IMG/VR virus record: IMGVR_UViG_3300024518_002320
Span: 1-40,482 of that record
Direction: 5' to 3' (one strand)
DNA: 40,482 nt
Source: a virus
The position numbers and the translations under genes are program-made. How positions within the stretch are numbered: position 1 is the stretch's first letter; each line of letters opens with the position of its first letter. A model generated the notes under the pieces. It was not told where the DNA came from. It searched no databases and saw nothing but the letters and a program-made list of their open reading frames with translations. This document shows positions 1 to 40,482 of this stretch, one piece after another.

Positions 1-1
1 A

Positions 2-1549
2 CCAGTTTTACTATCAGTTAAGGATGATATTCGCGCATTGAGAAGAATTGAAGAAAATGTAGAATTGTTGGTATATCAACATCTGTTTCCTCTGTTTCAT
101 TATCAGGTTGGTACAGATAATGAGCCAGCCAAGGTTTATTCTGACGGTACAGATGAGGTACAAGAAGTCCAATTAAAAGTATCTCAAATGCCATCTGATG
201 GCTGTTGGATTACTCCTGAACGCCATAAAATTACTGCTGTTGGCTCACAAGGTTCAGTAGTCGCTGTTGATAAAGTAATAGAGCATTTTAAGCAGCGAAT
301 ATTTACAGGTCTAGGTAATAGCTCTGTGGATATGGGTGAAGGCGGCTCGGCTTCGAGGTCAACCGCCCAAACAATGTCTAGAAATCTTATAGATGATACA
401 AAAGCAGACCAGAAAGAGTTTTCTACACAATTTGAAGCTTTTGTTATCCGCGAACTAATCCTTGAAAGCACATTCCCAAATGCCTCTATCTTTGATGAAG
501 AGAATGAAGTATATCTACGTTTTAATGAAATAGACTTTGAGTTTCGTCAGGCAAAAGAGAATCATCTTGTGGATGTTTTCTTAAAGAACGGTATCACTCA
601 CGATGAAATGCGTACTGGTATGGGTCACGAACCATTTGTGGGTGACGGGTGGCCAACTGCTACTACCAAACCAAAAATGTTTGTTAAGGGTGATGGAGAC
701 TTTGCTAATACAAGTTATGGCTTATTCGATAGAGATAAAATTATTCTTCAATCTTTAGATGAACCTGGAACCGATGCCTCTAAAGCAGAAGTTAAATCCA
801 GATCATCAGCTAACAAAAGCAAATCTGCTGGTGGTGGCTCTGTCTCTAATAAAAATAAACCTGCCAATCAACATGGCTCTAGACCAGCTGCAAAAGTTAA
901 CAAGGATTCTTTTGGAATGAGAAATACCATTCCATCGTTAAATGTTATATACATACAGAACCCTCCTGTTAAATCAATGTATGACGACTTATCGAATGAT
1001 CTAGATACTTATATTCGTGCTCGTGGGACAGTCATGCCAGAGCTAAAGCTCTTAATTGATTCAGCTTTTAGTGCATCTAAGGACAAACTAGTCTCTCTTG
1101 GACAAAAGGCATATAGGTTAGGCTTACAGGATGCTGGCGCACAGCCATGGGAAGTTCGTTCTGATGTAGCAGATAATAAGATTAATGATCACATTTCATA
1201 TTATGTAGACAAATTAAGAAAAGATGTTATTGCTCAATTAGATCGTCATATTATAAAATCTAAAAATTTTAATGATATAAATGCTGTGCTAGCTGGTTTA
1301 GTTTTAGATGCCTTGAATTACAGGTCTGTTTCTATAGATAACAGTGAAATAATGAGGGCTTACAACTATGGGAAGGCTAGTGGGTATCGCATTCGAGGGT
1401 TCCAAGAAATCGTATCTTCCCGGCATAGTTCCGAAAATTGTGATATGTGTGATCAAGTTTTGATATATAATGATACTGATGTTATAATTTTTGAAGAGTT
1501 GCCGCCTTTACATCCACATTGCACATGCACTATGGAGCGTAAGGCATAA
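2..1549 (+). CDS. Portal protein fused to Mu gpF-like head morphogenesis domain (5' end cut off)
   Basis: The reading frame is open from base 2, so the gene enters from outside the window; TTG at 38 is not a real start. The first 250 or so visible residues look like the C-terminal half of a phage portal: a glycine- and serine-rich turn (MGEGGSASRSTAQ), a helical segment, then the K-N-G-I-T-x-D-E-x-R-x-x-x-G pattern common near portal C-termini. A low-complexity Ser/Lys/Asn/Gly linker (about bases 790-915) leads to a second helical domain. This ends in C-x2-C (1439-1450) and PPLHPHCTC (1502-1528), the zinc-binding signature of the Mu gpF/SPP1 gp7 minor head family. The portal forms the dodecameric DNA gate of the head; the gpF-like part is a minor head protein, often linked to DNA ejection. 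The protease-scaffold gene follows almost directly. Function is inferred from motifs and position. Confidence 0.8.
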   Translation, partial: PVLLSVKDDIRALRRIEENVELLVYQHLFPLFHYQVGTDNEPAKVYSDGTDEVQEVQLKVSQMPSDGCWITPERHKITAVGSQGSVVAVDKVIEHFKQRIFTGLGNSSVDMGEGGSASRSTAQTMSRNLIDDTKADQKEFSTQFEAFVIRELILESTFPNASIFDEENEVYLRFNEIDFEFRQAKENHLVDVFLKNGITHDEMRTGMGHEPFVGDGWPTATTKPKMFVKGDGDFANTSYGLFDRDKIILQSLDEPGTDASKAEVKSRSSANKSKSAGGGSVSNKNKPANQHGSRPAAKVNKDSFGMRNTIPSLNVIYIQNPPVKSMYDDLSNDLDTYIRARGTVMPELKLLIDSAFSASKDKLVSLGQKAYRLGLQDAGAQPWEVRSDVADNKINDHISYYVDKLRKDVIAQLDRHIIKSKNFNDINAVLAGLVLDALNYRSVSIDNSEIMRAYNYGKASGYRIRGFQEIVSSRHSSENCDMCDQVLIYNDTDVIIFEELPPLHPHCTCTMERKA

Positions 1550-1564
1550 GGAGTGTTAAAAAAT

Positions 1565-3667
1565 ATGACACTAAAATTTGATTTTACTGATTATTTAAAG
1601 CTGACAAAGCCTAATGATAATCAAATTAAAGAGTGGAAAGACTATATGGGCGGCAATACATATGCTACCGGTCATGGTCTGCGTATCGTTATGGAGGCCA
1701 CACATTCTGGTCTATTAAATGAAAACAAACGTTTTTATATCCCTTCTCGTATGGCAGAAGGAGTTTCTACTTTCCGTACCGGCGAAAAACCCACAAAACT
1801 TTTAAAGCATCACAACCCAGAAGCAGATCCAGTTGGTGTTATTCGTGGAGCCCGATTTGTACCAACAGTACCAGATGAGCTACACAACAACCCGGACGTT
1901 ATTAACCTTATGTCCAGTAGTGCTCCTATTAAAGACCAAGTTAAGTCTATTCGTAACTTGTGGCGCAAAGGTGTCTTTCAACAAGATGACTGGAAGGGTC
2001 TAGGTCACATAGAGCTTGTCGGTGATGTGTTTGACAAAGAGACTATCGAACAAATACGAGATGGTAGATTCGATGCAGTATCTACTAACTTCAGATCTCC
2101 AGGTGCCGCACACTGTCTCATTTGTGGGCAGAATTGGGCTGCAGATGGTTTTTGTGACCATGAATGGGGAGAAGCATACGAGGATGACAGTGAAGATGGA
2201 TTTAAGTTTCCAGCTCTAGCCATTCCAGGAAGACATAAATATTTGGAAACTAGTTTTGTTTCCATGGAAGGCGACAAGTTAGCTTCTGTCCGAATTATGG
2301 ACGAGGTAAATTCCGATAACAACAAAACAATCTTTCTGCCTGATAGTTGGCGGGAAGATAAAACAACTAACTCTACTGAAACCACTTTCGAGTTTAAAGA
2401 TTTCAAGGAGGACGATATGGGCAAAACTGCTGAGAAAGAAACAATTACTCTTTCAGATGCCGAGAAGAATGTCTTTGCTATCGTCAAGGAGCTTAGGGAT
2501 GATGCTGATGATAAGGTCATTACTGAATATGCAAAGAAGATCTCTGCATTATATAATGATGACAATGTTCTTCCAGATCAACTAGAAGCTGAGCTTGATG
2601 AAAAGACTGCAGTCCAATATGCTCTTGAAGATCTCGAGACAGCCGATGAAAAAGTAGACGCAGATGCAGTATATGCAGAAATGGAAAAAGAGCTTGACGA
2701 GCTTGAATTAAGTGATAAGAAACTTAGTTCGCAGGCCAGAACAGGTTTACCCAAGTCTGTATTCTGTGGGCCGGATCGTTCGTTCCCAGTTCCAGATTGT
2801 GCTCATGTTACTGCTGCTAAGCGTTTAGTCGGTCGCTATAAGGGTCCAGGCAACAAGACTAATATTCTTGCCTGTGTATCTCAGAAAGCGAAGTCTCTAG
2901 GTTGCGATGGCAGCGATGGCAAAACTTCCGATGGCAAAGAAAATCCACCAAAGGTAGAACTTCTTCCATGTGCTGAGGATAGCCTCAAGACAATGAAAGA
3001 TGATGAGCTTAGGCACATCCATCTAGCCGCAGAGCTAGAACTAGTTGACCGTGGTCAGAAAATGGCATTCGAATGTAAAGAGTGTCAGCTCCACGAAGCA
3101 AAAGTTCAAAAAGCTGCTGATAAGATGGCTGAAGCACAGAAAGAAACCGAGAAACTTAAGGATACTTTAGTTATTCTTCGTGAAGAACTACAACGTTCTT
3201 ATGCTGACTATGCCTCACAAGTAGACTCATATGTTGAACTTGGAGCCTCCTTGCGTGCAGAAAAAGTTGATAAACTTGCATTAATTGGGGTTTTAAATAA
3301 GAAATATGATAGTCTAGATACAGCTAAAGAGGAAATGAAAGACAAATCTCTTGATAAACTGGAACTAGCCATTACTGATGGCTTTGACCTAGATACAGTG
3401 ACAACTAAGCTAAATGACGGTATGACACAAGATCCAAGCGGCGAAACCGTTGAAGATCCGACTGTTAATACAGATAATGATGGTGGAGGCATTCCTTCTG
3501 GACTGTCCACTCCTGCTCTGACGGCCATCGATAGCATTAAGCTATTAATTCAAGATGGTAAAATTTCCGATGCAAAGCATATTTATGCTACAATGATAAA
3601 TTGCAAGTTGTTCCCGAACGACTTAATGTTTGATAGCCTTTCAGTGGATGAAGATACCACTGAGTAA
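1565..3667 (+). CDS. Prohead maturation protease fused to scaffold
   Basis: Start chosen at ATG 1565: AGGAG lies 11 bases upstream, while the earlier in-frame GTG at 1553 overlaps that SD. The N-terminal 250 residues resemble HK97-type (S78) or T4 gp21-like prohead proteases: K-L-L-K-H-H (H82/H83, candidate catalytic His) followed by P-V-G-V-I, and D-A-V-S-T-N-F (S173, candidate nucleophile). An unusual zinc-type element follows directly, C184-x2-C187 and C197-x-H199. From about residue 285 the protein is acidic and lysine-rich, like a scaffold. It includes a Cys-bearing segment (about 394-430, LPKSVFCGPDRSFPVPDCAH) of a kind found in phage prohead proteins and a long predicted coiled coil (about 500-600). 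The protease would cleave scaffold and capsid proteins during head maturation. A nested start inside the gene probably makes the scaffold alone. It sits between portal and decoration/capsid genes, as expected. Confidence 0.8.
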   Translation: MTLKFDFTDYLKLTKPNDNQIKEWKDYMGGNTYATGHGLRIVMEATHSGLLNENKRFYIPSRMAEGVSTFRTGEKPTKLLKHHNPEADPVGVIRGARFVPTVPDELHNNPDVINLMSSSAPIKDQVKSIRNLWRKGVFQQDDWKGLGHIELVGDVFDKETIEQIRDGRFDAVSTNFRSPGAAHCLICGQNWAADGFCDHEWGEAYEDDSEDGFKFPALAIPGRHKYLETSFVSMEGDKLASVRIMDEVNSDNNKTIFLPDSWREDKTTNSTETTFEFKDFKEDDMGKTAEKETITLSDAEKNVFAIVKELRDDADDKVITEYAKKISALYNDDNVLPDQLEAELDEKTAVQYALEDLETADEKVDADAVYAEMEKELDELELSDKKLSSQARTGLPKSVFCGPDRSFPVPDCAHVTAAKRLVGRYKGPGNKTNILACVSQKAKSLGCDGSDGKTSDGKENPPKVELLPCAEDSLKTMKDDELRHIHLAAELELVDRGQKMAFECKECQLHEAKVQKAADKMAEAQKETEKLKDTLVILREELQRSYADYASQVDSYVELGASLRAEKVDKLALIGVLNKKYDSLDTAKEEMKDKSLDKLELAITDGFDLDTVTTKLNDGMTQDPSGETVEDPTVNTDNDGGGIPSGLSTPALTAIDSIKLLIQDGKISDAKHIYATMINCKLFPNDLMFDSLSVDEDTTE
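2405..2419 (+). promoter_or_regulatory. Internal ribosome binding site and in-frame ATG inside the protease gene
   Basis: AAGGAGG at 2405-2411 lies 5 bases upstream of ATG 2417-2419, which is in frame with the protease gene (codon 285 counted from 1565). It is one of the best SD/start pairs in the window, although it lies in the middle of a gene. It falls exactly at the boundary between the protease-like part and the acidic coiled-coil part. Confidence 0.75.
2417..3667 (+). CDS. Nested capsid scaffolding protein (internal start, 416 aa)
   Basis: Translation from the internal ATG with its own strong SD would give a 416-residue acidic, Lys/Glu-rich protein starting MGKTAEKETITLSDAEKN. It lacks the protease domain and contains the Cys-bearing LPKSVFCGP segment, a Gly-Ser-Asp linker and a long coiled coil (about residues 215-320 of the nested product), ending in an acidic Thr/Asp-rich tail. 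This matches the arrangement of lambda C/Nu3, where a scaffold is made from an in-frame start within the protease gene and shares its C-terminus. The scaffold would be needed in many more copies than the protease, which a separate strong ribosome site would provide. The arrangement is seen in the sequence; the role is inferred. Confidence 0.65.
   Translation: MGKTAEKETITLSDAEKNVFAIVKELRDDADDKVITEYAKKISALYNDDNVLPDQLEAELDEKTAVQYALEDLETADEKVDADAVYAEMEKELDELELSDKKLSSQARTGLPKSVFCGPDRSFPVPDCAHVTAAKRLVGRYKGPGNKTNILACVSQKAKSLGCDGSDGKTSDGKENPPKVELLPCAEDSLKTMKDDELRHIHLAAELELVDRGQKMAFECKECQLHEAKVQKAADKMAEAQKETEKLKDTLVILREELQRSYADYASQVDSYVELGASLRAEKVDKLALIGVLNKKYDSLDTAKEEMKDKSLDKLELAITDGFDLDTVTTKLNDGMTQDPSGETVEDPTVNTDNDGGGIPSGLSTPALTAIDSIKLLIQDGKISDAKHIYATMINCKLFPNDLMFDSLSVDEDTTE
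2905..2936 (+). repeat. Three copies of CGATGGCA encoding a Gly-Asp-Ser linker
   Basis: CGATGGCA occurs at 2905-2912, 2914-2921 and 2929-2936. It encodes a short flexible linker within the scaffold part, between the Cys-bearing segment and the coiled coil. It is probably a coding repeat only. Confidence 0.6.
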
Positions 3668-3688
3668 TTAATTAGGAGGTAACCAATT

Positions 3689-5083
3689 ATGACAATTCCA
3701 CGTGGATATGTTCCAAATCACAAAGTATGGGACAGAATGGGCCGAGTTACTCCAAATGTAGAGTACTCCCATTCCGAGAGACCACATTTTGAGTCATTTG
3801 CCGCACCATGGCTACCCACTCAGCGGTACGACCAAGAATTAGAATTTTATATTGTAGTTTCCGCTGGTAAGGTAGTTGGAGAAGATCGTAACGGACATCT
3901 AGTCCCCGCTGGGCTTCGTAAAGCCTGGAATGTGGCTGGTGGATCTACGATTCTCACTTATGTTCAGGCCGATGTTGATCAAAATGTAATCGATTTGACT
4001 ACAGGTATAGCAGTAGCAGCCGCAACTACTTATACCCAGACCCAAGTTACTCAAGCACTAAAAGAACGCGGAATGATTAAAGCCACTGAATTGGCTATGG
4101 ATTTCATTTCCAAGCCCATTGGCGTAGCATCTTACAACTATTGGAAAGCTGCTGGCCCAGATCATTACAATCCAGCTGAATTATATCAGCACAACTTCCG
4201 CCCACAAGCTCTGGCAGCTGTTACGTGTGACTATTGTATTACGGTACCTGTAGTCCCGAATGTAGCAACTACTGAGACAATGGCCAATGACCGCACTGGT
4301 GGAGCCGATGGTCTTCTAGAAGACTATGTTGACGGTACCCAAACCAGAGCTGCTGGTTGGTTTAATTCGACTCAAATTCATGAACTCGTTAAGTATGCCA
4401 CTGCTGTTGCCGCTGGCGCAGATGTGGTATGTTATATGTTCCTGAATTACCCACTATCAGATGATACTGCTGAGACCACAATGGCTGCTTCTGTAGCTGG
4501 TCTGCTCGCCAAGAAATCTGCCGTAACCGCAATTAGCGCTGCAGGAGATTATTTTGTAGACAAAGACCTCGGTCTTCTGTTTGTCTTTGAGTCTGGCGGA
4601 AATGCAATTCCAACTCCATGGACAACTGCTGCTACCATTACTTATTACCATTATGGCTCTGCTGTAGCATCTGCCGGTAATACTTTTATGTGTGCAACTG
4701 GCGACCTGGAATATGGAGACCTATTAACATATGACGCTAGTAGCAATCTAATCAAGGCAGAACTTGATATTGGTACTGCAGAAGGTTACGACGCTGCGTT
4801 TGCTGTATTCGCTGCAGATCCAGATTACGGTGCTGGTACGGACGCTGCTATTTCTACACAGTTAGAGCAAGCAGTTCAAAATCATCAAAACGGTATCGTA
4901 GGACAAGTTATCGGTGTCAATGAGTATCCACGTGACTATCTGGAACGTGTACATACTGCTTATTCGGGGTATACTGCTGCCAATATGAGAACTCCTGGTT
5001 CTGCCACTGGTGGTCGTAGTGATCAACTAACATATACCGGTTCAGCAGAAAGAATGCTAATCGTTAACCTTATTATGCGATAA
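3689..5083 (+). CDS. Probable capsid decoration or accessory head protein (464 aa)
   Basis: ATG 3689 has a strong SD (AGGAGGT, 8 bases upstream). The gene sits between protease-scaffold and major capsid protein, the usual place for a head decoration protein. An early segment (about residues 50-75: ELEFYIVVSAGKVVGED then G-H-L-V-P-A-G) resembles the lambda gpD-type decoration fold pattern, where a beta strand is followed by a-G-x-V-V-x-D-x-x-G-x-L-V-P-A. The rest is rich in Ala, Thr, Gly and Tyr with alternating beta strands, as in virion surface proteins. At 464 residues it is much longer than gpD (about 110 aa), so it would be a multidomain relative or another head protein. There is no signal peptide or membrane segment. 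Its strong SD suggests high expression. Family assignment is uncertain. Confidence 0.5.
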   Translation: MTIPRGYVPNHKVWDRMGRVTPNVEYSHSERPHFESFAAPWLPTQRYDQELEFYIVVSAGKVVGEDRNGHLVPAGLRKAWNVAGGSTILTYVQADVDQNVIDLTTGIAVAAATTYTQTQVTQALKERGMIKATELAMDFISKPIGVASYNYWKAAGPDHYNPAELYQHNFRPQALAAVTCDYCITVPVVPNVATTETMANDRTGGADGLLEDYVDGTQTRAAGWFNSTQIHELVKYATAVAAGADVVCYMFLNYPLSDDTAETTMAASVAGLLAKKSAVTAISAAGDYFVDKDLGLLFVFESGGNAIPTPWTTAATITYYHYGSAVASAGNTFMCATGDLEYGDLLTYDASSNLIKAELDIGTAEGYDAAFAVFAADPDYGAGTDAAISTQLEQAVQNHQNGIVGQVIGVNEYPRDYLERVHTAYSGYTAANMRTPGSATGGRSDQLTYTGSAERMLIVNLIMR

Positions 5084-5101
5084 TCGAGGAGGAATAATAA
5101 A

Positions 5102-6370
5102 ATGATTAATCAGTTTGATCCCGCAAAAACTTTTGGCGATAGCTATGAGTTATATCGGGACACGTGGATGAACCATGGATGGAATGTACCTTTACAGCAA
5201 AGTCTTGAGTTCAAGGACCTAATAGCCACCCCACAGGCAGCTATATGGATGCCAAAAGTTATTGAGGAGATTGCTCGTGAACCAATTGAGCCTATGCTTA
5301 TCGTTCCGTCTCTCCTTGATAGAGTTCAATATACTCCCGCCGCACGTTTTACTTTCCCAGCTCTTGGCGCTATGGTTGCGTTCGATCTTGCAGAAGGTCA
5401 GACCTATCCAGAGCAAGGCCTAAACGTTTCACCCGGTAGTGTAACGATGAATGTTGGTAAAACAGGTATCATGTTTAAAATTACTGAAGAAATGAAAAAG
5501 TATTCTCAGTATGATCTTATTAACATGCATATCCGTGCTGGCCGACGTGGTCTTGATCGTCATAAAGAGAAAAAGGGTATGGATTTCATCTCTGGTATGG
5601 GCGTAACTTTATTTGATAACGTAACCCCAACTGAATCTGTATATGGAACATGTACTGGTCGGGCTATTACAGGTGCTGGTAACGGTTCCTGTCGTATGGA
5701 AGACCTTCTGAAATCCTACAGTCATATTATGATGCAGGGTTATGCTCCAGATACTATTCTGCTTCACCCACTGGCATGGTCCATGTGGATGATAGATCCC
5801 TTCCTGCAAACAATTGCCAAGAATACTGGCAATGGACAATGGTTCCAAAACCATAATATGGCAAAGCAAGGACGTCCTTGGGATTCAGCCAATCAAAGTG
5901 GTATGGGCAGACAAGGTGGAACCGGTCAATTTACTCCTTCGGGTAATGCAGCCAGTGAAACACCTAGTAATGCTTCAAATGCTAATGAGATTGACCAAAA
6001 TCTTAATAGTCCTGCAATCGTTCCTAGTTACTTTCCTTATCCTCTGCGTGTTCTGGTGTCTCCATTTGTTGATTATGATGCAGACAACAACACCTGTGAC
6101 ATTATGATATTTGATTCTTCAAATCTTGGTGCTCTAATTGTAGACGAAGATGTTTCGATTGATCAGATGGAAGACTGGCACACAGACATCATGAAGGTAA
6201 AGCTAAAAGAACGATATGGATTTGCAGTATACGAGGATGGTCTAGCTGTTGGTGTTATGCGTAACATCCCAATCAAGGCCAACGAGATTGCACTTCCAGT
6301 TACTGCTACTATTTCTGCTGCTGGTTCTCTAAGTGAGTTGGATGTGACGACAGCTATTAGCGGTCTGTAA
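5102..6370 (+). CDS. Major capsid protein, HK97 fold
   Basis: ATG 5102 has a strong SD (GAGGAGG). At 422 residues the length is normal for an HK97-fold capsid protein. Supporting features: a helical N-arm (residues 1-70), an E-loop/P-domain-like region with K-T-G-I-M-F-K-I-T-E-E-M (about 120-135) leading to a long spine helix with R-A-G-R-R-G-L-D-R, and an A-domain pattern D-T-I-L-L-H-P-L-A-W (about 218-227). The C-terminal part has a Y-G-F-A-V-Y motif typical of the end of such proteins. A Gly/Asn/Ser-rich stretch (about residues 263-302) probably forms a surface loop. It follows protease-scaffold and decoration genes, and a strong terminator lies immediately downstream, fitting a very highly expressed gene at the end of a transcript. 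Confidence 0.85.
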   Translation: MINQFDPAKTFGDSYELYRDTWMNHGWNVPLQQSLEFKDLIATPQAAIWMPKVIEEIAREPIEPMLIVPSLLDRVQYTPAARFTFPALGAMVAFDLAEGQTYPEQGLNVSPGSVTMNVGKTGIMFKITEEMKKYSQYDLINMHIRAGRRGLDRHKEKKGMDFISGMGVTLFDNVTPTESVYGTCTGRAITGAGNGSCRMEDLLKSYSHIMMQGYAPDTILLHPLAWSMWMIDPFLQTIAKNTGNGQWFQNHNMAKQGRPWDSANQSGMGRQGGTGQFTPSGNAASETPSNASNANEIDQNLNSPAIVPSYFPYPLRVLVSPFVDYDADNNTCDIMIFDSSNLGALIVDEDVSIDQMEDWHTDIMKVKLKERYGFAVYEDGLAVGVMRNIPIKANEIALPVTATISAAGSLSELDVTTAISGL

Positions 6371-6397
6371 TCGTCTCTCATTGTAATGTAGCTTTCG

Positions 6398-6437
6398 AAA
6401 GGGGAGGAGGAAGAGTTCCTCTTCCCCTTTTGTTTTA
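6398..6437 (+). terminator. Rho-independent terminator after the capsid gene
   Basis: A 15-bp stem (6398-6412 pairing with 6416-6430, one G-T pair, loop GAG) is followed directly by TGTTTTATT. The left arm begins AAAGGGGAGG and the right arm ends CCCCTTT. It lies 27 bases after the capsid stop codon and before the SD of the next gene. It should end or strongly reduce transcription, setting capsid mRNA above that of the neck and tail genes. Because the left arm is A-led, a weaker terminator on the opposite strand is possible. Confidence 0.9.
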
Positions 6438-6466
6438 TTAGTAATAATCAAACAAGGAGTTTGAGA

Positions 6467-7000
6467 ATGAGACTCGTTAAATTGAAGCTGAGAGGTTCTT
6501 GCCCATTTTGGTTTATGCCTCCTATCCGGCTTCATGACAAGCATACTGTTAGCCCAGTAGTAGATATCGATTTGCTAACTGAATTACAAAAAAACATCAT
6601 AAACAGATCCATTCAACATCACGAGATTTGTCTTTTAGATGCGGACAACAAACAATTAAAAGGTAGTCTAAAAGATGTAAACATGATTAATGGTAACTTT
6701 GTAAGTACAGAAGACATAGAGGAAGAACCTGAAACTCTACCAGATATGGTTTCTGTTACAGTTGGTGGAGAGACAGAAGAGACAGAAGTTGAAGAAGACG
6801 GGGCTATCAAAGAAGAGTTTTTTGACGAAGCGCGTATCTTACTGAAACGAAACGGGAATACAATAAAGAAATCTTTATTGGCCTTAAATAATACAGATGA
6901 TAATCTTATGCTATTACATGCTTGTTACGAAGAAGAAGAAAAAGGTAAAAATAGAAATGGTGTATTGACTACAATTCAATCTAAAATTTCGGAGTATTAA
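6467..7000 (+). CDS. Hypothetical head-neck region protein (177 aa)
   Basis: Start at ATG 6467, 7 bases after AAGGAG; the earlier TTG at 6461 is only one base from the SD. I do not recognise the family. The N-terminal 60 residues carry aromatic and basic residues (GSCPFWFMPPIRLHD). The middle (about 75-120) is a strongly acidic Glu/Thr/Val stretch. The C-terminal 55 residues form a compact helical domain with R-N-G-N-T-I-K-K-S-L-L-A-L and a basic end. It is the first gene after the capsid terminator and is directly followed by another small gene. Its position between capsid and connector genes suggests a head-completion, assembly or virion-associated protein. That is an inference from position only. 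Confidence 0.75.
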   Translation: MRLVKLKLRGSCPFWFMPPIRLHDKHTVSPVVDIDLLTELQKNIINRSIQHHEICLLDADNKQLKGSLKDVNMINGNFVSTEDIEEEPETLPDMVSVTVGGETEETEVEEDGAIKEEFFDEARILLKRNGNTIKKSLLALNNTDDNLMLLHACYEEEEKGKNRNGVLTTIQSKISEY

Positions 7001-7001
7001 G

Positions 7002-7313
7002 ATGAGTAAAGATGTAGAACATATGAGTGTCGAAGAACTTCAAGAAAAGATGAATAGGCCTCCAACTCCTGAAGAAGCAGTTAAAATCAAAGATAACATT
7101 CAGATATTTGAAAATATTTGCAAAACAATATCCATTAAAGATGGATTCGCTTTTATTAAAAACTTGAGAAAAGAAGCTAGGCGACAAAAGGCTATGAGAT
7201 CAGCACGTGATTTTGAAGACCAAGTTAAGGCTATTCAATACGTGTCAGAAGCTCCGTCTCAAGTAATGGAAATACAATTGGCAGACAGCTTTGAAATTTA
7301 CGAGGAAGAGTAA
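7002..7313 (+). CDS. Hypothetical small helical protein (103 aa)
   Basis: ATG 7002 lies two bases after the preceding stop, with GGAG about 7 bases upstream, inside the end of the previous gene. The protein is charged and almost entirely helical by eye (MSVEELQEKMNRPPTPEEAV, then two Lys/Arg/Glu-rich helices) with an acidic C-terminus. There are no cysteine motifs or membrane segments. The next gene follows after 2 bases, so the three genes 6467-9112 are translationally coupled. I do not recognise the family; a head-completion or assembly role is suggested only by position. Confidence 0.75.
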   Translation: MSKDVEHMSVEELQEKMNRPPTPEEAVKIKDNIQIFENICKTISIKDGFAFIKNLRKEARRQKAMRSARDFEDQVKAIQYVSEAPSQVMEIQLADSFEIYEEE

Positions 7314-7315
7314 AC

Positions 7316-9112
7316 ATGGCCACAACTCCTCAAATTATCGACGTATATCCCTCTAATTTAGCCAGAGGCATTCCTGTAGGAGATCAGTTAAGAGTAATCT
7401 TTGATCAAGAGATGGATGAAGATACCATCAACACAGGAACCTTTGTTCTTATTGGACCGGATGAAGCACCGGTATTTGGACCAATTGATGTTACACCATT
7501 TGACGAACCTGGTTTCGATGATGAAGATATATTGTCGTCTCCATATTTTAAGGGTTATGTTAAAGGTACAATTAGTTTTTCTCGTCAAGATGCCTCTGGC
7601 GGACTCGTAGAGGATGACGTAGAAGACCTCACTGGCTTAGGTAGTCTGTGGCGAACAGTCGCAATCTTTACACCAGACAAACCACTTAAGCCCAATGTAG
7701 AATATAGCGTTATTGTAATGGGTGACGACGCACCCAATGATGCTTTAGATACTGGTATCCGCACTAGAACAGTATTTGATACAGCTTTTACAGGTTCTGG
7801 AACTGGCAGGCTAACCTTTCAAGGTGGCTATACTGGTTCTAGCAATCGTACTTATATTATTGAAATTACAGCCGGCGGACAAACTGGCGATGCAGAATAC
7901 ATATGGTGGAAGACTGACGATGCACTTACTACGTATGGTGGCATAACTTCTACTGGTACTCGAGAATTAGAAGATGGCGTCTATATTACTTGTAACCCTG
8001 ATGGTAATTTTACTATTGGTGATCAGTTCCAAGTAGTTGTAATTCCAGCATTAGTTCTGCCAAATAACTACAGATGGACCTTTACTACTGGGAGTGGTGC
8101 TATAGCTACCCCTCCTTCTACTACCCCTACTTCTGGCATTACTAGTGTTGCTGGCAATGTACTTGGTGCCGGTGCGGTATCTGCATTTTCTGTAACTGAT
8201 ATTAATCCAGAAGATGGAGAGTATGGAGTTGCTATTAGTACTGATCCATATGCAGGCGAAGATATAGTAGTGACTTTCTCCGACAATATTGATGTTGCTA
8301 CTTTAGCTGGCACTGCCATAGACGCACAGGGACTAGCTGTTAATGGTGACGATGTTATGTTTACTGAAACTGGCGAATTGGATTTCACAGCTTCAGTATC
8401 TAGCAACATACTCACAATTTCTTTAGATCCTGGACAATTATACGAAAACAACATTGTGGCACTTACATTAGCTAAAACTGTGGCAGATACAGATGGTAAT
8501 ACCTTAGGTTCTAAATATGAGTCTTATTTTTCTACTCCGTATTCTGTGTTGTATTCTGATGAAAGACGAATTAGACTTGATCTCGGACCATTACTAACCA
8601 ATGTACCACAAGAAACAATCATGTTTGCTATACTCGAGGCCAGCCTACAGACTACAGCAAATACATTTAATAACGATATTACTAATGTTGTGTACTTTAG
8701 AAATGCTAGACGGCAGTATACCACATGCTTAGCTGAGATGATACTGGTTAGGGCAATGTTGGGTGACATTAGTATTGGAGATAAGCTCTCTAAGCGTCTT
8801 GGGGAACTTAGTATTTCAAGAGCTGGAGGCGCAGATCAACTTCGTGACTTATTAAGAATGCTTGAAGACTGTGCTTTTGGCTGGGAAACATCAGTGCAAA
8901 CTGGTGGAGATGTTACTAGAGGTACTAGTTTAAGGCCACAGGTAACTGTCAAAGGTGAATTTGCAGATGACGCTATAGTTGTTAGCCGTCAATGGGAGCC
9001 TACATCATGGGAACCTGTTTCTGGGCTAGGCACTGCTAGTAATCGTAGTGGCGGCAACTTTCAAAGATACCATTCTGGTCGTAGAGACCTGAAGACTTTT
9101 AGGCGCAGATAA
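7316..9112 (+). CDS. Ig-domain head-tail connector candidate (598 aa)
   Basis: The N-terminus has the pattern of bacterial Ig-like (SbsA/Big_5-type) domains: P-x-I-x-x-V-Y-P-S-N-x-A-x-G-I-P-V, then V-x-F-D-Q-E-M-D-x-x-T-I-x-x-x-T-F. A beta-rich segment with repeated Tyr/Gly/Thr (about 165-245) ends in F-T-I-G-D-Q-F. A Ser/Thr/Pro linker leads to a second Ig-like domain (about 292-401). The last 190 residues are different: helical with R-x-Y-T-T-C-L-A-E-M-I-L-V-R-A-M-L, ending in a W-E-P-T-S-W-E-P region and a basic, arginine-rich tail. That resembles head-tail connector or neck proteins. Ig-like domains in phage virions often decorate the surface and bind carbohydrate. The next ATG overlaps the stop codon (TAATG), so translation is coupled to the neck gene. 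Confidence 0.55.
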   Translation: MATTPQIIDVYPSNLARGIPVGDQLRVIFDQEMDEDTINTGTFVLIGPDEAPVFGPIDVTPFDEPGFDDEDILSSPYFKGYVKGTISFSRQDASGGLVEDDVEDLTGLGSLWRTVAIFTPDKPLKPNVEYSVIVMGDDAPNDALDTGIRTRTVFDTAFTGSGTGRLTFQGGYTGSSNRTYIIEITAGGQTGDAEYIWWKTDDALTTYGGITSTGTRELEDGVYITCNPDGNFTIGDQFQVVVIPALVLPNNYRWTFTTGSGAIATPPSTTPTSGITSVAGNVLGAGAVSAFSVTDINPEDGEYGVAISTDPYAGEDIVVTFSDNIDVATLAGTAIDAQGLAVNGDDVMFTETGELDFTASVSSNILTISLDPGQLYENNIVALTLAKTVADTDGNTLGSKYESYFSTPYSVLYSDERRIRLDLGPLLTNVPQETIMFAILEASLQTTANTFNNDITNVVYFRNARRQYTTCLAEMILVRAMLGDISIGDKLSKRLGELSISRAGGADQLRDLLRMLEDCAFGWETSVQTGGDVTRGTSLRPQVTVKGEFADDAIVVSRQWEPTSWEPVSGLGTASNRSGGNFQRYHSGRRDLKTFRRR

Positions 9113-9675
9113 TGGCTGGGAATATAAGAAACCCTTATAGAACGTCCAATAGTGGCATTGAATTAGATCTGCGTTCAGAAATGGAAGATCTATTATATGG
9201 TTCAAGTGGAGAAATAGCAAAAGGCAAGAAGGGTTTATTGCGAAGAATGAGAGCAGATAGCAGTGGTGATCTTCTGAGGTGTCCTTGTCGTGATACGGCA
9301 ACTGATGAACCTGATCAAGATTTCTTCTGTAGATACTGTCATGGACATGGTTATTTTTGGGATGAGTACGAAATAGTATATTATAAGAATGATGATTCTT
9401 TTAGAAAAGTAGAAGGTAGAGTACAAGAATACGAAAGTGATATGTTTTTTTTAGAGTATTCTCTAGACGTGTCACCTAGTGATTTTATTATAGAAATCGT
9501 ACTTGATAACGACGGAACACCGGTTCAGCCAGTACAGCGTTTGAAGGTATATGATATTATAAGTGCTGATCAGTTTAGAGCTGATTATGGAAGAGTAGAG
9601 TTCTTACAGATAAGAGCTAAACTACAACGCAAGTGGAGTGTCTGGTATGAAGTCACGAATCGACAATATAACTAA
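9112..9675 (+). CDS. Neck protein with a C-x-C / C-x2-C zinc finger (187 aa)
   Basis: ATG 9112 overlaps the previous stop by one base. The protein carries a probable zinc site: C57-P-C59 and C73-x2-C76 followed by H-G-H-G, with 13 residues between the pairs, reminiscent of DnaJ-type C-x2-C-x-G-x-G knuckles. The rest is a mixed alpha/beta domain with many aromatic and acidic residues. Proteins of this size with such a site occur between connector and sheath genes of contractile-tailed phages, where head-completion or neck proteins lie. The next gene starts inside its 3' end. The exact neck role (stopper, adaptor) cannot be told from sequence alone. Confidence 0.55.
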   Translation: MAGNIRNPYRTSNSGIELDLRSEMEDLLYGSSGEIAKGKKGLLRRMRADSSGDLLRCPCRDTATDEPDQDFFCRYCHGHGYFWDEYEIVYYKNDDSFRKVEGRVQEYESDMFFLEYSLDVSPSDFIIEIVLDNDGTPVQPVQRLKVYDIISADQFRADYGRVEFLQIRAKLQRKWSVWYEVTNRQYN

Positions 9676-10357
9676 TATCCCAGATATTGGTCGAACTAGT
9701 CGCAGATCTGAAGCTGATATTAATACTATGGTTGACACCTATATTAATAACATCGGTACTTCTTCAACTACTCCATCTGCTGGATTCCAAACTATTTTGG
9801 AGTTCTTTGAGTTAGTACAAGATGTAATTACAGTTAGGCAGGACTCAGATGATGTTCCTGCCGACAAAAGACTGTTGGTTCTGTCTCATGATCCTCCTGA
9901 GGAAATTGACACAGAGGCAATTACATTCTTTTTACAAAGTCGTACACCTGGTCAGTGGAGCAGAGGTTCGATAGGTAATGCGCGAGTTAAAGAAGTCACT
10001 TCTCATGTAAGAAGCATACAACAACATCCAGAGCATCTAGGCGAAAAGCTAGTTACTATGGGTCGTGTATATGATAACCATGTAGCGTTTAATATATACG
10101 CTAGAAATGATCATACAGCACTCAAACGAGTGTTGTGGTTAGAAAATGTAATGGACAGTTTTCGTTGGTATTTTCGCGTCCATGGAATAAGTATTGTTAT
10201 CGAAGAAGGAGTCGGAGATAAGGAACAAGTAAAAATTGGCGAAATACTATTAACTAAATATCCTATGTCCTATTTTGTTAGGACTGAAGATACATATCAA
10301 TTTGGCTCTCAAGAATTAAAAACTATAGAGCTGAATGTTAATGTATCTACTAATTAG
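9647..10357 (+). CDS. Tail completion / tail terminator candidate (236 aa)
   Basis: Start at ATG 9647, 8 bases after GGAG; a GTG at 9638 overlaps the SD and is unlikely. It overlaps the previous gene by 29 bases. The protein has a helical N-terminus, then a mixed domain with W-S-R-G-S-I-G and E-V-T-S-H-V-R-S-I, a W-x-E-N-V-M-D-S-F-R-W-Y-F segment, and a beta-rich C-terminus. Position immediately before the tail sheath is where myoviruses encode the tail terminator or neck-to-tail joining protein, which caps the tube and sheath and couples them to the head. The family is not identified with certainty. Confidence 0.5.
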   Translation: MKSRIDNITNIPDIGRTSRRSEADINTMVDTYINNIGTSSTTPSAGFQTILEFFELVQDVITVRQDSDDVPADKRLLVLSHDPPEEIDTEAITFFLQSRTPGQWSRGSIGNARVKEVTSHVRSIQQHPEHLGEKLVTMGRVYDNHVAFNIYARNDHTALKRVLWLENVMDSFRWYFRVHGISIVIEEGVGDKEQVKIGEILLTKYPMSYFVRTEDTYQFGSQELKTIELNVNVSTN

Positions 10358-10369
10358 AGGAGGGTAATC

Positions 10370-12280
10370 ATGACTGATACAAACGTTCAGTATGAGAATC
10401 TCGCTGGAGTCATTGTTTATAAACAAGATGGTAATCTTGCTCCTGAAGCCATCGCACCCGGTCCTCGGCTTCTGGTAATAGGAACTGCCGGCAAGGGTCT
10501 AGGAAGTAACCCCTACTACGTGTCTTCAACGGCAACAGCAAAATCCGAATTTGGCACTAGTGGTACCTTAATGCGTGGACTCTGGGAATCCAGAGCCATG
10601 GGCGCAGACGCTATAGCACTATATCGTATTGGTGCTAGGTCCGCTACAGTCACTGGTATTGGTGATGGTACTGGCGCTAACGGTTACACTGTTAGTACCT
10701 ATCAAGAAGATGCCGACGCTGGTGGAAACTATTCTCTGTACTATGACACTTCAGAAGACAGACTCGTTGTAAAGCGTAACTCAGATGACCTAATCGTTTT
10801 CGATAATGATGTAACAGATCCTATCGACAGGAATGAAGTTATTGTAAGTGGTTTTAGAGCAAATCAATCTAATCCTGATATTGGTTCTCCAAGTAGCTAT
10901 GTCGATCTAGAAGATATTGATCCTAGTACATATGCAGGTACCGCATTTACAGCAGGTACTGATGGTCTCGATCTATCCAGAATGGAAATGTATGAGGCTC
11001 TTTATGTTGCTTATGAAAACCTTAAAACAGTAGATTTTGATGTTGTTATACCAATGGATGTCTATCTTGACGATTACAATATTGTCCCACAGGGTCATTA
11101 TATTGGAGCCGTAACCCCCGAGGCATTAGTTGCCAATACATATCCTACTGCTGGGCGTTTTCGTCCAGGTACCGATGTGGATTCTCTGGGTCGTGTATTC
11201 GTAGAAGAATATGAAGGATCATACTACTTTTGGTGGTGGTTTAGTTCTGTTGGTGTCGCATTCTCAGCAGCTCATATTTTCCCAGCAAGTGGTCCTGGTT
11301 CTGCTTCTGCCACCCTCAAGATTGATGGCACTGCATTAGCTGCTAGTGACTTTCATGAAGTAAACTTCGCCTATCAATTAGGTCGGTTCCTATATGAATA
11401 TGGCACTAACATTGTTGACGCTTCTGGCGTTATTGGTGTTCTTCCTCCTTCGTCTAACAGTCTAACTGATAAGGCTAGATGGATAGGCAGTGAACCTACA
11501 TGGACTTTAGATCCTGCTAGTGGCTTAAATTACATTGCTAGTGCTGGCGACAACGGTACTGGTCTACTTGGTAATAAGTTCATGGGCGGACGATATGATC
11601 ACAGATCTGGTCTCGCTGGTGGCGGCTTAATCGCCACAGACACTAAGTTCATGGATGGCACTGAAATTGAAGACGATAATGAAATTGCAGTAGATCTAGG
11701 TAAATACCTATCAGTTACACCTGACTATCCACTGTTACGAAATCAATACAGTAGCACTGCATATCCTGCTTCTTTTGCTGCATCTTATGGTGGATTCTAT
11801 ATTAATAGATCACCAGCTAGTGCACCAACTAACAAGCAAGTTAGTAATGCTTCTATTCTGTTTAAGATTGGTCTACAAGGACTAGATGACATGGCTGGTT
11901 CGGGTTATGTTATGTTGCGCCAAAAGACTGGTGGATTATTTATTGCTGATTCTCCAACTGCTGCACTTGCTACTAGTGACTGGACACGTCTATCCACTGT
12001 ACGTATTGTTAAGGCTATTATTGATGGTGTTAGAGCTGCTGTTGACCCATTCCTTGGCGAAGGCATGTCTGATGCAACTCGAGCTAACATGAAACAGCAA
12101 ATTGAAAATGTACTGATGGCTGCTAAGAAAGCACTGTTCTTACAGGACTTCCGTCCATTTGAGGTTATTCAAACTCCACAAATGGAAGTACAAGGCCAAG
12201 CTACAATCAATCTAACCCTGGTCCCTGCTTACGAGCTGCGACAGGTAACGTTCTCGGTTTCGCTTTCGAGATCGGCATAA
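10370..12280 (+). CDS. Contractile tail sheath protein (636 aa)
   Basis: ATG 10370 has a strong SD (GAGGAGGG). The N-terminus (Y-E-N-L-A-G-V-I-V-Y-K-Q-D, then G-P-R-L-L-V-I-G-T-A-G-K-G) and the segment with G-L-W-E-S-R-A-M-G-A-D-A-I-A-L-Y-R-I-G match the start of phage and type VI-like sheath proteins. The C-terminal 150 residues match the conserved sheath core: V-R-I-V-K-A-I-I-D-G-V-R-A-A-V-D-P-F-L-G-E, then L-M-A-A-K-K-A-L-F-L-Q-D-F and a final beta strand with Q-V-T-F-S-V-S-L. The middle (about 230-400) is a variable surface domain. The sheath contracts around the tube to drive it through the cell envelope. It is followed by the tube genes, as is usual. Confidence 0.92.
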   Translation: MTDTNVQYENLAGVIVYKQDGNLAPEAIAPGPRLLVIGTAGKGLGSNPYYVSSTATAKSEFGTSGTLMRGLWESRAMGADAIALYRIGARSATVTGIGDGTGANGYTVSTYQEDADAGGNYSLYYDTSEDRLVVKRNSDDLIVFDNDVTDPIDRNEVIVSGFRANQSNPDIGSPSSYVDLEDIDPSTYAGTAFTAGTDGLDLSRMEMYEALYVAYENLKTVDFDVVIPMDVYLDDYNIVPQGHYIGAVTPEALVANTYPTAGRFRPGTDVDSLGRVFVEEYEGSYYFWWWFSSVGVAFSAAHIFPASGPGSASATLKIDGTALAASDFHEVNFAYQLGRFLYEYGTNIVDASGVIGVLPPSSNSLTDKARWIGSEPTWTLDPASGLNYIASAGDNGTGLLGNKFMGGRYDHRSGLAGGGLIATDTKFMDGTEIEDDNEIAVDLGKYLSVTPDYPLLRNQYSSTAYPASFAASYGGFYINRSPASAPTNKQVSNASILFKIGLQGLDDMAGSGYVMLRQKTGGLFIADSPTAALATSDWTRLSTVRIVKAIIDGVRAAVDPFLGEGMSDATRANMKQQIENVLMAAKKALFLQDFRPFEVIQTPQMEVQGQATINLTLVPAYELRQVTFSVSLSRSA

Positions 12281-12301
12281 TTAGGGAGGTCGGAAACTGT
12301 T

Positions 12302-12970
12302 ATGACACAACAGTCTGAATTCACCAGGGGATATAATAGCTTTTCAGGTATCGATATAAAAGCGACTTTTGGCACGAAAGTCATCGGTACTTTGCAAGGT
12401 ATTAGCTATTCTATCTCAAGAGAAAAAGCACCAATTTACACAATGGGTAGTGCTGACCCTCGAGCTTTTGCTCGTGGCAAACGTGGTATTGCTGGATCAT
12501 TAGTGTTCATTCAGTTTGACCAAGATCCTCTTATGTGGGAACTTGCTAATCCTGATGACGACACACGAAGACTATATTTCTTGTCTGATATCGATGATCT
12601 TAGACCAGAATACAGTGCTAACCAAGAGGTCGGCGTATCTGGAACTACAGTAGGAGCAGTAGATGCTGCTTCCACCAATGCTCCTGGCACAGCAATAGGC
12701 GGACAAGAAAGTGACATCACCACTGCTGGTAGCGATCAAGTTAAAGCTATTCCATGGTATGCGGATCAAATCCCTCCATTTGATATTGTATTGGCTGCTG
12801 CCAATGAATACGGAGCACTTGCCATTATGAAGGTACTCGGAGTAGAACTAATGAACTCTGGTTACGGTGTATCTGTGGATGATATCGTTTCGGAACACAG
12901 CTTTACATATATTGCACATGGTATGCTTCCTTGGACTGCCCAGGCTCCTATCGATTTGGGTAACGGGTAA
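12302..12970 (+). CDS. Tail tube protein, first of three tandem paralogues (222 aa)
   Basis: ATG 12302 has AGGGAGGT upstream and follows the sheath gene. The sequence has the tube pattern of SPO1-like and related myoviruses: a beta-rich N-terminus with S-G-I-D-I-K-A-T-F-G, the motif E-K-A-P-I-Y-T-M-G-S-A-D-P, then R-G-x-R-G-I-A-G-S-L-V-F-I-Q-F. Near the end come D-Q-I-P-P-F-D-I-V-L-A-A-A-N-E-Y-G and a C-terminal beta strand. Tube subunits stack as hexameric rings inside the sheath. This copy is the shortest, lies next to the sheath and has the most accessible SD, so it is the likely main tube subunit. The two downstream genes share these motifs. Confidence 0.85.
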   Translation: MTQQSEFTRGYNSFSGIDIKATFGTKVIGTLQGISYSISREKAPIYTMGSADPRAFARGKRGIAGSLVFIQFDQDPLMWELANPDDDTRRLYFLSDIDDLRPEYSANQEVGVSGTTVGAVDAASTNAPGTAIGGQESDITTAGSDQVKAIPWYADQIPPFDIVLAAANEYGALAIMKVLGVELMNSGYGVSVDDIVSEHSFTYIAHGMLPWTAQAPIDLGNG

Positions 12971-12998
12971 TCCACTAGATAGCAACTCTTTCCTATAA

Positions 12999-13019
12999 CT
13001 CTCTTTAGAGAGGTCCAAC
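12999..13019 (+). promoter_or_regulatory. Hairpin covering the SD of the second tube paralogue
   Basis: In the 49-base gap after the first tube gene, CTCTCT (12999-13004) can pair with AGAGAG (13007-13012) around a TT loop (or 5 bp with a 4-base loop). The right arm is the SD (AGAGAGG, 6 bases before ATG 13020). Such pairing would lower translation of the second paralogue relative to the main tube. There is no T-run, so it is not a terminator. Confidence 0.45.
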
Positions 13020-13925
13020 ATGTCTGAATTAGGTACTAAAGCCGGGCCAATTATTCCTTCAAAGAATGATCTTGTTGCCGGGCCATCTCCAACTACCAAA
13101 CGCAATGCACAAGTCTCTAATTATGCTAAGTTCTATGGAACATATAGCGGTGCCGATATTAAGGTTGTTGTGCATTATCCTCATGATCCTGTAATTGAGA
13201 AAGCATTACAGGTAGTTAAGTCAAGAACAGAACTTGAACTTGTAGAAGAAGAAGCATATTTTTGGGCCAATCGAGGAGACTTTAACACCGCAGCTCTTGC
13301 TCATCAGACTAAGCTAATCCAGGCTATTCGTGGTGAAATAGAAGACTTAGACTCCCAAATTGCTAAAGCGAAAAACGTCCCTACCTCTAAAACTCTAGGT
13401 GAGCTTCAAACTATTTCAGTTGGCTCATATAGAGATAAGAGCCCCGTTAGACCTTTGGGGTCAGTGTACCCTAAAGGTTATGTCCGTGGTCCTAGAACAA
13501 TTTCAGGCACTATGGTCTTTACTATATTTCACGAGCATGTACTACACGAACTCATGCAGCTAAACCTTAGACAGTACAGTACGGGCAGTAGTGACTATGA
13601 CAGACACTTATATACAACAATGTTAATAGACCAATTGCCACCTCTAGATATTAGTTTTATATTTGCTAATGAGTATGGTGCGATTTCACATATGGCACTA
13701 TATGGTGTAGAATTCTTTCAGGAGGGTATGACTTTTTCTATAGAAGACATTTACTCTGAAAGCACAATTCAATATGTGGCCAGAGACTTTGACCCAATGA
13801 GAATTGTTGACAGAAGAGAGATTGATGGTCAAGGTGTATCAAAGACGTGGACTAATACTGCATCTGATATGTTAAGAGAAAAACAGATTGTTGCCCACAG
13901 AATCAGAAGGGATCCTTTTATTTAA
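13020..13925 (+). CDS. Tube-like protein 2, with coiled-coil insertion (301 aa)
   Basis: ATG 13020 with SD AGAGAGG (possibly masked by a hairpin). It shares the tube signature of the preceding gene: S-P-V-R-P-L-G-S-V-Y-P-K-G-Y-V-R-G-P-R-T followed by I-S-G-T-M-V-F-T-I-F, and D-Q-L-P-P-L-D-I-S-F-I-F-A-N-E-Y-G about 50 residues later. It differs by a 70-residue helical, charged insertion near the N-terminus (about 60-130). Known contractile tails use tube-fold paralogues at the tube ends (T4 gp48 and gp54 at the baseplate). This copy is therefore a candidate tube-initiator or baseplate-to-tube adaptor. Its stop is immediately followed by the start of the third paralogue. Confidence 0.65.
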   Translation: MSELGTKAGPIIPSKNDLVAGPSPTTKRNAQVSNYAKFYGTYSGADIKVVVHYPHDPVIEKALQVVKSRTELELVEEEAYFWANRGDFNTAALAHQTKLIQAIRGEIEDLDSQIAKAKNVPTSKTLGELQTISVGSYRDKSPVRPLGSVYPKGYVRGPRTISGTMVFTIFHEHVLHELMQLNLRQYSTGSSDYDRHLYTTMLIDQLPPLDISFIFANEYGAISHMALYGVEFFQEGMTFSIEDIYSESTIQYVARDFDPMRIVDRREIDGQGVSKTWTNTASDMLREKQIVAHRIRRDPFI

Positions 13926-14780
13926 ATGACTATTAGGAACCATAGAGGAGACCTGATTACTTCAGAACTAGCTGGAGTTACACGTTATGAATATGATTGG
14001 TTTACTGGCTCTCAGATAACTGTTATGATCGGCGATGTTTTAGTAGACAATGTTGTTGCTATAAACTTTGATTCACAACAAAGCAAAACACCTGTTTACG
14101 GATACGCAAATAAGTATTATACTTTTGTTGCAGATGGTAAAGTATCCGTTTATGGAAGCTTAACTATTGCTTTCAAAGAAGCTGGGTATTTGTTGTGGCC
14201 GATGAAACGTTTTATAGATCAAAAGGCTGCGGGACAATGGACAACACCACGATATGGCAGAGATAGTGAAGGTCGGCTTACAAAAGGTTATGATGTCGGT
14301 AGTTCAAATGGTACCTTTACTACAGCCGCTGCCGAAGCAGAGAAGAAACGTGTAATGAGAAATAACGTAGAGCAAACAATGGAATACAGTGCCACTCAAC
14401 AATTAAACCGTGCCGGACACTTTTGGCAAGAGCTTGGTGCCTTACCAGATGATAAGTTTGAAGACTATGCTGAAACTTTTGAAGATGCTATTTGGTATGG
14501 AAGCGACACCGCTAATGCTCTAATGCGAGATAAATTATTTTCTGGCAATCTACCAGATCGATTAATTATAGATGATGAGACTATTCTTTCTCATCGCCGG
14601 GCCGATCAATACCCACCTATTGACATATGGATTGTTTATGGAGACATGAATAGACCATCTGCTAATCATACAGTAAAGAAATTACTGGATGTTTCTTTTA
14701 CGGGTCAATCCCAAGTAATCGAAGTATCTGGTGAGCCTACGTATGAAACTTATAGCTTTATGGCTAGAAACATAGTATAA
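13926..14780 (+). CDS. Tube-like protein 3 (284 aa)
   Basis: ATG 13926 follows directly on the stop of the preceding gene with no good SD at normal spacing (an AGAAGGG lies about 18 bases upstream), so it depends on translational coupling. It shares the tube pattern in more divergent form: S-K-T-P-V-Y-G-Y-A-N-K-Y-Y and G-K-V-S-V-Y-G-S-L-T-I-A-F, then D-Q-Y-P-P-I-D-I-W-I-V-Y-G-D near the end. A helical region (about 135-195) is inserted between the two blocks. It is probably a minor tube-fold protein that joins the tube to the hub or caps it. The low expected expression fits a few rings per virion. Confidence 0.6.
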   Translation: MTIRNHRGDLITSELAGVTRYEYDWFTGSQITVMIGDVLVDNVVAINFDSQQSKTPVYGYANKYYTFVADGKVSVYGSLTIAFKEAGYLLWPMKRFIDQKAAGQWTTPRYGRDSEGRLTKGYDVGSSNGTFTTAAAEAEKKRVMRNNVEQTMEYSATQQLNRAGHFWQELGALPDDKFEDYAETFEDAIWYGSDTANALMRDKLFSGNLPDRLIIDDETILSHRRADQYPPIDIWIVYGDMNRPSANHTVKKLLDVSFTGQSQVIEVSGEPTYETYSFMARNIV

Positions 14781-14800
14781 CCCCACCAAGGAGAAAATTA

Positions 14801-15505
14801 ATGAGTACGAAACGTCGAGTCGTGGCTAGTCCCGCAGAGGCTCGTAGATCTCAAGTTGGAGATCAATTATTAGACCAAGGCCGTAAAGACTTTGAAAGTG
14901 TATACGGCGAGAAAACACCTGGTTCCTTTAGTATGAAAAATGATATTAAAGCTATGGAGGAAGTGAATATGATGGCACGTAACAAATCAACCCAACCAAA
15001 GGCAGCACCTCAGCAAGCTAATGTTCCTGAGATGCCAGTACAACAGCAACCACCAATACAAGCTCCTGTAGAACAGCCCCCTGTACTAGATCAAGAAGAA
15101 GAGACACCAGATCAATGGTCTGACGATCCACAAGAACGTATTGCGCAAGTGGCAAATGTACTACGTAAGTTAAACCCCAATGCTCCTACTGTTGAACTAT
15201 TACAGAGCTGGAAGCAAATGCATGGTGATATTTTTCTGCTTAATATTGAAGATAAGATTTTTATCTATCGTTTCTTAAAGCGTCAAGAATGGATCCAAAT
15301 CAATGCGAATCCACAGATAGAAGAGATGACAGAGCATATGATGGAAGACTTGATTTTTGATAAATGTGTTCTTTGGCCACAGTACGATATGATTGCCAAG
15401 GCATCTATGCCTGCCGGTGCCATGTCTATGGTATATCAGCAAGTTCGCATTAGAAGTCTATTCCTGGATCCAGCATATGTAGCTCAGTTAACTTTTAAAA
15501 TATAG
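14801..15505 (+). CDS. Probable tail assembly chaperone, first gene (234 aa)
   Basis: ATG 14801 with AAGGAG 7 bases upstream. The N-terminal half is basic, then Pro/Gln-rich (about 65-105) and disordered. The C-terminal 125 residues form a helical domain with N-I-E-D-K-I-F-I-Y-R-F-L-K-R-Q-E-W, a C-V-L-W-P motif and P-A-G. This domain type and the position between tube and tape-measure genes fit a tail assembly chaperone, which binds the tape measure during tail assembly and is not in the virion. The gene ends in TAG and the next gene starts 9 bases later in the same frame. A second possible start with GGAGG exists at 14969, dropping the first 56 residues. Identification is by position and weak similarity. 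Confidence 0.55.
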   Translation: MSTKRRVVASPAEARRSQVGDQLLDQGRKDFESVYGEKTPGSFSMKNDIKAMEEVNMMARNKSTQPKAAPQQANVPEMPVQQQPPIQAPVEQPPVLDQEEETPDQWSDDPQERIAQVANVLRKLNPNAPTVELLQSWKQMHGDIFLLNIEDKIFIYRFLKRQEWIQINANPQIEEMTEHMMEDLIFDKCVLWPQYDMIAKASMPAGAMSMVYQQVRIRSLFLDPAYVAQLTFKI

Positions 15506-15514
15506 GATAAGTAT

Positions 15515-16225
15515 ATGAGTGGACTCGATAGAGCCCTCGAGGCCATCAGTAAAACATCTGATGATTTATTTGCTTTTGAAATTGATGATATCGAAATTGT
15601 ATTTCGCCTGCCTTCTATAAAGACCGCCAAACAATATTCTGTTTTACTCCACTTATGTGAAAATATATGCGATAGATCTACAATATACGAGTCTATCTTT
15701 CGGCATGTAATATGTGATGATTGGTTGAGGGATAAGTCTGCTGACTTACCTGCAGGTATACCTGAGACTGTTGCTAAGATGGTTCTTAGGTTATCCGGTT
15801 TAGATAATGAGTATCGCGCCTATACAGAAGAATTATTAAGAACTGGTCGTAAGAATGCTAATTCGAACATACTATATATAAAACGAGTTATCTGCAGTGC
15901 TTTTCTTGGGTATACATTTGAATCATTAGATAGCTTAAATTATCAAAGTTTAATTGAGATATTCGTACAGGCCGAGAAACTACTGATAGATAAAGGTATA
16001 ATAGAACAAGAGCATGATTTCAGTGAACCAAAGGCTAGTAAGAAAGCACCATTCCAAGTCGAGGAATTAATTAAGAAGGATCAGGCGTCATATAATGATT
16101 ACGCCTCTACTGAAAGAGAAGATCCTCGTAAGCTAGCATATATGCAAAAGCTTAGAGAAGGTGCCATGAAACGTGCTCAAGAAGAAGAAAAGAAATATAA
16201 GAAGAATCTTCTGCAACAAAAGTAG
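15515..16225 (+). CDS. Probable tail assembly chaperone, second gene (236 aa)
   Basis: ATG 15515 has only a weak SD (AGGA, 7 bases upstream, overlapping the previous stop). The N-terminus (F-E-I-D-D-I-E-I-V-F-R-L-P-S-I-K-T-A-K-Q) looks like the conserved part of tail assembly chaperones of contractile phages and parallels the E-D-K-I-F-I-Y-R-F-L segment of the preceding gene. The middle is helical with cysteines and a P-A-G-I-P motif. The C-terminus is strongly basic and Lys/Gln/Glu-rich (EEEKKYKKNLLQQK), suited to binding a partner. It abuts the tape-measure gene, whose GTG start comes immediately after this stop codon. Usual chaperone pairs are linked by a -1 frameshift; here the two genes are in the same frame. 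Confidence 0.55.
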   Translation: MSGLDRALEAISKTSDDLFAFEIDDIEIVFRLPSIKTAKQYSVLLHLCENICDRSTIYESIFRHVICDDWLRDKSADLPAGIPETVAKMVLRLSGLDNEYRAYTEELLRTGRKNANSNILYIKRVICSAFLGYTFESLDSLNYQSLIEIFVQAEKLLIDKGIIEQEHDFSEPKASKKAPFQVEELIKKDQASYNDYASTEREDPRKLAYMQKLREGAMKRAQEEEKKYKKNLLQQK

Positions 16226-19200
16226 GTGGGATACTTGGTAGGACCATTCGTTACAGCAACAGGGCCTCAACCTAAACAACCTGGAGAATCACGCTCTGGA
16301 TTATTTAAGTTAGGTCTAGCTGGTTCTGCTTTTGCTGCTAGTGGTTTTATTGGTACTAAGCGAGGAAGGCTATGGGACCATTACCTTCCTGGTATCCGTG
16401 CAGCAGAGACTGCATTTCCAGCTGCTATCTTAAGAACATTTAGAGTCTCTGAATTCCTTTCACCTTTCGAATCCTGGAATACGGTAGGACTGTCATCTGC
16501 AAACATGCAGACTGGTGGTAAGTATGCCGAATTCTTAAAGAATACATTTGGAGCTGGTATACAAGACATAAGTATGGCTCGAACTGGAGCCATGTTTGGT
16601 GACGTTGTAGCAGATGGCCGTACCGTTGGTATGGGTCTGCAAATGAAAGCTGGTACCCAAAGGGGTGCCACCATAGCTGATTACTATGCTCGTATTAGCG
16701 GAACCTCTTTAACCACCAAAGAATCATTAAATGAAGCTCTCTTAAAAAGTGAATACTTTGCTGCTCGTCCAGGTATCCCATATGGTGAATGGGTCGAGGC
16801 TATGGAGCCTAGTGACCGTACTCGTAGGCTAATACTCGGTTCTAAGTTTAGAGATAAGATAAGAATAGCTGGTAGAGACTTTGAGCTAAGTCAGAGCATG
16901 CAACGCAAGGTTGCTAAAGTCGAGACTATTGGCAAATTAATGAGAGCTAAATCTGCCTCAACAGCAGGTAGACTAAATACTTTACTATCTAAACCACTAG
17001 AATTTCTTCCACAGAAGATACAGGACTTTCCTCTAGTCCAATCTATGGCCATCAAGCCAGGGTCTACCACCCAAATGATGGGTCGATTTACAAAGAAAGC
17101 CATTGTTGCTGGAGCGGCCTGGAAGGGCCTTGAGTACTATGATTACCTGAGGTCACAAGGGAGCCCGTGGGCTGCAGCTCTCGGAGTCTCTGGTGGCGCA
17201 CTGGCTGGCGCTACACTATTTAAAGGCATAGGACAAAGGTTCTCTCCGTTAGGCTTAGCTGCTGGTACTGCAGCTGGCTTGTATGCTTCTCTGGCTCCAA
17301 GATTTGACAAGGGATTGTTTCATGGTGCGGCTTCTGTATTTACAGATGCGAATGTTGCTCGAGCACATTTGTCTAGATCAGTTGGTTTAACAGAATCGCT
17401 GCAACGCCAAGAAGAGGTTACTCCTGGGTTAGTATCTACGAAGACAGCAATTGGATTTGCTGGTGTAGGGGCTATAAGTGCTGGACTACTGTCTTATGGA
17501 GGTTTACTAAATGCTGCTGCTCGAGAACGCTGGGCCAACAAAGAAGGCATAACAGCAGACATTATTGAAAAGCTTAGAGAATCTCGTGCAGATAAGATGG
17601 CTAGTAAGCTATGGGATTCAAGATTAGGTAAGGGAATTGGAAAGTTACCATTAGGTAAATATATTAGTAAGATCAAGAATCCTATGATGTTAGGTGCCAT
17701 AGGTGGTCTAGCTGCTTATAGTGCACTATCAACTAGCTTAAGCCTTCTGTCTGGTAATTTTGGTGCTGCACTTCCAGGTGCAAGCATATTAGGTGCGACT
17801 GAAACACCTGAGGAACTCCAAGCAATTTATTCTGGTGAGAAAGACGTTGCTGTTCGAAAGGGTCGTTGGTGGGAATTCGGGAGATGTTTAATAAAATCAA
17901 CTACTTGCAAGACTTTAGACTTAGGAGATCTCGAAGCAGAGGAAGTAGAAATTGGTGATATGCTTATAGGTAGAGATCATGAGCCAGTAGAAGTTATTGC
18001 TGTATATAAAAGAAAATATAATGGTGAATATTTAGAATTTTCATCTGCTTTTGACAGAGATATAAAAACAGAGGTTACTCCAAATCATATAATTCCTGTT
18101 TTAGATAAATCCACAAACACTATATATGAAACAGAAGCATCTAATATAAAATTAAATTCATATGTTGAAACTCCTATAGAAAAACTAGATAGCGATAGAT
18201 CATTTATTAATGTGCTGGATATTATTAATGAATCTGTTTTTGTTGATAATGACGACAGAGTATATGCCGCACAAAAGAACTGGTATTCTGGAAAATTACA
18301 AAAAAGTGGCACCCATAATATTCCCACAAGCATAGAATTAGATTATGATTTTGGCTTGCTTATGGGATATTTTTTAGCAGAAGGAAATATAAGTTTTAAT
18401 AAAAACAACCCAACTATGATTGAGACTGTCCATGCTAAACATGAAAAAGATTACGTAGATGATATTATCAAAATATCCGAAAAGATTTTTGGAGTTACAC
18501 CTACAGTTAGGTTTAAAACCACTGGGGAAAAGACCAAAGAAGGTTGCTGGATTGTAAGAATCTGCAGTGCAATTGTAGCAAAATTATTTAGATGGTCGTT
18601 TTATCCTCAACAGAATTATTATAAATATCGCAAACAAATTCCAATATGGTGCTTAAATGCTACAAAAGATTTTAAAAATGGATTAATTGAAGGATACTAT
18701 CGTGGAGATGGTCATTGGGATAGCACAAAGGTAATATCCTCATCAAAGAAAGTTATCTTAGAAAGACTACAGCTAATTGCATTTTCAATTGGAGAATTGG
18801 TTTCTATTGGACCGAAAGAAGAAAATGATTATCTTGGAAGATGGAGGGCAAGGTTTGTTAATAAAAATGCCACTAACCCTGCTTTAATACTAATCAACAA
18901 CAGATTGTTCTCTGCTGTGCGATCAGTGGAAACAAAAACATATGATGATATAGTTTATGATTTTGAAGTAGACCACCCAGATCATTTATTTGTTGCGGGC
19001 ACATTTCTTGTACATAACTCTAGTGCATATGAGGGCGGACGTATAGAATACTATAGGCCTCACTTTATGAAGCGTCTAGAATCTCGATCATATCAAAAAG
19101 GCATCTATGGCACTGAAGAAGAACGTTGGGATTATGACCCAATGCTTCATCCATTGAAAGCACTATTTGGTGATGACGATTGGAAGTACCATTATGAGCA

Positions 19201-21535
19201 GAAGCATCAATACGACAGACCAGCTCCATTAACTGGAACCTATGGAGAAGATATACCGTTTATAGGTCCACTGGTTGCTGCTACTGTTGGTAAGCTAATT
19301 AAACCTCGTAAACTTATACGTCCAGAAGAATGGATGCTTGATTCCGGAGAATATGTACACCGACCAGATCCTCGTGGAGAAACTGAACCATCATATCAGC
19401 TGGGTGGACTTGGACCTGGAGCACCAGTGTCGCCAGATGACACATCTCAACTGCTTAATGAACTAAACTATCGTAGGCGTGAGGCTGTTGGTTTAATAGG
19501 TTTCGCGGAAGGTGCTATTCAAAAATCCCTTACTGGTAGAGAAGAAGTGTTTCAGAATCTTCAAACTCTTGGTGTAATGGGAAAAGAAACTGGTTCAGAA
19601 TATTGGCTGTGGAGTCATCTAAATGTTGGCGGTGCCATGGGTACATCTGAACCCATACGTAGGTTTATTCCACATACCAGAAGCTATCTAGAAGAATACA
19701 ATCCACTTAAAAATGATATGCCTTCTTGGATGCCACAGAATTACTTCTTGGACTTTTCCTATGGTAATCCTTTCGATAAGATTAAAGAAGCAGAGATTAG
19801 ACTTCCTGGTCCTGGATATGAAGCACTGCATCCAGAATTACAAGGCATGAGACCAGAAGAATATCCATTAGCACACAGGCTTAAAATACTTGGCGATGTC
19901 GCTATGTGGAGCAGTGAGTACAAAAATACTCTGTCTCAATCAAAACGTGACGTAGATAGACTAAGTGACCGAGAACGTCATATGGTCATGACCACAGAAG
20001 AGCAAGTTAGAAGTAAAAAAACTCGTAGGAAAATTACTGAATATAGATTCAGACCAGAGTTGTTACAAGAAGAACAAGTTACGGTAACCGATGTATTAGA
20101 TCCGCGTACTATCAGGACTAAGGAATATGGGGATGCTCTTGTTGAGCTTCAAGGTGTTGGTACTATCACTAATATGGCAGATGCTATGTCTTATGCCAAT
20201 CAGCGTTTACAGGGCAATAAGATCAATATCCAAACTCCTGTTATGGATTCACGCAAATATGACTTAACCGAACGTGGCAGTCGTATTAAGGCCGTAGCTA
20301 TGATGGGTGATGTTGATTATGGACAAGAGTTGGCTAATCAACGTCTTGCTTCTGCCAAGGGACTTCGTGGTGAATTCGAACAACTTAGGTTTACTCCACA
20401 GGAACAATTAGCTGGTATGCTAAGTGAGTCTGCCCTACACAACATAGAGACTCCAATCGAGATGCTGACTCCTATGTCTCCAGCATCCAAGCTTATTAGA
20501 CAACGTTCGGCCATAGAAGAATACATTGCCACTGAAGCTGTTGGCACAGGAAGTGCTTTCTGGGATAAGCCTATAGAAAACTTTATAAAGCCTGCAGCTG
20601 ACATGACTCTTAATTCTCTTGGCTTTGATACTGTGCCTCAAAATATAAAGCAACGTCGTGATATCAATGAGTATTTCGATATGTTGTCTTGGACCAAATC
20701 TAAGAAGCTAGAAGATGTGGCTATAAGAGAACAAGACTCAGCAGGGATTCGGCAGCAACAGGAAATACAGAAGAAGACTATGTTTGGTGTCGATGCCTAT
20801 GGATCTCCCACTGATGTTATGAGAGCATTGCCTCGTCGTGAAAGAGACTTCTTTGCTGCTTTCTCACAAGCCGCTACTCCTGAAGAGAGAGCAGAAATAT
20901 CCAAATACATTCCAGAGAATGAGCAACGGGTATATACAGCACAATGGCTAAGACAAGAAGAAGCATCTTCTCGAGCGAAGAAGGAAGCTAATCTTGGTAC
21001 GTTATATGACGATCAGATATTAGCTACTACTCAAATGATGAGGAAATCCGAAGGTTTCGGTATGACTCCTGAACTTGAAGAGATGTGGATGGAAGAGACT
21101 AACGGAGAAATACCTTTCGATGACTGGATTCGTCAGAAGAAAGCAGATGAGTATTTTGCTAGTCATTCCTTGCCAGGTGCAGATTGGTTAGGATGGCATC
21201 CGTCTGTCGATATGGATGATGTTAAGCTTAAATATGTAGAGATGAATGGTCTAGATCATCATGAATTTGATCTTTGGGGCACTCGTAAAGGAGCACTTGC
21301 TCGCAAACCATACATTAATAAAGACCTCATTAATCAAATGGGCCAACAAGCAGACTATGATAACATTGCTAAGTCACGGGCCAATGCCAAAGCAATTGCT
21401 AAATTTCATGGTTCCGAAGATACTAATGTTCAGTTATCCAATATAGGCGCTGATCTTCCACCACGATATGACATTGAAATTGTTGACAAAAGAGAAGATA
21501 CAGTTAGACGTGCTTATCAAGAACTAGGAGCTTAG
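16226..21535 (+). CDS. Tape-measure-position tail protein interrupted by an intein (1769 aa; 1391 aa after splicing)
   Basis: Two starts are possible: GTG 16226, directly after the previous stop and without an SD, or TTG 16235, 5 bases after AGGTGG. I find TTG at least as likely. Position after the chaperone genes points to the tape measure, which sets tail length and lies in the tube lumen. The N-terminal third has Gly/Ala-rich hydrophobic stretches (about 290-360, 407-433, 486-525) as seen in tape measures that enter the host membrane. An intein occupies residues 554-931, splitting a conserved-looking element, G-R-W-W-E-F-G-R then S-S-A-Y-E-G-G-R-I-E-Y-Y-R-P-H. Residues about 1283-1378 resemble a staphylococcal-nuclease-like OB fold without its active-site residues. 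The C-terminal 400 residues are helical and charged. It could instead be an internal virion protein working with the next gene product. Confidence 0.7.
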   Translation: MGYLVGPFVTATGPQPKQPGESRSGLFKLGLAGSAFAASGFIGTKRGRLWDHYLPGIRAAETAFPAAILRTFRVSEFLSPFESWNTVGLSSANMQTGGKYAEFLKNTFGAGIQDISMARTGAMFGDVVADGRTVGMGLQMKAGTQRGATIADYYARISGTSLTTKESLNEALLKSEYFAARPGIPYGEWVEAMEPSDRTRRLILGSKFRDKIRIAGRDFELSQSMQRKVAKVETIGKLMRAKSASTAGRLNTLLSKPLEFLPQKIQDFPLVQSMAIKPGSTTQMMGRFTKKAIVAGAAWKGLEYYDYLRSQGSPWAAALGVSGGALAGATLFKGIGQRFSPLGLAAGTAAGLYASLAPRFDKGLFHGAASVFTDANVARAHLSRSVGLTESLQRQEEVTPGLVSTKTAIGFAGVGAISAGLLSYGGLLNAAARERWANKEGITADIIEKLRESRADKMASKLWDSRLGKGIGKLPLGKYISKIKNPMMLGAIGGLAAYSALSTSLSLLSGNFGAALPGASILGATETPEELQAIYSGEKDVAVRKGRWWEFGRCLIKSTTCKTLDLGDLEAEEVEIGDMLIGRDHEPVEVIAVYKRKYNGEYLEFSSAFDRDIKTEVTPNHIIPVLDKSTNTIYETEASNIKLNSYVETPIEKLDSDRSFINVLDIINESVFVDNDDRVYAAQKNWYSGKLQKSGTHNIPTSIELDYDFGLLMGYFLAEGNISFNKNNPTMIETVHAKHEKDYVDDIIKISEKIFGVTPTVRFKTTGEKTKEGCWIVRICSAIVAKLFRWSFYPQQNYYKYRKQIPIWCLNATKDFKNGLIEGYYRGDGHWDSTKVISSSKKVILERLQLIAFSIGELVSIGPKEENDYLGRWRARFVNKNATNPALILINNRLFSAVRSVETKTYDDIVYDFEVDHPDHLFVAGTFLVHNSSAYEGGRIEYYRPHFMKRLESRSYQKGIYGTEEERWDYDPMLHPLKALFGDDDWKYHYEQKHQYDRPAPLTGTYGEDIPFIGPLVAATVGKLIKPRKLIRPEEWMLDSGEYVHRPDPRGETEPSYQLGGLGPGAPVSPDDTSQLLNELNYRRREAVGLIGFAEGAIQKSLTGREEVFQNLQTLGVMGKETGSEYWLWSHLNVGGAMGTSEPIRRFIPHTRSYLEEYNPLKNDMPSWMPQNYFLDFSYGNPFDKIKEAEIRLPGPGYEALHPELQGMRPEEYPLAHRLKILGDVAMWSSEYKNTLSQSKRDVDRLSDRERHMVMTTEEQVRSKKTRRKITEYRFRPELLQEEQVTVTDVLDPRTIRTKEYGDALVELQGVGTITNMADAMSYANQRLQGNKINIQTPVMDSRKYDLTERGSRIKAVAMMGDVDYGQELANQRLASAKGLRGEFEQLRFTPQEQLAGMLSESALHNIETPIEMLTPMSPASKLIRQRSAIEEYIATEAVGTGSAFWDKPIENFIKPAADMTLNSLGFDTVPQNIKQRRDINEYFDMLSWTKSKKLEDVAIREQDSAGIRQQQEIQKKTMFGVDAYGSPTDVMRALPRRERDFFAAFSQAATPEERAEISKYIPENEQRVYTAQWLRQEEASSRAKKEANLGTLYDDQILATTQMMRKSEGFGMTPELEEMWMEETNGEIPFDDWIRQKKADEYFASHSLPGADWLGWHPSVDMDDVKLKYVEMNGLDHHEFDLWGTRKGALARKPYINKDLINQMGQQADYDNIAKSRANAKAIAKFHGSEDTNVQLSNIGADLPPRYDIEIVDKREDTVRRAYQELGA
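17885..19018 (+). mobile_element. Intein with LAGLIDADG homing endonuclease (378 aa)
   Basis: Splicing blocks are complete. Cys554 is the first residue, after ...F-G-R. Block B T-P-N-H is at 618-621. The C-terminal end reads V-Y-D-F-E-V-D-H-P-D-H-L-F-V-A-G-T, then L-V-H-N (His930, Asn931), followed by Ser932 as the first C-extein residue. Between them lie two LAGLIDADG motifs: L-L-M-G-Y-F-L-A-E-G (711-720) and G-L-I-E-G-Y-Y-R-G-D-G (819-829), whose acidic residues E719 and D828 are the metal-binding positions. The host protein should be joined Arg553 to Ser932. The DNA is much more AT-rich than its surroundings: G+C is 13 of 60 at 18121-18180 and 15 of 60 at 18361-18420, against 32 of 60 at 19381-19440 and 21 of 60 at 20041-20100. 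This supports lateral arrival. All residues needed for splicing and cleavage are present. Confidence 0.93.
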
Positions 21536-21537
21536 AT

Positions 21538-24500
21538 ATGGCTAAAAAATTTCCAGATAACGTAGAGTCAGGTTCGGACTTTTGGAGATATGGGGCAACA
21601 GCATCTGTAACTGGTGGTATTGGTTATGGTTTACATCGTGCTCATCCAGCAGTAAGGGCAGCCATGACTTCCGGTGTAAGAGATGTAGCTGGAGAAGTAT
21701 CTGCTGAACTTAGAAGTCTTGGTAGGTTTAATGTTGCGCCAGCTAATAGGAGTGCAGCAACTGGTAGTGTTGGAGAAGATATTCTTAGAAATCTAGCAGC
21801 TTCTAGTAGCATGAAAACTGTCAAAACTGATATTGCAGCAGCCACCTATGAGGCTGCTCTAGCTGGCGGCAGATCAACACATACAGAGGCTTATGGAGCT
21901 TACCAACAAGTACTTAGCCAAACCTCAGTTCATAATGCATATGAGCATGCCAAGCAATCCTTAAACAAACTACAAGGAGATGTTGGTCTACTAACTAGTC
22001 GCATTGGTGACTTAGGACAAGGTGGCTTCTATGGTAGGACACTTGGACCACTTGGTGGAGACCTTCATGGAACGATGTTGTCTTCTGGAGGCTTTATTGG
22101 TGGACGTGAATCTGTTAGCCTTACTGGAGGGTTGCGCCAGAAAGCGTTAGGGATACAATCTCGTTTAGAATCAGCGGCTGCAAAAGCTGGCGGAAAAATA
22201 AAGTGGCAAGGTTACTACAATGTGGTCGATGTACTAGAAGGCCAAACTGTTACTACTCCAATGTTAAAAGGCAGTATAGGTGGAGAGTCATTGAATATAC
22301 CTTTAAGGAATACTGGGTTATCTTATAGCGGCGAGAATCTAACAGCTAGATATGTCACTCGAGGTTCATTTGCAGCAAAAGGTGACAAGATAAAAGACTT
22401 TGGCACAACATATGTTGATGAATTAGAACAAGTTATTAGTTCTCAGAAGACTACAACTGGTATTAAAAATGCTGTTATCGATACTAACAATAAAATCATT
22501 AATACTATGCGTACTAGAGATGCAGCTCATAGATCTATGGCAATATGGAAAATGCCAGAACCCATGCTTACATCTGGTGGAAGAGTGAAGGCCAGAATGA
22601 ATAGTATGGAGGCGGTATATTCAGGCGGTAGAATGACAGAAGGTATGCGTAGCGAAGTTATTGAAGAAGCACTTTCTGGCAAAGGCAGAAACTTATTTCC
22701 TATCGGCAGCCCAGAAACTGTTGCCAAGGGAACTTTTATTAAAGGTAATATAGCAGAAGAACTGTTCGGTCCTATAGGGCGACTTATGGGTGTGGAAGAT
22801 CGCCCAACACAATTTATACGTGAAGAGTTTGGGGTAACTGCTGCTAGCAAACAACGAGCTGGTAAATTTCAAGGAGCTTTTGGACAGCACTTTGGTCGTC
22901 TTGACAGAAAAATACAGGGTGCCGGTTACAAACAATTACTATATGGAGGGGCAGACGTTACTTCCGCACAGGCATACTCGGCTCCTCAATTAACTACATT
23001 TTATGCGAATCCAAACGCATTGGAATCTGGCCCTCTTTCAGAAATTATGTCCGCTGAAGAGTTTGTGGTTTCTAATAAAGCATCTCCAATGATGGAATAC
23101 GAACGTGTGGTTCAAAAGAAAGTATCTCTTAATAAAGACTTTAGGACCAATCAAGTTTTGTTGCGTTCTTTAGAGCAAAAGCCAGCAGGTGAACTAGTTA
23201 AAGGAGCGCCATTTGGTGCTGGTAGTTTTATAGGAATAGAACAGGGTACTGGTAAAGAAGTCTGGGGAACAGGTGCTGGTGGAGCAAAGGCAGAAGTAAT
23301 CGGTGCCCAGCTAACCGGTAAGAACAAAGCCACTGTGTTCATGAGAGAAACACACAGGTTGTCACAAGATGAATGGTGGAAGGTTTTTAGTGAGGACACT
23401 AAGTTTATGGGTAGGGGGGCAAACAAACAAAGGATGGCAGAAGTTGCAAGAGCTGCTGGTGTTAATCCGATGGATATTGGACAGGACTTAGAAGCTGTTG
23501 TTAGCGGTAAATTAGTCCAGCGTAACAAGGGTGCACTGCTTACTCAGCAAATAGAAGCTATATCTATGCTCTCATCTAAGAAGATTGAACAAGGATCCTT
23601 AACTCTTAGAAAACGTCTTCTAGCAAAAGAATTCATGGAGGATCCTTCCAGATATCTTAAGCTTGACAGTTTAATGGGTGAAGGTATGGCAGATGCTGAA
23701 TTCCAGATTCAAAAAAATATGGTAGCTTTAACTAAAAAGTTTGGTTTTAAACATAAAGAGATGGCTATGACTTTTGGTTTATGGGACTCTCGTACACTGA
23801 AAGCATTAGTAGATGAGGGAAGTCTAGATGTTCGACAAGCTGCACAGATTCGCTACTCTCCTGGTGTAGTTGGACTATCCAAAATGAGACTTGGGGATTT
23901 AGCTTCTGAGGGTGGAGCTGGAAACTTAGCCAAATTTGATCAGTCGGGTTTCAGACTACTGGCAATGAAAGACGAAGAAGGAAAAAGATTTGCTGCTGAG
24001 ATGTCTACTCGCTTACTAGGTAAAGATGAACTGTCTCCAGCTAACCGTATGGAGGCCAGCATATTAAATCGAACTGGGATGAAAGAGCGTATTAGTCAAA
24101 TGATGGGCATGGCTCCTACTGACGAGAGAACATTACGACAAATGGCAGAAGGCGATTTACTTAAAGCTCAAGGCAGGTATGTTAATTTAGGTCAAAAGAT
24201 AGAAGCTTTCGGTGGAGCATCACAAATATATGTGCCCGGCATAGAAGAAGCAGAGGGACTAATAGGTCCTAAGATATACAAGGGTGAAAAGTTTCCTTCT
24301 GATATTGCCAAGGGTTTAGAAAACATGCGTCGTGTTATGCAGACTGGTGGAGCCACAGAAGAGATAGAAGCTTCAGCTTTAGCGCTTAGACGGTCTATTG
24401 TACAACAAACTGAACAACAGGCATCTGCTACTGGCCGAGTAGCTGGCTCTAGATATCTTACTGGTATCCGCCAAACAGCTGCAGAGACTGCTAAGTCAAA

Positions 24501-26019
24501 TGCTTCAGTTGGTATCTCTAAGGGATCAGCTACCAGTATGTTTGATGATCTTATTTCTCGAGCGGCAACACATGACCAAAAACTATATCTATCTGACCAG
24601 AAACGTAAACTAATAGATGAGAGCCAACAATTGATAGGTGGCATGTGGAGACATCCTACTACTGGTCCTGAAAGCTTTCAATTCATTAACTATCATGTAG
24701 ATCATAACTTGTCTGATAAGATGGTTTCTGTGCCACGCCAAATGGGTAAGTTTGCTCTTGAAGGTATGGATGCAAAAGATGTAGACATATCTTCTATGGT
24801 GGGTATGAAAGGTGACTTCGATAATGATAAGTTTAGTATCGCAGCTATATCAGATCGCGATACAGTTAATAGATTAAAAAACAAGATGAGTCATGGAGCA
24901 CAGGGAGATTACACTAAGTATTTATTCAATCACTATGCTATGAAAGATATGATTGATGGACGAAAGGGCACAGTAAAGAACTTAGTAGACCTTAGTCGCC
25001 AAGAAGCTTTAGAGGTGGGTGCTCGTAACTTAACAGCTGCAAAGATAGCTACTCCTGAAGTTAATACGGCATTACAGAAATTGAAATTAGGCTTACAATA
25101 TTCGGCTCCTAAGGAGTACAGGCCTATGGCTGAGTTGTTTTGGCACTTAGAAGAGGCTGCTATCAGTGGTAAGCATGGGGCACAACAGAGTTCCTTGTAC
25201 CAAAACATTGCTCATGCTGTAAGAAGTAAAGATACCGCTACTATGGAAGGTGTCATCAAGCAACTTATGGGCGAACAAAGCCTTGAGGTTTCCGGAAAGA
25301 TAACTAGCCCAACAGGTGATTTGGTATCACAAACTATGAAATATAGCCCTAAGCGTTGGGCTGAGCAAGCTATCCAATCTGCGTCAGTTGTGGGAGAAGA
25401 CGTAGAAGCGGCATATAGATCCGCTCGAGCAGTAAAAGGTTCAGTATCTGGGAATTTCTATGACTTAGTTGAATCATCTTTTAAACGCAGAACTGGATCT
25501 CTAGATGTAGCACAGTCAGTTATGCACTCTAAAACCTATGGAATGCCTGGATTTACTGAAACTACTAATAGGGTTTTGCGTCAAGCTTCCGCTAAAAGTC
25601 GATCAATATTAGGTGGTTTGCAGAAAGCCAAGGGTCCAGCTCTTATCGGTGCCGCTATTGCTGGTGGCTTAATGCTAGCTGCTCCATCTATCTCTGGTGC
25701 TATCAATGCTCCAATGGAGGGGGTCGCTGGTGGAAGGAATCTCAGCCACAATGATTTAGGTCCTCCAGCTGGTGCTGGGATGAGTGTTCCTCCACCTAGA
25801 ATCATGTCTTCTCCTAAAGCCTATGATATGAGTGGAATTAAGATGTCATCTCGTGCTAAAATCAGAATGACAATGCCTGATGCTAATAGTGCTAGTAATA
25901 ATTTTATGAAGCATGCCGGTACTTTAGCCAGTGGCGGCAATGTAAGGATACACACCACAGACGACAGAAGTGCTCTGAGTCCACATAGATTAGCAAATAA
26001 GATTCACGAGAGGCTTTAA
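21538..26019 (+). CDS. Candidate single-chain double-psi-beta-barrel RNA polymerase of the virion (1493 aa)
   Basis: ATG 21538 with AGGAG 7 bases upstream. Residues 620-655 read D-T-K622-F-M-G-R-G-A-N-K630, then G641-V-N-P-M-D-I-G-Q-D-L-E652. This parallels the beta-subunit block G-D-K-M-A-G-R-H-G-N-K-G, whose two catalytic lysines are also 8 apart, followed by G-V-P-S-R-M-N-I-G-Q-I-L-E. The 60 residues before it are beta-rich and glycine-rich, as in that barrel. Further on, V-D-I-S-S-M-V then G-D1093-F-D1095-N-D1097-K-F-S-I resembles the beta' block N-A-D-F-D-G-D-Q-M-A, which holds the catalytic magnesium, preceded by V-P-R1067-Q. Order (Lys barrel, then Asp barrel) matches single-chain enzymes such as SPbeta YonO and crAss-like virion polymerases. 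The C-terminus has a hydrophobic segment (about 1365-1390). Lying between tape measure and hub genes, it may be packaged and ejected. Alternatively it is a second internal tail protein with chance motifs. Confidence 0.6.
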   Translation: MAKKFPDNVESGSDFWRYGATASVTGGIGYGLHRAHPAVRAAMTSGVRDVAGEVSAELRSLGRFNVAPANRSAATGSVGEDILRNLAASSSMKTVKTDIAAATYEAALAGGRSTHTEAYGAYQQVLSQTSVHNAYEHAKQSLNKLQGDVGLLTSRIGDLGQGGFYGRTLGPLGGDLHGTMLSSGGFIGGRESVSLTGGLRQKALGIQSRLESAAAKAGGKIKWQGYYNVVDVLEGQTVTTPMLKGSIGGESLNIPLRNTGLSYSGENLTARYVTRGSFAAKGDKIKDFGTTYVDELEQVISSQKTTTGIKNAVIDTNNKIINTMRTRDAAHRSMAIWKMPEPMLTSGGRVKARMNSMEAVYSGGRMTEGMRSEVIEEALSGKGRNLFPIGSPETVAKGTFIKGNIAEELFGPIGRLMGVEDRPTQFIREEFGVTAASKQRAGKFQGAFGQHFGRLDRKIQGAGYKQLLYGGADVTSAQAYSAPQLTTFYANPNALESGPLSEIMSAEEFVVSNKASPMMEYERVVQKKVSLNKDFRTNQVLLRSLEQKPAGELVKGAPFGAGSFIGIEQGTGKEVWGTGAGGAKAEVIGAQLTGKNKATVFMRETHRLSQDEWWKVFSEDTKFMGRGANKQRMAEVARAAGVNPMDIGQDLEAVVSGKLVQRNKGALLTQQIEAISMLSSKKIEQGSLTLRKRLLAKEFMEDPSRYLKLDSLMGEGMADAEFQIQKNMVALTKKFGFKHKEMAMTFGLWDSRTLKALVDEGSLDVRQAAQIRYSPGVVGLSKMRLGDLASEGGAGNLAKFDQSGFRLLAMKDEEGKRFAAEMSTRLLGKDELSPANRMEASILNRTGMKERISQMMGMAPTDERTLRQMAEGDLLKAQGRYVNLGQKIEAFGGASQIYVPGIEEAEGLIGPKIYKGEKFPSDIAKGLENMRRVMQTGGATEEIEASALALRRSIVQQTEQQASATGRVAGSRYLTGIRQTAAETAKSNASVGISKGSATSMFDDLISRAATHDQKLYLSDQKRKLIDESQQLIGGMWRHPTTGPESFQFINYHVDHNLSDKMVSVPRQMGKFALEGMDAKDVDISSMVGMKGDFDNDKFSIAAISDRDTVNRLKNKMSHGAQGDYTKYLFNHYAMKDMIDGRKGTVKNLVDLSRQEALEVGARNLTAAKIATPEVNTALQKLKLGLQYSAPKEYRPMAELFWHLEEAAISGKHGAQQSSLYQNIAHAVRSKDTATMEGVIKQLMGEQSLEVSGKITSPTGDLVSQTMKYSPKRWAEQAIQSASVVGEDVEAAYRSARAVKGSVSGNFYDLVESSFKRRTGSLDVAQSVMHSKTYGMPGFTETTNRVLRQASAKSRSILGGLQKAKGPALIGAAIAGGLMLAAPSISGAINAPMEGVAGGRNLSHNDLGPPAGAGMSVPPPRIMSSPKAYDMSGIKMSSRAKIRMTMPDANSASNNFMKHAGTLASGGNVRIHTTDDRSALSPHRLANKIHERL

Positions 26020-26022
26020 TTT

Positions 26023-29000
26023 ATGGCCGACGAAAATAAAAAAACTAACTTAGATGATTCTTTCTTTCAGAATTTACCTTCGAATATTCATTGGATTCCA
26101 GATACTGAATATGCTCAATCTGTCGATGAGTCTATTGAGATTGTTGAACATCCACCACTTCATCAGCGAGATACTCTTAAAGGATTATTTCCAGATGATT
26201 TCTTAATAATCAATGACATTATTCTGGCAGACGTTCCTACTTCTGCTATATCAATTGAATCAACTAACGATGTTTTTGTTGCCGAGACACTTCGTTCTAG
26301 TTCTCCAGTAGTTAGCACTAAAGGCAACCAGAGTGTTACACTTAATATATCTTTGGTGTTTCCTCCAGGTGGGGACACACAATCAAGCAAATTACGCAGA
26401 CTGGTTTCTGAACTTCAGTATCATCCACTAGTATATATCTATAACGGCAAGATACGAAAAGCCCTAAACATTGAAGATGCTTCAAGTAATATAATATTTA
26501 TTTTTGAAACTGGCACCTTAAGAAGTGACAGTGAACATGTTGGCTCTATTATTCTAGATATGACACTTCACTATTTTAACTACAAGCCATTTTCAAATCA
26601 CTTTTGGTATAACACTAATCTTCCGTGGAACGTAAACGACCCAAAACAACGAGAAGTTGCTAGACCAAAAGAACTATCTCTTACAGATCTAACATCATAT
26701 GAAACATCTTCTTTCTCTTTAGATTATGAAGCCGAAAAACTATTTGAGGATTTACAGTCTGGCGCAATTAATATAAACCCCAATAGTCCCAATGTACCTG
26801 TTAATATGCCGTTGGCTTCTGAGGCATGGATGTACTATGCTCGGCACATGTATTCTAACACTTGGGATATTCCAGAGTACCCTGGCGACTATGTTGGCAT
26901 AGAGCTTAGGCGATATGAGCAGCGGACTCCCAAGAAAAGCTCTCAGCGTGCTGGGGCAGGAGTACTGTCAGATATATTCAGGAGTATTGAAGATAGTGAT
27001 TTGCGTAAAGTTCATCCGGTCTATAAATTAAGAGCACCTATGGTGCATGAAGAGGGAACTGTTGCTAGTGAAAGAGAAGCAGAAAGATCTCAAAGTACAC
27101 CCAAAACTAAAGATGGAAGGATACCTGTTACTTTTCAAAATGCTAATTCAGGGCAGGAAGCCACGCGACAATTAATAGATAGCGATGGTAAGATTATTGC
27201 TGAGTCTCATTATAAATTCTCTGAGATATGTTACAAACCAAAACAAAAACAGACCTATAAAGATAAAGGCATATTAGTAGATGCTGAATTGATTTATATG
27301 GTTCAGAAAGTTGTTGACAGATTTCCCGAGAAAAAACTAACTATCTTTTCTGGTATTCGTGGTTATGGCAAAGGCAAGCATAGACATGCTATGGCCAAAG
27401 CAATAGATTTTAGTGTTAAGGGTGTTTCTAATAAAGAACTTTTTACTTTTATTGCGACGACATTCAAAGCAGGAGGCGCTGGTTGGTATCCAAATAATCA
27501 TCCGTCTGGTGGGTCGCATTTTGTACACATGGACTCGGATACATCTGAAGGCATGAGACTATGGGCAGATGAATCTGGTAGAGGCAAGGATTCTGCTTAT
27601 AATAAAAACAACGAAGTGCTTGTTAATGCTAGACGCATCAGAAGAACTCCTTCTGTTAATAGTGAGAAGGACATACAAGAAGAGGCAATTCACCTAAAAG
27701 AAGCAGAGCTGGAATTTTCTGAAGAATCTTCTGAGTTATATGATTCTGACTTTGATCCAAATCCTCAGACTATTGATACTCAGCCTGATGAAATAGTTAA
27801 AGAAGATTACAGGAAAGCCTTAGATCGAGCTAACTGGATTTCAGATATAAGAAGAGCAGAAGGACTTGAGTATTACTCAGAAGATATTAAGTTGCGCAAT
27901 ATCTTTTATAAAGATAAGCATGTGTATATATCTAGCGAACCAATTGCTCGTGATATAGTTGCTAGAGACGAAGTGTTTGCTGCAAAAAATATGGTCACAT
28001 CTGCTATCTCGGTTACATTTGGTAACAGAATTGTTCCGCATAAGTTACTTGGTCAAGATAGGTCTACTTGGCAATTTCTAGGAGCAGGCAATAAGACTGG
28101 TACGTTGGTATTTACATTTGCGGGAGAAGAAGGACGAGAATCTTCTGACAATGTTAAAAAGCTTATATATGAATCGCGTGACAACGCAAAGCTATTTGGT
28201 AGTCTTATCCAAGAAGCTGGCTCCATTAAACTTAGCTGGAACAGCCCAGACAATAGCAGATCCACGAATAGTATTCTGGCCTTGTTGGCATCAAAAGATA
28301 GCGACAAACCAGAAAGAAAACTAAATGTTATTGTTACAGACTTTAGCGAACAAAGTGACCCTAGTGGATCTGACAAACACCAGCTTGTAGTTAATTTTAT
28401 AGTACAAAATTTTGCTAAAGAAGGACTGGATAGAAATGTCATTACTTCGCTCGAGCAAAAGAAAATAATTATTAGAACTATTATGGATCAGTTTATTGTA
28501 TCTGGGCATATAGATGCTGTTAGTTCGCCAGTACAACTCTATGCTAATAGAAATGATGATCTTAAAAGCAACAGGGACTACTGGGTTATTGCACCTAATC
28601 CTGAATATATTGTATATAGGAATCGCAAAGAAGTAGAGCACGAAGCTGCATTTCAGCACCATACTGGCACACAGGTGGCAGGTCAGGGGCGCCCCTATAA
28701 AACTAGCAATGTCAGGCTGCCAGGTTGGCTTCTCCCAATTATTATTCAAGCAGCTGAAATAACTAATGAATCCAACAAAGAACTTCCTCGAGGATACGGC
28801 AAACGATTGTTTGATGAGTTTGGGGCAGGACACCATATGCTTGGCTATCAATATTATGGCACTGCAGAAGATACAAGAGAGCAGGAAAGAAAAGCTGCCA
28901 GAGTATTCAATAGATGGACTGACGACATGGATGGTCTAGTTAAACAGGTTATTGCTAATAGTATGTCAAAAGATTTTAGTAAGTATTTTGGCAATATTAA

Positions 29001-32000
29001 TAATGATATTATCGAAGCCCTAACTGCTCAAATAAGTGAGTGTTATCAAGATATGGATTTGCCATCAGTGCCAAATGGCAATATTCCTCTTGGTCCAGAT
29101 TTCTATGTATATGACGATTCACATGAGGATCCTGCATTAAGTAGTTTTACAGATGATTATAAGATGGAGCAATTTCTAATGCAGCATATCAGTAATGAAA
29201 GAGCTTCTGTTAGACACTATATGGAAGATACTTTACTTGGCGGCTCCTATGCTTCTAGAAGCCTTCCAAGAATCATGGAGAATAGAAAATATCATATGGA
29301 GCAATTAGGTGGAGCGTCACGAGATCAAGGTGAAATTAAGTTTATGAACTTCGGTCAAATGATGGCAGAAGGCACCCAAACTTGGGAACCTGTATTTTAT
29401 AGATCTAAAGATGAGGTTTATCAAAAGGGCAAGACTAAAGAATGGGTTAATAGAATATCTGATGGCGATGAAACAAATACTCGTAAAACATTTTTTCAAA
29501 AATTAATTTCTTTAAGTCCTTACATTGGAGGAAAATCTCGTCATTGGGTTAGTGGAGGGAACCAACCTGATGATCTAGAAGAACTAGTATATGATATATA
29601 TGATGACAATTGGAATAAAACAGCTTTTGGTCCTAATCAAGATTACAAGTATGTTGACAGTGTAGTGACAGATGGCACTCCTTTTACTGCAGGAGCTGAA
29701 CAAGCAAGAGAAGAAGTCAAAAAGACCAATGAAGAGTTAGATAGAGAAAGACTTAAAAATAATAAACAGTTAAAAGATCTTGTTTCGAATCAAGCTCTTA
29801 CAGAAGATGGAGCCATTACTTTCGGAAATAATAAAGCAGAACAAGAAGCTCTGGAATCCAAAGGCAGATGGAGTTCTTTGTTAGATGAAGTTGGGGAACA
29901 AGTCGGCGACGTTGCCTATTCTGCCTTGTCTTCTCTTGCTAGTGGACTGGCACCAATACTTGGATTGGCTAAGCTTGTCGCTCCTATAGAAGCACTAGTG
30001 CGCTCGAGGAAAGAGATATCTAGTCTGTTGTCTTCTATGGATCACACTGAAGCAATACAACTGTTTGATGAAAACATAGAAGACAAGACACGAGCACGAG
30101 CAGCAGCTGGTATTGGTGTAGGCACTAAGACTAAAGATCTTAGTATTCGTCGTGCCTTTCCAACATTTAAAATATACTTTATAGAAGACGACGAAGAAGG
30201 GTCTGACATTATTCATGGTAGATCTGTCAAGGCATTTGATGATTTTTATTCTTCTTCTGCCGTACAAGAAATACACGTTATACGGAGTCGCAAAGTAGCT
30301 TCTAATCTGGCTGTATTAAGAATCACTAATGTTGGCGGCAAATTACTACGAAAACGTTTTGGAGAAAAATCTCAGTACCAAAAAGATTACAATGCAAAAT
30401 ATGGCATTGAAGCTGAATATGAGACTGGACTATTTGCTGATACCGAGAAGGAAAATCCTTTTGAAAGTATGATTTTACAAGATGGGGTTAAAGTACAAAT
30501 ACGTCTTGGGTACACTAGCAATCCAGATCATTTAGAAACCGTATTCCTTGGTAGTATAGTAGAAATATCCACACAGGAAGATGGTAGAATATTAGAAATT
30601 ACTTGTCAGGGTTTTGGGGCAGAGCTAGAAGGTGTAGAGCTTGGTCCTCTAGAAGACGGCCCGGTCTTTTACTCGTCTCAACAAGCCCTTGCTGGTTCAA
30701 TCATACAAGATAGCATTGTTAATTTTGGTCGTCGGAATAAGGTTAATCGTTTTAATGCTGCTGAAATGAGACATCAATTTACTGGTGGCTCTGGCAGTGG
30801 GTTTCTAAGTAATGCGTCACCAGCTTCATTCTTTGCGGAATGGGCCAAGTCACGTCAGACAAGACAGATGTTTAAATATCCATTTCTTAATTACCCGCAA
30901 GATGACAATATTTATGCTCCCCCTCCACATGTCTACACTGAGACTTGGGATAGATTCTGGAATAATGCATGTACTTACCGTCCATTAAAGCAAACTCCAT
31001 GGCAGATATTCAAGGAGCATGAACTTAGACATCCTGGATACATTTCCTTAGCTGTTCCATATGGACATTCTTCTCGTATGACAATGTTCTTTGGTGCTAA
31101 GTCTCAGCATTATTGGGCTCACCCTCCAAGCAACCTGGAAATATTCTTATCTGAAAGAGCATCAGAAGAGATAGTTAGACTCAGAGGTCTCAGTGCCAAA
31201 AAGCTTCATAGCGTAGAGTTCAGACAAGAACTCGTAGCAATAGCAAAACAAGATACAGGTTTAGCAAATGCTATTATTAAAGGCATTTCGTCTTTCTCTC
31301 GTCCTATGGATGCTAGTTTTCAGCTAGGTAAAATGTTTGGTAGATATCGTCCATTTAGAAACTTTCATTATTTTGATTCGAGTCACCATATTCTAAAAAA
31401 TAACATTAGAACTAGTCGTGATGGTACCTTTAATGAAGTAGAAGTGTTATATTTTAACAATGAAAATGATATCGAAGAAGGTAACCCAGATGAATTACTA
31501 TCTAATATTGAGGAACTTACTAGAGGCGAAGCAGAATCTATGGCCTGTCAGCTAGACGAAAATATCCCTGAAGAATATATTAATTCGTATCGCGAAGAAT
31601 TCCCTTCTTGTATTACAGACACTATGGCCAGACGATATGTACAAGGTTTATTTGCTAGGTTACTAAGAGATTGCTACAAAGGGGAACTTTGTGTTCTCGG
31701 CGAACCAACACTTAAGCCATATGACGTATGCATGTTAAATGATTCAAGTATTAATATGACTGGCCCTATAGAGGTAGAACAGGTAGAGCATATATTTAAT
31801 AGAGATCATGGATTTATTTCGATTATTACTCCTGACTTATGTATAGATGTAAATGATTATTATACTGCTAGTACATTAAGCCTAACAGCAGCAAGTATGG
31901 CCTATGCATTTGGTTTAAATGACCCGTCTAGTGCAATGGCTATAGCATCCTTTGCTTCTCCTATGATGGCATTAGGTTGGATGGCTGGTGTTAAGCTGAT

Positions 32001-32271
32001 TAAGTACACGCAAGATGGTGTGCCAGTTGTAGCTACACCCCTAGTCTTAAATGGTAAGCCTCTTATAAGTGTGTCGATGGGTCAGAAACGTGGTTCACTG
32101 TGGGCCTCTTGGCATGGTCAGTGGAACCAATATTGGGACGACCTGTCTAATGCTTGGGAGAAGTTTGATATTGCTGAGTCATTCTTTGATACTGCATTAA
32201 GTATTTCAGAAAATGTTTTTAGTCTAGCTGGCGCTCCTGTAGGGGACTCTATACAGCAATTCGAAGAATAA
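26023..32271 (+). CDS. Giant baseplate hub protein with M15-type murein peptidase domain (2082 aa)
   Basis: ATG 26023 with GAGAGG 9 bases upstream. Domains in order: a beta-rich tail domain (about 50-190, with T-S-A-I-S-I); an M15/DUF882-like peptidase (about 415-515); a second copy-like beta domain (about 650-810, with T-S-A-I-S-V); a long helical and mixed region; a hub domain like those of phage late-control/gp27 proteins (about 1375-1560, with F-P-T-F-K-I-Y-F and V-Q-I-R-L-G-Y); and a C-terminal region with a hydrophobic Ala/Met/Gly-rich stretch (about 1950-1990). The peptidase carries H455-x-M-A-x-A-x-D462-F and H499-F-V-H502-M-D, fitting the zinc ligands H455, D462 and H502, plus the G-A-G-W-Y-P element. 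It would cut peptide cross-links in the cell wall during tube penetration. Functions usually spread over several genes are fused here. Confidence 0.75.
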   Translation: MADENKKTNLDDSFFQNLPSNIHWIPDTEYAQSVDESIEIVEHPPLHQRDTLKGLFPDDFLIINDIILADVPTSAISIESTNDVFVAETLRSSSPVVSTKGNQSVTLNISLVFPPGGDTQSSKLRRLVSELQYHPLVYIYNGKIRKALNIEDASSNIIFIFETGTLRSDSEHVGSIILDMTLHYFNYKPFSNHFWYNTNLPWNVNDPKQREVARPKELSLTDLTSYETSSFSLDYEAEKLFEDLQSGAININPNSPNVPVNMPLASEAWMYYARHMYSNTWDIPEYPGDYVGIELRRYEQRTPKKSSQRAGAGVLSDIFRSIEDSDLRKVHPVYKLRAPMVHEEGTVASEREAERSQSTPKTKDGRIPVTFQNANSGQEATRQLIDSDGKIIAESHYKFSEICYKPKQKQTYKDKGILVDAELIYMVQKVVDRFPEKKLTIFSGIRGYGKGKHRHAMAKAIDFSVKGVSNKELFTFIATTFKAGGAGWYPNNHPSGGSHFVHMDSDTSEGMRLWADESGRGKDSAYNKNNEVLVNARRIRRTPSVNSEKDIQEEAIHLKEAELEFSEESSELYDSDFDPNPQTIDTQPDEIVKEDYRKALDRANWISDIRRAEGLEYYSEDIKLRNIFYKDKHVYISSEPIARDIVARDEVFAAKNMVTSAISVTFGNRIVPHKLLGQDRSTWQFLGAGNKTGTLVFTFAGEEGRESSDNVKKLIYESRDNAKLFGSLIQEAGSIKLSWNSPDNSRSTNSILALLASKDSDKPERKLNVIVTDFSEQSDPSGSDKHQLVVNFIVQNFAKEGLDRNVITSLEQKKIIIRTIMDQFIVSGHIDAVSSPVQLYANRNDDLKSNRDYWVIAPNPEYIVYRNRKEVEHEAAFQHHTGTQVAGQGRPYKTSNVRLPGWLLPIIIQAAEITNESNKELPRGYGKRLFDEFGAGHHMLGYQYYGTAEDTREQERKAARVFNRWTDDMDGLVKQVIANSMSKDFSKYFGNINNDIIEALTAQISECYQDMDLPSVPNGNIPLGPDFYVYDDSHEDPALSSFTDDYKMEQFLMQHISNERASVRHYMEDTLLGGSYASRSLPRIMENRKYHMEQLGGASRDQGEIKFMNFGQMMAEGTQTWEPVFYRSKDEVYQKGKTKEWVNRISDGDETNTRKTFFQKLISLSPYIGGKSRHWVSGGNQPDDLEELVYDIYDDNWNKTAFGPNQDYKYVDSVVTDGTPFTAGAEQAREEVKKTNEELDRERLKNNKQLKDLVSNQALTEDGAITFGNNKAEQEALESKGRWSSLLDEVGEQVGDVAYSALSSLASGLAPILGLAKLVAPIEALVRSRKEISSLLSSMDHTEAIQLFDENIEDKTRARAAAGIGVGTKTKDLSIRRAFPTFKIYFIEDDEEGSDIIHGRSVKAFDDFYSSSAVQEIHVIRSRKVASNLAVLRITNVGGKLLRKRFGEKSQYQKDYNAKYGIEAEYETGLFADTEKENPFESMILQDGVKVQIRLGYTSNPDHLETVFLGSIVEISTQEDGRILEITCQGFGAELEGVELGPLEDGPVFYSSQQALAGSIIQDSIVNFGRRNKVNRFNAAEMRHQFTGGSGSGFLSNASPASFFAEWAKSRQTRQMFKYPFLNYPQDDNIYAPPPHVYTETWDRFWNNACTYRPLKQTPWQIFKEHELRHPGYISLAVPYGHSSRMTMFFGAKSQHYWAHPPSNLEIFLSERASEEIVRLRGLSAKKLHSVEFRQELVAIAKQDTGLANAIIKGISSFSRPMDASFQLGKMFGRYRPFRNFHYFDSSHHILKNNIRTSRDGTFNEVEVLYFNNENDIEEGNPDELLSNIEELTRGEAESMACQLDENIPEEYINSYREEFPSCITDTMARRYVQGLFARLLRDCYKGELCVLGEPTLKPYDVCMLNDSSINMTGPIEVEQVEHIFNRDHGFISIITPDLCIDVNDYYTASTLSLTAASMAYAFGLNDPSSAMAIASFASPMMALGWMAGVKLIKYTQDGVPVVATPLVLNGKPLISVSMGQKRGSLWASWHGQWNQYWDDLSNAWEKFDIAESFFDTALSISENVFSLAGAPVGDSIQQFEE

Positions 32272-32283
32272 GGGAGATCTATT

Positions 32284-32742
32284 ATGCCAAGGAAATTTGG
32301 AGGAAACAGTCCACTCGGATCAGCTCTCAATGAAGCTGGCAGCAAACAAGAGGGTTTGCGAGTTAGACGTGTTAGTTATAAAACAGGTCAGATTGTTGCT
32401 TTCGGATATGAATCTTCTAATGAAGACGGAAAGAAAACAGCTCAGCCTACTACTGATCCAAGACTTCCAGGACTATATATCTTCTCGGTCAAGTTGTCAG
32501 ATGGTACCATAACCGGCTTACTACCACTTGTTGGCAAGGCTTTGGACCATGCTGGAAACAAAGGCAGACCTAACGACTTACTAGGAGAGTTCTGTCTGAT
32601 TGTATTTGAGGGTCCCACTATAAATAATGGCCGCATACTTAACATTGTCGATGACAAAAGTGATACAGACAAAGTTGCAAGAAGTAATGAGGTTCCTATT
32701 ACTGGGGCAGCATTCGCCCCACCAGGCTCAGGTTTGATATAA
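32284..32742 (+). CDS. Baseplate hub-associated protein, possible OB-fold (152 aa)
   Basis: ATG 32284 with AGGGAG upstream. After a Gly/Asn/Ser-rich N-terminus, beta strands alternate with glycine turns (V-R-R-V-S-Y-K-T-G-Q-I-V-A-F-G-Y, then G-L-L-P-L-V-G). Near the end comes L-G-E-F-C-L-I-V-F-E-G-P. The pattern would fit a small beta-barrel such as the OB-fold domains that sit under the hub in gp5/gpV-type spikes. It lies directly after the hub gene and before another small baseplate gene. I do not recognise a specific family; the assignment rests on position and apparent fold. Confidence 0.5.
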   Translation: MPRKFGGNSPLGSALNEAGSKQEGLRVRRVSYKTGQIVAFGYESSNEDGKKTAQPTTDPRLPGLYIFSVKLSDGTITGLLPLVGKALDHAGNKGRPNDLLGEFCLIVFEGPTINNGRILNIVDDKSDTDKVARSNEVPITGAAFAPPGSGLI

Positions 32743-32763
32743 TACACAAGAGGAGTTTATACT

Positions 32764-33102
32764 ATGGCGATTAAAACATTTAAGGCAGACGATGCAGGTG
32801 AGTCAGGTTTTGTAGCCGCTAAGAATGCGACTAGAATGAATGGCAACAAAGACAACTATGTAATGGCTGACGATAAGGGTATTTGGATTAACGGTCCGGT
32901 TAGCTTTATCAGCGGATCAGGACAGATTCGATTTGGCGGATTATGGGTAATGAACAATGAGCTTTCTCTTACGCTGCCTTCTACCATGGCGACTCCAACA
33001 CCAGTTATGACTATAAATCCTCCTATTGGACAATTAGCATCTCTTATAAAAGATTCAGTGGTTATGATTTCATTGCTTGGTGCTTTCGCAGGTGGGTTTT
33101 AG
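32764..33102 (+). CDS. Small baseplate or spike-region protein (112 aa)
   Basis: ATG 32764 with AGAGGAG upstream. The protein is beta-rich (K-G-I-W-I-N-G-P-V-S-F-I-S-G-S-G-Q-I-R-F-G-G) and ends in a hydrophobic stretch (S-V-V-M-I-S-L-L-G-A-F-A-G-G-F) that could insert in a membrane or pack inside a trimer. It lies between the hub-associated gene and the gp25-like wedge, where a spike or tip protein would be expected. There is no obvious PAAR or iron-binding motif. The gp25-like gene begins on the base after its stop codon. Function unknown. Confidence 0.5.
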   Translation: MAIKTFKADDAGESGFVAAKNATRMNGNKDNYVMADDKGIWINGPVSFISGSGQIRFGGLWVMNNELSLTLPSTMATPTPVMTINPPIGQLASLIKDSVVMISLLGAFAGGF

Positions 33103-33540
33103 ATGGCTCAAGTGTATGATAAAGTAGATTGTTTATGGACTTCACTAGGCGACTTTATGATCGGTGAGGGCGATATTTTAACAACTGAGTATGATCCGTT
33201 AAGATCTTTAGCTCAGGAAGTAATAACTCGTATTGAGTCCGACCAAAGCGACTGGGTAGTATTTCCTACTGTCGGTTCTAATCTAAGAGATTTTGTTGGA
33301 GAATCTAACAATCCATATACTGCAGAATCTATTAAAACCAGAATACATGGTGCTCTTACTCGAGATGGATTCATTAACAATAGAGATATTACAATACAAT
33401 TAATGCCAATAGATCGCGATAAGCTTATGATTCGTTTGTCTATTCGTGTAGCTCCAACTGCTATTAACGGTAATTCTCAAACGCTAGTAATTAATTCAAT
33501 ATATAGTTATTCAGATAACAACGTGTACTTTTTAACATAG
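33103..33540 (+). CDS. gp25-like baseplate wedge protein (145 aa)
   Basis: ATG 33103 begins immediately after the preceding TAG, with AGGTGG 7 bases upstream. The sequence has the T4 gp25/GPW-type wedge pattern: D-C-L-W-T-S-L-G-D-F near the N-terminus, then G-D-I-L-T-T-E-Y-D-P-L-R-S-L, V-I-T-R-I-E, W-x-x-F-P-x-x-G-S-N-L. A helical section with I-K-T-R-I-H-G-A-L-T-R-D-G-F and beta strands with M-I-R-L-S-I complete the fold. At 145 residues the length is typical. This protein helps trigger sheath contraction from the inner baseplate and pairs with the J-like wedge protein of the next gene, as in T4 gp25/gp6 and P2 gpW/gpJ. Confidence 0.85.
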   Translation: MAQVYDKVDCLWTSLGDFMIGEGDILTTEYDPLRSLAQEVITRIESDQSDWVVFPTVGSNLRDFVGESNNPYTAESIKTRIHGALTRDGFINNRDITIQLMPIDRDKLMIRLSIRVAPTAINGNSQTLVINSIYSYSDNNVYFLT

Positions 33541-33552
33541 AGGTGTAGACTA

Positions 33553-34803
33553 ATGCCATTTTTTCCACGAGAAGCAAAAGATATAGTTTCGGAATCACTA
33601 CAAAGGATGAGCCGTCAAACTAATATCACTCAGTTGACACCTGGAGGCAAGGCACGTTTCTTCTTGTCTACTGTGTCTGAAGAGCAAGAGAGACAACAAA
33701 CATTGTTTGATAGCAATCTGCTCCAGCCATATATTAAATATTCCGATGGTAAGTTGTTGGATTTCTTTGGTGACATGTTAAAGCTACCACGCATAGAAGC
33801 TACTCATGCAGAAGTCACTAGTAATAATTTTATGTTCTATGTGCAATCTGGGGTGTTTGGCGACATTAACGGCGGGTCAGCATTTACATTACCAGCTAGC
33901 ACTGCAATAACAACTGTCCCCTTTCAGGGAAATGTTTTTACTCCAGGTCTAGAAAGCCAACCTGCAATTGGATACAAAACTCTTCAGTCTGTTGTTTGTC
34001 AACCTAATAGTTCATTTATATACATTCCTATTCGTGCAGACATTGAAGGAGAGGCTTCTTCTTTGCCGCGCAATACACTATCCCTACATACGTTTACTGG
34101 ATATTCTTTATCAAGCAGAAGCTTATTAAAGTGTACTAATAGGTTTGCTATTGATAGTGGAGTAGACAGGGAACGTGACGACTCATATAGATTCAGGCTG
34201 TCTAATTTATTTGCGGCTAGGAATCAAGCTATCTATGCAAGTGTCCGTTTGGCTGCACTAAGTGTTCCTGGTGTGGCAGATGTAACATTAATAAATGCAG
34301 AACAGGGTCCTGGTACGTTTGGTTTATACATCCGAAGCATCACCCCATCAGTCAGTCCATCTTTAGTTAATGCAGTTTCTACAGCTGTTGGTGAAGTGGT
34401 CGGTTATGGTATAAGACCATTTGTATCTGCAGCTAAAACTTTGGGTCTAGAATTAGTTACTGCAGTTAATTGGTCTTCACGAAGTACCACTGAAGAAATA
34501 TCTGCTGGCTATGCAGCTATGCGTAATATTGTAGAAGATACTATTAACGGACTTGGAAATGGCGAACCATTAGATCTAGACGAACTAGTGGTCGCTATGT
34601 TAGGTGCAGCACCAGGAGCTTTGAGTATTGGCAGGAATACTCCTAATAAGTTTGAGGAAGCGTACCTGTATCGCACATCACAAAGTAGTAGTGACACAAC
34701 TCGCAATCGCGTATTGTCAGGTGTACTTAGTCCCCTGTATAACGAAAGACTTCTTCTGGAAACTTCGACACGCTATAAGGGCATACAGTTTATTACGTTT
34801 TAA
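33553..34803 (+). CDS. Baseplate J-like wedge protein (416 aa)
   Basis: ATG 33553 with AGAGGTG upstream. The protein follows the baseplate J/T4 gp6 pattern: N-terminal helices (S-E-S-L-Q-R-M-S-R-Q-T-N-I-T), a D-G-K-L-L-D-F-F-G region, and a beta domain with F-T-L-P-A-S-T-A-I-T (the usual I-P-A-G-T-x-v element) and G-E-A-S-S-L-P-R-N-T-L. The hallmark G-V-D-R-E-R-D-D-S-Y-R-F-R-L is present, followed by V-P-G-V-A-D-V-T-L-I and a helical C-terminal third. It builds the baseplate wedges together with the gp25-like protein encoded just upstream. Length is normal for the family. Confidence 0.85.
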   Translation: MPFFPREAKDIVSESLQRMSRQTNITQLTPGGKARFFLSTVSEEQERQQTLFDSNLLQPYIKYSDGKLLDFFGDMLKLPRIEATHAEVTSNNFMFYVQSGVFGDINGGSAFTLPASTAITTVPFQGNVFTPGLESQPAIGYKTLQSVVCQPNSSFIYIPIRADIEGEASSLPRNTLSLHTFTGYSLSSRSLLKCTNRFAIDSGVDRERDDSYRFRLSNLFAARNQAIYASVRLAALSVPGVADVTLINAEQGPGTFGLYIRSITPSVSPSLVNAVSTAVGEVVGYGIRPFVSAAKTLGLELVTAVNWSSRSTTEEISAGYAAMRNIVEDTINGLGNGEPLDLDELVVAMLGAAPGALSIGRNTPNKFEEAYLYRTSQSSSDTTRNRVLSGVLSPLYNERLLLETSTRYKGIQFITF

Positions 34804-34813
34804 GGAGTAGATT

Positions 34814-36457
34814 ATGTCAACATTAGGAACTTGGCCACAAGACATTTATTACCTTTCTTGGATGACACAGCGTCTAGCCAATCGTGCTCCGGAATGGACT
34901 AAAGCTCGTATGTGGTCATGGTCTACACTGCAACAGATGCTTAATCCTATAGGGGCAGATCTCGAACGTGTCCATAAACAATTAGTTGAAGAACGCAATA
35001 ATATATTCCTTAGTTCAACTGATATTAATCTGATTGACAGATTGTATTCTGTAGAACTTGGTGTTGGCATGGAGTTTACCAACAATGGAGAACATGATGG
35101 CATCCCTGTGTTTGAGCAACCAACAGTTTATGCCGATATAAGTGATGTTGAATATCAGCTTACTATTGCCGCTAATAATGATATAGAATCATTAAGTTAT
35201 ACTACTATTCCATCTAGACTAACAGATGGATCTGAATCATATGAATATGTCGAGGTTATCCCGCGCACAGACATACAAGACTTGTCGTCTACTACACCAA
35301 ATGACATTGTAATCAATGGACACTTATATATCACTATACGAGACAATAGTACTTGGGAACTTAGAGCCAGAAATAACATTTACTATAGTAAAGTGTATAT
35401 TAGAGGTATCACTCGTAAGGGTACCGAGGTAGAAGAAGCTGTTCCAATAAGATTCAATGGTACTTTTAAAACTATTAATCAATGGCAATCTGTGACCCAA
35501 GTATTTGTTAGCTATATGGATGACACAGCTCAAATTACTGTCGAGTCGTTTCCTTATGACCGCACATCACAACTAGACACATACAACCTTGTTATACCAA
35601 ATACCAGTTTGGAATCATGGAGATTTCTAAGATTTGGTTCTAAAGTCTGGGGAAGCACTTTGGTATCCGAAGGATTTACTACAAACAACTTTGATGTTAT
35701 CCGTCAAGGATACGATGATCTTGACTATGAATATGAAATAGAATTACATGATGCCGATAGTCTACCACTAACTTTAACTGCCATGACACTTAAACCAAAC
35801 ACCAACTATATGTTTGCAATTGACAGCACGAATCTATACATATACAACACTAGGTTGCCTTATCCAGATCTCACAGTTCTGGAATCTGATCACCCAGACA
35901 CTAAAATGAGTCTTTATTCAGATCGATGGATATATTCACGCGATGATATTGTTTCTATTAAAACAGATATAAAGGATGTCTCTGTTGTTCCATGGAAACT
36001 TCGTTGGGGTATTAAGGATCCTGACGGGCAGGAGTATTACCTGGATATTGATGGAACTAAAGTGGCTACTACTGTAAATGCATGGATTGATAACGACAAC
36101 TGGGAATCTGGTATTTGGTCAGAAGTAATAATGGAATTACTAATTCAACAGACAGGAACACACCAGGTGACTTTGGAATGTTTGTATTCTGATGACCGCG
36201 CACCAGATAGAGAATATACACTAACTACCAGATTTATATTTTATGTACCAGTAGCAATACCAGAGACTGTTATCCCTTTACCAGCTGCACTACAAAGTTC
36301 TAGCGATTTGTCCTTTGACTCTGATGGTAAACTATGGTTTCTATCTGGTTCTGATGTATTGCTTGGAAATGTCTATTATGATTACTATTTAGTAGACTAT
36401 GATCGTAATAAAATTTGGTTGCGAGAGAATTATTCTTCTGTTAGGGTTGTTATATGA
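34814..36457 (+). CDS. Baseplate wedge or tail structural protein (547 aa)
   Basis: ATG 34814 with AAGGAG 6 bases upstream. The N-terminus is helical (Y-L-S-W-M-T-Q-R-L, R-A-P-E-W-T-K-A-R, L-N-P-I-G-A-D-L-E-R-V) and leads to D-I-N-L-I-D-R-L-Y-S-V-E-L. This arrangement is typical of myovirus baseplate proteins encoded after the J-like gene. From about residue 100 it is a succession of beta-sandwich segments rich in Tyr, Asp and Thr, consistent with Ig-like modules. No peptidase or sugar-cleaving motif is visible. It probably joins the wedge to fibres or the outer baseplate; this is inferred from gene order. Confidence 0.6.
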   Translation: MSTLGTWPQDIYYLSWMTQRLANRAPEWTKARMWSWSTLQQMLNPIGADLERVHKQLVEERNNIFLSSTDINLIDRLYSVELGVGMEFTNNGEHDGIPVFEQPTVYADISDVEYQLTIAANNDIESLSYTTIPSRLTDGSESYEYVEVIPRTDIQDLSSTTPNDIVINGHLYITIRDNSTWELRARNNIYYSKVYIRGITRKGTEVEEAVPIRFNGTFKTINQWQSVTQVFVSYMDDTAQITVESFPYDRTSQLDTYNLVIPNTSLESWRFLRFGSKVWGSTLVSEGFTTNNFDVIRQGYDDLDYEYEIELHDADSLPLTLTAMTLKPNTNYMFAIDSTNLYIYNTRLPYPDLTVLESDHPDTKMSLYSDRWIYSRDDIVSIKTDIKDVSVVPWKLRWGIKDPDGQEYYLDIDGTKVATTVNAWIDNDNWESGIWSEVIMELLIQQTGTHQVTLECLYSDDRAPDREYTLTTRFIFYVPVAIPETVIPLPAALQSSSDLSFDSDGKLWFLSGSDVLLGNVYYDYYLVDYDRNKIWLRENYSSVRVVI

Positions 36458-36491
36458 TAAGCAAATACTTAATAGACTGGAGACGTATATA

Positions 36492-37436
36492 ATGGCTGGA
36501 CGTTCATTTCATGGATTCTCATTCTATGTCAACCTGCCTGTACAAGTAGTGGCAACGCCACAAGTACGTAATGTTGTTAATAATTTTGACTATCATGGTG
36601 ATCTGGTTTCTCTGAAGCGGATTCATGGTGAGTCTAATGTCGATTACCGTAATAGGTTATTCGATGTTTCTGTCCATCCTGGAGGTCCACTGTATGAAGG
36701 AGTCGTTAATTCGATAGCCAGAGATCTTGGATTCCTAAGGACACCTTCTCTGCTCATATCATTATCTGACAATAGTGCTGGTGACCCTGTGGCTCCTAAT
36801 CCAAGAGTCAATATATTAGCCAACAAAGTTGTGCTGTATAGTGACTGGAGACCTGATGGTACTGCAGTTATTGATCGCGAGATTAGAACTTATCAACTGG
36901 ATGATACTGGTTATTATTTAGATGATCTAGCTGCGGCAATCAACCAATCATCTTATTTTACTGCATCTTTGATAGGGACAATTAGATCAAACACACTGTC
37001 ATCTACCATGGTTAGAGACACTTCGAACTTGGTGATACATCAAGAATATGTACGTTCTGATAAACTTTTAATACTTGATAATACCAATATAATACAGAAT
37101 AGTTTACTGTTCTTTGAAAAGAAAATTTTCGAGACAGAAGTACTTATAACACCTGCATCAGACGGTGAATATGTGGTAGACTATGTTAACGGAGAAGTCG
37201 AGAGTTATTTGTATCCTTCAGGCCAAAGCTATTGTTCTTATTATACAGCTCAATTTCCTATGACTATAGATACTGTTCCAGTTCAGGTTTTTACATTTCA
37301 GGATTCAGACTTCCAATATGAACTCTTTCATCATGAAACTTTAGATTCTGGAGAAGTCAATGCACTTCCTAATGCTGAAGGTTCAGAAATCTACCATCAG
37401 CTCTTTATGCTCTCTAAGGTTTTCTGGGGCGAATAA
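36492..37436 (+). CDS. Baseplate or tail structural protein (314 aa)
   Basis: Start at ATG 36492, 9 bases after GGAG; an earlier in-frame ATG at 36399 would overlap the previous gene and add a 31-residue stretch unlike the rest. The protein has V-D-Y-R-N-R-L-F-D-V, then H-P-G-G-P-L-Y-E-G-V-V-N-S-I-A-R-D-L-G-F. The combination of a helical hook with a G-G-x-x-Y-x-G turn resembles the start of P2 gpI-type or other baseplate-fibre linking proteins. The remaining 220 residues are beta-rich with many Tyr, Ser and Asp. It is probably an outer baseplate protein that attaches to the next gene product. No specific family is recognised. Confidence 0.55.
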   Translation: MAGRSFHGFSFYVNLPVQVVATPQVRNVVNNFDYHGDLVSLKRIHGESNVDYRNRLFDVSVHPGGPLYEGVVNSIARDLGFLRTPSLLISLSDNSAGDPVAPNPRVNILANKVVLYSDWRPDGTAVIDREIRTYQLDDTGYYLDDLAAAINQSSYFTASLIGTIRSNTLSSTMVRDTSNLVIHQEYVRSDKLLILDNTNIIQNSLLFFEKKIFETEVLITPASDGEYVVDYVNGEVESYLYPSGQSYCSYYTAQFPMTIDTVPVQVFTFQDSDFQYELFHHETLDSGEVNALPNAEGSEIYHQLFMLSKVFWGE

Positions 37437-37438
37437 TC

Positions 37439-39880
37439 ATGGCAGTAACTAGACCAAGTGTTAATTTCTCTACTAGACAAGTCGTCTATCATCGCGAAAG
37501 TACTAAGCCTTATGTCGGATTTCAAAATGAAGGTGACTTACCAGGTGGATGGCAGTTTGATATAAAACGATGGTGCAGTCCATTTGACCTAAGACTACCT
37601 AATCTTCCACGACTAGCCGATCAGTCAACACAAGGAGTGTCTGAATCTCAGTACTTTAAGTCTGGCGTAGGGTCAGTAAAAGATGGAGATGTATGTGTAA
37701 GTAGTATAAATGAACTCTTTCGTGACCATGAAAGAAGTTGGATCCCTATCATTAGGCACGGCCAGTATTACCGATATAAGACTCCATGGCATTTGTATGG
37801 CGATAATAGTCGAGTGCAATATGTTGATTCTGCCAACAATAGAAGTGGGCGTAATTATGTAGAGCTAACAGTGGAACCAGACATGTCGTCTCCTATTTTG
37901 GCGGCATCATTCAGAAGGCCTTCTAATACTCAAACTCCAGCTTATTATATATTTGTTAATCAGACATATGAGTTTTCTGGTAGTTTTGTGTCCGAGGTAG
38001 AACAAGAAACTGTATCTGCTGCTGGCAAAATTGACTGGTCTAATGTAGATATCAACAAGAAAGAATTTATAGTAGACAATACGATAGACGAAACAACTGC
38101 CTTGATATTTAATCGTAATTATATTGAGACAGTTGGAGTTGTACCGACAGTGTATCAAGACCTGGCAGCTAGTGAAGTGTTAGGCTTATCTAGTGGCTCT
38201 GCCTATCAAGTGTTTAGGCTTAGTCGGTTTCCTGTATTGGCTGATAGTTCTTTCCATCTTTATGTAGCTGACGTCTCTACTTGGGTAGAATGGACTAGAG
38301 TAGATACTTGGTTTGAATTACTTAACTCCACTGCCCAAACAAGATATTTTGTTGATAAAGACTTGGGTATTGTATATTTAGGATCTAGTGCAAATGGAGG
38401 AATACCCCCACTTGGCACATCTATTGTCGCAAGTTACAGTGTCACACTTCGCATAGAGTATGAAGAAGCAGAAAGAGACACTAGTATTTCTGCATGGTTA
38501 GCAGATGTTAGTCCCGTAACACAGAATATAAATCAAGGATTTGTTTGTATTACTCATGACCAACTAGAAGCCGCAATAATAACTTTGAATATCGACAAAG
38601 CAATGGTGCCTTTTACTTCTAGTCCACGTGAATATGGCCCTATCTATGCTGGTGCTGATTATGCTGTTTTGAAAGCAACCGTTACTAGTATTTCTGGAGT
38701 TCCTGTTCCTGGTATAGAAGTTGGTTTTACTATGTCGCCCAGTGATATAGGTTACCTGTCAGGTGCCTCCGTGTCATCGTCAGTAAGCACTGGTGATGGT
38801 GAAGCTTTTACTTCTTATCAGCCGCCAACATCTGCTGACGATTTAGGTTTTTATACTACTATAGTTAGAGCCTCTACTAATCCTTACTATCCCGCGCATA
38901 AAGATGTAATCATCAATATGACAGAGACTGGTCTAGAAGGCAAAGAATCAGAAGTTTATTTATATCAAATACTTAAAGATGATGTTTTACTTGGGTATGA
39001 TACATTAGATGACTGGATCTCTTATAATTTAGATACACCAGCATGGGTAACAGATGCCACTACTTACGCACAATGGAAATCTGAAATAACCATAGAGAAT
39101 GACCTTAAAGAATGGGAAGGTGTCCAGGCTGATGGTTCTATTGTCGGTCGTAAAGTCGTAACTTATATGTTGGACTCAACAACTGAGAATACAGATGCAG
39201 CTGCTAGGCATCCTGCCACTGGAGATCTTGGTGCTGTTGTACCAGTTAGACCACTGTTGGTAGAGCAAATTGACGATGCTACCGATGCTTATAATGGTAA
39301 GTGGAGAGCTATCTATCCAGAAGATGCTGTTCCAGATTGTAGCCCCACTGATTCTGATAATAACGTTGGTGGATATTGGTTAATTTCTACAAGGTTGGTT
39401 ACCTTCCAGGCTCACTGTGTAAGCCCATATTATAACCGCGTAATTTATAGCAATGAAATGGTTGCTAGAGTATCTCTACCTGATTATTTACTTGGTGAAT
39501 ATGTAAATGATTATCTAGAGAAAGTTCCATTTGGATGGAAGATTGCTACTGATACAGACAACGTAGCAGCTGGAATCGATGGAGCTACATTTATTACTGT
39601 CAACCCACACTCGGGACCTTATCGTATTGTTGATCTAGTTAACAGTACAACAAGTACAGAATGGGCAGACGCTCCATTCAGGAGCCTGGGATTTCAATTT
39701 GGTTTTGCTCCTCTGTGGTTAGCTTCTACAAGCTACTCAATAGGAGATTTTGTTTTGTCTACCGCTGACGGATTATATGAGTGTACGACTGCTGGCACTA
39801 GTAATATCGCTGAGCCAACATGGGATACTGATACTGGTGATACTACTGCCGATAACACTGCAGTATGGACAAAGGTATAA
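37439..39880 (+). CDS. Large adhesion-type tail protein with Ig-like and carbohydrate-binding-like ends (813 aa)
   Basis: ATG 37439 lies 2 bases after the previous stop with no good SD close by, so coupling is likely. The first 150 residues are Trp/Arg/Pro-rich, as in baseplate-anchored proteins. A beta-rich middle follows, with Y-F-V-D-K-D-L-G-I-V-Y-L-G. About residues 410-497 look like a Big_1-type Ig domain (V-T-S-I-S-G-V-P-V-P-G-I-E-V, then S-T-G-D-G-E-A-F-T). The last 55 residues match a small module frequent at phage protein C-termini: W-L-A-S-T-S-Y-S-I-G-D-F-V, Y-E-C-T-T-A-G-T-S and E-P-T-W-D-T, resembling carbohydrate-binding modules. It may be a fibre or outer baseplate component that contacts cell-surface sugars. 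The next gene follows with a very strong SD. Confidence 0.6.
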   Translation: MAVTRPSVNFSTRQVVYHRESTKPYVGFQNEGDLPGGWQFDIKRWCSPFDLRLPNLPRLADQSTQGVSESQYFKSGVGSVKDGDVCVSSINELFRDHERSWIPIIRHGQYYRYKTPWHLYGDNSRVQYVDSANNRSGRNYVELTVEPDMSSPILAASFRRPSNTQTPAYYIFVNQTYEFSGSFVSEVEQETVSAAGKIDWSNVDINKKEFIVDNTIDETTALIFNRNYIETVGVVPTVYQDLAASEVLGLSSGSAYQVFRLSRFPVLADSSFHLYVADVSTWVEWTRVDTWFELLNSTAQTRYFVDKDLGIVYLGSSANGGIPPLGTSIVASYSVTLRIEYEEAERDTSISAWLADVSPVTQNINQGFVCITHDQLEAAIITLNIDKAMVPFTSSPREYGPIYAGADYAVLKATVTSISGVPVPGIEVGFTMSPSDIGYLSGASVSSSVSTGDGEAFTSYQPPTSADDLGFYTTIVRASTNPYYPAHKDVIINMTETGLEGKESEVYLYQILKDDVLLGYDTLDDWISYNLDTPAWVTDATTYAQWKSEITIENDLKEWEGVQADGSIVGRKVVTYMLDSTTENTDAAARHPATGDLGAVVPVRPLLVEQIDDATDAYNGKWRAIYPEDAVPDCSPTDSDNNVGGYWLISTRLVTFQAHCVSPYYNRVIYSNEMVARVSLPDYLLGEYVNDYLEKVPFGWKIATDTDNVAAGIDGATFITVNPHSGPYRIVDLVNSTTSTEWADAPFRSLGFQFGFAPLWLASTSYSIGDFVLSTADGLYECTTAGTSNIAEPTWDTDTGDTTADNTAVWTKV

Positions 39881-39889
39881 GGAGGAAAT

Positions 39890-40482
39890 ATGTCAACAGA
39901 TCAAATGCAGGATGTTTTTCCAGTAGCTTTTGATTATAAGAAGGGCGAGCAGCCAACTTCAACAAAGTTATCTGGTGGAGTAAAACAAACTGACAATGCA
40001 TTCTCTAGAATGACTAGAGCCATTGGGGATCCATGGGAATACTCTGCTCACTCAGGTATTGGTGGAGCATATTATTTAAGCCCAAGTAGACTTGCACAAA
40101 CAAGCTTAGCTAGGTTTAGTGGGCCATCAGAGTTTGTCTCACCTCGAGGAGCATCATTTCAAGAAGCTGTCACCAGTACTCTTTCTGTTGTCTTGCAGTC
40201 CTACAGGAATACATGGAATGTAGGTTTCCCATTAGTGTCTTTGTCTGCTGATAGATTACCGTCAGATACTGGCTTGACTAGTGTTCAAAAACTAGTATGG
40301 GCTGTAGATATTTCAGCCCTTATCGATCTTGGTGGTCATTTTGTCACAGAAGTAGCATCTGCAATTCTAGTACATTCACATGGAGATTTTTTTATAGACT
40401 ATTACACTGGTGATATTACGACATGTAGAGAAATCACTTCTCCTATTATGCTGAGTATTGACAATATACATATGTTGGGTCC
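39890..40482 (+). CDS. Tail or baseplate structural protein, 3' end cut by the window
   Basis: ATG 39890 has a perfect AAGGAGG 5 to 6 bases upstream, and the frame stays open to the last base (197 full codons). It begins MSTDQMQDVFPVAFDYKKGE and continues with K-L-S-G-G-V-K-Q-T-D-N-A-F-S-R and a G-D-P-W-E-Y motif. A Ser/Thr-rich, beta-dominated region follows, with a serine- and valine-rich stretch around residues 85-105. It has no signal peptide. Position after the adhesion-type gene and the strong SD suggest an abundant virion component such as a fibre or outer baseplate protein. Family not recognised; total length unknown. Confidence 0.75.
   Translation, partial: MSTDQMQDVFPVAFDYKKGEQPTSTKLSGGVKQTDNAFSRMTRAIGDPWEYSAHSGIGGAYYLSPSRLAQTSLARFSGPSEFVSPRGASFQEAVTSTLSVVLQSYRNTWNVGFPLVSLSADRLPSDTGLTSVQKLVWAVDISALIDLGGHFVTEVASAILVHSHGDFFIDYYTGDITTCREITSPIMLSIDNIHMLG

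Follow-up and report, generated by a model that had tools for sequence, protein, structure and literature searches.

Two-barrel RNA polymerases carried by phage tails were known before, as far as we could find, from the P23-45 siphophages and from crAss-like podoviruses such as phi14:2, in which the gene adjoins tail genes. In P23-45, the pre-early genes are transcribed by an active virion polymerase housed within the tape-measure protein, and there are relatives without the fused enzyme; a separate polymerase, gp64, is not packaged (PMC10770324). In the tail module of phage 0305phi8-36, orf143 and orf144 encode tail chaperones, orf147 the hub and orf146 the tape measure, the last assigned chiefly on the basis of tail length; the alignment of orf146 with its BtI1 counterpart is confined to the last 60 residues (PMC2147016). 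A 2021 survey of jumbo phages gave for 0305phi8-36 only a YonO-like single-chain enzyme (PMC7824862), which we read as the product of the separate orf99 gene, and a keyword search of a 2026 review of jumbo phages showed virion polymerases of the phiKZ type only (PMC13282480). In the open-licence literature we came across no description of a polymerase carried in the tail for the 0305phi8-36-type lineage, although an earlier mention elsewhere is possible.

We analysed a stretch of viral DNA of 40,482 nucleotides (IMG/VR record IMGVR_UViG_3300024518_002320; hereafter the window), in which the tail protein in the tape-measure slot is likely to be a single-chain two-barrel DNA-dependent RNA polymerase that would be ejected with the DNA for early transcription. 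The gene is a single, intact open frame, as checked by ORF and translation, and the strings on which a preliminary description of this DNA was built all lie in that one frame: DTKFMGRGANK at residues 620-630, GVNPMDIGQDLE at 641-652 and GDFDND at 1092-1097. The protein itself had no convincing Pfam or PHROG match. The features discussed here are listed in Table 1.

Table 1. Features of the polymerase-like gene and its surroundings, in window coordinates.
Feature	Coordinates	Strand	Basis or remark
Tail sheath (contractile tail)	10370..12280	+	phrog_16991, E = 4.1e-58
Upstream neighbour, 1391 aa without intein	16226..21535	+	homologue of ME3_35 and of a 0305phi8-36 virion structural protein; 56 loci; tblastn to ME3, MTATph1 and KLEB27-3
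Intein inside the neighbour, about 378 aa	17885..19018	+	sequence, and comparison with intein-free relatives
RNA polymerase-like tail protein, tape-measure slot	21538..26019	+	1493 aa; ORF, translation, homologues in the same gene order, iterated profile family
Two-barrel polymerase core (modelled), residues 483-1345	22984..25572	+	AlphaFold2 model m0c916afb2304, pLDDT 78.8, pTM 0.70
Beta-rich region, candidate beta-type barrel (DPBB-B), residues 500-650	23035..23487	+	strand-rich in the model
Lysine pair K615-x-F-x(4)-K622	23380..23403	+	K615 in 22/22, K622 in 21/22; pattern-equivalent to beta GDKxxGRHGNKG
Motif of the preliminary description, D620 to K630 plus GVxPxxIGQxLE	23395..23493	+	K630 not conserved
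R1038-H-P1040	24649..24657	+	R and P in 22/22; counterpart of beta' NRxPT, a short way before the catalytic loop
D1093-F-D1095-N-D1097, metal-binding DxDxD of the beta'-type barrel (DPBB-A)	24814..24828	+	three D in 22/22; PDB-wide profile search
I1209-S-G-K-H1213, after the catalytic loop	25162..25176	+	I and H in 20/21
Hydrophobic segment, residues 1367-1385	25636..25692	+	hydropathy 1.71 over 19 residues
C-terminal motif (h-x-h-x-x-D-D/N-R/x...), residues 1469-1493	25942..26016	+	C-termini inspected across the lineage
Baseplate hub-type protein, 2082 aa	26023..32271	+	phrog_20474 / phrog_8809; position of ME3_37 'baseplate hub protein'
Baseplate wedge (gpJ-like)	33553..34803	+	phrog_6, E = 1e-19

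The sheath and baseplate genes nearby bear out the earlier placement of the gene in the tail module of a contractile phage. The annotation of phage ME3 ties the upstream neighbour, the hub and the sheath to phage 0305phi8-36, and the order of the genes in the chaperone positions, the neighbour, the polymerase-like gene and the hub is the order of orf143-147 in that phage. The gene had also been described as lying between the tape measure and the hub. It does adjoin the hub gene, but it occupies the annotated tape-measure slot (orf146 of 0305phi8-36) itself and is not clearly between the two; the true tape measure may be either the slot protein or the 1,391-aa neighbour. In every close relative examined, the polymerase-like gene lay between structural genes, and gp034 of Bacillus phage KLEB27-3, a homologue, is annotated as 'structural protein'.

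The intein interrupts the neighbour at WWEFGR/C...HN/S; intein-free relatives are ~1,390-1,400 aa long, and inteins occupy the same position at two other loci (L005 and L012). Three consecutive tail proteins encoded further upstream (12302-12970, 13020-13925 and 13926-14780) are probably paralogues of the tail tube. Two of the three carry the PHROG label 'major head protein', and KLEB27-3 has three annotated tail-tube genes at the corresponding place.

Scans of viral contigs yielded nine further distinct close members of the family, with 40-65% identity and an identical gene order. A profile of the neighbour, which is better conserved than the polymerase-like gene, found 56 loci, and tblastn with the neighbour reached three isolates: Acinetobacter phage ME3, Moorella phage MTATph1 and KLEB27-3. 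At many of the 56 loci, the next gene encoded a DxDxD loop (GDYDGDN, GDFDGDI, NADYDGDF and the like). Iterated profile searches, run with reversed-sequence decoys, linked about 30 very divergent proteins to the window family, among them KLEB27-3 gp034 and ME3_36. No relatives were found by the patterns used in scans of genome contigs from 84,980 bacterial and archaeal species.

The conservation alignment comprised 22 members with a median pairwise identity of 19%, and 21 of 863 window residues were kept in all or all but one of the sequences. These near-invariant positions include K615, K622, R1038, P1040, D1093, D1095 and D1097; all seven are invariant except K622, which is kept in 21 members. 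The three aspartates of the DFDND loop, singled out in the preliminary description, are conserved far beyond chance at this level of divergence.

The lysine part of that description had to be revised. K622 and K630 had been paired as catalytic lysines, and GVxPxxIGQxLE had been taken for the motif that follows them in the beta subunit. In the three closest relatives, position 630 is occupied by D, D and T, and the lysine recurs in 2 of the 22 family members; GVxPxxIGQxLE drifts in close relatives and is unconserved outside the clade, so that the motif first proposed is largely a coincidence. Of the residues whose loss in close homologues had been named as a sign against a polymerase, K622 is retained in 21 of the 22 family members and the aspartates never change. 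A clade-specific motif, SGKLVxRN, with K658 as the lysine site, was also considered and rejected because K658 is unconserved outside the window's clade. The correct pair is most likely K615/K622, because K-x-F-x(3-4)-K, then R-x-P, then DxDxD parallel GDKxxGRHGNKG of beta and NRxPT...NADFDGD of beta' in both order and chemistry; this assignment was made by pattern rather than by profile match. I1209-S-G-K-H1213 possibly contributes trigger-loop residues.

A profile of the R-x-P...DxDxD site, made from 15 members, was searched against 177,635 distinct PDB sequences at E <= 10. All 46 matches were RNA polymerase chains of the beta'/Rpb1 type, and the best was chain PHIKZ055 of the phiKZ polymerase (E = 7.5e-5), aligned through R-x-P and DFDGD. 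Polymerases again came out on top with a nine-member sub-family profile, including the beta' chain of phage AR9. When a related profile was aligned by hhalign with the whole of E. coli RpoC, it fell in register on residues 420-471, the catalytic site, with the R1038/P1040 region included (E = 8.4e-4; reversed controls, 0.13 or worse). The sole Pfam match of KLEB27-3 gp034 was RNA_pol_Rpb1_2, sub-threshold (E = 0.015) and over exactly the R-x-P...DxDxD site. Profiles made from close relatives only (A1 and A7) gave no useful PDB match, so the polymerase signal needs the divergent family. The profile search proposed in the preliminary description thus led to RNA polymerases on the beta' side, but the beta-type region gave no hhalign signal against RpoB, gp96, gp66 or YonO. 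The PF05183 profile had no match in the window protein at E <= 10. A weak HMMER match of the family profile to P23-45 gp96, at residues 1185-1325, did not overlap the polymerase domain of gp96 and was set aside as spurious.

A first AlphaFold2 model of residues 215-1395, built from 10 close sequences, was unusable (pLDDT 51); the model of the core became usable because divergent homologues were added to the alignment. The best 50 PDB matches listed by Foldseek all came from complexes of RNA polymerase, and most were beta' or Rpb1 chains. Their whole-model TM-scores were low (0.12-0.15) because most matches cover one barrel. VIA-align gave Z up to 10.5 for Rpb1, where 159 core residues superposed closely (3.2-3.4 Å), and Z 9.6 for the single-chain QDE-1 of T. 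terrestris, over 314 residues at 4.4 Å and model positions 1-809, nearly the whole model (QDE-1 copies RNA and DNA). The candidate beta-type barrel lies within this QDE-1 match and has no RpoB profile match; its identification draws on the lysine pattern and on the QDE-1 match. Among viral structures, the matches included annotated viral RNA polymerases and the ME3 homologue (A0A172Q021), the two halves of which add up to the 1603-aa length of ME3_36. P23-45 gp96 and phi14:2 gp66 were not among the best 50 PDB fold matches listed, which is uninformative either way. The predicted structure, suggested earlier as a check, resembles the beta'/Rpb1 and QDE-1 folds, and with the PDB-wide profile search and the invariant catalytic residues it supports the view that the protein is a single-chain polymerase of the two-barrel superfamily.

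The slot protein appears to be modular, because its C-terminal motif is present in a protein without the core. Inspection of C-termini traced the motif in the last 25 residues of the window protein along the lineage, including members without DxDxD. In a 218,948-bp record presumed to be 0305phi8-36 (L081), the slot protein has a similar C-terminal motif but lacks DxDxD, and the profile of the polymerase core did not match it. The slot proteins that have the motif and lack DxDxD are L081:14251-21924, L086:14059-20724 and L094:13879-21996, and from their sequences the core was probably lost in each. A C-terminal structural element would then be found throughout, and the polymerase core in most, not all, members.

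An RNase_T-type exonuclease domain (PF00929, E = 5e-5) is present in the slot protein of MTATph1 (L100:17438-21367), the gene for which is closely followed by a transposase gene. KLEB27-3 gp034 (L101:18286-25590) has an N-terminal stretch resembling this domain. Tail proteins of the lineage may carry a nuclease too.

We propose that the beta-type region supplies K615 and K622 and that the beta'-type barrel would supply D1093, D1095 and D1097 for two metal ions. The protein is probably anchored in the tail by its C-terminal hydrophobic segment, a possible membrane-spanning helix, together with the conserved motif at its C-terminus. During infection, by analogy with P23-45, the slot protein would be ejected first from the tail with the DNA, and the polymerase would transcribe the incoming DNA, so that early transcription could begin independently of the host enzyme. 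Virion and non-virion enzymes would divide the work, which fits the relatives with a separate PF05183-type polymerase. Such enzymes, candidates for the non-virion role, were found elsewhere in three related records (L120, L121, L122 and L124, in G013, G014 and G015). In the window's 198-kb and 174-kb relatives none turned up, and we noticed no other polymerase subunit gene in the 198-kb relative. For a second ME3 polymerase (BFVD A0A172Q0S6), no ORF with DxDxD could be tied to it; one ORF of about the right size has no Pfam family.

The 198-kb relative encodes a Ro60/TROVE-domain protein (L034:9555-11195, minus strand). Its genes for ThyX and class II ribonucleotide reductase contain intein or LAGLIDADG domains, and one HHH/OB-fold gene contains an intein domain.

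The gene might instead lie within the tail operon by chance. Its product would then be an active two-barrel RNA polymerase, synthesized late and left out of the virion. We regard this as unlikely. Phages can carry a separate non-packaged polymerase, as gp64 of P23-45 illustrates (PMC10770324), and the three related records with PF05183-type enzymes agree with such an arrangement; yet these enzymes could already fill the non-virion role in some relatives. The position between structural genes in all close relatives examined, the annotation of the KLEB27-3 homologue and the C-terminal motif common to the tape-measure protein in the 0305phi8-36 position all argue for a tail protein.

Less probable still is a polymerase-derived structural protein of the tail that is no longer catalytic, with the fold acting as tail filler or as part of the DNA channel. 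The members without DxDxD that keep only the C-terminal motif do imply that the core is dispensable for tail assembly, but in the core-bearing members invariant columns are very few and include the catalytic residues, which points to selection on catalysis. Another two-barrel chemistry, RNA- or DNA-templated DNA synthesis (QDE-1-like or PolD-like) during DNA entry, is very improbable, since the profile search returned DNA-dependent RNA polymerases only and the 198-kb relative already has an ORF with a DnaE-type motif and a primase-helicase, even though QDE-1 is the single-chain enzyme that the model matches from one end to the other and PolD shares the two barrels (PMC10770324).

The best reading, by analogy, is a contractile-phage counterpart of the tail-tape-fused polymerase of P23-45. 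This extends the idea of a tail-carried polymerase to the large contractile phages of a giant-phage lineage, enlarges the superfamily of the cellular enzymes by a very divergent branch, and suggests a possible function for a protein filed only as structural, hypothetical or tape measure. As a tentative generalization, there might be a widespread branch of tail-borne RNA polymerases that has so far escaped recognition: in most 0305phi8-36-type large contractile phages the slot protein might be a polymerase in the tail tube that enters ahead of the genome and transcribes the emerging DNA, the core being lost where another enzyme serves. With the gene named in two isolates (KLEB27-3 gp034 and ME3_36), early host-independent transcription is directly testable. 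The reading also raises a physical question, the passage of a ~160-kDa polymerase-bearing protein through the tail tube.

Among known systems, orf146 of 0305phi8-36 occupies the same slot between an orf145-type neighbour and the hub and has a similar C-terminal motif, as judged through L081, the protein of which differs in lacking the core. QDE-1, PF05183 and YonO enzymes resemble the window protein, as predicted here, in being single chains with the beta-type barrel first and the beta'-type second; the window protein differs in having no PF05183 match, and YonO is not encoded in a tail module. The catalytic-site profile finds exactly the chains of the cellular beta'/beta, phiKZ and AR9 polymerases, which are multisubunit enzymes, whereas the window protein is predicted to have both parts in one chain. 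The 2,180-aa gp66 of phi14:2 (PDB 6VR4), annotated as a virion protein by mass spectrometry, is likewise a single-chain two-barrel polymerase with R-x-P and DFDID, and its gene stands beside large structural genes; its profile match with the window family is not significant (E = 0.085). In P23-45, a long-tailed siphophage, the polymerase is N-terminal within a protein of 5,002 aa, whereas the window phage has a sheath and a 1,493-aa protein; the window family aligns with gp96 in register at DFDGD only (E = 0.013, not significant) and has no match at the active site of gp64. Gp96 and the window protein are nevertheless alike as single-chain two-barrel polymerases, the latter as predicted here, in a tail module, with a DFDGD-type loop and R-x-P upstream. 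Both also have related phages in which the tail protein appears without the polymerase, and a separate non-virion polymerase, here a candidate one in some relatives.
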